Assembly (NCBI GenBank): GCA_902810695.1
Contig: CADDYV010000021.1
Span: 1 to 53,390, forward strand
Direction of reading: 5' to 3'
Length of the DNA stretch: 53,390 nucleotides
Source: Actinomycetota bacterium
GTDB taxonomy: Bacteria > Actinomycetota > Rubrobacteria > Rubrobacterales > Rubrobacteraceae
Shown piece by piece: positions 1 to 53,390 of the stretch. A program made the position numbers and the translations under genes. The notes below the pieces were generated by a model that saw only the letters and a list, made by a program, of their open reading frames with translations, was not told the origin of the DNA and ran no database searches. Positions within the stretch are counted from its first letter, which is position 1. Each line of letters opens with the position of its first letter.

Positions 1-99
1 GCCCGGCTCCAGAGAGAAAGAGACCCCGTCCACCGCTTTGACCACGCCGTCCGGGGTCTTGAAATGCGTCTTCAGGTTGTTCACTTCTAGCATAGCCAT
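1..99 (-). CDS. Dipeptide/oligopeptide ABC transporter ATP-binding protein (partial, N-terminus only)
   Basis: Only the first 33 codons are inside the window; the gene continues past base 1. The ATG at 99-97 opens a reading frame beginning [18 protein letters not shown] and continuing to [12 protein letters not shown], which is the standard start of DppD/OppD ATPases just before the Walker A loop. It lies 6 bases after the permease stop at 106-108, so it is the next gene of the same minus-strand operon (binding protein, permease, permease, ATPase). It would supply ATP hydrolysis on the cytoplasmic side of the importer. The Walker motifs themselves are not visible. Confidence 0.85.
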
Positions 100-105
100 A
101 GTACT

Positions 106-1014
106 CTATTCTACCGCCTTTGGATCGAGGGCGTCGCGCAATCCGTCGCCCAGAAAGTTAACGCACAGAACAGTTATTATGATCATAACCCCTGGAAAGA
201 CCGCAAGCCACCAATCGGAAGTCATATTCGTCTGGGCGTCTTGCAGGAGGTTGCCCCACGAAGGGGTTGGCGGCTGGATGCCGACCCCCAGGAAAGAGAG
301 CGCGCTCTCGTAGAGGATCGCCAGCCCCACAGTGAGCGTAGCCTGCACGACCATGGCTCCCACCACGTTCGGCAGGATGTGCCGCAGCATTATCCTGAAG
401 CCGGATACGCCGACGGCCTTCGCCGCCAGCACGAACTCCTGGTCGCGTATCGTGAGCACCTGGCCGCGCACTATCCGCGACATCGTAGGCCACAGCAGGA
501 TAGCCAGAACCCAGGTTATCGTGAGCGCGTTGAACTGGAATATACCGCCTATCACGATCAGGAGCGGAAGCAGCGGCAGGGTGAGCACGTAGTCCGTGAG
601 ACCCATGATCCCCACATCCGCGAAACGGCCGTAGTAGCCGGAAACTATCCCGAAAGCCGCGCCTATCAGCGTCGAGAACACCCCCACGCCAAGTCCCAAA
701 AGCAGCGAGACCCGTCCCCCGTAGAGCACCCTGGTCAACTCGTCGCGTCCCAGTTCGTCGGTGCCCATCGGGTGATTCATGCTCGGCCCCTTAGCCAGCG
801 CGTTGAAGTCTATCTGGGCGTAGCCGTAGGGTGCGATGAAGGGCGTCAAGATGGCTACTATGTACAGCAGAATCAGGATCACCCCGCCGATCATCGCCAG
901 CTTGTGCCGCTTGAAGCGCCGCCAGAGGATCTCGCGCTGGGTGCGCCCCTTTACCTTGCCATACTCTTCCGTAACCTGCTGGCCGGTCTGGACTCCGGTG
1001 CTCTGCTCTACCAC
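106..1014 (-). CDS. dppC: Dipeptide/oligopeptide ABC transporter permease, DppC/OppC type
   Basis: A 302-residue inner-membrane permease. After a cytoplasmic arm with the OppC-type segment RRFKRHKLAMIG (about residues 33-44) come six hydrophobic segments. The EAA loop region includes AAKAVGVSGFRIMLRHILPN (about 197-216), the contact for the ATPase, and the C-terminus has the usual FLGDGLRDALDPK. The start is GTG at 1014, preceded by GGGGGGAAG as ribosome binding site; 11 bases separate it from the upstream permease. It pairs with the DppB-type gene to form the channel of a peptide importer. Substrate choice (di- versus oligopeptide) cannot be read from the sequence; the muropeptide hydrolases upstream suggest wall peptides. 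Confidence 0.93.
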   Translation of the reverse strand: MVEQSTGVQTGQQVTEEYGKVKGRTQREILWRRFKRHKLAMIGGVILILLYIVAILTPFIAPYGYAQIDFNALAKGPSMNHPMGTDELGRDELTRVLYGGRVSLLLGLGVGVFSTLIGAAFGIVSGYYGRFADVGIMGLTDYVLTLPLLPLLIVIGGIFQFNALTITWVLAILLWPTMSRIVRGQVLTIRDQEFVLAAKAVGVSGFRIMLRHILPNVVGAMVVQATLTVGLAILYESALSFLGVGIQPPTPSWGNLLQDAQTNMTSDWWLAVFPGVMIIITVLCVNFLGDGLRDALDPKAVE

Positions 1015-1025
1015 GCGCTTCCCCC

Positions 1026-1997
1026 CTAGTCGTAGCTCACCCGCGGGTCTACCAGGGAGTAGGCTATATCCGCCACCAGGTTGAAGAACACCACGAGCAC
1101 CGCGAAGATGAGCAGCAACGCCCTGGCGACGTTGTAGTCCCCTTTATAGATGGAGTCCACCAGCAGAAACCCGACGCCCGGCCAGGAGAAAATGGTCTCG
1201 GCGATCGGCGCCCCACCGGCGATGTAGGCTATGTTGAGCGCCAGGACGGTTATCGTGGGTATGAGCGCGTTACGCAATGCATGCTTGAGGTAGACTATCC
1301 GCTTGCTCAAGCCCTTCGCCCAGGCCGTCCGCAGGTAGTCAGAGCTAAGCACATCGAGCATCGCGCTGCGCTGGAAACGGCTGTAGTTGGCGATCTGTAT
1401 TACCGAGAGCGTCATGACGGGCAACGCCAGGTGCTGCAAGAGGTCCACCACCCCGCTACTGTTGGGATCATGCATCCCCGAGATGGCGAAGATGTGGACC
1501 CCCGCCCAGTTTGCGAGGTAGATCCCCAGAACCAACTGCAGGATCAAACCCAGCCAGAAATCAGGCATGCTATAGCCCACAAACGTAAAGAAAGTTCCCA
1601 CTTTGTCCACCATGCTATATTTCTTGATCGCGGAGTAGATCCCGAACGGTATGGCGATCAAAGCCGAGACTATCAGGGCGGTGCCCAGGAGAAGCACCGT
1701 GGGCCATATGCGCGGTATGATGATGTTGTTCACCGAGGTGTTCTGCTTGAAGCTAAGCCCGAAGTTCCCGTGCAGCACTATGTCGCGGATCCAGATGCCA
1801 TACTGAACCGCAAGCGGCTTGTCCAACCCGTACTGGTGGGTTATTCGCTGGAGATCCTGCTGCGAGATGCGAGGGTTGCTCAGCTTGAGCTGGGTTACGG
1901 GATTCCCCGAGAGGCTCACGAGCCAGAAGATGGTGATACTCGCGAAAAAGAGAATCACGATGCTGAAGAGCAGCTTCCTTATGACGTACGCATACAA
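1026..1997 (-). CDS. dppB: Dipeptide/oligopeptide ABC transporter permease, DppB/OppB type
   Basis: A 323-residue permease with the family N-terminus (MYAYVIRKLLFSIVILFFAS), six membrane segments, the EAA loop (RTAWAKGLSKRIVYLKHALRNA) and the C-terminal DPRVSYD. The start is TTG at 1997-1995, supported by AGGAGGTA about 10 bases upstream; no ATG fits the family N-terminus better. It forms a heterodimeric channel with the following DppC-type permease. A TATAAT at 2065-2060 (minus strand), after the intercistronic hairpin, could give extra transcription of the permeases, but I see no good -35 box. Confidence 0.93.
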   Translation of the reverse strand: MYAYVIRKLLFSIVILFFASITIFWLVSLSGNPVTQLKLSNPRISQQDLQRITHQYGLDKPLAVQYGIWIRDIVLHGNFGLSFKQNTSVNNIIIPRIWPTVLLLGTALIVSALIAIPFGIYSAIKKYSMVDKVGTFFTFVGYSMPDFWLGLILQLVLGIYLANWAGVHIFAISGMHDPNSSGVVDLLQHLALPVMTLSVIQIANYSRFQRSAMLDVLSSDYLRTAWAKGLSKRIVYLKHALRNALIPTITVLALNIAYIAGGAPIAETIFSWPGVGFLLVDSIYKGDYNVARALLLIFAVLVVFFNLVADIAYSLVDPRVSYD

Positions 1998-2082
1998 GCC
2001 TCAGAGTACCTCCTGCGAGGGATCGTCTGCGTGAACTTATCCGGTCCCACCAGGCGGGAATTATATACTAATCGCGAGATGA

Positions 2083-2106
2083 GAGGGCCGGATCTTCCCG
2101 GCCCTC
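2083..2106 (-). terminator. Intercistronic hairpin between binding protein and permease genes
   Basis: A perfect 9-bp stem (GAGGGCCGG at 2083-2091 with CCGGCCCTC at 2098-2106, 6-nt loop) sits 19 bases after the binding protein stop. There is no clear T-run on the minus strand, so it looks more like a partial terminator or an mRNA-stabilising hairpin. Such hairpins after binding protein genes commonly keep the binding protein in excess over the permeases; that role here is inference. Confidence 0.55.
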
Positions 2107-2124
2107 CCCCGCCTATCCGGCGTG

Positions 2125-3771
2125 CTAGCTGAAGCGCCACTCGCCTATGTTCCAGAACACTCCTGCCAGGGTCGGGTTCACCTCGGGACCTTTCAGGTTG
2201 TCCACGTAGGCGATGTAGACCGGTCTCTGGTACATGGGGATAAGCGGCAGATCCTTGGCCATCTGATCCTGCGCCTGCCGGGTGAGGTTGGCCCGCGGGC
2301 CCGTCTCGATGGTTCTGTCGGCCTGGTGCAGCCACTTGGTTACCTGCTTGTTCCTGTAGCGGTAGTAGTTTTGGCCCTTCGGGGGAACCTGGTCGCCGGC
2401 GAAGAGCGTAGTCACCGTCGGGTCGGGGGTGGAAAGCCACGCCCACTCGCCCATCTCGAAGGTGCCCTTCGGCGTCCACTGCCCGAAGAAGGTCTCGGCT
2501 GCGGTGTTCTTTATGCTTACGTTGATGCCGAGATCCTTGAGTTGCTGCTGGACGACCTGCTGCAGCGTCTCGCGCAGCGTGTTGTCGGCAGTGGTCGAGA
2601 AGGTAATGTTCATGTTTGCACCCGTGGACTTCGCCTGCTGCGCGAACTTCTTGGCCTTCGTCGGGTCGTGCGTGTACATCTCCCAGGCCGGGGTGTAGTA
2701 CGGCTTCTGGTCCGGGACCAGGATGCTCTGCAAGGGGTTCACCGCGCCTTTGAGGAGCTTGTTTATGACCTGCTCCCTGTTGATACCGTAGGCTATAGCT
2801 TTCCTGAGATCGAGGTTCGGGACCTTATCCACATTGAACGCTATGTGCTCCCAGATCACGCCGGCCTTGCTCTGCATCTTGGTTCCGCTTATGTTGAGCT
2901 TCTGCTTGATCCCGATGTCTACCGGCGGGTTGATGAACTGCACCTCGCCGGAGCGCAACGAGTTTATGAGGGTGTTGGTATCGGGAATCCAGCGGAATGT
3001 GATCTCATCTATGGCGGGCTTGCTGCCCCAGTAGTTGTCGTTGCGCACCCACTTGAGGTACTCACCCTTCTTCCACTCCTGGAATTTGTACGGCCCGCTG
3101 CCGACGATAGAGTTGTTGAGCGCCTTGTTGAAGTTCTTGTTCTGGTAGATGTGCTTGGGGAGGATCTGGGTAGCATTTCCACCCAGCATGGTCCGCCAGG
3201 GAGCGTAGGGCGTCTTGAAGATTATCCGCACCGTCCGCTTGTCGGGTGTCTCGAACTTGCTGACCTGATCCCATCCGACGCGGCTGATGATGTTGTTCTT
3301 CTTGTCCATGATCTGCTCGAAAGTCCAGCGGGCGTCCTCGCTGGTGAGCGGTTTGCCATCGGACCAGGTTATCCCGTCCTTGAACTTGTACTCGATGGTC
3401 AGCGGGTTTTTCTTCATGATCTTGGGCATCCCGTCAGCGAGCCAAGGCTGAAAAGAGAGGTCCGGCATGATCTGCAGTGGACTCTGCACGATGCCCACGG
3501 TCGTGTCCTGGGTCGCCTGCAGGTCGCCGCCGGTGATGTAGTTGTTCAGGATGCTCGGCTCCTGGTCGTAGCCGATCAAGAGTTGCTTGTTGTTGCCGCC
3601 CTTGGGGCCGCCACCACCCTGGCTGCCCTGATTTCCGCCGCCACCGCCGCAACCGGCTACCCCTAGCAAGCTTACACCGGCTAGCCCCGCACCACCGGCC
3701 TTCAGGAAATCGCGGCGGCTGATTCTGCCGCCCCCGTAAGGAGCGTTTCCGTTCCCCTCTCTTCTACCCAC
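2125..3771 (-). CDS. dppA: Peptide ABC transporter substrate-binding protein (SBP family 5), Tat lipoprotein
   Basis: A 548-residue extracellular binding protein of family SBP_bac_5 (DppA/OppA). The N-terminus has a twin-arginine motif (ISRRDFLKAGG, about residues 17-27), a hydrophobic stretch and a lipobox ending VAGC (Cys about 41), followed by a Gly-rich linker, so it is exported folded by Tat and lipid-anchored. Family signatures follow, including WSDGKPLTSEDARWTFE and GSGPYKFQEWKKGEYL. The start is GTG at 3771-3769 with AAAGGAG 6 bases upstream. It is the first gene of the binding protein/permease/permease/ATPase operon and lies downstream of the DUF1028, serine hydrolase and NlpC/P60 genes on the same strand. 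Confidence 0.94.
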   Translation of the reverse strand: MGRREGNGNAPYGGGRISRRDFLKAGGAGLAGVSLLGVAGCGGGGGNQGSQGGGGPKGGNNKQLLIGYDQEPSILNNYITGGDLQATQDTTVGIVQSPLQIMPDLSFQPWLADGMPKIMKKNPLTIEYKFKDGITWSDGKPLTSEDARWTFEQIMDKKNNIISRVGWDQVSKFETPDKRTVRIIFKTPYAPWRTMLGGNATQILPKHIYQNKNFNKALNNSIVGSGPYKFQEWKKGEYLKWVRNDNYWGSKPAIDEITFRWIPDTNTLINSLRSGEVQFINPPVDIGIKQKLNISGTKMQSKAGVIWEHIAFNVDKVPNLDLRKAIAYGINREQVINKLLKGAVNPLQSILVPDQKPYYTPAWEMYTHDPTKAKKFAQQAKSTGANMNITFSTTADNTLRETLQQVVQQQLKDLGINVSIKNTAAETFFGQWTPKGTFEMGEWAWLSTPDPTVTTLFAGDQVPPKGQNYYRYRNKQVTKWLHQADRTIETGPRANLTRQAQDQMAKDLPLIPMYQRPVYIAYVDNLKGPEVNPTLAGVFWNIGEWRFS

Positions 3772-3944
3772 AGGTTTCTCCTTTCCTCTCCCTATTGTGG
3801 ACGGATTCCACCTCTACCTTGCTGCATAGTCCGCCTACAGATACACAACGGCTTACTGCTCTTCCCCTCGGTGCACTTGAAAGCTTTTATGCACCAATGC
3901 ATGCAGTATATATCTCTCCCGAGAAAAGCCGCAACACACCTGCT

Positions 3945-4796
3945 TCATCTCCGCTCCCGGAGAAACTCAAGCACCGCACGGTCTATGCAACCTTGCTTCT
4001 GCTCGCGCTCCTCGAAGTTCTCCGTTCTTATGAAAGCTTGCAAAGCAGCGTGGAGCTCTCTGTCCGAGGGCGCTTCCCCTGCGAGGTATCCGAGCCGTTG
4101 CAGAGATGTGGCGACTTCATCTCTAACTTCTCCTTCTATAGGAATAATATCTTCTGGCCTTGCATGGCCGAAGTACAGCTCGTGCAGCCGGTACAGGCGA
4201 AAGAGCTCTTCTATGGGCTCCGGGTGGTCGTCCACGCGCAGGTCAACCGCCCTGTCGTCCAGGCCGCCGTAACCGCCGCCCTCGCGCACCACGAGCAAAG
4301 CCGCCGATTGCTTGCCGCGAGAGTCGCCGCCAGCGTTCTGTCCCGCATCGAGGGCGGCGAGCAGCTTTTTGGAAAGCGAGCCAGAGGTGTTCTGGTAGGT
4401 CTCTGCCATCGCCGCCACGGTCTCTTTTCCGACGAGGATGTTGCCCTGGGCGGCAAAATGCTCACCCGCGATGCCACCGGCCCACTCGAAGCAATCCTCT
4501 CCGGTGAAAGTCGCCGTCCCCCCACTGGCGTCCACGACCCCGACCTGGCGGTGAGAGCGATCGGGGTCAGAAGCGGTCAGCTCTTCGATGGTCTGCCGGG
4601 CGCTTTTTCCCCGGGACATGAGGTCGAGGCCGCGAGGGCCGTAGCTCACGTTGGCCGTCGCCTGGGTCGCCACCGCGCCCACTTCGGCGCGCGCCCACGG
4701 AACGACGGCCCCGACCGCGAGGAACTTGGATTGCACGGCGACGCCAAGCTCTCCCGTCTCCGGGTCGAAGCCGACTATGGAGAAAGTGGCAACCAC
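3945..4796 (-). CDS. DUF1028 family protein (Ntn-hydrolase-like) with C-terminal domain
   Basis: About 283 residues if started at the GTG at 4796-4794, which gives the family N-terminus (VVATFSIVGFDPETGELGVAVQSKF) and has GAGAAGAG just upstream; the open frame extends to 4883 but that extra part is not family-like. Residues 1 to about 205 match DUF1028, a fold related to Ntn hydrolases, with the typical segments WARAEVGAVATQA and RQVGVVDASGGTATFTGE. The tail (EELFRLYRLHELYFG onward) resembles the C-terminal domain often annotated as putative peptidoglycan binding. Function is unproven for the family. It lies between a peptide importer and two wall-peptide hydrolases, which fits peptide catabolism. 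Confidence 0.82.
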   Translation of the reverse strand: MVATFSIVGFDPETGELGVAVQSKFLAVGAVVPWARAEVGAVATQATANVSYGPRGLDLMSRGKSARQTIEELTASDPDRSHRQVGVVDASGGTATFTGEDCFEWAGGIAGEHFAAQGNILVGKETVAAMAETYQNTSGSLSKKLLAALDAGQNAGGDSRGKQSAALLVVREGGGYGGLDDRAVDLRVDDHPEPIEELFRLYRLHELYFGHARPEDIIPIEGEVRDEVATSLQRLGYLAGEAPSDRELHAALQAFIRTENFEEREQKQGCIDRAVLEFLRERR

Positions 4797-4923
4797 ATCT
4801 CTTCTCTCGTTAAATTCCAAGCATCCCTTTCCCACCTTAGATTCTATCGCATTTGCCGTATTCTGGGAGCTTGTGTTACACATCCCGCATCGGCCTCTGG
4901 TTCAAGAAATCGTTAGACGTCCC

Positions 4924-5763
4924 TCATAGCGGCAATGTTTCAGAGAACGCCTCCGCAACAGCAGCTGTTACCTGTTCGAGTAGCGGATATGCTTTCTCCA
5001 GATCTCCTTTTGTCAGGACGACCAGCACGTAGCTTCTGCCGGGCAGGATCACGATTCCCGCATCGTTCTCCACACCTTCGAGGTCGCCAGTCTTGTGGGC
5101 GAAGTGGGCGCCGTGGGGCAAGACCATGGGAACCCTGGATGTTATGCGTTGATGCTTCAGCATCTCCAAGGCAAACGTTCTCGATCCCGCACAGAGAAGC
5201 TCGCCGTGCCAGATCTTCTCCAACAGCAAAGCCATGTCTGAGGCAGAAGTGAAGTTATCTTCTCCACGCGACCTGGCATCGAAATCCATCATCTCTCGGC
5301 CGAGGGTAGTGTTTCCGAGACCGAGTTCGCGGGCGAGAGCGTTGACCTCTCCTGCTCCCAGACGCTTCATGAGCAGGTTGGTTGCCGTGTTGTCGCTCAC
5401 CGTTATCATGCCCCCTGCCAGCCGCTCTACAGACAGAGAGCACGGAACTTCGTGGGCTTCGATCATCTCCGAGTCGGGGACGATATCCTTTCGCTCGACC
5501 TGGAGCTTCTCGCCAAGATGAGCTTCACCGCGATCCACCCGCCGCAGAAGCTCGGCGAGGATCAGAAGCTTTATGAGGCTTGCGCTCTCGAAGGTCTCGT
5601 TCTCCCTTACGCCGAAACGGCATCCGTGGTGAGGACCTTCGAGGCCCAGGACGCAAAGCCCCACCCTGCATCCCTCGACCGCTTCAAGGTCCGAAAGCAA
5701 CGAGTTGAGATCACTTCTAACCGTAACGGGCGAACCCCCAGTACGGGTCCTCTTCGACGCCAC
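4924..5763 (-). CDS. Class A beta-lactamase-related serine hydrolase, cytoplasmic
   Basis: A 279-residue protein of the beta-lactamase/penicillin-binding fold. The three active-site motifs are present: SLIK (Ser62, Lys65), SDN (123-125) and KTG (224-226). The Omega-loop region (about 150-175) lacks a clear ExxLN motif, so a true beta-lactamase is less likely than a peptide hydrolase or esterase. There is no signal peptide, which is unusual for a beta-lactamase and points to a cytoplasmic role. Start GTG at 5763-5761 overlaps the end of the NlpC/P60 gene by 47 bases, implying translational coupling. With its neighbours it probably processes imported murein peptides; this is inference. Confidence 0.85.
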   Translation of the reverse strand: MASKRTRTGGSPVTVRSDLNSLLSDLEAVEGCRVGLCVLGLEGPHHGCRFGVRENETFESASLIKLLILAELLRRVDRGEAHLGEKLQVERKDIVPDSEMIEAHEVPCSLSVERLAGGMITVSDNTATNLLMKRLGAGEVNALARELGLGNTTLGREMMDFDARSRGEDNFTSASDMALLLEKIWHGELLCAGSRTFALEMLKHQRITSRVPMVLPHGAHFAHKTGDLEGVENDAGIVILPGRSYVLVVLTKGDLEKAYPLLEQVTAAVAEAFSETLPL

Positions 5764-6448
5764 GAACTACCGTTCCCCCACCCTCACCGCTCTCGGAGAG
5801 GTAACGGCCATCTCCCAGGTAGAAGCCGACGTGGGTTACAGATTCGCCTCCGAAGAAGACCAGATCTCCGCGCCGCGCCATTTTCCAGTGGTCCCTGCTC
5901 TTGAAAGGAGCCGCCTCGTACTGGTCGTCGGCATCTCTGGGCACGACCACGCCGCAAACCTGCATCGCCCGGTAGACCATCCCGGAACAATCCATCCCCA
6001 CGGTCGAATCCGTGCCACCCCACCGGTACGGCAATCCCAAGAGAGAGCGCGAGATCTCCAGCGGCGAGCCCCTTGAAGGCTCCCCAAGAGGTTGGATCGC
6101 CTCTTCCTCCAACTCTAGCTCGCTTTCATCCGGCAGGCGCACCCCGGCTCCGCTCGCCTCCAGCGATGCTCCCAGCGGAAGGTCGGCAGAGTTTTTCCTG
6201 ATGACGACAACATCCGGCTCCCAAGCATCGTTTCGTATCGCCATTTCAGAGAGGATCCAACCCGGATAACCGCGCGAGTCCAGGCGCGTGCGGTGTCCGG
6301 GAACGACCACTTCGAGCCACCCCGATGATCCACTGACCACCTCGATCCTCTCCCCAACTACGACCTCGGTTACCATCTCCGCCTTATCCTCGGGAGCAGC
6401 CCGCACGGGGATAGAACGTAGAGCCACCAGATTACGCGTCCTTCTCAT
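5717..6448 (-). CDS. SH3-domain NlpC/P60 endopeptidase, YkfC-like
   Basis: A 243-residue protein with bacterial SH3-like modules in the first half (about 9-75 and 78-110) and an NlpC/P60 cysteine peptidase domain in the second half. The catalytic Cys154 lies in GMDCSGMVYRAMQ and His206 in SVTHVGFYLGDG. This matches YkfC-type gamma-D-glutamyl-L-diamino acid endopeptidases (dipeptidyl-peptidase VI), which cut L-Ala-gamma-D-Glu-diamino acid peptides. No signal peptide is visible, consistent with a recycling enzyme working on imported peptides. It is the first gene of the minus-strand cluster and overlaps the serine hydrolase gene. The start at 6448 faces the divergent GNAT gene. Confidence 0.88.
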   Translation of the reverse strand: MRRTRNLVALRSIPVRAAPEDKAEMVTEVVVGERIEVVSGSSGWLEVVVPGHRTRLDSRGYPGWILSEMAIRNDAWEPDVVVIRKNSADLPLGASLEASGAGVRLPDESELELEEEAIQPLGEPSRGSPLEISRSLLGLPYRWGGTDSTVGMDCSGMVYRAMQVCGVVVPRDADDQYEAAPFKSRDHWKMARRGDLVFFGGESVTHVGFYLGDGRYLSESGEGGGTVVRGVEEDPYWGFARYG

Positions 6449-6519
6449 CGCTCTTTTATTGAAATCCAGAGTTCAGGTACTCGTCAAGCACGAGCCCACC
6501 TGTAGAATGTGTAGGTTAC

Positions 6520-7110
6520 ATGAAGCCGATCCTCAGAGACTTCCCAGACTCCTTCGAAACAGAGCGGCTTTTGATCCGCTCCCCATTACCCGGAGATGGT
6601 CCCGAACTGAACGCTGCGATTACCGAGTCGCTGGACGAGCTGAGGCCCTGGATGGATTGGGTACAGAGGAAGCCTTCACCAGAAGAATCCGAGGAGAACG
6701 TCCGGCGGGCGCGGGTAAGGTTTCTGGAGAGGTCAGATCTCCGCCTCCACCTGTTTCTCAAGGGAGCCAGCACGCTCGTGGGAAGCAGCGGCCTGCACCG
6801 GATAGACTGGTCGGTTCCGAAGTTCGAGATCGGCTACTGGTGCCGGACCCGCTTCACCGGCCAGGGCTACATAACCGAGGCCGTGCGCGGCATCTCCGCC
6901 TTCGCCTTCGACACCCTGAGAGCCAGTCGGGTCGAGATCCGGTGCGACTCCCGCAACCACCGAAGCGCGAAAGTAGCACGGCAGGCCGGTTTCCGGCTTG
7001 AAGGAGAGCTTCGCAACGCACAGGCGGCTCCAGACGGCAGTTTGAGAAATACCCTGATCTTCTCGATGATCCCGGAAGAATACGAAGCCTTGAGAGAACG
7101 TCCTGGTTGA
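6520..7110 (+). CDS. GNAT acetyltransferase, RimJ/RimL-like
   Basis: A 196-residue acetyltransferase. The N-terminus (FETERLLIRSPLPGDGPELNAAITES) and the segment EIGYWCRTRFTGQGYITEAV are typical of the RimJ/RimL branch (PF13302), which acetylates N-terminal amines of ribosomal or other proteins from acetyl-CoA. The acetyl-CoA loop is R-x-x-G-x-G/A-like at TGQGY (about 114-118), and ARQAGFRLEGELR (about 155-167) is the conserved end of the fold. It stands alone between two minus-strand transport clusters. A TAGAAT 11 bases before the ATG suggests a very short leader. The substrate is unknown. Confidence 0.9.
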   Translation: MKPILRDFPDSFETERLLIRSPLPGDGPELNAAITESLDELRPWMDWVQRKPSPEESEENVRRARVRFLERSDLRLHLFLKGASTLVGSSGLHRIDWSVPKFEIGYWCRTRFTGQGYITEAVRGISAFAFDTLRASRVEIRCDSRNHRSAKVARQAGFRLEGELRNAQAAPDGSLRNTLIFSMIPEEYEALRERPG

Positions 7111-7132
7111 AGTTATTTCGAATCACCGGAGA

Positions 7133-7159
7133 AGAGGGGCCGCTGTTCGCGGCCCCTCT
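7133..7159. terminator. Hairpin between convergent GNAT and permease genes
   Basis: An 11-bp GC-rich stem (7133-7143 with 7149-7159, 5-nt loop) in the 54-base gap between convergent genes. It can form on both strands and probably ends both transcripts, although neither side has a strong T-run. Confidence 0.6.
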
Positions 7160-7164
7160 CTTCA

Positions 7165-8082
7165 CTAGCTGTAGGCGATCCGGGGATCCAGCAGCGGGTA
7201 GAGCAGGTCTATGACCAGGTTGGCCGCCACGATCAGGAGGCTCGCGAAGAGCACGGTGCCCATGATCATAGGTATATCCTGGTTCTGGACGGCCTGCCAC
7301 GCCTGCGTCCCGATGCCTGGCCACCCGAAGACCTCTTCGATCACCAGGAGCCCGCCGAGCGCGTATCCGAGGTCCATACCGAACATGGTTACGACCGGGC
7401 GCATGGCGTTGCGGAAGGCATGCTTGAAGATCACCGCGCTGTTTTTGAGCCCTTTCGCCTTGGCCGTGCGGATGTAGCCTTCGTTCAGCACTTCGAGCAT
7501 CCCCGCCCGCGTCATACGGGTGTAGAGCGCCGCTCCGCCTATCCCGAAAGTAAAGGCTGGCAGTATCAGGCTCATAAAACCGCCCGTACCGCCGAGTGGG
7601 AAAATTGGGAACTTGTACGCGAGGAAGAAGAGCAGGATGATCCCCAGCCAGAACTGGGGAACCGCCAGCCCCAGTAAGACGAAGAGGTTGGAGAAGCCCT
7701 CGGCTGCGCCCCGCTTCACCGCGACGATGATGCCCGTGGTAACCCCGATAGCCAGCTCGACTATGACCCCGGCTATCGCCAGCACCGCCGTGCGCGGGAA
7801 CCGCTGCATAATCGCGGGCAACACCTCTTGCTGGGTCCTGTACGACCGCCCGAAGTTCCCGTGTATCGCCCGGTCTACAAAGTCCAGGTACTGAACGGGA
7901 ATCGGCTTATCGAGTCCGAGCTGACGGTGGATGCTGTTCACCACCGACTGCGGGGCGTTCGGCCCGGCAACCATCCGGGCCGGGTCCACCGGCATCAGAA
8001 ACGCGATGGCGAACGTGATCACCGAAACTATGAACAGGGTGAAGAACAGCCAGGCTATCCTTCTTATCGCGTATGCCGCCAT
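7165..8082 (-). CDS. Dipeptide/oligopeptide ABC transporter permease, DppB/OppB type (second system)
   Basis: A 305-residue permease (MAAYAIRRIAWLFFTLFIVS at the N-terminus, EAA loop RTAKAKGLKNSAVIFKHAFRNA, C-terminus DPRIAYS). ATG at 8082-8080 is preceded by AGGAGGTA about 10 bases upstream. It is the last gene of a permease/binding protein/permease operon. It is clearly a paralogue, not a copy, of the permease at 1026-1997. No ATPase follows; the operon ends at the hairpin near 7150, so this system must borrow ATPases encoded elsewhere. Confidence 0.92.
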   Translation of the reverse strand: MAAYAIRRIAWLFFTLFIVSVITFAIAFLMPVDPARMVAGPNAPQSVVNSIHRQLGLDKPIPVQYLDFVDRAIHGNFGRSYRTQQEVLPAIMQRFPRTAVLAIAGVIVELAIGVTTGIIVAVKRGAAEGFSNLFVLLGLAVPQFWLGIILLFFLAYKFPIFPLGGTGGFMSLILPAFTFGIGGAALYTRMTRAGMLEVLNEGYIRTAKAKGLKNSAVIFKHAFRNAMRPVVTMFGMDLGYALGGLLVIEEVFGWPGIGTQAWQAVQNQDIPMIMGTVLFASLLIVAANLVIDLLYPLLDPRIAYS

Positions 8083-8096
8083 CTACTCTCTACCTC

Positions 8097-9734
8097 CTAC
8101 TGGGTCAGATGCCAGCTCTGGTACGTCTGGTAGAAGACCGGATGGATGTAGTCTCCCTTGAGCTTCGGGTTCGCGAAGTAGATGCTCTTCTGGTAAAAGA
8201 GCGGCACCCACGGATGATCCGCCAGGATCTGCTTCTGGATCTTCTGGTACATCGCTATGCGCTTGCTGTGATTCGTCTCGGTCAAAGCCTGCGCCAGTTC
8301 CTTGTCTACCTGCTTGTTGCAGTAATGAGCCTGGTTGTTGGCCGGGATCTGGTTGCAGTTGAGCAGCACGTCCAGGAAGTCCGAGGGGTCTGGGAAGTCC
8401 TGAGACCACGCGCCCACTCCTGACTGGGTTTTGCCGGACTCGATCTTGCTTATCCACTCGCTGAAGGAGACGCTGTGCAGGGTCATCTTGATGCCCACCT
8501 TCGAGAGGTTGTTCTGGATGACCTGATCAACCTTGGGCTCGTCCGAGCTATTCTGGTCCCAGAAGTCGATGTGGAATCCGTTGGGGTACCCGGCCTGCTT
8601 CAACAGCGCCTTGGCCTTCTTCGGATCGTAGGGGTAGCTCTTTATGCTCTTGTCATGGCCCGGCATGTTAGGCGGCAGGACCTGGTTCGCTGGCACTGCT
8701 TCTCCAGCCAGCACCTGGACGATGCGCTTCTTGTCTATCGCGTACTGCAGCGCCAGGCGTACTTTGGGATTGTTGAACGGCTTCTCCTGCACATTGCCGT
8801 ACATGTACCAGATCGTGTTGGAGATGGCGCTCTTGATGTAGGGCTTCCACTTGGGGTTGTTCTTGACCTGGAGGTACTGCGAAGACGGGATCGCGGTTTC
8901 CAGCTCGTAGTCGGCGCTGCCCTGCTCCACCCGCTGGATCTCCGTGGTCGGGTTGATCCCGATGCTTATATCTATCTCGTTCGACTGGGCAGCAGTGGTC
9001 TCTGGAGCACCGCCCAGGTTCTTGTAGTCGGGATTCTTCACCAGAATCAGCTTCGAACCATGGCTGAACTTCTTGACCTTGAACGGCCCGCTTCCCACAG
9101 GATTGCTGTCGAAGTTGGGGCCTTCCTTTTCAACTGCCTTCTTCGGCACAGCGGATGCCGGCGGGATGGCCATAGTCTGCATGAAAGTCTCATTGGGCTT
9201 TACCAGATCAAACTCTATCTTGTACGGAGAGAGCACCTTCACGCCCTTGAGATCCCCGTTGGGGTTCTTCTGATAAGCCTTCGCCCCGACGATATTGGTG
9301 TAGAAGCCGGATACCGGGCTCTTGGTCTTGGGGGTCAGGATACGCTCGATCTCGTACTTGAACGCCTGGGCGTTGACCGGCTCACCATCGGTGAACTTCA
9401 TGCCCTTGTGCAGAGTGAAAACGTACTTCTTGCCGCCGTTTTGAGGCTTGGGCACGGAGGTCGCGGCCCACGGCACGAACCCCTGGCCGGTTTTGTTGTA
9501 GGTGACCAGGGTAACGAACGTTGCGTGTACGACTGGCCAACTCAAAGTGTCGTACGCGACCGCCGGGTCCGTGTGGGGTATATCCTGCGAGGTGGTTACC
9601 TGTATAGGACGGTTCACGGAACCACTGCCGCCGCTGCTCGAGGAGCCTCCCCCACCGCAGCCTCCGGCCAGTACACCAACCACCGCTATCGCCCCCAACA
9701 AAGCCGATAGTCGTAAAGCACCCTTTTTGTTCAA
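8097..9734 (-). CDS. Peptide ABC transporter substrate-binding lipoprotein (second system)
   Basis: About 545 residues, SBP family 5. I chose the TTG at 9734-9732: GAGGAA lies 6 bases upstream and the product then begins with a compact lipoprotein signal (LNKKGALRLSALLGAIAVV, lipobox GVLAGGC). The frame is open to a GTG at 9761 that would add nine acidic residues in front of the signal and has no ribosome binding site. Family signatures include KFTDGEPVNAQAFKYEIERI and GSGPFKVKKFSHGSKLILVKN. It captures peptides or similar solutes outside the cell. Unlike the first binding protein it has a Sec-type, not a twin-arginine, signal. It sits between its two permease genes. Confidence 0.9.
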   Translation of the reverse strand: MNKKGALRLSALLGAIAVVGVLAGGCGGGGSSSSGGSGSVNRPIQVTTSQDIPHTDPAVAYDTLSWPVVHATFVTLVTYNKTGQGFVPWAATSVPKPQNGGKKYVFTLHKGMKFTDGEPVNAQAFKYEIERILTPKTKSPVSGFYTNIVGAKAYQKNPNGDLKGVKVLSPYKIEFDLVKPNETFMQTMAIPPASAVPKKAVEKEGPNFDSNPVGSGPFKVKKFSHGSKLILVKNPDYKNLGGAPETTAAQSNEIDISIGINPTTEIQRVEQGSADYELETAIPSSQYLQVKNNPKWKPYIKSAISNTIWYMYGNVQEKPFNNPKVRLALQYAIDKKRIVQVLAGEAVPANQVLPPNMPGHDKSIKSYPYDPKKAKALLKQAGYPNGFHIDFWDQNSSDEPKVDQVIQNNLSKVGIKMTLHSVSFSEWISKIESGKTQSGVGAWSQDFPDPSDFLDVLLNCNQIPANNQAHYCNKQVDKELAQALTETNHSKRIAMYQKIQKQILADHPWVPLFYQKSIYFANPKLKGDYIHPVFYQTYQSWHLTQ

Positions 9735-9815
9735 GGCTTGTTCCTCACTTTCTATCCCCACCAGAAAATTCTTACTATAAACCGCTCAATCAAAAACCAA
9801 CGCTTCCGCGAACTC

Positions 9816-10757
9816 TCACCTCCTGGGATCCAGCGCGTCTCTCAAGCCATCTCCCAGAAGATTGAGTCCCAGAACGGTTATGGCTATGGCGATGCCGGGA
9901 AAGGCCGCTATCCAGGGTGCGGTGGTGAGGTACTGATCTCCGTCACTGATCAGGTTGCCCCAACTCGGAGTAGGAGGTTGGATACCGACACCCAGGAAAG
10001 AGAGTATCGCTTCGTAGAGCACGGTGGTCGAAAAACCCAGAGTTACATACACGATTATCTGCCCGTACACCTGCGGCAAGAGATGTCTGACCAGGATGCG
10101 AGCGCGTGCCACGCCGATGCTTCTGGCGGCCTCGACGTACTCTCTACCCTTGACCGACAGAACTTCGCCGCGAACGATCCGCGCCAGATAGAACCAGCTC
10201 ACGAACCCTATGACGAATATGACGACTCCCATCCCCGGCCTGAGGGTTACCGAGAGGAAGGCGGCGAACAAGATGACCGGAAAGCTCATCATCACGTCCG
10301 TAAAGCGCATAAGCAGCGTGTCCACCACACCACCGAAGAAACCAGCTACGGCTCCTATCGTGATGCCGATGATCGTAGAGACGATGTTGGCCGCGATGGC
10401 AACCTCCATCGAGGTACGGGCGCCGTAGATCAGGCGCGAGTAGAGATCCCGCCCGAGCGGATCGGTCCCGAGCCAGAACTTCGACGAAGGTCCCAACGGG
10501 CTGCCATCCGGTGTCAGGCCGTGGCGAAACTGCGTGTTCGGATTGTAGTGGGTAAGCAACGGCGCGAATATGGCGAGCAGAATCATGAGCACGAAGATCG
10601 CAAGCCCGAACATGGAGCTCTTGCTCGAAACGAGACGTCGCAGCGCGTCCTGCGCAGGCGAGCGCCCCTTTATTCCGCGGAAGGCTTGCTGTTCCGAATC
10701 TGATGTACTTACTAACCTATCCGGGGATACTGTCAGCTTGGACCTCTTTTCACCCAC
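9816..10757 (-). CDS. Dipeptide/oligopeptide ABC transporter permease, DppC/OppC type (second system)
   Basis: About 313 residues from the GTG at 10757-10755. The open frame reaches a TTG at 10817, but that triplet is part of a good -35 box, so translation must start downstream. Six membrane segments, the periplasmic FWLGTDPLGRDLYSRLIYGART motif, EAA loop (EAARSIGVARARILVRHLLPQ) and the C-terminal LGDGLRDALDPRR identify a DppC/OppC permease. It is the first gene of the operon, an unusual order because binding protein genes normally lead. AAAGG lies 13 bases before the GTG. Confidence 0.9.
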   Translation of the reverse strand: MGEKRSKLTVSPDRLVSTSDSEQQAFRGIKGRSPAQDALRRLVSSKSSMFGLAIFVLMILLAIFAPLLTHYNPNTQFRHGLTPDGSPLGPSSKFWLGTDPLGRDLYSRLIYGARTSMEVAIAANIVSTIIGITIGAVAGFFGGVVDTLLMRFTDVMMSFPVILFAAFLSVTLRPGMGVVIFVIGFVSWFYLARIVRGEVLSVKGREYVEAARSIGVARARILVRHLLPQVYGQIIVYVTLGFSTTVLYEAILSFLGVGIQPPTPSWGNLISDGDQYLTTAPWIAAFPGIAIAITVLGLNLLGDGLRDALDPRR

Positions 10758-10788
10758 ACCGAAATCTGATGCCTTTGATTCCGCACAA

Positions 10789-10817
10789 AAATTACTCCTG
10801 CAACGGCGAAAAGTCAA
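10789..10817 (-). promoter_or_regulatory. Sigma-A type promoter of the second peptide-transport operon
   Basis: On the minus strand TTGACT (10817-10812) is followed by a 17-base spacer and TAATTT (10794-10789). Transcription would start near 10780, about 25 bases before the GTG at 10757. The quality of this promoter is the main reason for rejecting the longer reading frame of the permease. Confidence 0.65.
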
Positions 10818-10947
10818 GGTAAACTGTTACTCTGCTAACACCCCGCCAATGAATATCACGATCTTTTTTGAAAGTATCCATCGCGGAATTATTTTCTCCG
10901 GATCCTCGAACGCCTGTGACGATTCCGAGGCGTGTTCCTCTGCCTGG

Positions 10948-11985
10948 TTAGTAAGTTGTGCGGGAGCGGAATCGGGAGATGATGGCGGATATCACGGCTC
11001 CGGTCCCCAGCAAGACGAGGGTGTAGAGGACGAGCTTTCCGAAAATGGGAATGAGAGCGGTGGCTGCCACGATTACCGCTCCCACCACGGCGGCCAGAGC
11101 ATTGCCTCCCCGATAGCGCCCGGTGGCGAAGAGTACCCTGCGTCCCAGGAAGTACGCTATGACCAGCGCCCCGAAGATGACGAGTGCAAGGTAGGCTGGA
11201 GCCAGAAGCAAAAGAGCCGGGATACCCACCACGGAGACAGCGAGCACGACGGCCATGATAGCGACCGCAGGCACGGAAGCTATACCATAGAGCAGCGACC
11301 TTCCCGGAAAGACCTCCAGGCTCCGCGCGGCTGATGTGAGCGGCCTCGGGATCACGACCGAGAGCAACACGCTGCACGCCATGAAAGCGATGGTCGCGAG
11401 CATCCAACCTACAAAGCCCGGCCCACCTGCTCCGTCGCCGTGGCTGGAAACTGTGCCGCTCGTGTTGTTGAAATCCCCACCCTGGAAATCCGTAGCCGTA
11501 GAGGACGCTCTGAGCTGCGACACCCTCTCCTTCGGCATACTACAGCTACTCCTGCAAATAACTCTCCCGCCTATCCACGCCCTCGGCCCGTAGCGCACGC
11601 TGCCCTGCCCTACCTCCACATTGCCGCGCACGGGCGCGTTGACGTAGACGTTGCCGTTGCCGGCATCTACCCCGCCGCCAATCGGAGCGGATATCTCGAT
11701 GTTGCCGGACCCGGAACGAACGTCCCCGCCCACCGGACCTTCGACCCGTATGTTGCCAACGCCCGAGTTGACGTTTCCCTCGACGTGCGCCCCAGGAGCA
11801 ACCGTTATATCGCCGACCGTTGTAGAGACCTCGTCCACGGTCTGGCCGCTTTTTACGAGTACGTTCCCATAAACCCGGCCTTCAAAGGCGCGAGCGGGCG
11901 GAGCCGGGACGATAAGCATGAGGCCCAGGATCAGGAGAAAGATCGCAGGCAAGAATCTGATACGGGGCAGGACGAGGGTGTTCAT
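10948..11985 (-). CDS. Bactofilin-like repeat membrane protein in sigma/anti-sigma operon
   Basis: About 345 residues from ATG 11985-11983, which overlaps the anti-sigma stop codon by 4 bases (ATGA). A signal peptide (about 1-35, ending APPARAFEG) is followed by a beta-helical repeat region (about 40-150) with recurring units such as GNVNSGVGNIRVEGPVGGDV and GNIEISAPIGGGVDAGNGNV, as in bactofilin/polymer-forming domains. A Ser-rich linker leads to four or five membrane segments (about 190-340). The fold suggests an extracytoplasmic scaffold tied to the membrane. Since it is co-translated with an ECF sigma factor and its anti-sigma factor, it is probably an envelope-stress sensor part or target. 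Exact function unknown. Confidence 0.8.
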   Translation of the reverse strand: MNTLVLPRIRFLPAIFLLILGLMLIVPAPPARAFEGRVYGNVLVKSGQTVDEVSTTVGDITVAPGAHVEGNVNSGVGNIRVEGPVGGDVRSGSGNIEISAPIGGGVDAGNGNVYVNAPVRGNVEVGQGSVRYGPRAWIGGRVICRSSCSMPKERVSQLRASSTATDFQGGDFNNTSGTVSSHGDGAGGPGFVGWMLATIAFMACSVLLSVVIPRPLTSAARSLEVFPGRSLLYGIASVPAVAIMAVVLAVSVVGIPALLLLAPAYLALVIFGALVIAYFLGRRVLFATGRYRGGNALAAVVGAVIVAATALIPIFGKLVLYTLVLLGTGAVISAIISRFRSRTTY

Positions 11986-12494
11986 GCCCGCCGGGCTCTG
12001 CGAGCCGCTGAAAAGACCGCGACGGCTATAAGCAGATCCAACCCGGCACCGACGGCGAGCGCGGCGAGGAGCGGGGTTGCAGCGGCGGTGAGCGCGTTTT
12101 GAAGCGCATCCGCGAATCCTTCGGCGAAACTCCACAACATGCCGAGCGCGCCCATAGCGGAGACTACGAGGTTGGTGCCGTTTAGCTCCAGGGCGAGCAA
12201 CGCCACCGTCAGGAGCGCCCCGGCCAGAAGCGACCACAAAAGCCGTGCCTTGATCGGGCGGGTCGGCAGGGCCATCGCCACCCCCCGCGAGACAGCCCCT
12301 GACCGCCTGGGAACAGAGAGCTCGAACGAGTCGAGGAAGGCATTGAGACCCAGCTCCCGCTCGTAGAGCTCGCGGCACTCGGGACAACTCTCCAGATGAT
12401 TCTGGACCGCCCGCCTGCGCTCCGGATCGAGCCCCCCGTCCGCGAGCTCGAAGATCAACTCCGGCTCGCAGCAGCCACGCTCCTCGGGGTTCAT
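11982..12494 (-). CDS. Anti-sigma factor with zinc-binding (zf-HC2) domain
   Basis: A 170-residue membrane protein. The N-terminal anti-sigma domain has the ZAS motif H-x3-C-x2-C (His33, Cys37, Cys40 in NHLESCPECRELYERE) and would hold the ECF sigma factor inactive in the cytoplasm. Three hydrophobic segments follow (about 84-102, 108-125 and 137-160), so it is membrane-anchored. It overlaps the sigma gene by 4 bases (12491-12494) and the bactofilin-like gene by 4 bases, so the three products are likely made in fixed proportion. The zinc ligands suggest release by redox change or by proteolysis; which one cannot be read here. Confidence 0.88.
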   Translation of the reverse strand: MNPEERGCCEPELIFELADGGLDPERRRAVQNHLESCPECRELYERELGLNAFLDSFELSVPRRSGAVSRGVAMALPTRPIKARLLWSLLAGALLTVALLALELNGTNLVVSAMGALGMLWSFAEGFADALQNALTAAATPLLAALAVGAGLDLLIAVAVFSAARRARRA

Positions 12495-13102
12495 ACTTTC
12501 TCCTCCGCCTCCCGCATCCTCTCCGCCAGCATGTTTCTGGCGCGAAAGAGGCGGCTCTTGACCGCGGGTACCGTCAGGCCGAGCACCTCGGAGATCTCGG
12601 CGTAGCTCAAACCCTCCGAGTAGCGCAAAATCAGCGGAACGCCGTATGCTTCGGGCAGGGTCGTTATGGCATCCTGCACGCTCTTCGAGAGCTCGGCCTC
12701 AAGCGCCTCATCCTCCGGCCCCCCGGAGTAGCCGGCGTGCACCTCCGGGTTGAACTCGACTACCTCCCTGCGTCGGCGCAGGGTATCCACCCCGAGGTTG
12801 TTGGCGATGGCGAGAAGCCACGTCTTGAAGCGGTAATCTGGGTTGAAGGTATCGAGACGGTCGTAGGCGCGCAGGAAAGTTTCCTGTACGAGATCCTCGG
12901 TCGATATCTCGCGCTTCGCATACGGGTAGAGAACGCGGGCGACGAGACGCTCGTAGCGGTTGATCAACTCTTCGTAGGAGCGCACATCTCCCTTGAGCGT
13001 TCGCTCGACGAGTTCGTTGTCCGTGAGCCTCTCGCGCTGGATCGAAAGGCCCTTTAGCTTCTCCCGCCAGCCGCCTAGCGCCACTGTGGATGTGTACTCC
13101 AT
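12491..13102 (-). CDS. ECF (sigma-70 family, group 4) RNA polymerase sigma factor
   Basis: A 203-residue sigma factor. Region 2 spans about 40-105, including DLVQETFLRAYDRLDTF and YRFKTWLLAIANNLGVDTLRRRR. Region 4 spans about 140-195, including LPEAYGVPLILRYSEGLSYAEISEVLGLTVPAVKSRLFRAR, which carries the helix-turn-helix for the -35 element. There is no region 1 or 3, as in ECF factors. It is the first gene of the operon with its anti-sigma factor. ATG at 13102-13100 lies 9 bases after a TATACT, so the mRNA leader is nearly absent. Confidence 0.93.
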   Translation of the reverse strand: MEYTSTVALGGWREKLKGLSIQRERLTDNELVERTLKGDVRSYEELINRYERLVARVLYPYAKREISTEDLVQETFLRAYDRLDTFNPDYRFKTWLLAIANNLGVDTLRRRREVVEFNPEVHAGYSGGPEDEALEAELSKSVQDAITTLPEAYGVPLILRYSEGLSYAEISEVLGLTVPAVKSRLFRARNMLAERMREAEEKV

Positions 13103-13111
13103 ACTAAAGTG

Positions 13112-13140
13112 AGTATACGCCCTACATCCGCAAAAGTTTC
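13112..13140 (-). promoter_or_regulatory. Promoter of the sigma/anti-sigma operon, possibly autoregulated
   Basis: On the minus strand GAAACTT (13140-13134) is followed after 15 bases by GTATAC, close to the ECF-type GGAACTT-N15/16-GTC pattern. The same sequence also reads GAAACT-17-TATACT, a perfect-looking sigma-A -10 box with a poor -35. Autoregulation by the ECF factor is plausible but not shown. Confidence 0.45.
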
Positions 13141-13204
13141 TCGCTTTCTAAAACGGGGCCCGGAGACCGGCAGGCGCCCCGAACTCTGGCAAATGTCTCC
13201 AGAT

Positions 13205-13825
13205 TCAGGCCACCTTGCAGCCCCATTTGAGCTCGATGCCCTCGCGCTTGGCTACGAAGAGCAGGTCATCACGCAGCGCGCTTATATCTTTGTCGTAAAT
13301 CGTGATAATGCAGAAGCCGGTGTTGCGGTAGGCCCACACGAAGGGTGCGAGGTCTCCCACCACGCTGTGGCTGCAAGACATTCCCCAGGCGTCGGACAAT
13401 TCCAATCTCTGCTCGCCGAGATCCACTACAAAACGCCAGCCCTCGTCCGTTGGAGCCCGGAAGTAGCCGTAGAGCTCGCCGAAAGATATCATGGTGCTCT
13501 CAAGATCCCGGGCGAAAGCTCTCTTGTGGGCCTCGACCCCAGCCAGATACTCCGTGTCGTCAACGAGCCTCGGCGGGGCCGGCGTATACAGGCGCTTCTC
13601 CGTAACCCTCTCCCCCTCCGGGGGATAGAATCCCACGAACGGGACCGGCGAGCGCCACAGATGCTTTATCACGCCGAGGGTTACGTTACGCCGCCCCGCA
13701 GGATCCCCGACGGACTCGGCGAACCGTACGTTGGAGAGACGCATGTGCCGTGGTTCCCAGGGATGCGGCTCCCCGAGATTCCGCGGCTTCCGCCGGCGTT
13801 TGCTTATGGTTCTTATCCCTTCCAC
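13205..13825 (-). CDS. Hypothetical protein, 206 residues
   Basis: I do not recognise this protein. It is soluble, with no signal peptide or membrane segment. The basic N-terminus (ISKRRRKPRNLGEPHPWEPRHM) may be extra; a downstream Met at residue 28 (MRLSNVRFAES) is an alternative start. The middle has a stretch of aromatic and charged residues (LYGYFRAPTDEGWRFVVDLGEQRLEL, quoted here as a region of about residues 118-143) and ends with KREGIELKWGCKV. Codon use is like its neighbours. It is isolated: a strong terminator of the upstream gene lies at 13883-13914, and the ECF sigma operon starts after it on the same strand. Confidence 0.6.
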   Translation of the reverse strand: MEGIRTISKRRRKPRNLGEPHPWEPRHMRLSNVRFAESVGDPAGRRNVTLGVIKHLWRSPVPFVGFYPPEGERVTEKRLYTPAPPRLVDDTEYLAGVEAHKRAFARDLESTMISFGELYGYFRAPTDEGWRFVVDLGEQRLELSDAWGMSCSHSVVGDLAPFVWAYRNTGFCIITIYDKDISALRDDLLFVAKREGIELKWGCKVA

Positions 13826-13872
13826 GACACAGGCATTCTAGCACCAGAAGCGGGCTTGCCGGAAAGGATTCG

Positions 13873-13914
13873 TCCAGAAAAAGAAGAGGGGCGGGTAAAT
13901 TCCCGCCCCTCTTC
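13873..13914 (-). terminator. Strong rho-independent terminator of the YugP-like protease gene
   Basis: A perfect 13-bp stem (13883-13895 with 13902-13914, 6-nt loop) begins 18 bases after the protease stop codon. On the minus strand it is followed directly by TTTTTC. This is the clearest intrinsic terminator in the window. Confidence 0.85.
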
Positions 13915-13931
13915 AGTAACTGTTTTGTACT

Positions 13932-14621
13932 CTACTGCCTGCTGGCGAAGAGCAGGTAGAGGAACATTAGCAGGGCCGTAAGCGCAGCCGCGATATAGGT
14001 GAACGCCGCAGCCGTAAGCACCCGCCGCGTGCCCCCGATCTCGTTACTAGAGAGCAGGCCGTAACTCTTCAGCAGCCCGTAAGCGCGGGTCGAGGCGTTG
14101 ATCTCTACCGGAAGCGTTACGAGGTGGAACGCCAGAACCGCCAAAAACAGGATGACGGCGACCTGGATCAGTAGCGAGCCCAGCGCGGTCCCCACGCCCA
14201 TAATGATCGCGAACAGGAACGCCAGAGGCCAGATCTGGCTGCTGAAGTTGACTATCGGGAAGAGCCCGCTCCTCAGCTTCATCGGGACGTAGCCGCGGGC
14301 GTCCTGGATGGCGTGCCCGCACTCGTGGGCCGCCACGCTTACGCCCGCGATCGAGCTCTTGCCGAAGTTGGCCTCCGAGAGCCTAACCACCTTGGCCCGC
14401 GGGTCGTAATGGTCTGTAAGCTGTCCCGCCACCGGCTCCACCCGAACGTTGTAGAGACCGTTGCGATCCAGAATGGTACGCGCGACCTGCGCCCCGGTCA
14501 TCCCGCTGGCGCTAAACTTCTCCGAGTATTTCGAGTAAGATCTTCTCACCCATAACGCCGCTATCCCGGAGATTATGGCACCTACGATCATTATCAGGAT
14601 GTAGCCGAAATAGCCACCCAA
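13932..14621 (-). CDS. yugP: Zinc metallopeptidase, YugP family (Zn_peptidase_2)
   Basis: A 229-residue membrane protease. The zinc-binding HECGH motif (His99, Glu100, His103) follows a first membrane segment (about 5-25), and three further hydrophobic segments occupy about 125-185 and 205-225. The segments YDPRAKVVRLSEANF and LPVEINASTRAYGLL are typical of YugP. The start is TTG at 14621-14619 with GGAAGGGTGAG upstream. It probably acts on membrane or envelope proteins, but family substrates are not established. It is a single-gene unit ended by the terminator at 13883-13914. Confidence 0.9.
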   Translation of the reverse strand: MGGYFGYILIMIVGAIISGIAALWVRRSYSKYSEKFSASGMTGAQVARTILDRNGLYNVRVEPVAGQLTDHYDPRAKVVRLSEANFGKSSIAGVSVAAHECGHAIQDARGYVPMKLRSGLFPIVNFSSQIWPLAFLFAIIMGVGTALGSLLIQVAVILFLAVLAFHLVTLPVEINASTRAYGLLKSYGLLSSNEIGGTRRVLTAAAFTYIAAALTALLMFLYLLFASRQ

Positions 14622-14715
14622 TGTTTCTCACCCTTCCTAATCACTATAAAAACACATTTGCTACGCGATATTTTACTACGTAGAGATACGCAGAATTACC
14701 TCAAAAGGTTTCTCT

Positions 14716-15270
14716 CTAGCCGGAGGTTTTGCCGGAAAGTCGCTCCAGGCGTTTTTGAAAGTGCGCCACCGAACGATCATCTCCGGCAGTCCTGAGGACT
14801 TCCACGGCGCGGCGGCAGATGTCTTTGGCCGCTTCTAGCTGTCCCCGGTACTCGTAAAGAGCCGCAAGACGCTCATAGCAGAAGGTTCCGGCGTGACCGA
14901 GTTCTACAGCAGCGCGACAGTGCTCGACGAAGGCCACCAGGTCTTCCTCTTCGCGTCGGTTCTGAAAGTGGGTCTGGGCCAGGGAGACATGAGCAAGCTT
15001 TTGCTCCTCCGGGGTCTCCGCGAGATCCAGTGCCGCCGTGCCGATCCGGCGGGCGAAGTCCATATCGCGCGCGAACCCGGCCTGGGCCCCGACGGTTGCG
15101 AGAAGTTCGGAAGGTGTAGCCTCCGGGTTCTCCCTTGCATAAGCTTCAAGCGTCGCAGCCATCTCTTCGGGATCACCCTGGAGACCCAGTGCCGAGTAGC
15201 GCGAAAAACGCGCGAGATCTTCCGACTCCAGGTCCGCGAGAAACCGCGCCAGATCTTCCCAGCCGCTCAT
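14716..15270 (-). CDS. TPR-like helical protein, 184 residues
   Basis: A soluble, almost entirely helical protein. Segments such as EEQKLAHVSLAQTHFQNRREEEDLVAFVEHCRAAVELG (about 87-124) and GTFCYERLAALYEYRGQLEAAKDICRRAVEVLR (about 127-159) have the spacing of small and large residues seen in tetratricopeptide repeats. TPR proteins are usually scaffolds for protein contacts. It starts 15 bases after the stop of the DUF2723 membrane protein gene and is in the same operon, with GGGAGG immediately before the ATG. Specific function unknown. Confidence 0.65.
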   Translation of the reverse strand: MSGWEDLARFLADLESEDLARFSRYSALGLQGDPEEMAATLEAYARENPEATPSELLATVGAQAGFARDMDFARRIGTAALDLAETPEEQKLAHVSLAQTHFQNRREEEDLVAFVEHCRAAVELGHAGTFCYERLAALYEYRGQLEAAKDICRRAVEVLRTAGDDRSVAHFQKRLERLSGKTSG

Positions 15271-15285
15271 CGTCCTCCCGAACCC

Positions 15286-16917
15286 CTAAGAAGACCGTCC
15301 CTGCCCACGGACATGCCCCGTCTTCTGCTTGGTCGTTTGAGGCAGTTTCGAGGACTTCAGCACCCGGTAATAAGCGCCGCCGTGCTGCGGAACCAGCTTG
15401 AGCCCGATTTTGGCAAACGAATGAACAAAAAACCTTCCCGTGTGGTCCGGGAAAAGTATGTAGAGCGGGCCGTGCCGCATGTGCCTTTTGGCGAGCTTGC
15501 GCCAGGCGTGCTTGTCCACGCTGGTCCAGTCCTCCGGCTGCAGAAACGGCGAGACGACCTTTATGTCCGTTCGTTTCTTCTCCACCAGGGTCATGTACCA
15601 CATGCTGCTACCGTTGGTTACCACGGTTGCCCCTGGTTCGACGTTTCTGGCGATAAGATCTATTCTCCTCTGCGCCACGTAATCGTTGCTGCGGTTCACG
15701 GCTTTGTAGGTGCTCTGCATCCCTGCGAGAGGAGTCAGGAGCACCAGCACGAGGAGAGCAGAGAGGGCGATTCTCCTCTGTGGCGCAGAGAGTCGCTGCG
15801 CGAGCTGGTCTACCGCATCGAAGAGTATCGAAATCCCCGGCGCCACGAGGATGCAGGCGATCAGATACGTCGGGATGAAGTACACCCATATATCTACGAT
15901 GTCGTACTCCAGAGAGTAGAACAGCCACCCCAGGTAGAGAACTCCCAGCATCGCGAGAAACGCCCGGTCCTTGAAGACCAGATACCACAGGCCAAACGCG
16001 GCCACCACCAGGAACGCCGGTGAGAACTGGTGCGTGAGGTGCTGCAGGTACATCTCCAGGCGTCCGGGCAACTCCGAAGGCCCGAAGACGAACATCTGTT
16101 CCTGAAACTGACGTCCTGTTACAAAGTCGAAGAAGTTTTTCAGGGTCGTCGGGTGGAACCCGCTCAGCGGAGGATTCGCCGAAGCCCGGATCGGTATGTA
16201 CGCATACGGCGTCAGGGCCAGGATGAAAAGCCCGGCTCCCTTGAGCCACAGTCGCCACTCGAGAAGCTTTCTCCTCTCCGTAAGCCACACGAAGATGAAT
16301 CCCGCGGGCAAGAGCAAACCGCTGGTCAGGTGATTGGTGAGCGAGAGCCCCATGAGGAAAGCCCACAAGAGCAGGTAGCGGTCCTTTCTCTCATCCCTCC
16401 AGAGGAGCAAAACGAAGATGAGAAGCGAGATAAAGAGGATGTTCAGCGTGTATACCTCGGCTATTATGGACTGGCTCCAGAACGCCCGGCTCAGCCCGAA
16501 GAGCAGCGCGGCGGCTGCAGAGGGTATTATCTGCCCGGTCAGCCGCCTGCACAGTGCGAAGAGCACGAACACGGCTATCGCGGCGTAGACCGCCGAGGAG
16601 AGATTGACCCTGTATCCCACGTCTCCAAAGGGGAGGTACGTGAAGAGCTTGCCGAGCAGTATGTAGGTCGGGTAGCCCGTCGGGTTGGATATGCCGAGGA
16701 TGTAGGATCTGACCTGCAACAACCCCGAGTCGGCGAGCCCGTCTGTCATGCTGCGCTGCAAAACGGTTGGCGCCATTGTCCGCAGGTAGAGGACAAACGC
16801 GGTCAGGGCGACGGCAACCCCGAGCAGCGTGCCCGGGATTTCTGGCAGCTTCCCATTTTTGAACTTGAAATTCACGGACGAGATTCTAACTGCATATTTC
16901 CTCGATTGTAACCGCAT
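15286..16917 (-). CDS. DUF2723 / PMT-like multi-pass membrane protein
   Basis: About 543 residues with ten or more membrane segments. The N-terminal half matches DUF2723, related to GT-C protein O-mannosyltransferases (LYLRTMAPTVLQRSMTDGLADSGLLQVRSYILGISNPTGYPTY is the family region, about 35-77). The acidic residue after the first segment and the FWSQSIIAEVYTLN loop are typical. It probably uses a lipid-linked sugar to glycosylate envelope molecules. The C-terminal part (about 425-543) is soluble and extracytoplasmic. The start is uncertain: ATG at 16917 has GAGGGG 13 bases upstream, while the frame is open to a GTG at 16977. Divergent from fabI. Confidence 0.8.
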   Translation of the reverse strand: MRLQSRKYAVRISSVNFKFKNGKLPEIPGTLLGVAVALTAFVLYLRTMAPTVLQRSMTDGLADSGLLQVRSYILGISNPTGYPTYILLGKLFTYLPFGDVGYRVNLSSAVYAAIAVFVLFALCRRLTGQIIPSAAAALLFGLSRAFWSQSIIAEVYTLNILFISLLIFVLLLWRDERKDRYLLLWAFLMGLSLTNHLTSGLLLPAGFIFVWLTERRKLLEWRLWLKGAGLFILALTPYAYIPIRASANPPLSGFHPTTLKNFFDFVTGRQFQEQMFVFGPSELPGRLEMYLQHLTHQFSPAFLVVAAFGLWYLVFKDRAFLAMLGVLYLGWLFYSLEYDIVDIWVYFIPTYLIACILVAPGISILFDAVDQLAQRLSAPQRRIALSALLVLVLLTPLAGMQSTYKAVNRSNDYVAQRRIDLIARNVEPGATVVTNGSSMWYMTLVEKKRTDIKVVSPFLQPEDWTSVDKHAWRKLAKRHMRHGPLYILFPDHTGRFFVHSFAKIGLKLVPQHGGAYYRVLKSSKLPQTTKQKTGHVRGQGRSS

Positions 16918-17032
16918 ATCCTGAGTATTTCCCCTCTCGTACCCCACCATCTGGGATGGCTCTGGCAAGGGGAGCACGCATCACATAGACTGTGCCGGGC
17001 AAAACGAAGTCCAAACAAGGCCAGGAGGATGG

Positions 17033-17812
17033 ATGGGCGGACTCTTGGAAGGCAAAAAAGTGCTCGTTACCGGGGTTCTGGACCGGCGTTCCATAGCTTA
17101 CTCTATAGCGCGCATCTCGCAGGAGCAGGGAGCGGATATCGCACTCTCCAGCTTCGGGCGCGCCGCGAACCTCACCCGCCGCACCGCGAAGCGGATGGAC
17201 CCCGAACCCCCGGTTCTGGAGCTGGATGTCAACAAGCCAGAAGACATAAAGTCGGTTGCCGAAGATCTCAGCGAACGCTGGGGCAGGCTCGACGGGCTCG
17301 TGCACGCCGTCGCCTTCGCCCCGGAGGATGCACTCGGCGGGAACTTCCTCTCCGCCGAATGGCCCTCGGTGGCGATGGCCCTGCAAACCTCGGCCTACTC
17401 GCTGGCCGCCCTCGCCACAGGTCTCAAAGACCTAATGGAGCCCGGCTCCTCCATCGTCGGACTCGACTTCGACGCGAGCGTAGCCTGGCCCGCCTACGAC
17501 TGGATGGGGGTGGCGAAGGCGGCGATGGAGTCCACCGCCCGCTATCTGGCCCGCGACCTCGGAGAAAAAGGCCTCCGGGTCAACCTCGTCTCGGCCGGTC
17601 CCTTGAAGACTCTGGCGGCAAGCGGCATCAGCGGGTTCGAGGAGATCGAGGGCGTCTGGGGGCGGCAGGCTCCCCTGGGCTGGAAAGCCACCAACCCGGA
17701 GCCCGTTGGCCGGGCGGTGGCGAGCCTCCTCTCCGACTGGTGGCCCGCAACCACGGGTGAGATCATCCACGTAGACGGCGGCTACCACGCGATGGGATCC
17801 CCGATAAAGTAG
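17033..17812 (+). CDS. fabI: Enoyl-[acyl-carrier-protein] reductase (NADH)
   Basis: A 259-residue short-chain dehydrogenase of the FabI/InhA type. It reduces trans-2-enoyl-ACP in the last step of each fatty acid elongation cycle. The cofactor region GVLDRRSIAYSIA (about 14-26) is the FabI variant of the Gly-rich loop, and the catalytic Tyr-x6-Lys is Tyr155/Lys162 (YDWMGVAK). The C-terminal VDGGYHAMG is typical. ATG at 17033 has AGGAGGATGG immediately upstream, a strong ribosome binding site. It stands alone, divergent from the DUF2723 gene and ending 4 bases before the convergent dnaB stop. FabI is the target of triclosan and, in mycobacteria, isoniazid adducts. Confidence 0.94.
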   Translation: MGGLLEGKKVLVTGVLDRRSIAYSIARISQEQGADIALSSFGRAANLTRRTAKRMDPEPPVLELDVNKPEDIKSVAEDLSERWGRLDGLVHAVAFAPEDALGGNFLSAEWPSVAMALQTSAYSLAALATGLKDLMEPGSSIVGLDFDASVAWPAYDWMGVAKAAMESTARYLARDLGEKGLRVNLVSAGPLKTLAASGISGFEEIEGVWGRQAPLGWKATNPEPVGRAVASLLSDWWPATTGEIIHVDGGYHAMGSPIK

Positions 17813-17816
17813 CCGG

Positions 17817-19199
17817 CTACTGCCGGGCCAGGGAAGCGAACTTGGTGTACTGCTCCATCCAGGCGAGGGACACCTTGCCGGTGGGACCGTTGCGGTGCTT
17901 GCCGACGAGAACCTCGGCGATGCCCTTGTCGTCGGAGTCTGGGTTGTAATACTCGTCGCGGTAGAGGAACATCACCAGGTCCGCATCCTGTTCAATAGCT
18001 CCCGAGTCACGAAGATCCGAGAGCAGAGGGCGCTTGTCGTGGCGCTGCTCGACGGCGCGCGAGAGTTGCGCTATCGCGAGGACGGGCACGTCGAGGTCGC
18101 GCGCCAGCACTTTGAGCCCGCGGCTGATCTCGGCTATCTCCTGCTGGCGGTTCTCGCGGTAGTTCCCCTGGCCCACCATAAGCTGCAAATAGTCCACCAC
18201 CACCAGCGCGAGCGGCCTGCCTTCCTGGGCCATGAGTCGGCTGGAAAGACGCCTGATCTTCGCCCGCATCTCCATTAGCGTGATCCCGGCGGTGTCGTCT
18301 ATCCAGATGGGAGCTTTTGAGACCTCGGCCACCCCGCGCACGAGCCTGGGCCAGTCCTCGGCCTTGACGTTGCCGCTACGGAGATCCTGGGCGCGTATCC
18401 GGGTCGTCTGCGAGATGAGGCGCTGGACGAGCTGCTCCTTGCTCATCTCCAGCGAGAAGATCGCAACCGGCATCTGCTGCACCCCGGCGGCGTGCCAGAT
18501 AGAGTTCAGCGCGAAGGCAGTCTTTCCCATCGCTGGCCGGGCGGCCAGAATAACCAAATCGCTCTTGTGGAAGCCGGTGGTGAGGCGGTCGAGGTCTTCA
18601 AAGCCAGTCTGTACCCCGGTAACCTCGCCTTCGGCTTCGTAGAGGTTCTGGATCATCTCCAGAGCCCCCGGCGCAAGCTCGGAGACGGGGGAGAGCTGTT
18701 CTTTGAGGTTGCGGTTGGAGACGCTGTAGATTAGCTGCTCGGCTGAATCGAGCGCCTCGCTCACGTCCTCGGGCTCTCTGAAAGCGTCCTCGGTGATGCG
18801 GCTTCCGGCGTCTATGACGGCCCGCAGCAGCGCCTTGCCGCGCACTATCTCCGCGTAGCGACCGACGTTGGCGGTGGTGGGTACGCTCTCGACGATCTGG
18901 AAGACGTACGCCCTGCCGCCGACCTTATCGAATTCGCCCACACTCCTCAGCTCGTTGGTGAGCGTGAGCTGATCTATCGGGTCTCCCCGCGAATAGAGCC
19001 GCATCATCGCTGAGTAGATGATGCGGTGTGTCTCGGAGTAGAAGTCTTCCGCGGAAAGTGATTCGGCGACCGTGGATACGGCCGTTTCAGAAACGAGCAT
19101 CGCCCCGATTACCGCCCGCTCAGCCTCCAGGTCATGCGGCGGTACACGAGCCGCCTCCGGCCCGCCCTGGAGACTCCGGATCCTCCCCCGCCGTTCCAT
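17817..19199 (-). CDS. dnaB: Replicative DNA helicase DnaB
   Basis: A 460-residue hexameric helicase that unwinds DNA ahead of the replisome. The N-terminal domain (about 18-120) begins VPPHDLEAERAVIGAML and is followed by the linker and the RecA-like domain. Walker A is AARPAMGKTAF (about 219-229), and Walker B is the LALVVVDYLQLM region (about 325-336). The C-terminal motif DLRDSGAIEQDADLVMFLYR matches the family. No intein is present and the length is normal. It follows rplI with a 99-base gap, the order S6-S18-L9-DnaB being common in bacteria. It may have its own promoter in that gap. Confidence 0.97.
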   Translation of the reverse strand: MERRGRIRSLQGGPEAARVPPHDLEAERAVIGAMLVSETAVSTVAESLSAEDFYSETHRIIYSAMMRLYSRGDPIDQLTLTNELRSVGEFDKVGGRAYVFQIVESVPTTANVGRYAEIVRGKALLRAVIDAGSRITEDAFREPEDVSEALDSAEQLIYSVSNRNLKEQLSPVSELAPGALEMIQNLYEAEGEVTGVQTGFEDLDRLTTGFHKSDLVILAARPAMGKTAFALNSIWHAAGVQQMPVAIFSLEMSKEQLVQRLISQTTRIRAQDLRSGNVKAEDWPRLVRGVAEVSKAPIWIDDTAGITLMEMRAKIRRLSSRLMAQEGRPLALVVVDYLQLMVGQGNYRENRQQEIAEISRGLKVLARDLDVPVLAIAQLSRAVEQRHDKRPLLSDLRDSGAIEQDADLVMFLYRDEYYNPDSDDKGIAEVLVGKHRNGPTGKVSLAWMEQYTKFASLARQ

Positions 19200-19244
19200 G
19201 CCTCACAGCATGAACCAAAACAAGCCCGCTTACAAGGAAGTTAA

Positions 19245-19291
19245 TTGACCTTGTGGTTCAGGTCAAGTATGAACTTGCGGTTCGGGTAAGG
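19245..19291. repeat. Inverted and direct repeats upstream of dnaB
   Basis: TTGACCT (19245-19251) and AGGTCAA (19260-19266) form a 7-bp inverted repeat with an 8-base centre. An 18-base element (19250-19267) is repeated with four changes at 19274-19291. On the minus strand TTGACC is spaced 17 bases from TAACTT, so this can be a dnaB promoter with an overlapping operator. Which protein would bind is unknown. Confidence 0.4.
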
Positions 19292-19298
19292 GTCGCTG

Positions 19299-19748
19299 CT
19301 AGAGTTGCGGAACTACGATGACCTTGACGTTCGCCTCCACGTCGCCGTGAACCTGGATGGGAACCTGGTGGGTACCGAGAGCCCTTATCGGCTCGGTGAG
19401 CCGGATGCGGCGTCTGTCAACGTGTATGCCGCGTGCTCTTTCGATGGCATCCGCGATGTTGGCGGCCGTAATGGAGCCGAAGAGCCGCTCGTCTTCTCCG
19501 GTGCGCGCCTCGATGGTTATTACGCTCTTGTTGAGGGTCTCGGCGATCTCCTCCGCCCGCTCGGCCATCCGGCGATCGCGCTCGGCAGCTTCTTCCATCC
19601 GGCGGCGCGCCTCCTGCAGCTTGGATGGGGTCGCTACTTCCGCCAGGCCGCGGGGAACCAGGAAGTTACGGACGTAGCCGCGGCTAACGTCCACGATGTC
19701 GCCCCGCTGGCCGACCTTCTCCACGTCTTGGGTCAGTATTACCTGCAT
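19299..19748 (-). CDS. rplI: 50S ribosomal protein L9
   Basis: A 149-residue protein of normal length. The N-terminal RNA-binding domain has the family signature (VILTQDVEKVGQRGDIVDVSRGYVRNFLVPRGLA is the conserved region, about 3-36), followed by the long connecting helix (about 42-75) and the C-terminal domain (about 80-149). It binds 23S rRNA at the base of the L1 stalk. AAGGAG lies 12 bases before the ATG. It follows rpsR by 16 bases in the S6-S18-L9 operon. Confidence 0.97.
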   Translation of the reverse strand: MQVILTQDVEKVGQRGDIVDVSRGYVRNFLVPRGLAEVATPSKLQEARRRMEEAAERDRRMAERAEEIAETLNKSVITIEARTGEDERLFGSITAANIADAIERARGIHVDRRRIRLTEPIRALGTHQVPIQVHGDVEANVKVIVVPQL

Positions 19749-19764
19749 CTCTAGTCGAAGCTCC

Positions 19765-20016
19765 TTAGCGTCCTGACACGTAGGGCAAAAGCGCCATCTC
19801 GCGGGCGCGTTTGATCGCCGTGGCGGCGTCCCGCTGGTGCTTCGGGCACAGCCCCGTAACCCGGCGGGCGCGTATCTTCCCGCGGTCCGAAATGAACCGC
19901 CTCAAAGTGTTGTAGTCCTTATAGTCAACGTAGGTTATGTTCTCCTTGCAGAACACGCACGGCCTGCTCTTCGAGGGACGCTCCCTGCGTGGCGCGCTGT
20001 TTCTTCTACGACCCAA
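19765..20016 (-). CDS. rpsR: 30S ribosomal protein S18
   Basis: An 83-residue S18 of the zinc-binding (C+) type: Cys20 and Cys23 in [17 protein letters not shown], then Cys57 and His60 in GLCPKHQRD. The conserved core [18 protein letters not shown] is intact. The start is TTG at 20016-20014, with AGGAGG 8 bases upstream. S18 binds next to S6 on the 30S platform. It follows rpsF after 32 bases with no ssb gene between them, although many bacteria place ssb there. Confidence 0.96.
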
Positions 20017-20048
20017 CTCAAAAACCTCCTCAAATCCTCAAAAATCCT

Positions 20049-20390
20049 TTAGCCTGTAGCCTCTACGGGTTCGGTTTCTTCTTCCAGCGAGCTCTCCGCG
20101 TAGTCCGGCGGGAGCTTGACGATCATGTGCCTCAAAACGTCATCCGAAACGCGCAGGATGCGCTTGAGCTCCGCGAGAGTCCTCTCGCCCGGGGTGAAGT
20201 GCATGACCGCGTAGAAGCCGTCGGAACGGTGATCTATCTCGTAAGCCAGCCGCCGCTTGCCCCACTGCCTCAGATCTGTGACCTCGCCGCCCGTGCGCTC
20301 GATTATCGTGCGGAAGCGGGAGACGGTGCTCTCGACCTGCTCCTCGTCGAACTCGGGAATGATTATGAGCATGGCTTCATAGGTGTCCAC
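20049..20390 (-). CDS. rpsF: 30S ribosomal protein S6
   Basis: A 113-residue S6 of usual length, with the typical N-terminus (YEAMLIIIPEFDEEQVESTVSRF) and the conserved GKRRLAYEIDHRSDGFYAV segment (about 44-62). Its C-terminal tail is acidic. S6 forms a heterodimer with S18 on the 30S platform. The start is GTG at 20390-20388 with AAAGGAGG 6 bases upstream. It is the first gene of the operon; the leader carries a hairpin that could be an S6:S18 autoregulatory site. Confidence 0.97.
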   Translation of the reverse strand: MDTYEAMLIIIPEFDEEQVESTVSRFRTIIERTGGEVTDLRQWGKRRLAYEIDHRSDGFYAVMHFTPGERTLAELKRILRVSDDVLRHMIVKLPPDYAESSLEEETEPVEATG

Positions 20391-20417
20391 TTTTGCCTCC
20401 TTTGGTCTCTGGTAACG

Positions 20418-20449
20418 GCTTCCCCGGCGCAGACGCCCCCCGGAGAAGC
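20418..20449 (-). promoter_or_regulatory. Hairpin in the rpsF leader, possible S6:S18 autoregulatory element
   Basis: In the rpsF mRNA leader, a 10-bp stem with one mismatch (20440-20449 with 20418-20427, 12-nt GC-rich loop) lies 28 bases before the GTG. S6:S18 is known to bind a structured leader of its own mRNA in several bacteria. The resemblance here is only of position and shape; the conserved bulge has not been verified. Confidence 0.35.
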
Positions 20450-20474
20450 AGGGGCCTCTATGAAATTCCGGGAT

Positions 20475-20503
20475 AGTTTAACAGCGGGTCAGACAGGTTA
20501 CAA
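20475..20503 (-). promoter_or_regulatory. Sigma-A type promoter of the rpsF-rpsR-rplI operon
   Basis: On the minus strand TTGTAA (20503-20498) and TAAACT (20480-20475) are separated by 17 bases. Transcription would begin about 75 bases before the rpsF start, leaving room for the leader hairpin. Confidence 0.55.
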
Positions 20504-20537
20504 ACGCCGGTTTCGCCGTCTCCAGTCCTCGCCGGGT

Positions 20538-20543
20538 TATACT
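20538..20543 (+). promoter_or_regulatory. -10 box (TATACT) of the leaderless ABC exporter operon
   Basis: TATACT is followed by 6 bases and then the GTG start codon at 20550. This places the transcription start at or next to the start codon. There is no ribosome binding site and no clear -35 box. The same TATA(C/G)T-N6-start spacing is seen at 23948 and 35209. Confidence 0.55.
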
Positions 20544-20549
20544 CGTTAT

Positions 20550-21299
20550 GTGGAGAAGAACGGCAGGGTTGCGGTCGAGATATCGGACCTCGAGAAGGTT
20601 TACGGCGAGGGAAGGGCGGCGGTCCGGGCGCTCAAAGGCATCTCGCTAGAGTTCCCCGCCGGCGAGTTCGCGGCGATCATGGGTCCCTCGGGCTCCGGGA
20701 AGAGCACGCTCCTGCACATCCTGGGAGCTCTGGACCGGCCATCGTCGGGAAAGGTGGTCGTCGGCGGGCAGGACCTCTCGGGATTATCCGACAGGAAACT
20801 CACGCTCCTGAGACGGGAGCGGATGGGGTTCGTGTTCCAGTTTTTCAACCTGATCCCCACGCTCTCAGCGGAGGAGAACATACTCCTGCCGGCGCTCATC
20901 GCGGGCGAGAAGGCTGCAAAGTACGCCGGCAGGCTCGACGAGCTTCTGGATCTCGTGGGACTCCAGAACCGCAGGACGCATCGTCCCGACGAACTGTCAG
21001 GCGGCGAGCAGCAGCGCGTGGCGATAGCGCGCGCCCTCGTCCGCAACCCGGACATCGTGCTCGCCGATGAGCCTACCGGGAACCTGGACTCGAAGACCGG
21101 AGATGGAATTCTCGCACTTCTGAGGGAGTCTGCGAACCGCTACGAGCAGACCATAATCATGGTCAGCCACGATGCCCGGGCCGCGGGATCTGCGGACCGT
21201 GTGATCTTCCTGGCCGACGGTCGCGTTGTGGACGAGGCGCGCGGGCTGGAACCAGATGAGATCCTGGAGCGCGTAAAGACGCTGGAGTCCACGAGCTAG
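20550..21299 (+). CDS. ABC exporter ATP-binding protein, LolD/MacB type
   Basis: A 249-residue ATPase. Walker A is GPSGSGKST (45-53), the Q-loop is FVFQFFNLIPTL, the signature is LSGGEQQRVAIARAL, and Walker B is IVLADEPTGNLD with the LolD/MacB-type GNLD. I chose GTG 20550 because the family N-terminus (VAVEISDLEKVYGEG) begins there and a TATACT lies 6 bases before it; the open frame upstream runs through the ribosomal leader. The stop is followed immediately by the start of the permease gene. Together they form a MacB/FtsX-type system that moves lipids, peptides or drugs, or signals, rather than a classical importer. Confidence 0.92.
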   Translation: MEKNGRVAVEISDLEKVYGEGRAAVRALKGISLEFPAGEFAAIMGPSGSGKSTLLHILGALDRPSSGKVVVGGQDLSGLSDRKLTLLRRERMGFVFQFFNLIPTLSAEENILLPALIAGEKAAKYAGRLDELLDLVGLQNRRTHRPDELSGGEQQRVAIARALVRNPDIVLADEPTGNLDSKTGDGILALLRESANRYEQTIIMVSHDARAAGSADRVIFLADGRVVDEARGLEPDEILERVKTLESTS

Positions 21300-23876
21300 G
21301 TGAAGCTCCGGCGTTTCTCGCAGATAAGCTTCCGAAACCTGGGAGCCAGGCCGCAGCGGACCATCCTGACGACAGTAGGCATCGTGCTCGGTGTCGGGAT
21401 AGTCTTCGGCGTGATCACACTCTCGAACACCATGTCGGGCACCTTCACCAACCTGTTCTCCAAAGCCTACGGCGCCGCGGATCTCACGGTAACGGCCTCC
21501 GGCGGCAACGACTCCTTCAACCACAAGCTGCTGGAAAAGATCCGTGCCGACAAAGACGTCAAGTACGCCGCTCCCCGGCTCTCCCTGCCGGCCTCCATCA
21601 TCTTCAAAGGCAAAACCAGAAACGGTCTGCCCAAGGTGCAGAGCATGCGCCTGTTCGGGGTCGAGCCGAAATCAGCAGCCTTCGCGACGGGCTTCGATCT
21701 CGCCAAAGGCCGCTTCCCCAGGAGCGGTGCGGAACTGACCCTGGACGAAGGGACGGCCCAATCCGCGGGGCTCAAGGTGGGAGATGAGGTACGCATCGGG
21801 ACTCCTGGAGGTCCTGTGAAAGCGAAGGTCGTTGGGGTATTGCGGATACCCGGAGGCTCGTTCGGCGGCATCGCATTCGGGATGATGCCGCTTCCGTATG
21901 TGCAGAAGGAATTTGGTAAACCGAACAAGATCTCCGGCGTCGCGGTCCAGGCGCAGAACGGGGTGCCGGTAAAGAGCCTCCAGAAACAGCTCTCCCGGAA
22001 GCTCGGCGACAGGTTGCAAGTCGAGCAGTCCTCCACCCGCACCGCCGAGGTCAACAGCCAGTTCCAGGGATTCAAGATAGCGCTCCTCTTCTTCGCCGGG
22101 ACGGCGCTCTTCGTGGGGGCTTTTCTGGTCTTCAACGCCCTCTCGATGACCATCCTGGAACGCACCCGGGAGCTGGGGATGCTCCGCGCTTTAGGCTCTA
22201 CGAGGGCCATGATCGCACGCTCCGTAATCCTGGAAGCAGCCATCCTGGGCGTTTTCGGCTCATTAGCCGGGCTGCTCTTCGGCTACGGGATGGCGCGAGG
22301 TTTGATCTTTCTTTTCGGAAAGGCTTTTCTCTTCGAGATAACCAGCCTCTCCGTCTCCCCGTTCGCGCTCGTCTCGGCGGTCGCGGTGGGGATTATCATT
22401 ACGGTCCTCGCGGCCCTCTACCCGGCGCTGCGCGCCGGAAGGGTGAGCCCGGTCGAGGCGATGCGCGCCCGCTCAGGGATAGTGGGCAGCAGCAAGAAGC
22501 GGGGCCGCATCTCGCGCCTCGCTCCCCTCGTCGGGCTCCTGCTCATCGGGGCGGGCGTTCCCTGGACGTATCATCTGGCTAAGAACCTCTCCGCTCAGCT
22601 CCAGGGGCTCGTCTACGCCTCGGGGATAGCGGGGACCGTCGCCACCTTCCTGGGTGTCTCTTTCATAATCCCCAGCCTCATAAGGCCGCTCGCGGCGGCT
22701 CTCGCGCCCCTTCTCCGGTTACTCTTCGGGGTGGAAGGCAGGATGGCGGCGGCCAACGCGACCCGCAACCGGGGCCGGACGGCGCTCACCGCCTCGGCGT
22801 TGATGATCGGCATCTCGCTCGTCATAGCCTTCGCCACTCTGGGCGGTAGCGTGCTCGGTTCGATCCGGGCCTACCTCGAAGGCTCCCTGGGAAGCGACTA
22901 CGTGATAGAGCCCGCCACCTCGAACTCGAACAACATTACCTTCTCCCCCAAACTGGCGGACAGGGTCAAGAGGCTGCCAGGTGTCGAGAAGACCACATCC
23001 ATCGCCTCTACCTTCGAGAGCAAGGACAGCCAGATATTCTTCGTCTTCGGGCTGGACAGGAACTACCCCGATATCTTCCGCATCAACTACGCTCCCGGCT
23101 CGAAGTCGCCGCAGAACGCCTTCTCGAAGCTGCAAAACGGCCAGGCGCTCGTCGGCAAGCAACTCGCCAGAACCCACAAACTCAAAGTAGGCTCGAAGGT
23201 AACCGTTCCGGGGCCTTCCGGTCCCAAGAAGTACCGCGTCGCGGGGATCGTAGCCAACGACATCCTCGGCGGCGGCTCGGGCGTCTATCTCTCCAGGGAC
23301 ACCCTCGCCCACGACTTTAACGAAAGCTCCGCGGGATTCCTCGCGATAAAGGCCAAACCGGGCTCCAACCGGCAGACTCTATCGCAAAAGATTCGGCACA
23401 TCCTCCAGGACTACCCGCAATTCAGGCTCTACTCCAACGCCGAGTGGAAGGCCCGGATAGAGAGCCAGTTCAACCGCCAGTATGTTTTCTTTTACGCGAT
23501 CATGGGGGTGTCGGTGGCGGTCTCGGCCTTCGGGGTGGTCAACACGCTCTCGATGAGCGTCTTCGAGCGGACGCGTGAGATCGGGATCCTGAGAGCCATC
23601 GGCACAACGAAGCTGCAGGTAGGGCGGCTCGTCGTTGACGAGGGTGTGGTCATCAGCCTGATCGGATGCATCCTGGGGATTATCCTCGGCTCCCTTCTGG
23701 GCTACCTCTTCGTGCGCGGCAGCGGCGCCAGCGGCTTCGACATCAACTACTACTACCCCACGCGTCCCGCCCTGTACGCGCTCCTGGCGGGCCTCGCCAT
23801 CGGTGTCTTCGCCGGGCTCTTGCCCGCCCGCTCCGCTGCCAGAAAAGACATCGTCGAGTCCGTCCAGTACGAGTGA
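21300..23876 (+). CDS. ABC transporter permease, FtsX/MacB family
   Basis: An 858-residue permease with two FtsX domains. The first membrane segment (about 20-42) precedes an extracytoplasmic MacB-like core (about 45-250). Three segments and the motif TILERTRELGMLRALGSTRAMI follow (about 255-390). After a central pair of segments and a second extracytoplasmic domain (about 530-720), the motif is repeated as SVFERTREIGILRAIGTTKLQV with three last segments. The GTG start at 21300 follows the ATPase stop without a gap, so translation is coupled. The product would be the membrane part of a complex using ATP to act on substrates outside the membrane. Confidence 0.92.
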   Translation: MKLRRFSQISFRNLGARPQRTILTTVGIVLGVGIVFGVITLSNTMSGTFTNLFSKAYGAADLTVTASGGNDSFNHKLLEKIRADKDVKYAAPRLSLPASIIFKGKTRNGLPKVQSMRLFGVEPKSAAFATGFDLAKGRFPRSGAELTLDEGTAQSAGLKVGDEVRIGTPGGPVKAKVVGVLRIPGGSFGGIAFGMMPLPYVQKEFGKPNKISGVAVQAQNGVPVKSLQKQLSRKLGDRLQVEQSSTRTAEVNSQFQGFKIALLFFAGTALFVGAFLVFNALSMTILERTRELGMLRALGSTRAMIARSVILEAAILGVFGSLAGLLFGYGMARGLIFLFGKAFLFEITSLSVSPFALVSAVAVGIIITVLAALYPALRAGRVSPVEAMRARSGIVGSSKKRGRISRLAPLVGLLLIGAGVPWTYHLAKNLSAQLQGLVYASGIAGTVATFLGVSFIIPSLIRPLAAALAPLLRLLFGVEGRMAAANATRNRGRTALTASALMIGISLVIAFATLGGSVLGSIRAYLEGSLGSDYVIEPATSNSNNITFSPKLADRVKRLPGVEKTTSIASTFESKDSQIFFVFGLDRNYPDIFRINYAPGSKSPQNAFSKLQNGQALVGKQLARTHKLKVGSKVTVPGPSGPKKYRVAGIVANDILGGGSGVYLSRDTLAHDFNESSAGFLAIKAKPGSNRQTLSQKIRHILQDYPQFRLYSNAEWKARIESQFNRQYVFFYAIMGVSVAVSAFGVVNTLSMSVFERTREIGILRAIGTTKLQVGRLVVDEGVVISLIGCILGIILGSLLGYLFVRGSGASGFDINYYYPTRPALYALLAGLAIGVFAGLLPARSAARKDIVESVQYE

Positions 23877-23947
23877 GTTCGCTATCTTTTTTATCCGGCA
23901 TGGAGCATGTGTACGCGAGGACGACCATATCCCACCTGCCCGACGGA

Positions 23948-23953
23948 TATACT
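23948..23953 (+). promoter_or_regulatory. -10 box (TATACT) of the leaderless Yip1-like gene
   Basis: TATACT-N6-GTG (GTG at 23960), the same spacing as for the ABC exporter at 20538-20552. No ribosome binding site precedes the GTG. Confidence 0.5.
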
Positions 23954-23959
23954 GGTGGC

Positions 23960-24493
23960 GTGGCGAAGCGGGGATATACGAGGGATACGATCCGGGGCGC
24001 ATCCAGCGAGTGGGATGTTTCGCGGCCCTTCTCAAGTTACCTGCGGCTGTTCGCGGATATCCTCGCTCACCCCGTGCAGTTTTTCGAGGTTCTGCCGAAG
24101 GTTCCCGATATGCGCGCCCCCTCGCTCTTTCTGGCTTTCTCGGGCCTGCCCGCCGCCGTGGCGTGGTTCTTCGCCGGCGGAACTTACGCGGCGCTTGGCG
24201 CTCTCATTTTGCCGCTGCCGCTCTCTTTTGCACTCGCCGTGCTGCTCCATCTGAGTGTTCTGGGTGGAAGATTTGGCTACCGCGTTAGCTGGCGCGTTCT
24301 CGCCTACCCGTTCGGATTTTTCCTGGTGCTCTCTGCCGTGCCGGGGCTCCGCTGGCTCGTCTGGATCTACACCGGCATCATCCTGCTCCCGCTCGGACTC
24401 GCGAGAACGCAGGAAGTTCCGGTTGCGCGGGCGGCGCTCGTTCCGGTCCTGCTCACCGCTGCACTCGTTTTTGCGGCGCTACGGTTCTCCTGA
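23960..24493 (+). CDS. Small multi-pass membrane protein, Yip1-like
   Basis: About 177 residues. A short soluble part (to about 45, with the segment LRLFADILAHPVQFFEVLPKVPD) precedes four or five hydrophobic segments. This layout, in particular the amphipathic FxxILxxPxxFF stretch, is that of bacterial YIP1-family proteins of unknown function. I chose GTG 23960 because TATACT lies 6 bases upstream; an in-frame ATG at 23900 without ribosome binding site is the alternative. It follows the ABC exporter by 83 bases and may serve the same envelope process. Confidence 0.65.
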   Translation: MAKRGYTRDTIRGASSEWDVSRPFSSYLRLFADILAHPVQFFEVLPKVPDMRAPSLFLAFSGLPAAVAWFFAGGTYAALGALILPLPLSFALAVLLHLSVLGGRFGYRVSWRVLAYPFGFFLVLSAVPGLRWLVWIYTGIILLPLGLARTQEVPVARAALVPVLLTAALVFAALRFS

Positions 24494-24512
24494 GCGGTGC
24501 AAACTCGTATCT

Positions 24513-24899
24513 TTATTTCACCCACGCTATCCTGGGCACCTGCGATCGGTCGAAGTCCTCTACTTTCTCTTTTCCCAGGCTTTCCAGCTCTTTCAGGCAG
24601 TCCTCGGATTGCCTGATAAGCCTGGCGACGTCTATACCCAGAGCCTCGGGCTCGAAGTCCTTGAGGCGCCGGATGCCGTTGCGCAGCAGGCTCGTGGCCC
24701 CGGCCCAGTTGCCGTTCTGCTGGTGGTAGAAGCCCACCCCGACCTGCAGGATGCCCTGGTAGAGGTAGCGGATCTGGCGGGTCTCCGCCCGCCAGGCGTC
24801 TTCCAGATACTCGTGGGCCTCGAAGAACTCGCCCCGGTTGAACTCCTCTATGCCCTTGAGGACGAGCTCGGGGACATCTTGCGGGGCTTCCTGGTGCAA
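24513..24899 (-). CDS. DUF309 domain protein
   Basis: A 128-residue helical protein. The DUF309 core is visible as FNRGEFFEAHEYLEDAWRAE (about 18-37) and YLYQGILQVGVGFYHQQNGNW (about 44-64), with the conserved FxAHExLE pattern and the later RLIRQSEDCLKELE helix. DUF309 proteins have no established activity. The start is TTG at 24899-24897, 4 bases after the stop of the zinc-ribbon gene, so the two are translationally coupled. Confidence 0.82.
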   Translation of the reverse strand: MHQEAPQDVPELVLKGIEEFNRGEFFEAHEYLEDAWRAETRQIRYLYQGILQVGVGFYHQQNGNWAGATSLLRNGIRRLKDFEPEALGIDVARLIRQSEDCLKELESLGKEKVEDFDRSQVPRIAWVK

Positions 24900-24903
24900 C
24901 CGC

Positions 24904-25143
24904 CTAGCAGCAGCCGCAGCCCCCGCCGCAGCATCCGCCTCCGCTGGACATGCGCGCGTCCATCACGGGGTTGGTGGAGAGCGCGGAGGCGCCGGGAGTG
25001 ATCGAGGCGAAGTTCGATATCACGCGCCGGGACTCCTCGGAGCCGCACTCCGGACAGCGGGCGGGCTCATCAGCAGAGCTCATCGGGCGCATCAGGTCGA
25101 AGTGCTCCTCACACTCGGCGCACTTGTATTCGTAGAGGGCCAT
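24904..25143 (-). CDS. FmdB-type zinc ribbon protein
   Basis: A 79-residue protein starting MALYEYKCAECEEHF at ATG 25143-25141, with AGAGGTGGG upstream. The CxxC pairs (Cys8/Cys11 and ARCPECG) form the FmdB/CxxC_CxxC_SSSS regulatory zinc ribbon. The tail ends in a run of Gly and Cys (SSGGGCCGGGCGCC), often seen in this family. The frame is open to an ATG at 25218, but the family begins at MALYEYKC. Role: probably a small metal-binding regulator; unproven. Confidence 0.85.
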   Translation of the reverse strand: MALYEYKCAECEEHFDLMRPMSSADEPARCPECGSEESRRVISNFASITPGASALSTNPVMDARMSSGGGCCGGGCGCC

Positions 25144-25282
25144 ACATCCCACCTCTCTGATGAAGTAGTTGTCCTGTTCTTCATTGTACCCCTCGACCGG
25201 GGAGACCGTTACTCTCATGAAGAGGGCGGCTCGTTTTTAGTATATCCTGATGTGACATCTCACGGAGAGGAGACGGGTTATT

Positions 25283-25945
25283 ATGGGAGAGGAATCGCGT
25301 GAAGATGAGTACCTGCTCGACACTCAGACCGTACGAAAGTTCATAACCGACACGCGGCTAGCCATCTCCCGCTCCAGGAGCCCGGAGCAAACGATAGAGG
25401 CCATCCGCCCGCGCTTTGCGGAGCTTCTCGCCGATGAGGGGTGGCTCCCGGAAGAATTCCAGAGTGTATCTGCAGAGAGCGGGATGGGAGGTGGGATCGG
25501 GCAGTGGCTCATCTTCCGTTCCGGCGCGAGAGACCTGAGCCTGTTCTCGCTGGTGGTGCCGCCCGGCTCCACGACTCCCGTGCACGACCATCTCGCCTGG
25601 GGTCTCGTTGGTTTGTATCGTGGCGAGCAGGAGGAAACCGTCTTCAGCCGCCGGGATGAGACGAGGTCCGTAGGCGGGCGAGAAGAGCTTGAGCCGGTGG
25701 TCCGGCGTACCATTCGGCGTGGAGACTTCTACCCGCTCCTGCCGCCGAAAGACGACATCCACGCGGTTCGCACGACTTCCGAGGTTGCCTCGGTCTCCAT
25801 ACACCTGCTCGCCAACGACACCGGATGCGTCTGGCGGCACTCCTACAACCCGGATACCGGAGAGGTCAAACCCTTCCGATCCGGGTACGTCAACCGGAGT
25901 TGCGAGGATGAGGAGGCAACTCCTCGGGGGGACGGAGGTTCCTGA
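25283..25945 (+). CDS. Cysteine dioxygenase-like cupin protein
   Basis: A 220-residue cupin. The metal-binding histidines are visible: His101 and His103 in TPVHDHLAWGLVGLYRG and His160 in KDDIHAVRTT, which is the three-His pattern of cysteine dioxygenase-type thiol dioxygenases. A conserved ending (DTGCVWRHSYNPDTGEVKPFRSGY) follows. It probably oxidises a small thiol with Fe(II) and O2, but the substrate is not fixed. GGAGAGGAG lies 12 bases before the ATG. Its last 56 bases overlap the convergent MFS gene. Confidence 0.8.
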   Translation: MGEESREDEYLLDTQTVRKFITDTRLAISRSRSPEQTIEAIRPRFAELLADEGWLPEEFQSVSAESGMGGGIGQWLIFRSGARDLSLFSLVVPPGSTTPVHDHLAWGLVGLYRGEQEETVFSRRDETRSVGGREELEPVVRRTIRRGDFYPLLPPKDDIHAVRTTSEVASVSIHLLANDTGCVWRHSYNPDTGEVKPFRSGYVNRSCEDEEATPRGDGGS

Positions 25946-27203
25946 AGAAGAGGTAGTACAGAATAGTATAGATGGCCTGGAGCGCGGCGGCGAACTCCAG
26001 GGGTAGGTCCAGGGAGACGTTATCTATGACATAGCCCGCCAGGGTCGGGCTGATCGAGGAGGTCACTTGCGAGGGGAGGTTGCTCATCCCCGCCGCGCTC
26101 GCCCGCTGTTCTGGTGGGATCACACCCATCAGGTACGACTGGCGCACCGGGATGGAGAGGGTGTTGGCTATCATGCGCAGCAGGTAGAAGGCCGCTGCGA
26201 GCCCGAAGCTCGGCATCAGGGCGGTAGCCGCCAGAAGAAAAACCGAGCACGTGCGCGTCGCTATGACGGTCCTCACCGCCCCGAGACGGCGCGCCAGGCG
26301 TCCCGCGAACACGTAGGGGGTCGCGGCGGCCAGGTTGATCGCGAAGAAGAGGCTCCCGATCTCGCCGGAGCCGACCCCGTAGCGGCGGTGGAACCAGTAG
26401 GCAGCGAAGGAACCCAGCATCCCTACCGCGAGCCCATTAACGGCGTTGGTCGCCATGAACCGCCCGATCAGACCCCACGTCCGGCGCGGGAGGCTGAGCG
26501 GGCTTATGTCTCTGGCTCTCTTTCCGCCGGGACTCTCATCCTTCGAGGTTCTCCGTTCGCGCACGGGCACGACGACGATTGCCATGGCGCACCCGATAAC
26601 GGCGGTCAAAAGGAAAAGGAGGCGGTATCCTTCGAGCATCGAGAGGCCGGCATAGTGGGTCAGCGCCTGGGGCACGAGCGTGAGCAGGGAACCCAACGCC
26701 CCGGCGACCACCCCGACGAAAGACAGAAAGCCGAAGACGGTCGTACGCTCTTTATCGCTGGTGGATCCGGCGATCAGCGGCTGCTCCGCCGGATAGTACG
26801 GCCCCCAGGCTCCGCCGCTACCTGCTCCTCCGCCGCGTCCGAAAGTGCCTACCGCTCCAGCGACGAGCAGCACTATGAAGTTGCCGGATATAGAGAATAC
26901 GAGCCCGCCCGCCGCCATGAGCAGTGATATCAGGATGAGCAGGGCTCTGCGCCCGAACCGGTCGGAGAGGAATCCCACGGCAGCCGTCAAGAGGGCGCCG
27001 ACGAGGGCCGAGGCCGAGAAGACGATCCCGATACGAGAAGCATTGAAGCCGAGGTCTGCGAGGTATAGCGGGACGATGACCACTAGATACCCTTGGGCCA
27101 AGCTTCTCAGGGCGCGTCCGCCGAAAAGAAGCAGCAGGTTCCGGCGGCCCAGAGGATCGGGGCTCAGACGATCAAACCTCCGCAAGATGCGCAGATCAAG
27201 CAC
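25890..27203 (-). CDS. MFS transporter (DHA1-like), third gene of efflux operon
   Basis: A 437-residue transporter with 12 predicted membrane segments. Motif A (GFLSDRFGRRALLIL, about 78-92) between segments 2 and 3 marks the major facilitator family. The cytoplasmic loop in the middle (about 215-240) is basic. It begins with GTG at 27203-27201, 24 bases after the stop of the next MFS gene, with weak ribosome binding. It is the last of three different MFS genes in tandem. The direction is probably export, by family and context; the substrate is unknown. Confidence 0.88.
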   Translation of the reverse strand: MLDLRILRRFDRLSPDPLGRRNLLLLFGGRALRSLAQGYLVVIVPLYLADLGFNASRIGIVFSASALVGALLTAAVGFLSDRFGRRALLILISLLMAAGGLVFSISGNFIVLLVAGAVGTFGRGGGAGSGGAWGPYYPAEQPLIAGSTSDKERTTVFGFLSFVGVVAGALGSLLTLVPQALTHYAGLSMLEGYRLLFLLTAVIGCAMAIVVVPVRERRTSKDESPGGKRARDISPLSLPRRTWGLIGRFMATNAVNGLAVGMLGSFAAYWFHRRYGVGSGEIGSLFFAINLAAATPYVFAGRLARRLGAVRTVIATRTCSVFLLAATALMPSFGLAAAFYLLRMIANTLSIPVRQSYLMGVIPPEQRASAAGMSNLPSQVTSSISPTLAGYVIDNVSLDLPLEFAAALQAIYTILYYLFFRNLRPPEELPPHPRNSG

Positions 27204-27227
27204 CCAACCCCATAACCTGCCTCTCTA

Positions 27228-28721
27228 TCAGTCTGTTTTAGCCGCCCGCCGATCCAGCTTCTCCGGGAGATCTTTTTTCAGGAGCCTCCCGTACAGAGGT
27301 TTTAATATCTCCTGGTCCGCGCGCAAGGCGCGCTCCCTCTCGGATTCCTCGCCGTTGGCTGGGACCAGCCTGGCAGCCGCGCTGACCAGGTTGGGGTGCT
27401 CGCCGTCAACCGCCCGCCTCAGACGCCGGCGGACGATCAGCAAAGCCAGCGCGCGCATCAGCACCGGGTCCAGGGCCCCGTTAGAGGCGGAGTGAGATTC
27501 ATGCCTCTTCGGGGAGACGTGCTTCAGCGAACGCCTGCCGGAGAGGAGAACGAGGATGCTGACGGCTACGGCGGCGGCTCCAACGTAGAACGGGACGCTC
27601 GGGAAATACCACTCGGACAACTTCCCGGCGAGGAAGGGTGCTATCGCTCCGCCCACGAACCGAACGAAGCTGTAAGCGGCGGAGGCGACCGGACGCTCGA
27701 CGGGAGCGGCCTGCATAACGGCAGTGGTGATCAGGGTGTTGTTGATGCCGAGAAAAGCGCCACCGGCGATCACCGCGCATATGAGCACGAGCTGGTGAGA
27801 TATCCCGATCCCCATGACCAGCAGGTCCAGCGCGATAAAGAAGAGCATGGCGTACATCGTGGGCAGCGTTCCGAAGCGTCCTTCGAGCCTGGGCGCGACG
27901 AAGACCGAGGTGATGGCCAGCAGCACCCCCCAGCCGAAGAACACGAACCCGAGGGCGTGAACGCCCAGGTGCAGCGGAAACGGAGCGTAGGCGAGCAGGG
28001 TAAAGAAGCCGAAGTTGTAGCAGAGGGCGGTGAGCCCCAGCGTCAACAGGCTGCGGTGCCGCAGCGCCCGGAACGGGTCGGCGATGGAGCTTCTGTGCTC
28101 CGGTTTGGGGAGACGCGGCAGGAGGATGGTGAGGGCGATAAACCCGATAGTCATCAGGGCGGCGACCCCGAAGAAAGGCCCCCGCCAGCTTATGGCGCCC
28201 AGGGTGCCGCCGAGCAGGGGACCGACGGAGATCCCCAGTCCCAGCGCCGCCTCGTAGAGGATCACCGCCCGCTCGGTCCCGGCGTTGGAGAGCTGAACTA
28301 TCGCCGCAAGAGCGGTGGCGATGAATAGCGCGTTACCCAGACCCCATCCGGCCCGGAAGCCCACGATCCCGGTTACGCCGCTGGAGGACCCCGCCAGGGC
28401 GCTGAAGATCAGGATGAACCCCAGCCCGGTCAGGAGGGTGCGCTTGATGCCGAGCCGGCTGGAGACTACGCCGGTGATGATCATGGCTACCCCGGTCACC
28501 AGGAAGTAACTGGTGAATACCAGCTCGACCTGGCTCTTGGTGGCGTTGAGTTGCCGGGCGATGACCGGCAGGATCGGGTCCACCAGCCCGAGCCCCATGA
28601 ACGAGACCACGCAGGCGAACGCTACCGCCCAGACGGCTTTCGGCTGCCGCAGGATGCTCTCCTGCTCTTCGGAAGTTTCCTCCGCTCGCGTGTCTTCGCT
28701 TAGCTCGGATGAGGCCGGCAT
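27228..28721 (-). CDS. MFS transporter (DHA1-like) with extra cytoplasmic tail, second gene of efflux operon
   Basis: About 497 residues from ATG 28721-28719, which has AGGAG 11 bases upstream; a TTG at 28745 would add eight residues. Twelve membrane segments occupy about 25-400, with LGLVDPILPVIARQL in segment 1 and SRLGIKRTLLTGL as motif A. The last 90 residues are soluble, basic and helical (RRRLRRAVDGEHPNL, ERERALRADQEILKPLYG), which is unusual for the family and not a known domain to me. It resembles drug/H+ antiporters of the Bcr/CflA and TetA group. Confidence 0.88.
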   Translation of the reverse strand: MPASSELSEDTRAEETSEEQESILRQPKAVWAVAFACVVSFMGLGLVDPILPVIARQLNATKSQVELVFTSYFLVTGVAMIITGVVSSRLGIKRTLLTGLGFILIFSALAGSSSGVTGIVGFRAGWGLGNALFIATALAAIVQLSNAGTERAVILYEAALGLGISVGPLLGGTLGAISWRGPFFGVAALMTIGFIALTILLPRLPKPEHRSSIADPFRALRHRSLLTLGLTALCYNFGFFTLLAYAPFPLHLGVHALGFVFFGWGVLLAITSVFVAPRLEGRFGTLPTMYAMLFFIALDLLVMGIGISHQLVLICAVIAGGAFLGINNTLITTAVMQAAPVERPVASAAYSFVRFVGGAIAPFLAGKLSEWYFPSVPFYVGAAAVAVSILVLLSGRRSLKHVSPKRHESHSASNGALDPVLMRALALLIVRRRLRRAVDGEHPNLVSAAARLVPANGEESERERALRADQEILKPLYGRLLKKDLPEKLDRRAAKTD

Positions 28722-28763
28722 TCCAGATGAAACTCCTGTCTTCAAATGTTTATGGACGGTGCA

Positions 28764-30263
28764 CTACTCGTTCTTGCCCCGGAAGGCGGAGAAAACCGCT
28801 CCGATGAGGCTTGCTACAGCCCCAACCAGAAGCGCCTCATGAAAGCCGCTGATGAAAGGCGCTGCCGCCGCCGCCGACATCCCGTGTCCGACGGTGCCGG
28901 AGAAGATCTTGAACATCTGCTGCCGCGGGAGCGCGCTGGTGATGATCGAGAGCGCCAGAGCGATCGAGAGCATGCCCCCGATGTTGGTCAGAAACGTGCG
29001 GGTGCCGCTGGCTATACCCCGCTGCTCGGGGACTACGGAGTTCATGATCGCGCGGGTGTTCGGGGAGTTGAAGATGCCGCTGCCTATGCCGACCACGATC
29101 ATCAAGGCCGCTATCCCCCAGTAGGGCGTATCCGCCCCGATGAGGGTGCCCATCCCGATAAGACCCGCCGCGGTAACCACCATCCCAATAGTGCTTACCA
29201 CCCTGGCGTGGGCCCTGTCGGCGAACCATCCGGAGATGGGCGCAACCAGGAACATCACCCCCGCGAGCGGGATGAGCAGGATGCCGGCCATCAGGTGGTC
29301 GTAGCCATCCACCCCGATGAAGTAGAAGACGAACATGAACATCACTGCAAAGCGCGCCACAGAGTTCAACAGCGCGCTCACGTTGCCGAAGGCGAAGGTG
29401 CGGCTGCGAAAGAGCGAGAGCTTCAACAGCGGCTGCTTCACCCTCGACTCCACAATGAGAAACGCCGGCAGGAAGATGGCCGCCGCGATAAACCCTCCTA
29501 CGACCTCGGGAGAGTCCCAGCCCTTGATGCCGCCCTGGGTCAGCCCGATCAGGAGTCCCAAAATTCCAATAAGGAAAGTGGCGTTGCCGGGAAGGTCCAT
29601 CCTCTGCCCTTTCTCCAGCGTCACGAGCTCCCTGAGGTTCACGGCCGCCCAGATGGTCCCTATAACCCCCAGGGGGACGTTGAACCAGAAGACCCAGTGC
29701 CAGGAGATGGAGGTCATGATCCCGCCTACGACAACCCCGAGAGTGGAGCCCGCCGCGGCCATCATCATGTTTATCCCCAGAGCCTGCCCGAGCTGCCGCC
29801 TGGGGAAGGCGTCGGTGACGATGACGCTGGAGTTGGCCATCATGAAGGCCCCCGCAGCCCCCATCACCGTCCGCGCGGCGATGAGCTCACCAGCGTTAGT
29901 GGCAAAGCCTGCCAGAAGGCTCACCACGGTAAAGAGCGCGAACCCCCCAACGTAGAGCTTCTTGCGCCCGACCATGTCCGCTATGCGCCCGGCGACTATG
30001 GTAAGTATTGTCTGCGCCAGAAGGTAGCTCAAGAGCACCCACACCAGAGCGAAGAGCCCCGTGTGAAGCTCCCGCAAAAGCGTGGGCAGCGCGACGATCA
30101 GGGAGGCACCGTTTATGGAGGCGAGAAGAGCCCCCAGGCTCGTGCACGAGAGCGCGCTCCACTTGTACTCCAGCGAGAAGAGACGGCGCTTTTTCCCGGA
30201 ACTTTCTCGCCGCCCCCGATGCCGCAAAAAAAATCTTCTCTGCCTCCTGATCGTCCGCTCCAA
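28764..30263 (-). CDS. MFS drug transporter, DHA2 (EmrB/QacA) family, first gene of efflux operon
   Basis: A 499-residue transporter with about 14 membrane segments. DHA2 signatures include NGASLIVALPTLLRELH in segment 1, GRIADMVGRKKLYVGG as motif A and GAAGAFMMANSSVIVTDAFP. The N-terminus is very basic (ERTIRRQRRFFLRHRGRR). The start is TTG at 30263-30261 with GGGAGG 6 bases upstream. It is the first gene of a three-MFS operon and is divergent from a MerR regulator; the shared 172-base region contains the regulator's likely operator. Proton-driven export of cationic or lipophilic drugs is the likely role. Confidence 0.9.
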   Translation of the reverse strand: MERTIRRQRRFFLRHRGRRESSGKKRRLFSLEYKWSALSCTSLGALLASINGASLIVALPTLLRELHTGLFALVWVLLSYLLAQTILTIVAGRIADMVGRKKLYVGGFALFTVVSLLAGFATNAGELIAARTVMGAAGAFMMANSSVIVTDAFPRRQLGQALGINMMMAAAGSTLGVVVGGIMTSISWHWVFWFNVPLGVIGTIWAAVNLRELVTLEKGQRMDLPGNATFLIGILGLLIGLTQGGIKGWDSPEVVGGFIAAAIFLPAFLIVESRVKQPLLKLSLFRSRTFAFGNVSALLNSVARFAVMFMFVFYFIGVDGYDHLMAGILLIPLAGVMFLVAPISGWFADRAHARVVSTIGMVVTAAGLIGMGTLIGADTPYWGIAALMIVVGIGSGIFNSPNTRAIMNSVVPEQRGIASGTRTFLTNIGGMLSIALALSIITSALPRQQMFKIFSGTVGHGMSAAAAAPFISGFHEALLVGAVASLIGAVFSAFRGKNE

Positions 30264-30337
30264 ATGATCCTCCCGAAAATGTTTTTAATCTCACAAACGC
30301 ACAGTAGTACAGGCGTATTTGTAATAGTAATATAACC

Positions 30338-30359
30338 GTACGTTTACGTACAGGTACGT
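30338..30359. promoter_or_regulatory. Operator-like array of three palindromic hexamers between MerR and MFS genes
   Basis: GTACGT (30338-30343), ACGTAC (30346-30351) and GTACGT (30354-30359) are spaced exactly 8 bases apart. They make two overlapping 14-bp palindromes with TT and AG centres. A TATA-rich stretch (30329-30336) touches the left side. The position in the divergent region fits binding by the MerR dimer. A fourth ACGTAC occurs at 30936-30941, downstream of merR and upstream of the next MFS gene. Confidence 0.55.
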
Positions 30360-30435
30360 GAGAGAATGAATTCACCGCGATAAGAAGGGATAATCTCTTC
30401 TTTGGTGTCGAGAGCGACAATGGAGGGTTAGGACG

Positions 30436-30867
30436 ATGAATGTTGCGAAGGAGCTTGCTCAGATAGGAGAAGTGGCGGAGAAGCTGGGGGTGAGTCCGCG
30501 CACGATCAAGTACTACGAGGAGATCGGGCTGGTCGAACCCAAGGAACGCTCGCCGGGTGGCTTCAGGCTCTACGGACAGGCGGACATCGAGAGGCTGGAA
30601 CGTATCCTGCGGATCAAAAGGATGGGCTACTCGCTGGCGGCGATACGCGAGATCATCTCGGTCCGGGACGCCGCAAAGGAGGCCGCCAAGAGCGCCGTCC
30701 TCTCGGAGGTGAAGGAACGGCTCGAGCATCAGGAGCGCGACGTCGCCGAAAGAGTGCAGAAGATGCGCGAAGATCTCAAGCGCGCCGAAGCCTTGCGCCG
30801 CGAGCTCCGGCACGACATAGAGCTCTGCGAAAAACGCCTACAGGAACTCGGCGAAAAAGAATCCTAG
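30436..30867 (+). CDS. MerR family transcriptional regulator
   Basis: A 143-residue regulator. The winged helix-turn-helix is at the N-terminus (about 8-75): QIGEVAEKLGVSPRTIKYYEEIGLVEPKERSPGGFRLYG, with the RxYxxxDIxRLxxI pattern after it. A long coiled coil follows (about 85-140, LKRAEALRRELRHDIELCEKRLQEL) for dimerisation. There is no obvious effector domain and only one Cys (about 134), so metal sensing is unlikely; a drug or stress cue is more plausible. It has a good ribosome binding site (GGAGGG). It is divergent from the MFS operon and most likely controls it. Confidence 0.9.
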   Translation: MNVAKELAQIGEVAEKLGVSPRTIKYYEEIGLVEPKERSPGGFRLYGQADIERLERILRIKRMGYSLAAIREIISVRDAAKEAAKSAVLSEVKERLEHQERDVAERVQKMREDLKRAEALRRELRHDIELCEKRLQELGEKES

Positions 30868-30966
30868 CCAGAGGACAAACCACCTCAGAATCTCAAAGTT
30901 GCCGGTGAGTGGATTCACCGACAACCCAGACCTGAACGTACAAGTCTGTTAGTATCTTTAAGGAAT

Positions 30967-31089
30967 ATGAAGTCGAAGGTAGCTTCGAGAAGCACGCTCG
31001 GGACCACGCTTCATCAGGCAGGTTTCGGGTGGGCTAGAAGGGAGGATCACGGGCCACTTTTTTCGGATAAGCCGGTCGGAACCGGCTAA
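30967..31089 (+). CDS. Possible 40-residue leader peptide ORF before MFS gene
   Basis: An ATG at 30967 opens 40 codons (product beginning MKSKVASRSTLGTTLHQAGF, ending DKPVGTG) in the 306-base gap between merR and the MFS gene at 31174. AAGGA precedes the ATG by only 2 bases, so initiation is doubtful. A perfect 6-bp hairpin (30973-30988) lies near its start and a 7-bp hairpin (31070-31087) overlaps its stop codon. Such layouts occur in leaders of ribosome-drug resistance genes where stalling changes folding. It could equally be chance. Confidence 0.3.
   Translation: MKSKVASRSTLGTTLHQAGFGWARREDHGPLFSDKPVGTG
31070..31087 (+). promoter_or_regulatory. Hairpin at the end of the MFS leader
   Basis: AGCCGGT and ACCGGCT form a perfect 7-bp stem with a CGGA loop, 87 bases before the MFS start. 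It is followed by AAAAG, not a T-run, so it is not a plain plus-strand terminator. It covers the stop of the 40-codon ORF. Confidence 0.45.
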
Positions 31090-31173
31090 AAGAACAGCTT
31101 TCCTTTTCTCTTCTCACTCTTCCGATTCGAACACTCAGAAAACCGCTTTTCCCTCCATCTCCGAGGGCGGCGA

Positions 31174-32463
31174 ATGAAGAATTTTTTAAGGCAGAAGTCC
31201 GGGACCTCGGATCGCCTGTCGTTCTTCGTTTTGCTTATCTCGCAGCTCATCGCCACGACGGGTTTTACGTTCGTGATGCCCTTCATGCCGCTCTACGTGA
31301 GGGAGCTCGGAGTAGAGAGCCACGGGGATGCGGCAGCCTGGGCCGGGTTCGTGAACGGTGCCTCGGGGTTGACGATGGCCCTGGCCGCTCCTTTCTGGGG
31401 AAAACTGGCGGACCGGATCGGGCGCAAGGCGATGCTGCTCCGGGCGACCCTGGCCGGGTCCGTGGTTCTCTGCCTCATGGGGTTCGTGACGAGTCCCTGG
31501 CAGCTACTCTTTCTCAGGCTCTTGCAGGGCACGCTGACCGGCACGACGCCTGCGGCGACGGCCCTGGTAGGCTCCAGCTCCCCTTCGGAGAAAGTCGGCA
31601 CCAGGCTCGGCGCGCTGCAGATGGTCGTGTTCCTGGCGGCGGGCATCGGTCCTGGTCTGGGCGGAATCTTCGCCGACACCGCGGGCATCCGCAACTCCTT
31701 CTTCATAACTGCGAGCCTGCTCCTCGTTTCGGGAATGATGGTCCTCTTCGGCGTAACGGAGGACAGGTCCTCTCTGAAAAGTTCTCAGGATAATGTCACA
31801 GAACTCGAAGAGGATAAGCAGCAGGGAGGTGGTATCGGTAATATCTCCTATCGGAAGCTCTTGCCGGGTATGCTGGCGCTCTTCGTCGCCCAGGCTACTA
31901 TCTCCAGCGTGGCCGTCATCCTTCCGGGGTTTCTGTCCTCGCTGCCCGGGCGGGTTGAACACATCGCCAGTTTGACAGGTTGGATCGCTGGCACCGCAGC
32001 CCTGGTCGCTTCTTTAGGCTCCGTGCTCACCGGACGGTTCGCGGGACGGCTCAGTCCGTGGCTGGTGATCGGGGCCTCCCTCGCGTTCTCCGGGCTGATG
32101 GCGCTCCCACAAGCCTGGGCCGAGAGCGTGCCCGAGATCTGGGCCCTGCGCCTGGCGACCAGCCTGTTCCTGGGTGGCATAATCCCCACCGCCAACCTGA
32201 CGATAAGAAACGCCGCCCCGCCCGAGAAAAGGGGAGCCGCCTTCGGAGCCGCTTCTTCTGCCGTCGCGCTCGGCTTCTCCGCAGGGCCGGTCGGCGGAGG
32301 TTTGATCGCCGCCGGACTAGGGTTCAGAGCCGCCTTCCTGATTCCGGGCGTGCTCCTGCTCGGGCTGGCTGTGGTCCTGATGGTCGTGTGGGTGGCGCGC
32401 GGCGGACTGCCAAACACCAGACGTCTGCGCCCGCACTCCTCCGGGCACAGACTTTCGGGCTGA
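31174..32463 (+). CDS. MFS multidrug transporter (DHA1, MdtG/TetA-like)
   Basis: A 429-residue transporter with 12 membrane segments. Motif A is GKLADRIGRKAMLLRA (about 74-89) and segment 1 is typical of drug exporters (LISQLIATTGFTFVMPFMPLYVRELG region, about 17-42). Segment 5 carries the antiporter-like GPGLGGIFAD (about 159-168). The central loop (about 205-225) is acidic. GAGGG lies 7 bases before the ATG. It is preceded by a structured leader and lies just downstream of the MerR gene; an ACGTAC half-site at 30936 suggests possible co-regulation. It ends 12 bases before the convergent aldo/keto reductase. Confidence 0.9.
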   Translation: MKNFLRQKSGTSDRLSFFVLLISQLIATTGFTFVMPFMPLYVRELGVESHGDAAAWAGFVNGASGLTMALAAPFWGKLADRIGRKAMLLRATLAGSVVLCLMGFVTSPWQLLFLRLLQGTLTGTTPAATALVGSSSPSEKVGTRLGALQMVVFLAAGIGPGLGGIFADTAGIRNSFFITASLLLVSGMMVLFGVTEDRSSLKSSQDNVTELEEDKQQGGGIGNISYRKLLPGMLALFVAQATISSVAVILPGFLSSLPGRVEHIASLTGWIAGTAALVASLGSVLTGRFAGRLSPWLVIGASLAFSGLMALPQAWAESVPEIWALRLATSLFLGGIIPTANLTIRNAAPPEKRGAAFGAASSAVALGFSAGPVGGGLIAAGLGFRAAFLIPGVLLLGLAVVLMVVWVARGGLPNTRRLRPHSSGHRLSG

Positions 32464-32475
32464 GAACCTGCTGTT

Positions 32476-33483
32476 CTACCAGCGGTAGGGATGCGGGCCG
32501 AAGTCCGCCTCGTAGTAGAACACCATCGCGCGTCCGGGAGGAGCCACCTCGTCCAGGCGCCCGCGGTCATCGTCGGTGATCTCGACCTCCACTGCTCCCA
32601 GGTTATCTTCTAGCTGCTCCATCGTGCGCGGCCCAATGATGGGGCTCGTTATATCGGGCTGGTCCTTGCACCACGCGAGCGCCACCTGGCCCGGCGTGCA
32701 GCCCTTCTCCTTCGCTATGGCCTCGACAACATCCAGCACGTCGAAGGCTTCTTCCACGAAATGGTTTCTTCCCAGCCTCCTCGGTTCCAGTCCGTACCGG
32801 GAGTCTTCGGGAGACTGCTCGCCCCGGCGGTACTTGCCGGTCAGGAAGCCTCCAGCCAGCGGCGACCAGGGGATCAGGGCCAACCCGTAGGTCCGGGCGA
32901 CGGGGATAAGCTCACGCTCGATGCGCCTGTCTAGCAGGTGATACGGCGGCTGCTCGGTCACGAAGCGGTTCAGGCCGAGCTCCTTCGAGGCCCACAACGA
33001 CTCGACCACCTGCCAAGCCGCGAAGGTGCTGGTGCCCGCGTAGAGGACTTTGCCGGCCCGGATCAGGTCGTCCAGCGCCCTCAGGGTCTCGTCAATGGGA
33101 ATCTGGGAGTCCGGACGGTGGATCTGGTAGAGGTCTATGTGATCGGTCTGCAGACGCCTGAGCGAAGCCTCGCACTGCTCGATGATATGGCGGCGGTGGT
33201 TCCCGGCGGCGTTCGGATCATCGTCGTCCATGCGCCCGTGCACCTTGGTGGCGAGCACGATGCTGTCTCGTTTGCCGTTGCGTTTCAGGGCCCTGCCCAC
33301 CACCTCCTCACTGCGACCCCGACTGTAGACGTTCGCCGTGTCGAGAAAGTTAATTCCCGCGTCTATCGCCCGATCTATGATGTCCAGCGAGTCGGCTTCC
33401 TCCGTGCGGCCCCCAAACATCATGCAGCCGAGACACAGCTCGCTGACCTTCACCCCCGTGCGCCCCAGACTACGGTACTCCAT
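32476..33483 (-). CDS. Aldo/keto reductase
   Basis: A 335-residue (beta/alpha)8 NADPH-dependent oxidoreductase. The catalytic tetrad is Asp48 and Tyr53 (LDTANVYSRG), Lys80 (LATKVHG) and His122 (YQIHRPD). The segment IPWSPLAGGFLTGKYRRG is typical of the AKR11/12-type bacterial group. ATG at 33483-33481 has GGAGGAGGG upstream. It reduces aldehydes or ketones; the substrate is not known. It is a single gene, convergent with the MFS gene, and its 5' side borders the tRNA-Ala region. Confidence 0.92.
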   Translation of the reverse strand: MEYRSLGRTGVKVSELCLGCMMFGGRTEEADSLDIIDRAIDAGINFLDTANVYSRGRSEEVVGRALKRNGKRDSIVLATKVHGRMDDDDPNAAGNHRRHIIEQCEASLRRLQTDHIDLYQIHRPDSQIPIDETLRALDDLIRAGKVLYAGTSTFAAWQVVESLWASKELGLNRFVTEQPPYHLLDRRIERELIPVARTYGLALIPWSPLAGGFLTGKYRRGEQSPEDSRYGLEPRRLGRNHFVEEAFDVLDVVEAIAKEKGCTPGQVALAWCKDQPDITSPIIGPRTMEQLEDNLGAVEVEITDDDRGRLDEVAPPGRAMVFYYEADFGPHPYRW

Positions 33484-33628
33484 CTACCCTCCTCCAGAAT
33501 CGCTTCTGATGCCGGACCAGTATACTCCTGAATCGTTAGCCCATATCTGGAGAGCAGGGAGCCTGGCCGACCTCTTCCGCATTGAAGAAGAGAGCCTCAG
33601 CGCGTAAACTCACCCCGTCTCACCACGC

Positions 33629-33701
33629 GGGGCCGTAGCTCAGTCGGGAGAGCGCCGCCTTTGCACGGCGGAGGTCACGGGTTCGAATCCCGTCGGCTCC
33701 A
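33629..33701 (+). tRNA. tRNA-Ala (anticodon TGC)
   Basis: A 73-nt cloverleaf. The acceptor stem GGGGCCG/CGGCTCC has the G3-U70 pair that identifies alanine tRNAs. The D-arm is GCTCAGTCGGGAGAGC, the anticodon loop reads CTTTGCACG with anticodon TGC, and the T-arm is CGGGTTCGAATCCCG. The discriminator base is A and CCA is not encoded. A tyrosine recombinase gene begins its 3' side 88 bases downstream, so this tRNA is the likely attachment site of the element to its right. Confidence 0.95.
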
Positions 33702-33748
33702 CTCCAAAAGTAGGTAGTTTGCAGGAAGAATGTGAAGAGAATAAAGAA

Positions 33749-33767
33749 CCCCGGAGCGTATCCGGGG
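33749..33767 (-). terminator. Terminator of the integrase gene
   Basis: CCCCGGA and TCCGGGG form a perfect 7-bp stem with a 5-nt loop, 21 bases after the integrase stop. On the minus strand it is followed by TTCTTTATT. Confidence 0.75.
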
Positions 33768-33788
33768 CTTCTGTACACCAACCGGTCT

Positions 33789-34933
33789 CTACTCCATCAG
33801 CAGTGCCTTCTCCATAGCCGCAGCGGTGTGGGCTCCCATCGAAGGTATCCAATGGGAGTAGGTGTCGAGGGTTATTTTGATGTTGGCGTGCCCCAGAAGC
33901 TCCTGAACATACTTAGGGTGGGTGTTCTGCTGCAATAGTAGGGTTGCGCGGGTGTGCCGTAGGTCATGGGGACGGATCTGGGGAAGTCGGGCTTTCTTGA
34001 GGAGCTTGTTGAAGGAGCGCTGCCGGAAGTTCGACGGATTTATGGGGGCTCCAGTGTTTGTCGTAAAGACCAATCCCTGATCCTGATATAGGTCGCCCAG
34101 AGTCTCTATCTCTTCAAGTTGACGCCCCAAATGGGTTTTTAACGCCTGTATCGCACCCTGTGTGAGGTGGATGGTGCGACGGCTGCTGGGCGTCTTCGTT
34201 TCCCCGAGCGCAACCTTTCCACCATTGCGAGTGAGGGTGCGTCGTATCCTAAGAACTCCACGATTAAGATCTACATCTTCCCATTTGAGGCCGAGAAGCT
34301 CTCCTTCGCGCATCCCGGTGTAGATGGCTAATACGTACAGAGCTTCGAGCTTGTCGCCCCGAGCGGCTTCCAACAGGCGGCGTGCTTCCTCGGCTGAGAG
34401 AGGCTGCATCTCCTTCTGGGGAGTGGGTCTCGGAGGGGTCACATTGTCCGCGACGTTGCGGGGAATAAGATCCCAACAGATGGCCTGTTTCAGAGCCTTG
34501 TAAATGATGCTGTGGGTATTCATGACGGTGGCCGGTGCGAGCCCGTTGTCGAGCTTGTCCCGATAGAAGGTCTGTAAGTGGAACGGAGTGAGCTTTCTGA
34601 GCTTGATGCGGCCTAAAGCCGGTTTGATGTGTAAATTGATGATGCTCTCATAACGGTCATAGGTGCTCTGCCTGACACTCCCGCCTACAGAGAGATCTTG
34701 AGCCACCTCTCAAAATACTCTCCGACGGTCATGTTCTCGTCATCGAAGACAAGACCTTTATTCCGGTTGGAGAGAGCTTCAAAGAGCTTGTCAGAGACAT
34801 CATCCCGTGTTGGACCGTAGATGGTCCTCCTCTTCGGCCCGGTAGGAGTCTCTACCCAGTAGCGGGCCATCCACTTCCTTTTCTTCTTGTGGAAGGTTAT
34901 GGACCCTTCCCCATTACCGCGCTTCTTCGCCAC
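33789..34933 (-). pseudogene. int: Phage-type tyrosine recombinase (integrase), broken by a one-base frameshift
   Basis: Two frames together encode one integrase of about 380 residues. The first (34933-34685, GTG start with AGGAGG 9 bases upstream) holds the arm-type DNA-binding domain (GEGSITFHKKKRKWMARYWV) and the start of the core-binding domain (EYFERWLK). The second (to 33789) continues with VRQSTYDRYESIINLHI and the catalytic domain, with all active residues: TGMREGE, HDLRHTR and LGHANIKITLDTYSH. Restoring one G next to 34697 joins them (WLKDLSVGGSV). The gene faces tRNA-Ala(TGC), its probable target. Loss of function would lock the element in place, unless the frameshift is a sequencing error. 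Confidence 0.85.
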
Positions 34934-35208
34934 TACTTAAAACCTCCTCTATGTTCGATTGATCTCATACCCTGCCCTGCTTCCTCAACTCTTTGAGCTT
35001 CTCAAGCCTCTCTTTCAGTACATCTATCCTCCTCTCTCTAACCTCTCTGGTTCTTCATCGCGCCTTCCCCCATTCCCGGAATTGACTCTACTACCGGGAG
35101 TTTGACAGGCGGTGCAGCGAGGCTCTGGATTTCGCTTTGGGGAGGTGGACAGGCAAAACAGAGAGCGGAACAAGAGAGAAGATGACCGCCTGTTCTGAAG
35201 TTGTGGTT
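34934..35208. other. Gap between integrase and lipoprotein gene
   Basis: No convincing gene. It contains pyrimidine-rich stretches and a short frame on the minus strand encoding a basic helix (RERRIDVLKERLEKLKELRK, about 35035-34976) behind GAGAGGAGG but without a usual start codon. It may be the remains of an excisionase-sized gene, but I cannot support that. Confidence 0.3.
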
Positions 35209-35214
35209 TATAGT
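35209..35214 (+). promoter_or_regulatory. -10 box (TATAGT) of the leaderless lipoprotein gene
   Basis: TATAGT-N6-ATG, with the ATG at 35221 and no ribosome binding site. The spacing is identical to that at 20538 and 23948. Confidence 0.5.
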
Positions 35215-35220
35215 CCAACC

Positions 35221-35706
35221 ATGGTGCGGGCGAGATCGAAAAGAGCAATAGCAGCAGCCGGGATCTTCAGTGTCTGTGCGATTGTGAGCCTGCTCCTTGG
35301 CGGGTGTGGAAGGGGCAGCAGTGCCGCAGCAAATGCCACCCAGAGATCCGCCATCGTCACTGCGAGGAGCTCAAACAACCTGGGGGATTACCTCGTCGGC
35401 GGCAACGGGCATACCCTCTATATGTTCACATCAGATAAGGATGGCAACTCTGCCTGCTACGGGCAGTGTGCCAGGAAGTGGCCGCCACTCCTCACCCATG
35501 GCAAACCCAGAGCCGGTGGGGGCATCCCGGGCGGCGAACTCGGCACCATAACCCGTAAGGATGGTTCAACCCAGGTTACCTGCAATGGCCACCCTCTCTA
35601 CTACTTCGCTGCTGACGGGAAGCCGGGAGATGACAAAGGGGAAGCTCTCACGCAGTTTGGTGGCAAATGGTATGCACTCACTCCTCTCGGGGAGAGGATC
35701 GACTAG
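35221..35706 (+). CDS. Lipoprotein with secreted repeats (Lipoprotein_15 / PF03640 type)
   Basis: A 161-residue exported lipoprotein. Basic residues (RARSKR), a hydrophobic core and a lipobox ending LLGGC give a cleavage at about Cys30. Two copies of the secreted-repeat motif follow: LVGGNGHTLYMFTSDKDGNSACYGQCARKWPPLL and, later, VTCNGHPLYYFAADGKPGDDKGEALTQFGGKWYAL (each given as a region, about 59-92 and 118-153). These repeats are common in actinobacteria and have no defined biochemical role; redox or heme links have been suggested for relatives. It looks intact, unlike most genes of the surrounding element. Confidence 0.85.
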   Translation: MVRARSKRAIAAAGIFSVCAIVSLLLGGCGRGSSAAANATQRSAIVTARSSNNLGDYLVGGNGHTLYMFTSDKDGNSACYGQCARKWPPLLTHGKPRAGGGIPGGELGTITRKDGSTQVTCNGHPLYYFAADGKPGDDKGEALTQFGGKWYALTPLGERID

Positions 35707-35795
35707 AAACGTGCCGCGAGCAGAGAGGCCACCCTTCTTGCCGGAGAGAAGCATAGAATCAGCAAAGATTCGGGGTGGTTGTAGCAACATACCAG

Positions 35796-35801
35796 TATAA
35801 T
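35796..35801 (+). promoter_or_regulatory. -10 box (TATAAT) of the SAM riboswitch transcript
   Basis: A consensus TATAAT 11 bases before the aptamer P1 helix, giving a transcription start near 35808. I see no good -35 box. Confidence 0.55.
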
Positions 35802-35811
35802 TAGCTCAAAG

Positions 35812-35914
35812 ACATCGAGAGAGGCGTGGAGGGAATCGGCCCATTGAAGCGCCCGGCAACCTGATCTTTTGATCGCGGTGCCACTGCCGACCCGAGGAGA
35901 AACGGGAACGATGT
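35812..35914 (+). ncRNA. SAM riboswitch aptamer (S-box, SAM-I/IV family)
   Basis: The helix P1 is formed by ACATCG (35812-35817) and CGATGT (35909-35914). Inside are the conserved parts in order: GAGAGAGG...GGAGGGA, the GGCCC...TTGAAGC segment, CCCGGCAACC and CGGTGCCACTGCC. These are the hallmarks of the S-box aptamer that binds S-adenosylmethionine. A terminator follows at 35935, so it is a transcriptional off-switch when SAM is abundant. Usual targets are methionine or SAM synthesis and transport genes; here the only downstream gene is a frameshifted, unrecognised one. Confidence 0.92.
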
Positions 35915-35934
35915 AGTGCATACGCTATCTCAGG

Positions 35935-35960
35935 CCCCTCCTCCGGCGAGGGGTTTTCTT
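35935..35960 (+). terminator. Expression-platform terminator of the SAM riboswitch
   Basis: CCCCTC (35935-35940) and GAGGGG (35948-35953) form a stem with a 7-nt loop, followed directly by TTTTCTT. It begins 20 bases after P1, the usual place for an S-box terminator. Confidence 0.85.
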
Positions 35961-35997
35961 ATGTGGCCGGATCTCCCCCAGGGACGAGAGGAGTTGC

Positions 35998-36356
35998 ATG
36001 GGTCTGTACGAGAGACTGCTCGAAGAGAAGGCCACACTACAATCCGGGGATAAGGATCTCCCCCGGATAAAGGAGTATCCTCCCGGACTCTATGGAGGCT
36101 TCTGAAAGAAAGAGACGAAGAAGAGAGGAGGCTTGGTCACCCTCTGGGATACTTCCATGGCATAGATTCCCCGGCATTGGATAGAGCCGTAGAGCGGACA
36201 AGAGTCTGGTACGGGATGTACCTTCTCTACTTCCACCTTCACAGAGGGGTGGGTAGCCTCGGAGCCGCCTACCGGTTTCACTCTCTCAAGAACAAGTACC
36301 CTCAGGAGTATGCGGAGCTTAAAGCCGAGATGATGGGCCAAAAGGAGATGTGGTAG
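35998..36356 (+). pseudogene. Frameshifted small gene downstream of the SAM riboswitch
   Basis: ATG 35998 has AGGAG 6 bases upstream and opens 35 codons (MGLYERLLEEKATLQSGDKD..., ending GLYGGF). The frame is then lost. Coding continues in another frame from about 36093 to the TAG at 36356, with a protein-like sequence (RLGHPLGYFHGIDSPALDRA, MYLLYFHLHRGVGSLGAAYR, YPQEYAELKAEMMGQKEMW). A single-base change near 36085-36095 would join them into about 118 residues. I do not recognise the family. The conserved look of both halves argues for a recently broken gene rather than noise. Confidence 0.5.
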
Positions 36357-36365
36357 CCGTGAGAC

Positions 36366-36570
36366 TCAAGACGCCTCGCCATCTTCTCCGCGCACCAGTT
36401 TGGCCTTTACCACGTTCGCTCCACTCTCTTATAGTCTCCGCGAGCCTGCGGCCTTCTTCGAGGTCTTTCGTCTTATAGAGGACGGCGTCGTGGATCTTGT
36501 CCTTCTCGCGTGGGGGCATTCTCCGGGGAACCGTAGAGACCCCTCGTCCATATAGGGTATCCTCCCCCAC
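36366..36570 (-). pseudogene. Frameshifted small gene, unrecognised
   Basis: On the minus strand a frame from about 36570 encodes VGEDTLYGRGVSTVPRRM and PREKDKIHDAVLYKTKDLEE...RLAETIREWSE. Near 36425 the likely reading shifts by one base to continue NVVKAKLVRGEDGEAS and a TGA at 36368-36366; the unshifted frame becomes a run of Arg and Ser. No family is recognised. It lies directly downstream of the inactivated cREC gene on the same strand. Confidence 0.35.
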
Positions 36571-36609
36571 TTCCTGTGTATAAAAGCGTGCGTTCGATCT
36601 CTGCTATTC

Positions 36610-36933
36610 TCACCCTGTGGTGTCGAAACGTACATACTTACTTCTCGTGCCAGACACTTTCTGGTAAGGACCATACCTCTTGATGAGAGCGCACATCCTC
36701 TGCGCTCCGGGAGGGTTAGAGGAGTGGACTTCTATACTCTCCGAAGGCCATATGTCATGCTCAGCCATCCATAGCACCAGGCGGTAGCCTTCTTTCAGAC
36801 CTTCGCCGAGATCGTGATCGAGGGATGCTTATCTGACTTGACCGCTCTTCATTAGCTGGATGGCTTCTTCTACCGTCCTGATCCACTCCCAGCCTTCTGG
36901 AGGAGTTCTGAGATCATCGAGCCACAGTTTCAT
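36610..36933 (-). pseudogene. Cyclic-phosphate-processing receiver (cREC) domain gene with an internal stop
   Basis: From ATG 36933 the minus strand encodes MKLWLDDLRTPPEGWEWIRT, then VEEAIQLMKSGQVR, a TAA (36831-36829), and then in the same frame ASLDHDLGEGLKEGYRLVLW, MAEHDIWPSESIEVHSSNPP and GAQRM, ending at TGA 36612-36610. This order (LDDLRxPP, TVEEAI, SLDHDLG, VHSxNPxG..RM) is that of the cyclic-phosphate-processing Receiver domain family. One substitution has turned a codon, probably for Glu, Gln or Lys, into a stop. A TTGGTA-16-TACAAT promoter-like pair lies upstream (36995-36968). A second decayed copy lies at 40824-40960. Confidence 0.75.
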
Positions 36934-37280
36934 ATTCATCCGCCACTTCCAAAAACACCTGACATGGATTGTACGCCCTTGCAGGAGCATACCAACAGAA
37001 GCGTGCCGGAGGCGCTCCGGGGTGATTTCAGGCGGGGATAAAATTCCTGTTGGGTGTCAAAGTGTTGGGGCCGGGCTGCGATAGACACCCCAAGATGGTT
37101 GAAAAGAACTCAGAGCTAAGAAGCGTGAGGTGTGGGGCTTCCACTCGTTCTCATCCGCGAAAGTCGAAGGATTAATTTTTATATAATTTTTACAGCGCAA
37201 AAATCATCCAAAAGAATACTCTAGAGAATAATTTCCAGGCGCTCAGAATCGAAATTTGGTGGGTGTTTGCAGCAGACAAC
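36934..37280. other. Gene-free stretch with AT-rich core
   Basis: No gene seen. The left end holds a possible promoter of the cREC gene (minus strand TTGGTA-16-TACAAT at 36995-36968). A small hairpin CCGGAG/CTCCGG lies near 37005-37020. Bases 37165-37260 are distinctly AT-rich compared with the rest of the window. Confidence 0.4.
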
Positions 37281-37745
37281 TCAAGCTGATCCACATATCG
37301 CTATGGCCTCTGGGGCAAACTCTATTTGCTCGCTGGCCAGGATGACAGCGACCAGTCCAGCGCAGGCAAAGGCGCGCATGCTGAGAAAATCTTCTATTGG
37401 CTGCCCCGGTTGGAACAGGCTACTACTCTCTAGCGGTTGCAACTGGCCATGGGCGAAAGCTATAAATCCGCCCCCTCCCTCGACCAATGTTTGTAGCGTG
37501 GTTTTCTGATCCTCGCTCAAGGCATCACTGGCAAGTGCCTCTTGATATGCTTGCTCGCACTCGCTCGGGTATCGGTTGATGATCGAGTCCAGCTCGCGGG
37601 CTTGCTGGGTTGCCTGGGCAAGTTCACGGCTGGGGGGTTGCTCGCCGCGATCGAGTAGTTGTATTAACCGGACAAAGTGCCTGCTTATCTGAGTAAGTTG
37701 TTCGTGCTCACGCGGGTCGAAGCTTTTTCCTCTCTCTGGGTCCAC
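37281..37745 (-). CDS. Hypothetical protein, 154 residues
   Basis: I do not recognise this protein. GTG 37745-37743 has GGGAGGT 10 bases upstream. The first 100 residues are hydrophilic and helical with many Gln and Glu (LTQISRHFVRLIQLLDRGE, LAQATQQARELDSIINRYPS). The last 55 are more hydrophobic (FLSMRAFACAGLVAVILASE) and may form one membrane-associated helix. Base composition is lower in GC than the core regions, consistent with its place in the integrated element. The frame is intact with no neighbour on the same strand. Confidence 0.5.
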   Translation of the reverse strand: MDPERGKSFDPREHEQLTQISRHFVRLIQLLDRGEQPPSRELAQATQQARELDSIINRYPSECEQAYQEALASDALSEDQKTTLQTLVEGGGGFIAFAHGQLQPLESSSLFQPGQPIEDFLSMRAFACAGLVAVILASEQIEFAPEAIAICGSA

Positions 37746-38382
37746 TTTGGCCAGTACCTCCCTTGTAAGAAGTATCTATCTCTCAATGAACGCATTGAAG
37801 CATATCTGATACCTGCAGAGGGAATGCAATAGACCCAGCTTCTTATGTCATATTGACCCTGATATTGGTCCGCATGGCAGGCGACAGCGTACTTACAGAG
37901 CGTGTTGCGTAAGTAGGGGCCTGGCTGGATTACCGACAGTCATCTTGTCGCCGATAAGCTAGCCAGAGCTAGCTCACCTTCCTGCCTCTCCTCTTGGACT
38001 TCACGAAGGCGCCAGCAGCAGGAACTCCCCGCCTTTCCCGAGAGGCGAATATCTGGAGGCAGGATCTCAAGTCCTATCCTCCTCGCTTCATTCGAGAAAC
38101 CCAGAGAATGGGTGTTTTCATCCCTTCAGAACTCTTCTCAGGAAGGCCGCATTTCAGGTTGGTAGTCGGTATAGGTCTTCCTGGAGGTGTGGGGTGAGGG
38201 CGCTCCTCCTCTTTGTCTATATTGCTTTTTCTCCTTTTTCACTATAGTACAAACAATCGTTTGGTGTTCGGGGCAAACTCGGATCAAGTCCAACCTTAAT
38301 CTGGTCAAAACTATTTCCAAAAATTTCTAAAGATTTTCTCGAAAACGCTATAGTTTCCCTCTCATCAGTCCGATAACTCCTT
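37746..38382. other. 637-base stretch without a supported gene
   Basis: Only short, unconvincing frames. The right part (38220-38380) is AT-rich and carries a TATAGT at 38349-38354 that can serve as -10 box for the c-di-GMP riboswitch transcript. No transposase or repeat could be recognised. Confidence 0.4.
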
Positions 38383-38460
38383 TGACACGAAAAAGGCAAA
38401 CCCGCCGCGAGGCGGGGACGCAAAGCCAGGGGCCTCCAGCGCGAGGTAGCCGGTTACCGA
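38383..38460 (+). ncRNA. Cyclic di-GMP-I riboswitch (GEMM-I)
   Basis: The aptamer reads AAAAAGGCAAACC, a GCGA tetraloop hairpin (CCGCC GCGA GGCGG), GGGACGCAAAGCC, a second stem (GGGGCCT...AGG) and GGTAGCCGGTTACCGA. These match the GEMM-I consensus element by element, including the tetraloop and the GACGCAAAGCC core that contacts c-di-GMP. It ends 18 bases before the GTG start of a secreted protein, with AAGGAG directly between, so control is probably at ribosome access; no terminator lies between them. Confidence 0.93.
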
Positions 38461-38478
38461 ATGGAAGGAGTAATACAC

Positions 38479-39543
38479 GTGAGGAAGTTCGTTACGTTCG
38501 CTGTGCTTGCCATACTTCCAAGTATGGCTTTAGTTTTGGTGCTGGCCAGCACTGTGATGGCAGGGGTAGCTTCCGCTGCAACCATCAACATCAATCCAGG
38601 AGACGATCTGGACGCTAAAGTCAACGCCGCGCCATCAGGCGCTACGATACTCGTCCACTCAGGAACCTACTCCATAGACCACATCATAAAACTCAAAAGC
38701 GGGCAGTCCCTAGTCGGTGATACCGGCTCGACCTCTTCATTCGGATCTGCTGTCGTACCTTCTCCCTCTGTAAAAGTCCAGCTTGCAAAAGGAGTCTCCC
38801 AGAACACCCTGATACGTCCGTCAGGCAACCCTATAATTATCTCTTGGCTCGATCTCAACGCCACGGGCACGAATCAGGGCATAACCGCAATAGCTGGCGG
38901 TCCTGACCTGCATATGTCGGATTTGAAGGTTCACGGCGCGGCAGGCTCCGGAATAGGGCAGGCGCAGGGAGTCCTCACAAACAGCGAACTTTACGCCAAT
39001 GGTCAGGACCCATCCACGATTGGGGGGACCGCTGGCGGCCTCAAGTGCAACTACGCCTGTGAAGTCTCCCATGTTCTCTCCCACGACAATGGCGGGAACG
39101 GCTTCTGGTGTGATGTAGGATGTCAGTCCAATCCCGCAAGGGTAAACGGTTTCTGGGTGCACGACTCTGTTGCCTATTCCAACTCTCGTCATGGGATCTT
39201 CTATGAGAATTCCCCCAAGCCCGACCTGAACCCCGGAGATAACGTCAAGGCCCTGATCGAGAACAACTACTCGTATGGCAATGGGGCCAGTGATATCTCC
39301 ATCTCAGACTCCGCTTTTGGGACGGTCAAAAACAACGTGCTAGGCCGCAGCATTAGTGGTTCGCTTGTGCATAATGCTTTAAATCAGGGCATAGAGCTTC
39401 ACGCTTCAGGTGATCCTTCCCGCGGAACTCAGCACGACGCCACTATCACCGGTAATGCCCTCAATGGCGAGACGATCAAGGCCACCGGCAAGGACGGCGG
39501 CTGCGGGTGGCACGGCAACGTGTGTTCCTCGAATACTCCGTAA
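38479..39543 (+). CDS. Secreted parallel beta-helix protein under c-di-GMP riboswitch
   Basis: About 354 residues from GTG 38479, with GAAGGAG 8 bases upstream; an ATG at 38461 lies at the aptamer edge and has no ribosome binding site. A signal peptide (about 1-37, ending GVASAAT) precedes a right-handed parallel beta-helix with repeats typical of pectate-lyase-like folds (NINPGDDLDAKVNAAPSG start; GVLTNSELYANGQDPS; SVAYSNSRHGIFYENS; LIENNYSYGNGASDISISDS). It would act outside the cell on, or as part of, surface polysaccharide. The frame is intact. Two Cys pairs (CNYAC, CDVGC) may form disulfides. Control by c-di-GMP suggests a role in attachment or matrix. Confidence 0.87.
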   Translation: MRKFVTFAVLAILPSMALVLVLASTVMAGVASAATININPGDDLDAKVNAAPSGATILVHSGTYSIDHIIKLKSGQSLVGDTGSTSSFGSAVVPSPSVKVQLAKGVSQNTLIRPSGNPIIISWLDLNATGTNQGITAIAGGPDLHMSDLKVHGAAGSGIGQAQGVLTNSELYANGQDPSTIGGTAGGLKCNYACEVSHVLSHDNGGNGFWCDVGCQSNPARVNGFWVHDSVAYSNSRHGIFYENSPKPDLNPGDNVKALIENNYSYGNGASDISISDSAFGTVKNNVLGRSISGSLVHNALNQGIELHASGDPSRGTQHDATITGNALNGETIKATGKDGGCGWHGNVCSSNTP

Positions 39544-39594
39544 CGTCACCGTCTTTACGTAAAACTTCGTAATAATCGCCGTACATCAAGGAAC

Positions 39595-39624
39595 CTTGGG
39601 CCTTAGCAAAGGCTAAGGCCCAAG
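39595..39624 (+). terminator. Terminator after the beta-helix gene
   Basis: A perfect 13-bp stem (39595-39607 with 39612-39624, 4-nt loop) lies 52 bases after the stop codon. The following bases (AGGTTTGC) contain only a short T-run. Confidence 0.7.
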
Positions 39625-40235
39625 AGGTTTGCAACTGCAAATGCCTGAGCGGTTGGTGATTGCCATAGAAACTCTGGATATCGAAATCGTTTAACAGATC
39701 TTCAATACCTTCATCTCGGAGGCCGAGCCAGATAATTTCGTCTGGATGATGTCTGGTAAGTTGTGGGGGAGTGAGTAGAGAGAGAGCAGGTCCTTAATGC
39801 GATGATAGCGGTGCCACTGATGGCCGTTGCGCTAAAAGCGACCTCGGAGCACTACATAAAGATAGATAGGTCGTGTGGCCGATACCTTACTCTCAAAAGA
39901 TAGTCTGGGTGGACGATGTATACCGCTATTGGAGCCTCTATGATTCCTTCACAACAAAATAAAACCCGGTAGCGGCTATCTCCTTCCTCCCCTCCCTCAA
40001 CCCCGAGCCGCTTACCGGCTTCTCGATCTGGAGCCTTCTAGTGTGGGCTCCATTTTATTGTTCTCAGGCTAAAGTTCTTGGAGTCCCGCGCCAATAACTT
40101 CCTAAGCGAACGGCACATTGATTATCACGCTTGCACTAAGCGTAGCCCTGCTGGAGATGAGTGGAATGGCACTCGATCCCACCGTCGGTCAGGATGAGCG
40201 GGACCTCGCCAATCGCCTGCTCGAAATTGAATCGT
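39625..40235. other. Gene-poor stretch with a possible riboswitch remnant and terminator
   Basis: No intact gene. Bases 39819-39875 contain GCGGTGCCACTG followed by a small hairpin, reminiscent of the 3' half of the SAM aptamer at 35812 but without its 5' half. Codon-like sequence around 40150-40250 (plus strand) may be a gene fragment but is not recognisable. Confidence 0.35.
40029..40059 (+). terminator. Intrinsic terminator without an assigned gene
   Basis: TGGAGCC (40029-40035) and GGCTCCA (40046-40052) form a 7-bp stem with a 10-nt loop, followed by TTTTATT. It implies transcription from the left, yet no intact gene lies there. Confidence 0.6.
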
Positions 40236-40476
40236 TCATCTCTCTATCCTGCATACCTCCGCCTTGAGCCTCATGGTGGTGTCCTTGCCCTTCGCTAGGG
40301 ACCGGAAATACAGGTAAGGAGCCTTCCTGGAGCAACCGGGCCGGTACTCTGCAAGCACGAAACAAGAAAGTCTGCTCGCCACTATCCAACGTATGCGTAC
40401 TTAGGAGAGCTCCGTAGCTCTCAGGAACAAAGAGAGATGACCGAGCTCTTACCTTACGACGCCGACTCTTTCTTGA
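40236..40476 (-). pseudogene. Possible frameshifted small gene, unrecognised
   Basis: On the minus strand, one frame gives RARSSLFVPESYGALLST and SGEQTFLFRA. After a shift near 40350 another gives AEYRPGCSRKAPYLYFRSLA and KGKDTTMRLKAEVCRIER up to a TGA at 40238-40236. Joined, these would make a small basic protein of about 80 residues. The evidence is only that both halves look more protein-like than the unshifted frames. Confidence 0.25.
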
Positions 40477-40542
40477 AACAAATCTAAAATATATTCCATT
40501 TGTACCATAGACTTTGTCGCAAATAGTGTGGCACAATTTCTC

Positions 40543-40651
40543 AGACTGCCCGTGGAAGCTGCAAGCGGGCCACCAAAAGCCCCGGCGGTGCCGGCAACAC
40601 CCCGGGGCCGACCCGTGCGAACGGAGGTGTCCATCCCTTCACGGGCAGTCT
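40543..40651. other. 109-nt closed stem-loop structure of unknown class
   Basis: AGACTGCCCGTG (40543-40554) and CACGGGCAGTCT (40640-40651) form a perfect 12-bp outer stem. Inside is a second hairpin: GCCCCGG-C-GGTG (40579-40590), loop CCGGCAA, CACC-CCGGGGC (40598-40608), that is 11 pairs with one bulge. The flanks are AT-rich. It could be a structured RNA or a miniature inverted-repeat element. I see no target-site duplication, no T-run after it and no match to a riboswitch class I know. Confidence 0.6.
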
Positions 40652-40823
40652 CAAATTACCATACAATGCATTTGGGTTTAAATCCCTGGTTCTACATACT
40701 CGCCTGTTAAGTTCCAAGCTTCTCTGGTCGAGAGGTTAAGCAGTAACGGCTACAGCAAGAGATGCTGTGCTCGTCAACATCCTTGCTATAAGCTCGCCAG
40801 TTGCGATAGTGGCTTGGGGGATT

Positions 40824-40960
40824 GGCTTCACCGAGGTCATGGTCGAGAGAGGCTTCGCTTACTTTTCCACTCTCTAGAAGAATATGGCTTTCTCGACTGT
40901 TTGCACCCAACTCCACTCTTCAGTGGGTGGTGGGCGCAGGTCATCTAATCAGAGTTTCAT
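40824..40960 (-). pseudogene. Second decayed cREC gene
   Basis: From ATG 40960 the minus strand reads MKL, TGA in place of the conserved Trp codon, then LDDLRPPPTEEWSWVQTVEKA. A frameshift follows near 40875, after which the family sequence continues as ILLESGKVSEASLDHDLGEA. Similarity ends near 40824, so the C-terminal half is missing. It is clearly the same family as 36610-36933 but not a recent duplicate, since many positions differ. Confidence 0.7.
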
Positions 40961-41307
40961 CTATCAACCCCCTCTTGCTCTTAGCCTTGCTCTAATAATT
41001 ATTCTGTACAGGCATCAAAAGGCACTCTCCAAAACACACCGCGTTATCGCGTGATGGCACGATTTACCTGTAAACAAGCCGTTTCTAATGCCTGGATAGA
41101 TCTCCCGCGTTCCGCGCAGTGCATCACGCTATCCTGGTATCGCGTGCCTTGTGCACTATAGATCCTTCGTGTTCGTTCCTGATCCGGGTGCGCTGAGTGC
41201 AGAGAGCCGCTGGATATCGGACAGGAGCGTTTAACCGATAGGCATGGCGGGAAGTAGAGCAACTAACTACCGTGATAGGAGGGGGATATTGAGAAGGAGG
41301 TCTTGCT
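40961..41307. other. Upstream region of the aldehyde dehydrogenase gene with inverted repeats
   Basis: No gene seen. It contains an imperfect 18-base palindrome ATCGCGTGATGGCACGAT (41046-41063), an inverted copy of its GCGTGATGCAC core (41119-41129) and a further related site (TATCGCGTG near 41139). Its 10-mer ATCGCGTGAT recurs inverted at 44066-44075 beyond the alcohol dehydrogenase gene. A regulator binding these sites is plausible. Confidence 0.4.
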
Positions 41308-42765
41308 GTGACAGAGGTACTCAAGAACTACATTGGAGGTAAACCCATTGACGTGGAGGTAGCGGAGCAGTCAGAGGTGCCTGACCCGGCCACTGGAGAA
41401 ATCCTGGGACTGGTGCCCATGTCGGGCGTCGAGGACGTGGATCGGGCGGTAAAGGCGGCTCACGAGGCCTTCGAAGAGTGGCGGGAGGAGCCGGTGACGA
41501 GGCGGGCGAGGCGGTTCTTCAAACTGCAGGTCTTGATGGAGGAGCACCTTGACGAACTTGCTGAGCTCGCCACCCGGGAGAACGGCAAACACGTCGAAGA
41601 GGCCGCGGCGGAAACCAGGCGTGGCATAGAGGTAATAGAGCTCGCTGCCTCCATGACGAGCGTGATGAAGGGGGAAACTCTCGACCAGGTCAGCCGCGGG
41701 GTGGATGTGGCTTTGCACCGCGAACCACTGGGGGTGGTCACCGCCATAACTCCGTTCAATTTCCCGGTCATGATCCCTCTGTGGTTCGCCCCTCTGGCCA
41801 TCGCCACCGGCAACACCTTCATCCTCAAGCCTTCACCGCGCACGCCCCTCTCGGCCAACCGGCTCGCCGAGCTTTTTTCGGAGGCTGGTTTCCCGGACGG
41901 GGTGTTCAACGTGGTCCATGGCGGCAGGGAGACGGTCGAGGCGCTCATAGACCATCCGCTAGTGAGGGCCGTCTCCAGCGTGGGTAATGCTGCCACGGCC
42001 CACAACATCTACAAGCGGACAGCCGAGAGGGGCAAGCGGGTGCAGGCGCTTGGCGGGGCGAAGAACCACATAGTGGTGATGCCCGACGCGGACCTTGACC
42101 TGGCAGCGAACGGCGTATTCTCCTCGGCCTTCTCCAACGGCGGGCAGCGATGCCTGGCCGGTAGCGTCGGAGTCGCCGTGGGGCAGATAGGCGATGGACT
42201 GATCGAGAAGCTAGCCAATATAGCGAGGAGGTCCCAGGTAGGTCCAGGGCTGGATCGGGAAATGGATTCCGACATTGGCCTCACGCCGGTGACTACAGCC
42301 CAGGCTAAGGAGAGGATAACCGGCTACATAGCGCGCGGCCAGGAGGAAGGCGCGAGGCTGGTCGTGGATGGTCGGGAGAACTACGAAGACGGCGAGGGCT
42401 TCTTTTTAGGGCCAACCATCTTCGATAATGTAACTCCCGAGATGGAGCTGGCTAAAGACGAGATCTTCGGTCCCGTGCTGGCTATCGAACGCATGGGAGA
42501 TCTCGACGACGCCATACGGACGATAAATGAAAGCCGCTACGGCAACGCGGCAGCCATCTTCACAACCGACGGAAGAGCCGCCCGCAAGTTCCGCCGGGAG
42601 GTCCAGTGCGGCATGATCGGGGTGAATATCAGCGTGCCGGCTCCGGTAGCCTACTTCCCGTTCACCGGCTGGAAGGACTCCTTCTTCGGAGACCTGCACG
42701 CTACAGGGCGCGACGGGGTGGAGTTCTACACCGAGCGCAAGGTGGTGATCGAGCGGTGGCAGTAA
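41308..42765 (+). CDS. mmsA: CoA-acylating methylmalonate-semialdehyde dehydrogenase
   Basis: A 485-residue aldehyde dehydrogenase of the MmsA/IolA group. The catalytic Cys282 lies in NGGQRCLAGS, the NAD-binding segment is ITPFNFPVMIPLWFAPLAIATGN region (about 147-169), and the family ending PFTGWKDSFFGDLHATGRDG is present. This group converts (methyl)malonate semialdehyde to propionyl- or acetyl-CoA in valine, inositol or beta-alanine breakdown, using NAD and CoA. GTG 41308 has AGGAGGT upstream. It overlaps the zinc alcohol dehydrogenase gene by 10 bases, so an alcohol-to-semialdehyde-to-acyl-CoA route is likely. Confidence 0.9.
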   Translation: MTEVLKNYIGGKPIDVEVAEQSEVPDPATGEILGLVPMSGVEDVDRAVKAAHEAFEEWREEPVTRRARRFFKLQVLMEEHLDELAELATRENGKHVEEAAAETRRGIEVIELAASMTSVMKGETLDQVSRGVDVALHREPLGVVTAITPFNFPVMIPLWFAPLAIATGNTFILKPSPRTPLSANRLAELFSEAGFPDGVFNVVHGGRETVEALIDHPLVRAVSSVGNAATAHNIYKRTAERGKRVQALGGAKNHIVVMPDADLDLAANGVFSSAFSNGGQRCLAGSVGVAVGQIGDGLIEKLANIARRSQVGPGLDREMDSDIGLTPVTTAQAKERITGYIARGQEEGARLVVDGRENYEDGEGFFLGPTIFDNVTPEMELAKDEIFGPVLAIERMGDLDDAIRTINESRYGNAAAIFTTDGRAARKFRREVQCGMIGVNISVPAPVAYFPFTGWKDSFFGDLHATGRDGVEFYTERKVVIERWQ

Positions 42766-43883
42766 ACGGCTCGATGCGGGCGGCTATCCTGGAGGAACCG
42801 CACGCCGACCTGAAGATAGAAGAGATCCCCATCCCCGAACCTAAGAGGGGCGAGGTCCTCGTCAGAGTAACGGCCTGCGGCGTCTGCCACACAGACCTTC
42901 ACGTCATAAAAGACGAGACACCATTCCCCACCCCGGCCGTCCTGGGACACGAGATCACGGGCACCATAGAAGCACTGGGCCCTGGCCTGGAGAGCCGTGC
43001 CCAGGAACTCTCGGAAGGCACCCGGGTAGCGGCGAGCTTCATCATGCCCTGCGGGGAGTGCCAGTACTGCGTAAAGGGCCGCGATGATGCCTGCGAACGC
43101 TTCATCGCGCTCAACCGCCTCAAGGGCACGCTCTACGACGGCGAGACTCGCCTCTTCAGGGAGGACGGGAGTCCTCTCGCCATGTATTCTATGGGAGGGC
43201 TCGCCGAGTACGCGGTCGTCCCGGCCACCGATGTATTCCCTCTACCCCGAGAACTACCACCGGAGGAGTCGGCCATCCTCGGGTGCGCCGTCTTCACAGC
43301 CTACGGCGCGGTGCGCCACGCAGCAGACCTGCGACCCGGAGAGACGGTGGCGGTGGTGGCGATGGGTGGCGTCGGTTCGAACATGGTCCGTCTCGCACAC
43401 TCCTTCGGCGCCTCGCAGGTCATCGCCGTAGACATCCACCAGGAGTCGCTGGAGAGAGCGGAGGACCTGGGTGCCACGGACACTGTCAATAGTGCCGAGG
43501 AGGATGCGGTGGAGAGGGTGATGGAGCTGACCGAAGGGAAGGGTGTGGACACTGCCTTCGAAGCCCTGGGCCTCCCCGAGACCTTCACCCAGGCCGCCGG
43601 GATGCTCAAAGAGACCGGAAGGATGGTCGCCGTGGGACTTACATCCGGTGGAATCACCGCCCCCGTGGAGATATTCTCGCTGGTGCGCAAGGGTTTGCGC
43701 ATCATCGGCTCTTACGGAGCCAGAACCCGCACCGATATGCCCCAGATCCTCGATCTGGCCGTTCGCGGATACGTCAGCCCGGAACAGATGGTCACACGGA
43801 GGTTTTCTCTGGAGGAGGCTGACGCGGCGTACAAGGCACTCGACCGCGGGGAGATAGTAGGTCGGGCTGTGGTGGTGCCGTAG
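42756..43883 (+). CDS. Zinc-dependent alcohol dehydrogenase (MDR family)
   Basis: About 375 residues from GTG 42756, which has AAGGTGG 8 bases upstream; ATG 42774 is the alternative. Catalytic zinc ligands are Cys44 (ACGVCHTD) and His65-Glu66 (LGHE); the structural zinc site is CGECQYCVKGRDDACE. The NAD-binding motif is AMGGVGSNMVRLAHSFGA, followed by the Asp (VIAVDIH) that prefers NAD over NADP. It oxidises an alcohol to an aldehyde; being co-translated with the semialdehyde dehydrogenase, its substrate may be a 3-hydroxyacid or short alcohol. A hairpin at 43921 ends the unit. Confidence 0.9.
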   Translation: MAVNGSMRAAILEEPHADLKIEEIPIPEPKRGEVLVRVTACGVCHTDLHVIKDETPFPTPAVLGHEITGTIEALGPGLESRAQELSEGTRVAASFIMPCGECQYCVKGRDDACERFIALNRLKGTLYDGETRLFREDGSPLAMYSMGGLAEYAVVPATDVFPLPRELPPEESAILGCAVFTAYGAVRHAADLRPGETVAVVAMGGVGSNMVRLAHSFGASQVIAVDIHQESLERAEDLGATDTVNSAEEDAVERVMELTEGKGVDTAFEALGLPETFTQAAGMLKETGRMVAVGLTSGGITAPVEIFSLVRKGLRIIGSYGARTRTDMPQILDLAVRGYVSPEQMVTRRFSLEEADAAYKALDRGEIVGRAVVVP

Positions 43884-44247
43884 GGAACGCGATGCTTCCC
43901 TGCTAGCAAGCACACGTTGGAGGACGAAGCTGAGTCTACTGGTGCTTCGTCCTTCACTTCCTTCCAGTGTGCTCCTCTCAGGGGTGCGCAATAGCGCGGC
44001 TTTATGCACCCTGCATGACCTTTCCCCGATAATCTCCTCTATTGCGAGGTATCGCATACATCAAGATCACGCGATGTTTTGCCGCTTAAATAGGTGCTTT
44101 CCGGTTATCGTGCGGTGGCGCGGACCTATACGTCTACATTATAGTCCTCCGGACAGTGCTAGCTTTCCTGAAGAGAATGGGTAGACGCTCCGCAGCTTAA
44201 CAACATCCTTATCTGACTCGCCCTAGAATATGGATCCAGGACATACT
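43884..44247. other. Intergenic region with terminator and shared operator-like word
   Basis: No gene seen. Apart from the terminator at 43921-43953 it contains ATCGCATACATC (44051-44062) and ATCACGCGAT (44066-44075), related to the palindrome in front of the aldehyde dehydrogenase gene. Confidence 0.4.
43921..43953 (+). terminator. Terminator of the mmsA-alcohol dehydrogenase unit
   Basis: AGGACGAAGC (43921-43930) and GCTTCGTCCT (43944-43953) form a perfect 10-bp stem with a 13-nt loop, 37 bases after the stop codon, followed by a pyrimidine-rich tail. Confidence 0.7.
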
Positions 44248-44544
44248 TCAGCACTTCTGTTCGGGTCTTCCCTCGTGGCTCATATCCGGAGCGCCTGTGA
44301 AGCCACCCCTCTCCCTGGTGGAAGGCTGCTCCGGCTCCTCAACCTGCGCCAGGGTCTGCGCCAGTTCCTCTTCCGATACCGGGTAAGATAACCCCAGCCT
44401 CTGGGCCAGCGTGCGATCGAGTTCCTCGCCAGATAGGTTATGCACCTCTTCTTCCATCCCGATCATGTCCGGTTCGCTGAGGTTGGCCTCAAGATCGTTA
44501 ACCATGAGAGCAACCAGTTTGCGCTCTTTAGTTTCGCGGTCCAC
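44248..44544 (-). CDS. Small acidic hypothetical protein, 98 residues
   Basis: I do not recognise this protein. GTG 44544-44542 has AGGGAGAT about 8 bases upstream. It is very acidic and helical, with a repeated pattern (SGEELDRTLAQRLGLSYPVS and SEEELAQTLAQVEEPEQPS), where LxxTLAQ occurs twice. The tail (STRERGGFTGAPDMSHEGR) is probably disordered. It follows the cupin gene on the same strand after 90 bases. Confidence 0.55.
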   Translation of the reverse strand: MDRETKERKLVALMVNDLEANLSEPDMIGMEEEVHNLSGEELDRTLAQRLGLSYPVSEEELAQTLAQVEEPEQPSTRERGGFTGAPDMSHEGRPEQKC

Positions 44545-44634
44545 TACTGGTATCTCCCTATCGGTTTGAGGCTTTCTTAATTACTGCGGGCCCTGGTTAA
44601 TCTTCCACACCACAAGCCTGGGTCAGGAAAGCTC

Positions 44635-45027
44635 TCACTCCTCATCCCGATTCCCAACTTCTGCAGGCGGACTGGTCGCCTCCACGGCGGTGAAGGTCTC
44701 CAGGATCTTGTAGGTGTGAGAAGCTCTTTTGGGAACCACCCAGGAATCTCCGGGCTCCAGCAGAACCTTCTGGCCCTCCAGATGCAACTCGGCGCGTCCT
44801 TCGATGACGTAGCCCACCGTTTCGTAGTCGCGCTTTGTCTCGGGCTTGGGCTCTGCGGGCTCTTCTTTATCCCACATGCGCATCGAAACCGATTTGCCAT
44901 CCGCGAGATATTTTTGACCCATACCTCCCTGGGGTGAATGCGCGGAACTGACCTTCTTTATGGTTTTGTCTTCGGGCACAGGGTTCCCCCAACCTTCGCT
45001 AACTCTTGCGATAAGAACAGTACCCAC
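44635..45027 (-). CDS. Cupin domain protein
   Basis: A 130-residue single-domain cupin. The beta-barrel motifs are YETVGYVIEGRAELHLEGQKVLLEPGDSWVVPKRASHTYKI (about 66-106); only one likely metal ligand (His103) is visible in place of the usual set, so metal binding is uncertain. The N-terminal part (KVSSAHSPQGGMGQKYLADG, about 25-44) is of a kind seen with stress-related cupins. GTG 45027 is the assigned start without a clear ribosome binding site; the first 15 residues may be extra. Function unknown. Confidence 0.72.
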   Translation of the reverse strand: MGTVLIARVSEGWGNPVPEDKTIKKVSSAHSPQGGMGQKYLADGKSVSMRMWDKEEPAEPKPETKRDYETVGYVIEGRAELHLEGQKVLLEPGDSWVVPKRASHTYKILETFTAVEATSPPAEVGNRDEE

Positions 45028-45214
45028 TGATCGGTAAAGGCAATCGCCAGCCGTGTCACAGGGGAGGCGGGAGCTGTCTAATAACGCCCAATATTCCCGC
45101 TGAGCCTCGGAGGTTCACCAGCCGTAATGCAGATCTCCATCTGAAAGCTTTGGCGCATCAATGCTTATATACTCAATTGCTAGTATCACAGAGGGGCTGA
45201 AGGGTGGTAGCCGG

Positions 45215-46240
45215 ATGAGGATGCGAGATCAGAGCATTACTGATGATCTTCTCAAAGGGATTCCGAAGGCGGAATTGCACATCCACATCGAGGGCTCCCT
45301 GGAGCCGGAGCTTATGTTCGAGATCGCCGGGCGCAACGGCGTACCCCTCCGGTACGCCTCCGTGGAGGAGGTACGCAGCGCCTATCACTTCACCGACCTT
45401 CAGTCTTTCCTGGACCTCTACTATGAAGGCATGAAGGTGCTCCTCAACGAGCAGGACTTCTACGACTTGACCTGGGCGTACCTGCAAAAGACTTCCTCTC
45501 AAGGTGTCCGTCACGCCGAAATCTTTTTTGACCCGCAGGCTCACACCGGCCGGGGTGTGGCCTTCGAGACGGTGATCGGTGGCATACGCCAGGCCCTGCT
45601 CGATGGTGAGCGACTACTTGGAGTGTCCTCGGCGCTTATCATGTGCTTCCTGAGACACCTGAGCGCGGAGTCGGCGATGGAAACCCTGTCTCAGGCGCTA
45701 CCGTACAGGGAGTGGATCGCAGGTGTAGGACTCGATTCCTCCGAGGTAGGACACCCGCCCGAGGGTTTCAAGGCTGTCTTCGATGAGGCTGAGAAGTATG
45801 GATTCCGGCGGGTTGCTCACGCTGGGGAGGAAGGACCTCCAGAGTATATATGGCAGGCGCTTGACATTCTCCAGGTGGCTCGTATCGACCACGGAGTACG
45901 CTGCATGGAGGACCAGAAGCTGCTCAAGCGGCTGAGAGAGGAGCAGGTTCCGCTTACCGTCTGTCCCCTCTCCAATGTCAGGCTGCGCGTCTTCGACTCT
46001 ATCCAGGAGCACCCCCTCAAAAGGATGCTGCAAGAGGGATTGTGCGTAACAATCAACTCCGATGACCCGGCGTACTTCGGCGGCTACGTGGCTGACAATT
46101 ACTGTACCGTACGTGACTGGCTCCGTTTCACTCGTGAAGATTTCCAGAAAGTGGCAGGAAATTCTTTCAGGGCCTCCTTCCTTGGTGAGAGAAGAAAACG
46201 GCAACTGCTGTCCGAACTGGAAACTTACTTCGCTTCGTAG
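45215..46240 (+). CDS. Adenine deaminase (adenosine deaminase superfamily)
   Basis: About 341 residues from ATG 45215, with GAAGGGTGG upstream; an upstream ATG at 45161 lies before this site. Zinc ligands His22 and His24 are in [14 protein letters not shown], the catalytic segment is [15 protein letters not shown], and [12 protein letters not shown] carries the Asp pair. The segments [16 protein letters not shown] and [27 protein letters not shown] are typical of the adenine deaminase branch (Aah1-like), which converts adenine to hypoxanthine and ammonia, rather than true adenosine deaminase. It is a single gene in purine salvage. Confidence 0.88.
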
Positions 46241-46429
46241 CTATCATCGGCCACTCCCTCGCCAAAAGGTGTAGAGTCTCAGCTTTGGGATAGAGCGGCT
46301 GGTCTTTGTAAAAATCATGATCCCCTCCCCAAGGCTCACCATTTCCGGTTTGATGCTAGAGGCGATGGTAAGCTTCAGCAGCGAGGCTAAAATGGTTAGC
46401 CTCTCGGAGCGGGTGGAGATCATCGCCGT

Positions 46430-46579
46430 ATGAGGTTTCGCAGGTTTGCCGTACTTCTGGAGCGGTCCGTGCTGGGTGCGGCCATGAGCGCCGGGCTTTT
46501 TGTCGCTGAGCGATGGTTGAGCCGTCGAGCGAGTGATCGCCGCGGTACTGAGCGCGCACGGGATCGGGGAACGAGCTAG
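46430..46579 (+). CDS. Possible 49-residue basic membrane-associated peptide
   Basis: ATG 46430 opens 49 codons (MRFRRFAVLLERSVLGAAMS..., ending DRGTS) with one short hydrophobic segment (about 14-27) flanked by many Arg. The ATG overlaps the TGA of another short frame (GTATGA), and GGGTGGAG lies 13 bases upstream. It ends inside the stop codon of the convergent ABC1-kinase remnant. It may be a fragment of a gene destroyed by the same rearrangement. Confidence 0.3.
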   Translation: MRFRRFAVLLERSVLGAAMSAGLFVAERWLSRRASDRRGTERARDRGTS

Positions 46580-47613
46580 CGCCGCTGGCGCAAACTGTCG
46601 AAGATGAGCCCGGCGGCCAGGGTACTGCCCACGCCTCCCATCAGCACGGGCATCCAGCGCGGCGTCCGGGTGGAATTCGCAGTCATGACCGTTGCGACGA
46701 GCGACCCGCCGAGGCCCAGGGCGAGCGACAGGCGGCGGCTGGCCTGGGTTATCGTTTCCTCCAGCGATTCTGTGCCCCGGAAATCCACCTGCAAACTGCT
46801 GCCCGGCCGGGCGCCCACCGTGCCTTCGACCGCTTCGAGCAGCCGGACCAGACGGATTCTCGCCTTCTGCGTCTCGTAGAAGACTTTCTTCGGATCGAGC
46901 CCTCCCGCTAACTGGCGCACGGTGTTCCTCAGCACGAACGACTCGGCAACAGCGAAGAGGTCCAGGTCAGGGTCGAGTTCGGCCGCAGCCATCTGCATCT
47001 GGCCGAAAGCCTTGCCCATCAGCGCGAGCGAGGCCGGGACGCGGACGTTGCGCCGGACCGATATCTCGGTTACCTCCTGGAGTATCGGCCCGAGCCGGAG
47101 TTCTTTCAAAGAGAGGTCCCGGTAGCAAGCGATAAGCTGCTCCATGTTCTCCCGGAACGCAGCGACGTCTACCGACTCACCCCGACCTTCGCCGCCGGAG
47201 AGCATGAGCACAACCTCTGAGAGAAACGCCGCGTCTCTCTGCGAGAAGGCCAGCAGGCTCAGGAGCACCAGCTCGCGCAGTTCGGCCTCAACCTCACCGG
47301 CCATCCCGAGGTCGAGGAAGTAGATCTTCTCGTTCCACCACTTCATGTTTCCGGGGTGCGGGTCGGCGTGGAAAAATCCCTCCACCATAACCCGGCCTAT
47401 CCGCCACGCTCTGCCAAGAAGCCTTCCTTCCACGTATACGGAAGTATCCTCCGGAGCACTTCGCGAGCCTCTTGAGACACCAACCTCTCCGTCAAGCGAA
47501 GCCGTATTGACGATAACAACCGTGCAGCGCGCGTTGTGCGAGATGCGGTTGGGAACGTTGCCGAGCAGGAACTGCTTGCGTCCGCTCATCCCCACGTTGC
47601 CGACCACGACCAA
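46576..47613 (-). pseudogene. Universal stress protein-ABC1 kinase fusion, truncated and internally deleted
   Basis: An open frame of 345 residues made of pieces. Residues 1-30 are the C-terminal end of a UspA domain (VVVGNVGMSGRKQFLLGNVP, then NRISHNARCTVVIV) without its first 100 or so residues. A linker (EDTSVYVEGRLLGRAWRIGR) follows. Then the frame jumps directly to the second half of an ABC1/UbiB kinase: VEGFFHADPHPGN with the catalytic Asp and DLGMAGEVE with the metal-binding Asp, and a C-terminal membrane segment. The N-lobe with the ATP-binding residues is absent. The remains start at TTG 47613 exactly where the opposite-strand cyclase fragment begins. Unlikely to be an active kinase. 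Confidence 0.75.
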
Positions 47614-47615
47614 CG

Positions 47616-48050
47616 ATCGGCGATGCGATCATGGCGGTATTCAACCGCCCGGTTCTGGCGCTGCAAGCCGTCCTCGACGCTCAGCGGCGATTAGCTTTCC
47701 CATCCGATGGCTCGCCGCCCTTCTACCTCAAAGCCGGGATGCACCACGGGCCCTGCATCGCGGTCACGATGAACGAGCGGTTGGACTACTTCGGGTCGGT
47801 GGTCAACATGGCGGCCCGGCTCGCACGCCTCTCGTCGGGAACAGACGTCATAGTCTCCGACGAAGTTCGCTACGACCCGGAAGTAGCAGGGCTCCTGTCG
47901 GCCTCGGGTGGCAAGCTGAGCTCGAAAGACTTCGAGGCCCACTTGAAGGGCTTCGACGAGGAACGGTTCCACCTGTGGTGCCTGGCAGACATCTCCCAAC
48001 CGAGGCGAGAGAACCAGGCGACTCCTCTAGAGAGGGGAACGCAATCCTGA
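47616..48050 (+). pseudogene. Class III nucleotidyl cyclase, 5'-truncated
   Basis: Starts abruptly with IGDAIMAVFNRPVLALQAVL, the middle of a guanylate/adenylate cyclase catalytic domain, and continues with LKAGMHHGPCIAVTMNERLD and YFGSVVNMAARLARLSSGTD, the family core. The region with the first metal-binding Asp and everything before it is gone. An internal ATG (47631) could start a short product but it could not be an active cyclase. The break coincides within two bases with the break of the opposite-strand USP-ABC1 remnant, so both were cut by one rearrangement. Confidence 0.75.
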
Positions 48051-48186
48051 GTACGAGCCGTAGCGCCCTCTCGTAATCTGCTCTGAAAAGCCATCGCATA
48101 GTCTCACGATCCCAAACCCTACGAAACCCATTTATCTCTGACTTTCGCTCCAGAGAACCCCTGGAGATCAGGCGTTGCCAGAAGGC

Positions 48187-49662
48187 TCAATCGTCGGCAA
48201 GTATTGATCCCACGCGTTCACCTAGAGTCCTGTCCCTGCGATAGAGGATGAGCGCGTAAACGAGCGCAGCGACTATTACCCCTAGCGAGATCCAGGGGAA
48301 GTAACTGAACGGCGCGGGCTGTCCTGGCTTGACGAGCTCGTAGAGCGGATACGCTATGGCGATGACACCAAGAGCAGGCAGAATCAGGTGCTTTAAAAGA
48401 TGAAACTCTTCGGGATGGTAGCGATGATAGTAGAGGGGTAGGGCGAGGTTGGTTACCAGATAGGTGAGCGAGACCAGGATCGAGCCCAGCGTTGCCACCT
48501 CGCCAAAGAACTCTACGGGGTCTACCCTCCAGCCGAAGATATACACGATTCCCAGGGTCAGCCCCAGAAAGACCACGAAGCTCGCCCAGGGGGTGCGGTA
48601 GCGTTCGGAAACCTTCGCTATCCAGGCGGGCAGAAGACCTTCCCTGGCGGAGTTGAAGATTATCCTCGCCTGGGAGTTGGAGGCGGAGATCAAAGCCCCA
48701 AGCGTCGAGGTAAATCCGGCCAGATAAGCCAAAAATACGAACACCCCTAACACGCTCTTTGCCGCTGCGATAAACGGAACGCTTGCCGAGGAGAGATTCT
48801 TGGCGTTGAGGTCGAACCCCACCACCGTGGCGTAGGCGAGCAGCAGGTAGGTGGCGGTCATCAAGAGTATGCTGGAGAAGATCGCCTTTCCCACGTTGCG
48901 CCTCGGGTCGTTGGTTTCCTCCGCCAGCGATGCGGAGTTTTCCCAGCCAATGAACATGTAGATGGCTATAGGGAAGCCAAGAGCCAGCCCCGCTGCCCCC
49001 TTAGACAGATGCGAGGGGCTGAACGGGGCCATGGAGATGCTCGAGGCGTGCTCTACAAGCAGGGCGACGGCCACCACCACGAGCAGCAGCAACTCGAAGG
49101 CGAAGAACACCCCCGCCCACTTGGTAGAGAGCTTGACCCCCGATATCATCAGGTAGAGCGCACCCAGGGTGAAGATCAGGGTCAGAAGCTGCCAGGGAAT
49201 GTCAACGGGGGTGTAGTTGCGGATGATGATCTCGGTCCAGCCCCCGGAGATGGTGGCAACCGAAGCGATGGCGATGATGTATCCGGCCCCGATCACAACC
49301 GCGGTGGTGATCGCCACTACCGGACCAAACGTCTTGCCGATGAAGGTAACAAATGAACCCGTCGAGGGGATCGCACGCGAGAACTGGGCCAGCGTATTGC
49401 CCAGAAGCGCGATGGCGATGGCCGCGAGGACTATGGTAAGCGGCGAGGCCACACCGGCTGCGGCGGCGATGAGCGCGAAGCTGAAATAGAAGCTCATGGC
49501 CGGGGCGATGTTCGCCATCGTCGAGGCGGCGATGTCGAGCAACTGCAGCGCACCTCTTTGCAAACGTCTGACTTCTTGTGCGCCGGTTGCGGCAGTTGAT
49601 AAGCCGCCGCTGGCAGAGTTGCTTTTTACCGGACCGCGGCCTTCACCGGTTCCGTCATCCAC
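48187..49662 (-). CDS. Amino acid permease (APC superfamily)
   Basis: A 491-residue transporter with 12-14 membrane segments. The first segment after the soluble N-terminus has the APC pattern (DIAASTMANIAPAMSFYFSF), and the sixth region contains GFPIAIYMFIGWENSASLAEETNDPRRNVGKAI (about 228-260), with the conserved Glu-rich substrate loop. It imports amino acids or amines; substrate not determinable. The start is GTG at 49662-49660 with AAGGG upstream. It is divergent from the GntR gene, which may regulate it. Confidence 0.9.
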   Translation of the reverse strand: MDDGTGEGRGPVKSNSASGGLSTAATGAQEVRRLQRGALQLLDIAASTMANIAPAMSFYFSFALIAAAAGVASPLTIVLAAIAIALLGNTLAQFSRAIPSTGSFVTFIGKTFGPVVAITTAVVIGAGYIIAIASVATISGGWTEIIIRNYTPVDIPWQLLTLIFTLGALYLMISGVKLSTKWAGVFFAFELLLLVVVAVALLVEHASSISMAPFSPSHLSKGAAGLALGFPIAIYMFIGWENSASLAEETNDPRRNVGKAIFSSILLMTATYLLLAYATVVGFDLNAKNLSSASVPFIAAAKSVLGVFVFLAYLAGFTSTLGALISASNSQARIIFNSAREGLLPAWIAKVSERYRTPWASFVVFLGLTLGIVYIFGWRVDPVEFFGEVATLGSILVSLTYLVTNLALPLYYHRYHPEEFHLLKHLILPALGVIAIAYPLYELVKPGQPAPFSYFPWISLGVIVAALVYALILYRRDRTLGERVGSILADD

Positions 49663-49912
49663 TTTCTTTCCCTTTCACCCTGCCTCGTGCAGATCCCCGA
49701 AACCCTGGTTTCTCGTTATATCACGAATCAGATGACAGATGCCGCCAGGATGAGTTCAGGATCAAATTAGTCGGCAAGCTGGTCTGCCGTTCGAGCACTC
49801 CCGGATACTTGAGGTTTTGTCGAGCACCATAGCTAGGACGCACCTGTTCGACCCTATAATAAACATTATATGTACGTGCCCATAAACTATTGATAAGGGA
49901 ATCCGCATAGAA
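49663..49912. promoter_or_regulatory. Divergent control region between permease and GntR regulator
   Basis: Contains a TATAAT at 49854-49859 on the plus strand as likely -10 box of the GntR gene, followed by an AT-rich near-palindrome ACATTATATGT (49863-49873). The latter could be an autoregulatory site. No -35 box is clear. Confidence 0.4.
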
Positions 49913-50647
49913 ATGTCCGAGAACCGCCCACAAGGAGGATTTTTTAGTTCGGCAGGCGAAACCGGCGATTCATTATTTGCGCCTTATGCCACCAGGGAGT
50001 TGAAGCGTGGGAAGACGAGCGATGCCGTAGCCGAGATCTTGCGCGAGGCGATACTGGATGGCGTGCTCCAACCTTCTACCTGGTTGCGCGAGAGCGAGCT
50101 CGCGCGAGAATTGTCGGTGAGCCGTACGCCGGTGCGCGAGGCGTTGCGGCGCCTCTCTGCGGAAGGGCTGGTCGTCGTCACAGCGAATCAGGGCGCGATC
50201 GTTGCCCGCATAACCCTCGAAGATATCCTCGAAATCTACGCCGTTCGCGAGAACCTGGAAGGGCTGGCGGCGCAGCTAGCGGCCCGACACCGCTCTGAAG
50301 AGCAGATCGAGCAACTCGAAGATGTAATGAGCAGGATGCACGACGCAGCAGCCGCCGGGAGTAACCCTTCGGAGCTATCCAGGCTGAACCTGGAGTTCCA
50401 CAAGATCATCAGGAAGGCTTCCAGCAACCGGCTGCTGGACCGGTTCCTGACCCAGATCGAACACTCCGTCCGGCGCTTCGGAAGAACAACCTACGAGATA
50501 CCAGAGTGGGTCGAGAGATCCCTCGAACAACACACCCAGATAGTCGAAGCCATAAAAGAACGCAACGGCGAGGCAGCGCAGCAACTGGCGACCGAGCACA
50601 TGCGTAACGCACGCAAACTGCGAATAGAGATGCTCGTCGAGCAGTAG
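49913..50647 (+). CDS. GntR family transcriptional regulator (FadR/FCD type)
   Basis: A 244-residue regulator. The winged helix-turn-helix covers about 30-95 (KTSDAVAEILREAILDGVLQ, STWLRESELARELSVSRTPV, REALRRLSAEGLVVV). The effector domain (about 105-235) is all-helical FCD type (EDILEIYAVRENLEGLAAQLAA; LNLEFHKIIRKAS; HTQIVEAIKERNGEAAQQLATEHM), where Asp/His residues hold a metal near a carboxylic acid ligand. FCD regulators usually respond to organic acids and repress. The next gene is an MFS transporter followed by a TcuA-like flavoprotein, so it likely represses that unit through the repeats at 50698-50718. ATG 49913 has only a weak ribosome site. Confidence 0.9.
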   Translation: MSENRPQGGFFSSAGETGDSLFAPYATRELKRGKTSDAVAEILREAILDGVLQPSTWLRESELARELSVSRTPVREALRRLSAEGLVVVTANQGAIVARITLEDILEIYAVRENLEGLAAQLAARHRSEEQIEQLEDVMSRMHDAAAAGSNPSELSRLNLEFHKIIRKASSNRLLDRFLTQIEHSVRRFGRTTYEIPEWVERSLEQHTQIVEAIKERNGEAAQQLATEHMRNARKLRIEMLVEQ

Positions 50648-50673
50648 CACGTGAACCCAGAGAGCCCTTCTGC

Positions 50674-50718
50674 TTGATCTCTCCCTTTATTCCTATTAGT
50701 ATACAATCAGTATACAAT
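50674..50718 (+). promoter_or_regulatory. Promoter with tandem operator in front of the MFS-flavoprotein unit
   Basis: TTGATC (50674-50679), a 17-base spacer and TAGTAT (50697-50702) form a sigma-A type promoter. AGTATACAAT occurs twice in direct repeat with 11-base spacing (50698-50707 and 50709-50718), covering the -10 box and the start region. Each copy contains GTATAC, as in operators of FadR-type GntR regulators. Binding would block transcription. Confidence 0.6.
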
Positions 50719-50760
50719 TTCTGGTGATAGGAAAATGTTAGCCGGGTAAGGGGGTTAGAG

Positions 50761-52200
50761 TTGTCAGAGGGCACCGTCGGGCGTGTGGGGGTTGCGCGTT
50801 ACCTTGACAGCCTGCCGATAGGAGCATTTCACCGCCGGGTCATACTGGCCCTATGCTTTGCTTTTTTCTTCGAGCTTGGGGACATAAATACTTTCTCCTA
50901 TGCGGCCCCGGGACTGACGAAGTATGCGAACTTCGGTGTGTCGGAGGTATCTGCGGTCACATCCGCCGGGTTCTTCGGGATGTTCGCTGGTGCATCCGTG
51001 GGAGGATGGTTCTCCGATCTCATCGGTCGCAGAAGGGCGCTTATTTACAGCATAGTCTGGTACTCGGTCTTCTCGCTGGCCAACGCGCTTGTTCCTGCCG
51101 AAGAGGTGCCGATTTTGATCGCGCGCCTTCTGACCGGGTTCGGGCTTTCGGCGATGACGGTCACCGCGATCACGTACCTCGCCGAGGTATTCCCGGCCGA
51201 CAAGCGTGGTCGCTACCAGGCTCTGACGTTGGGCATCGGGCTGCTCGGCATACCCGTAACCTCGTGGGTCGCCAAATTCGTCGTCGGGCTCGGACCGAAC
51301 GGGTGGAGGCTGGTCTTCGTATTCGGGGCGCTCGGGATCCTGTTCCTGTTCCTCTTCTGGGCTCTCCCCGAGTCGCCACGCTGGCTAGAAGACCACGGGC
51401 GGCACGGGGAGGCGAGAGCCGCCATAGGGCACATAGGCAGGATGTCGGGGGAAACCCGGCTAACCGAGAGTGCCTTGGCCGCAGGTAGCCGCGAAGATGA
51501 GGACGAGGGGCGGGGGCTTGAAGAGGGAGAAGTACCCAGAAGGCTCGCCAGCTTGCGCCTGATCTGGCGCGCGCCTTACATCCAGCGCACCGCGATGCTC
51601 TGGATCACCTGGTCCTTTCAGACGGTCGGATTCTACGGTTTCGTGGCCTGGGTGCCGGAGTTGCTGTTGAAGCACGGATTTTCACTCGTCGAGTCGCTGA
51701 CATGGGCGGCTGTGATCAGCCTCGGCAACATTCCGGGGGCATTCATCGCATACCCCATCTCCGACAGGTTGGGCAGGAAATGGTCAATAGCAGCCGTGTC
51801 TATCGCCATTGCCGTGTGTGGGCTGCTCTACGGGCTCACGTTCAATACGGTAACGATTGCCATCTTCGGGTTCCTCACCACCATGTTCCTGCAGGCTTTC
51901 GCCGCCCTGATCTACGCCTATACTCCCGAGCAGTACAGGACGGATATCAGGAACGCAGGCTCTGGCTTCGCCTACGGTATCGGTCGTCTCGCCAACGTCG
52001 TAGGCCCGCTCATAATAGGCGCCATTTTCGCGTCTTTGGGTTACGTGCCCGTATTCGTCTTCATAGCCATCTGCTGGATCGTCTGCGCCCTGACCGTTGG
52101 CTTTTTGGGCCCTCGCACCGAACGCAGGGCTCTCGAAACGATAAACGAGGCCGAGGAAGGCTCCACGAAGCCCCGGGCTTACGAAAGCTACCAGCAATAG
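50761..52200 (+). CDS. MFS transporter for an organic acid or related metabolite
   Basis: A 479-residue transporter with 12 membrane segments. Motif A is GGWFSDLIGRRRALIYS (about 81-97), and ARLLTGFGLSAMTVTAITYLAEVFPADKRGRY is the segment 4-5 signature (about 121-152) shared by the sugar-porter, AAHS and citrate/tricarballylate groups. The central loop (about 215-260) is charged. The start is TTG at 50761 with GGGGG upstream. The gene is between a GntR regulator and a TcuA-like flavoprotein gene 22 bases downstream, so uptake of a carboxylic acid substrate is likely. Confidence 0.9.
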   Translation: MSEGTVGRVGVARYLDSLPIGAFHRRVILALCFAFFFELGDINTFSYAAPGLTKYANFGVSEVSAVTSAGFFGMFAGASVGGWFSDLIGRRRALIYSIVWYSVFSLANALVPAEEVPILIARLLTGFGLSAMTVTAITYLAEVFPADKRGRYQALTLGIGLLGIPVTSWVAKFVVGLGPNGWRLVFVFGALGILFLFLFWALPESPRWLEDHGRHGEARAAIGHIGRMSGETRLTESALAAGSREDEDEGRGLEEGEVPRRLASLRLIWRAPYIQRTAMLWITWSFQTVGFYGFVAWVPELLLKHGFSLVESLTWAAVISLGNIPGAFIAYPISDRLGRKWSIAAVSIAIAVCGLLYGLTFNTVTIAIFGFLTTMFLQAFAALIYAYTPEQYRTDIRNAGSGFAYGIGRLANVVGPLIIGAIFASLGYVPVFVFIAICWIVCALTVGFLGPRTERRALETINEAEEGSTKPRAYESYQQ

Positions 52201-52222
52201 CAGTGAAAGGAGCCTGTCAATT

Positions 52223-53390
52223 GTGAACGCTCGCTACGATGTCGTAGTCGTAGGGGGAGGCAACGCGGCTTTTTGCGCGGCGCATGCGGCCCGCGAGCAA
52301 GTGGAGCGGGTGCTGGTTCTCGAGAAGGCTCCCGAGCAGTGGGCCGGAGGCAACAGCTACTTCACCGCCGGCGCATTCCGCACCACCTACGCGGGACTCG
52401 AAGAGCTAAAACCGCTGCTTGATGAAGCCGATAGCGACATACTCTCCCGAACGGAACTGCCGCCTTACACCCCCGATGATCTGCTGCATGACATGAAGCG
52501 GGTTACCCAGGGGCGCTCGAATACCTTGCTGGCAAAGATCCTGGCCACAGAAGCGTACGAGGTAGTGAAGTGGCTCAAAGAGAAGGGTATCCGCTGGCGC
52601 CTCATGTACGAGCGCCAGTCTTATCAGGTGGACGGCAAGCACCGCTTCTGGGGCAACCTGGTGCTGGGGACGGTAGGGGGCGGCAAGGGGCTCATGAAGC
52701 AGCATACAGCCGCAGCTCGTGAGGCGGGCATCGAGGTGCGTTACGGGCACGCGGTACGCTCGCTGCTCGGCGACGGTAGAGAAGGCGTAAGGGGTGTTGT
52801 GTGCGAGAGCGATGGAGAGGTACGTGAGATAGAAGCAGAAGCGGTCGTGCTGGCCTGCGGGGGTTTTGAGTCTGATGCGCGGATGCGGGCCCAGTATCTG
52901 GGGCCTGGCTGGGATCTCGCGAAAGTGCGGGGTACCCCGTATAACACCGGTGACGGTCTGCAGATGGCGCTGGATCTCGGAGCCCAGCCATACGGTCACT
53001 GGAGCGGCTGCCACTCTACGGCGTGGGACGCGAACGCCCCAGAGGTCGGCGACCTCGAACTCACCAACCTTCTGACCAAACAGTCCTACCCTCTGGGAAT
53101 CGTCGTGAACGCCGAGGGCAGGCGTTTTGTTGATGAGGGAGCGGATTTCCGCAACTACACCTACGCCAAGTACGGGGCCGATATCCTGCGCCAGCCCGGA
53201 GCCATCGCCTACCAGCTCTTCGACGCCAAAACCGAACCTCTGCTTAGGCAGGACGAGTACACCGCTCCCGGTGTATCCAGATTCGAGGCAGACACCGTGC
53301 GCGAGCTTGCCAAGAAGATGGGCTTGGACCCGGAAAGCCTGCAAAAGACGGTCCAAGAGTTCAACTCCGCTATCCAGCCCGGCGGGTTCA
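52223..53390 (+). CDS. FAD-dependent dehydrogenase, TcuA (tricarballylate dehydrogenase)-like, partial
   Basis: The first 389 codons are present; the gene leaves the window at the right end. GTG 52223 has AAAGGAG 10 bases upstream. The N-terminus YDVVVVGGGNAAFCAAHAAR is a Rossmann FAD-binding motif (GxGxxA), followed by EKAPEQWAGGNSYFTAGAFR, the fumarate reductase/succinate dehydrogenase flavoprotein pattern as in TcuA. Later AVVLACGGFESDARMRAQYL and YTYAKYGADILRQPGAIAYQ regions fit the family. Tricarballylate, aconitate-like or similar acids are candidate substrates. It would act on what the preceding MFS protein imports. Confidence 0.87.
   Translation, partial: MNARYDVVVVGGGNAAFCAAHAAREQVERVLVLEKAPEQWAGGNSYFTAGAFRTTYAGLEELKPLLDEADSDILSRTELPPYTPDDLLHDMKRVTQGRSNTLLAKILATEAYEVVKWLKEKGIRWRLMYERQSYQVDGKHRFWGNLVLGTVGGGKGLMKQHTAAAREAGIEVRYGHAVRSLLGDGREGVRGVVCESDGEVREIEAEAVVLACGGFESDARMRAQYLGPGWDLAKVRGTPYNTGDGLQMALDLGAQPYGHWSGCHSTAWDANAPEVGDLELTNLLTKQSYPLGIVVNAEGRRFVDEGADFRNYTYAKYGADILRQPGAIAYQLFDAKTEPLLRQDEYTAPGVSRFEADTVRELAKKMGLDPESLQKTVQEFNSAIQPGGF

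Follow-up and report, generated by a model that had tools for sequence, protein, structure and literature searches.

A candidate double c-di-GMP gate, at the promoter and in the nascent mRNA, over a secreted beta-helix gene of a Rubrobacteraceae bacterium

The secreted beta-helix gene described in this study is probably transcribed by WhiG as a monocistronic mRNA that carries a c-di-GMP-I riboswitch at its 5' end, with both layers working as OFF controls. It also seems somewhat likely that c-di-GMP gates a whole regulon of secreted polysaccharide enzymes in this way, at the promoter via RsiG-WhiG and in the nascent mRNA via the GEMM-I aptamer. High c-di-GMP would arm RsiG, WhiG would be held and little transcript would be produced, and in those transcripts that are made c-di-GMP would stabilise the aptamer and its P1 helix against the Shine-Dalgarno sequence and lower translation. 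Falling c-di-GMP would then both free WhiG and open the Shine-Dalgarno sequence, and the enzyme would be co-expressed with type IV pilin-like genes, diguanylate cyclases and phosphodiesterases, and other secreted glycosidases of the same regulon. The window, meaning the whole stretch of DNA that was analysed (53,390 nt, contig CADDYV010000021.1), holds the following features.

33629-33702, + strand: tRNA-Ala(TGC), at which the surrounding element may have integrated
33789-34706, - strand: tyrosine integrase adjoining the tRNA-Ala
38349-38376, + strand: WhiG/sigma-28-type promoter, with -35 TATA (TATAGTTT, 38349-38356), N16 and -10 TCCGATAA (38369-38376)
38382-38385, + strand: predicted transcription start, placed from the position of the -10, about 6-9 nt after it
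38386-38462, + strand: c-di-GMP-I (GEMM-I) aptamer, identified by Rfam models, the GCGA tetraloop in P2 and the core letters
38465-38470, + strand: Shine-Dalgarno sequence AAGGAG, from sequence and P1 model
38479-39543, + strand: secreted right-handed beta-helix protein, GTG start, 354 codons, signal-peptide-like N terminus
38509-38528, + strand: terminator-like hairpin with U-rich tail (TTTAGTTTTG) inside the ORF, weakly a possible part of the expression platform
39595-39624, + strand: 13-bp inverted repeat after the gene, a terminator-like palindrome with a similar counterpart at the second copy of the gene

An Rfam search gave a single riboswitch match at the locus (38386-38462, forward strand), which covers the model RF03167 (c-di-GMP-I-GGC) over its full length (1-80 of 80) with 67.5 bits against a cut-off of 59 (E 6.9e-14 for the window). 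The canonical c-di-GMP-I model, RF01051, scored 65.0 bits against a gathering cut-off of 35 (38385-38461, model positions 1-87), and in the RF03167 alignment the P2 tetraloop is GCGA, which is of the GNRA type. The aptamer therefore is as complete as an earlier note on this DNA had claimed, GNRA tetraloop included, although it begins 3 nt after the position 38383 given there, which corresponds roughly to the predicted transcription start. In its full length, its scores above both cut-offs, its GNRA loop and its core G and A it is like the Rfam families; it differs from those systems in standing at the predicted start of the mRNA with the Shine-Dalgarno sequence straight after it, leaving little space for a separate expression platform.

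The WhiG-type promoter and the RsiG-WhiG system

The promoter reads TATAGTTT-N12-TCCGATAA, or TATA-N16-TCCGATAA, and ends 9 nt before the aptamer. Its -35 element, TATA, is one base off TAAA, which counts against an assignment to WhiG, but the site as a whole lies within the two mismatches allowed for TAAA ... GCCGATAA (PMC8325347). WhiG-type sites precede all four aptamers of the genome and 27 of the 104 aptamers sampled from the family, where 0.75 would be expected from mononucleotide-shuffled upstream sequences, a mild control. In the genome there are 35 occurrences of the strict pattern TAAAG-N14-16-CCGATAA and none of the reversed pattern, which served as control. In the 104-aptamer sample most WhiG-type cases have 7-11 nt between the -10 and the aptamer, and the aptamers lacking a WhiG site show a peak of sigma-70-like TANNNT 8-10 nt ahead. 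With either promoter type, the aptamer is thus predicted to begin the transcript.

This link between promoter and aptamer is not universal, as in genus g12 WhiG sites accompany 1 of 62 aptamers (26 of 42 in the other genera) despite the presence of RsiG and, where tested, of WhiG. Orthologous GH16 genes behind the riboswitch also differ, with a WhiG site in G000, G014, G023, G032 and G034 and none in G005, G011, G020 and G025, which suggests that the promoter type has been exchanged whilst the riboswitch was retained. In related genera the genes lacking a WhiG site often have a sigma-70-like -10 instead, so that the transcription layer appears exchangeable and the RNA layer appears to stay. 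The promoter-aptamer pattern was not found in viral contigs.

Both WhiG and RsiG are encoded in the genome. The former matches the WhiG structures of S. venezuelae and R. radiotolerans, and the latter is a single-motif protein of 92 aa, in which ERRVSYRRRILQGRID fits E(X)3S(X)2R(X)3Q(X)3D and whose best match among solved structures is R. radiotolerans RsiG (7lq4, E 2e-24); RsiG was found in 34 of 39 family genomes. In R. radiotolerans, c-di-GMP-armed RsiG binds and holds WhiG, and WhiG promoters with mapped transcription starts lie before pilus genes and genes for diguanylate cyclases and phosphodiesterases (PMC8325347). The consensus of the WhiG sites in the genome studied here is the same as that of these mapped promoters (PMC8325347), and behind its strict sites lie GGDEF/EAL genes, a GspH/pilin-like gene, a GH18 gene and a gene for a cadherin-like surface protein. 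Judged by their predicted products, these downstream genes match the R. radiotolerans WhiG regulon, and the likeness extends to WhiG itself, single-motif RsiG and TAAA/GCCGATAA promoters ahead of pilin-like and cyclase/phosphodiesterase genes. By analogy, RsiG-WhiG may work in the source organism as it does in R. radiotolerans, and with the WhiG-type promoter this would give a second c-di-GMP-dependent layer, which the earlier note missed along with the promoter.

Where the genome studied here departs from the published system is that WhiG transcripts of four secreted-enzyme genes are predicted to start with a c-di-GMP aptamer as well; riboswitches are mentioned zero times in that paper (PMC8325347), and none of the papers searched joins Rubrobacter, riboswitch and c-di-GMP. 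The attack-phase regulon of Bdellovibrio FliA (sigma-28), together with merRNA (PMC3627812), likewise combines a sigma-28 regulon with a c-di-GMP riboswitch RNA in one lifestyle switch. However, merRNA is an abundant non-coding RNA that is not marked as FliA-promoted in that paper's table (PMC3627812), and no RsiG is known outside the Actinobacteria (PMC8325347). A WhiG-type promoter also stands before the gene of a small secreted protein that matches a ribonuclease family (L156:135-617; PF00545, E 1.4e-11), so that the WhiG regulon may include a secreted RNase.

The leader and the direction of the switch

The Shine-Dalgarno sequence lies 8 nt before the GTG at 38479 and 1 nt past the outermost P1 pair (38386-38463), so it does follow the aptamer directly, as had been proposed. 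An alternative ATG at 38461 overlaps the end of the aptamer and is unlikely to be the start codon. Because the Shine-Dalgarno sequence abuts P1 and no terminator lies ahead of the start codon, control of translation, which the earlier note had favoured, is the likelier mode; its statement that no terminator intervenes is right as far as the start codon, but there is a terminator-like hairpin (38509-38528) just inside the ORF. When the 4 nt following the aptamer are counted in, P1 flanks across the family pair better with their cognate partners than with mismatched or swapped ones (z about -4), which suggests that P1 extends into the Shine-Dalgarno region in many family members, and it is for this reason that an OFF switch, coherent with RsiG-WhiG, is preferred.

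For the window copy the balance leans only slightly towards this OFF switch. Its P1 is short and does not pair with the Shine-Dalgarno sequence if transcription starts at 38382-38384, and since that sequence is adjacent to P1 and not inside it, repression would be steric. The folding model lacking P1 hides the start codon instead, which counts against the OFF scheme. A stretch that pairs perfectly with the Shine-Dalgarno sequence, CTCCTTT (38377-38383), was considered as sequestration by an extended P1 and rejected as coincidence, as it comes directly after the -10, with most of its length ahead of the probable transcription start, and as the leader of the second copy does not preserve it. In the leader of a GH26-like gene (L046; G000 C33, aptamer 33166-33245) a perfect 11-bp hairpin, TGCGTTCCTCC...GGAGGAACGCA, buries the Shine-Dalgarno sequence directly after the aptamer; with this site inside a stable hairpin, one platform is not common to all members.

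An ON switch, in which the ligand-free leader would bury the Shine-Dalgarno sequence and start codon in structures formed with the first codons until c-di-GMP binds and releases both, is unlikely. Folds of the free leader do bury GTG 38479-38481 and part of the Shine-Dalgarno sequence, although shuffled sequences fold almost equally well. Comparison with the second copy of the gene in the same genome, on contig C22 (the window being on C21), also bears on this reading, as all six paired substitutions in the consensus fold of the leader and ORF start keep pairing, but this conservation is weak, with 30 of 500 controls as good. The copies agree at about 92% of positions over 38420-38619, a span made up of the end of the leader and the first ~140 nt of the ORF. 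Synonymous sites there are all but frozen, the changes are almost only transitions, and identity falls sharply at 38620. Third codon positions changed in 2 of the first 40 codons, against 138 of 272 codons towards the end of the gene (Fisher P about 9e-9, first 40 codons against all remaining codons). The GH16 orthologues do not show such freezing. Constraint on RNA within the first 40 codons was therefore set aside in favour of partial gene conversion between the two copies, which is the simpler explanation, and an RNA element within the signal-peptide code is a possible cause. If an ON switch were combined with repression by RsiG-WhiG, the result would be an incoherent loop, with output at intermediate or falling c-di-GMP.

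Control of transcription termination by c-di-GMP at 38509-38528 is improbable. The hairpin there has 8 bp and the tail UUUAGUUUUG, and its pairing is largely kept in the C22 copy, through G-U changes, at a level that 30 of 500 controls equalled. Shuffles of the region, however, yield a mean of 2.1 terminator-like matches by chance, no antiterminator pairing with P1 was identified, and the hairpin overlaps the signal-peptide code. An OFF switch acting on translation remains the preferred reading.

The beta-helix gene, its second copy and the surrounding element

The product is predicted to have an N-terminal hydrophobic helix followed by a right-handed beta-helix (AlphaFold, pLDDT 83.9). In Pfam profile searches PF13229 (Beta_helix) reached 20.8 bits, below its cut-off of 25.9, and no pectate-lyase family matched. 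The nearest solved folds found by Foldseek are the alginate epimerase AlgE4 (E 7.5e-8) and the biofilm polysaccharide lyase RbmB (3.6e-5), followed by an alginate lyase (5.0e-5) and the pectate lyase Pel9A (9.7e-5), with identities of 9-16%. Whilst the top matches of the predicted beta-helix are thus the mannuronan C5-epimerases AlgE4/AlgE6 and RbmB of Vibrio cholerae, it is 9-15% identical to them, with TM scores of about 0.3-0.4, and their catalytic residues are not matched. The description of the protein as secreted and pectate-lyase-like therefore holds for a secreted beta-helix, and is a statement of fold only where pectate lyase is concerned. The protein is maintained, judging from a dN/dS of about 0.19 against the C22 paralogue, and it probably acts on a matrix polysaccharide.

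The C22 paralogue shares 72% amino acid identity with the window protein. The copies are similar in DNA sequence between the promoter (38334) and the stop codon (39543) and again around the terminator-like repeat (39595-39624), with 39570-39622 matching C22. The cassette of promoter, aptamer, gene and terminator is thus present at two loci of the genome, and C22 is a contig of ordinary G+C. A third, 54%-identical relative in G025 has an aptamer about 330 nt upstream; its predicted start comes ~180 nt after this aptamer, and homology begins further still. A search for homologues with the same riboswitch hence returned the whole cassette at C22, but in G025 an aptamer standing well off the gene.

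The earlier note had read the locus as a gene imported on a decaying element and afterwards wired to the host's switch, and there is little chance that this is correct. An integrase at tRNA-Ala, low G+C, gene-poor surroundings and the patchy occurrence of the beta-helix family (6 of 39 genomes at E <= 1e-10) speak for import. Against it are the whole cassette on the ordinary-G+C contig C22, the aptamer that also precedes the G025 relative, at a distance, the occurrence of the aptamer class throughout the family, and the failure to find beta-helix homologues in viral contigs and plasmids; a scan of one contig collection returned only two loci, both in an actinobacterial MAG. The gene travels with its switch, so it did not come under that control after being imported, and the cassette at a second locus and the family-wide aptamer class, with its many unrelated targets, indicate from sequence comparison that the promoter and riboswitch wiring is native to the bacterial family and was not acquired with an imported gene.

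The surroundings of the window copy may nevertheless be a decayed integrated element, as had been suggested. In agreement with this there are an integrase beside a tRNA, a low G+C of 0.49-0.58 and, around the element, ORF fragments that gave no Pfam match; on the other side, no second attachment site was found, there being no direct repeat of the tRNA 3' end of at least 12 nt in the element. A SAM-I riboswitch scoring above cut-off (35809-35917) lies in the gene-poor region and is probably an orphan remnant, as no sizeable ORF follows on its strand.

Aptamer pocket, targets across the family and the double gate

The window aptamer has G before GC (AAGGC) and A after CGC (CGCAAAG), as in canonical c-di-GMP-I, and each of these letters is kept in 99 of the 104 family aptamers. 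We take these to be Vc2 G20 and A47, mapped from established structures, and we also assume that the position after CGC is the middle G of the name 'GGC' in RF03167. With the canonical G and A kept in the pocket, c-di-GMP is the expected ligand. RF03167 is the best-scoring Rfam model, slightly above RF01051, yet its consensus has G after CGC where the window has A, so that the 'GGC' tag is a best-score label and says nothing about the pocket. An A in place of G at position 20 marks the cAMP-GMP (GEMM-Ib) sensors, and the window aptamer has G there. It is very improbable that the aptamer is a relic or a sensor of another ligand (the c-di-GMP-I-GGC variant or cAMP-GMP), as the slightly higher RF03167 score is opposed by both pocket letters, and a divergence from C22 of 12% (9 of 77 positions), where the gene has diverged by ~28%, shows the aptamer to be under constraint. 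In two GH26-linked aptamers of other genomes (L135 and L145; G001 C4:35295-35371 and G022 C10:845-921) GAGC replaces GGC, which corresponds to A at the Vc2 G20 equivalent, a change known to favour cAMP-GMP.

Of 60 related genomes, 39 contain RF03167 matches, with up to 18 per genome. The genes downstream of the 104 sampled aptamers form clusters of subtilases (16 in 13 genomes), GH16 proteins (9 in 9), ECF sigma factors (6), GAF/HD-domain proteins with HD_5 (5), RTX-type calcium-binding repeats (4) and GH26-like Tat proteins (4), as well as beta-helix, GH5 and NlpC/P60-Golvesin proteins, although gene starts were chosen by a simple Shine-Dalgarno and length score and single assignments may be wrong. 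Family aptamers hence stand mostly ahead of secreted enzymes and c-di-GMP-related genes; secreted and surface targets are typical of GEMM, and the window gene is a target of the same kind. The four targets in the genome itself, GH16, GH26-like and two beta-helix proteins, suggest from their predicted functions that its riboswitch regulon serves exopolysaccharide remodelling. The GAF-HD_5 (HD-GYP-like) proteins behind c-di-GMP aptamers (L085 and its relatives in G011, G029 and G035) are possible c-di-GMP phosphodiesterases, which would make a feedback loop possible, and the ECF sigma factors are also placed behind such aptamers. Aptamer-like DNA matches were seen in the Deinococcus plasmids NC_012527.1, NZ_CP083458.1, NZ_CP026518.1 and NC_015170.1, at up to three places per record.

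The double gate yields a testable prediction, that of coherent versus incoherent gating. If it is real, one second messenger would act at two successive steps in the expression of a single gene, once by way of an anti-sigma factor and once by way of RNA. This would explain the many GEMM-I aptamers in uncultured relatives of Rubrobacter, where they would control secreted glycosidases, beta-helix enzymes, subtilases and c-di-GMP-related enzymes, and thereby the remodelling of the extracellular matrix.
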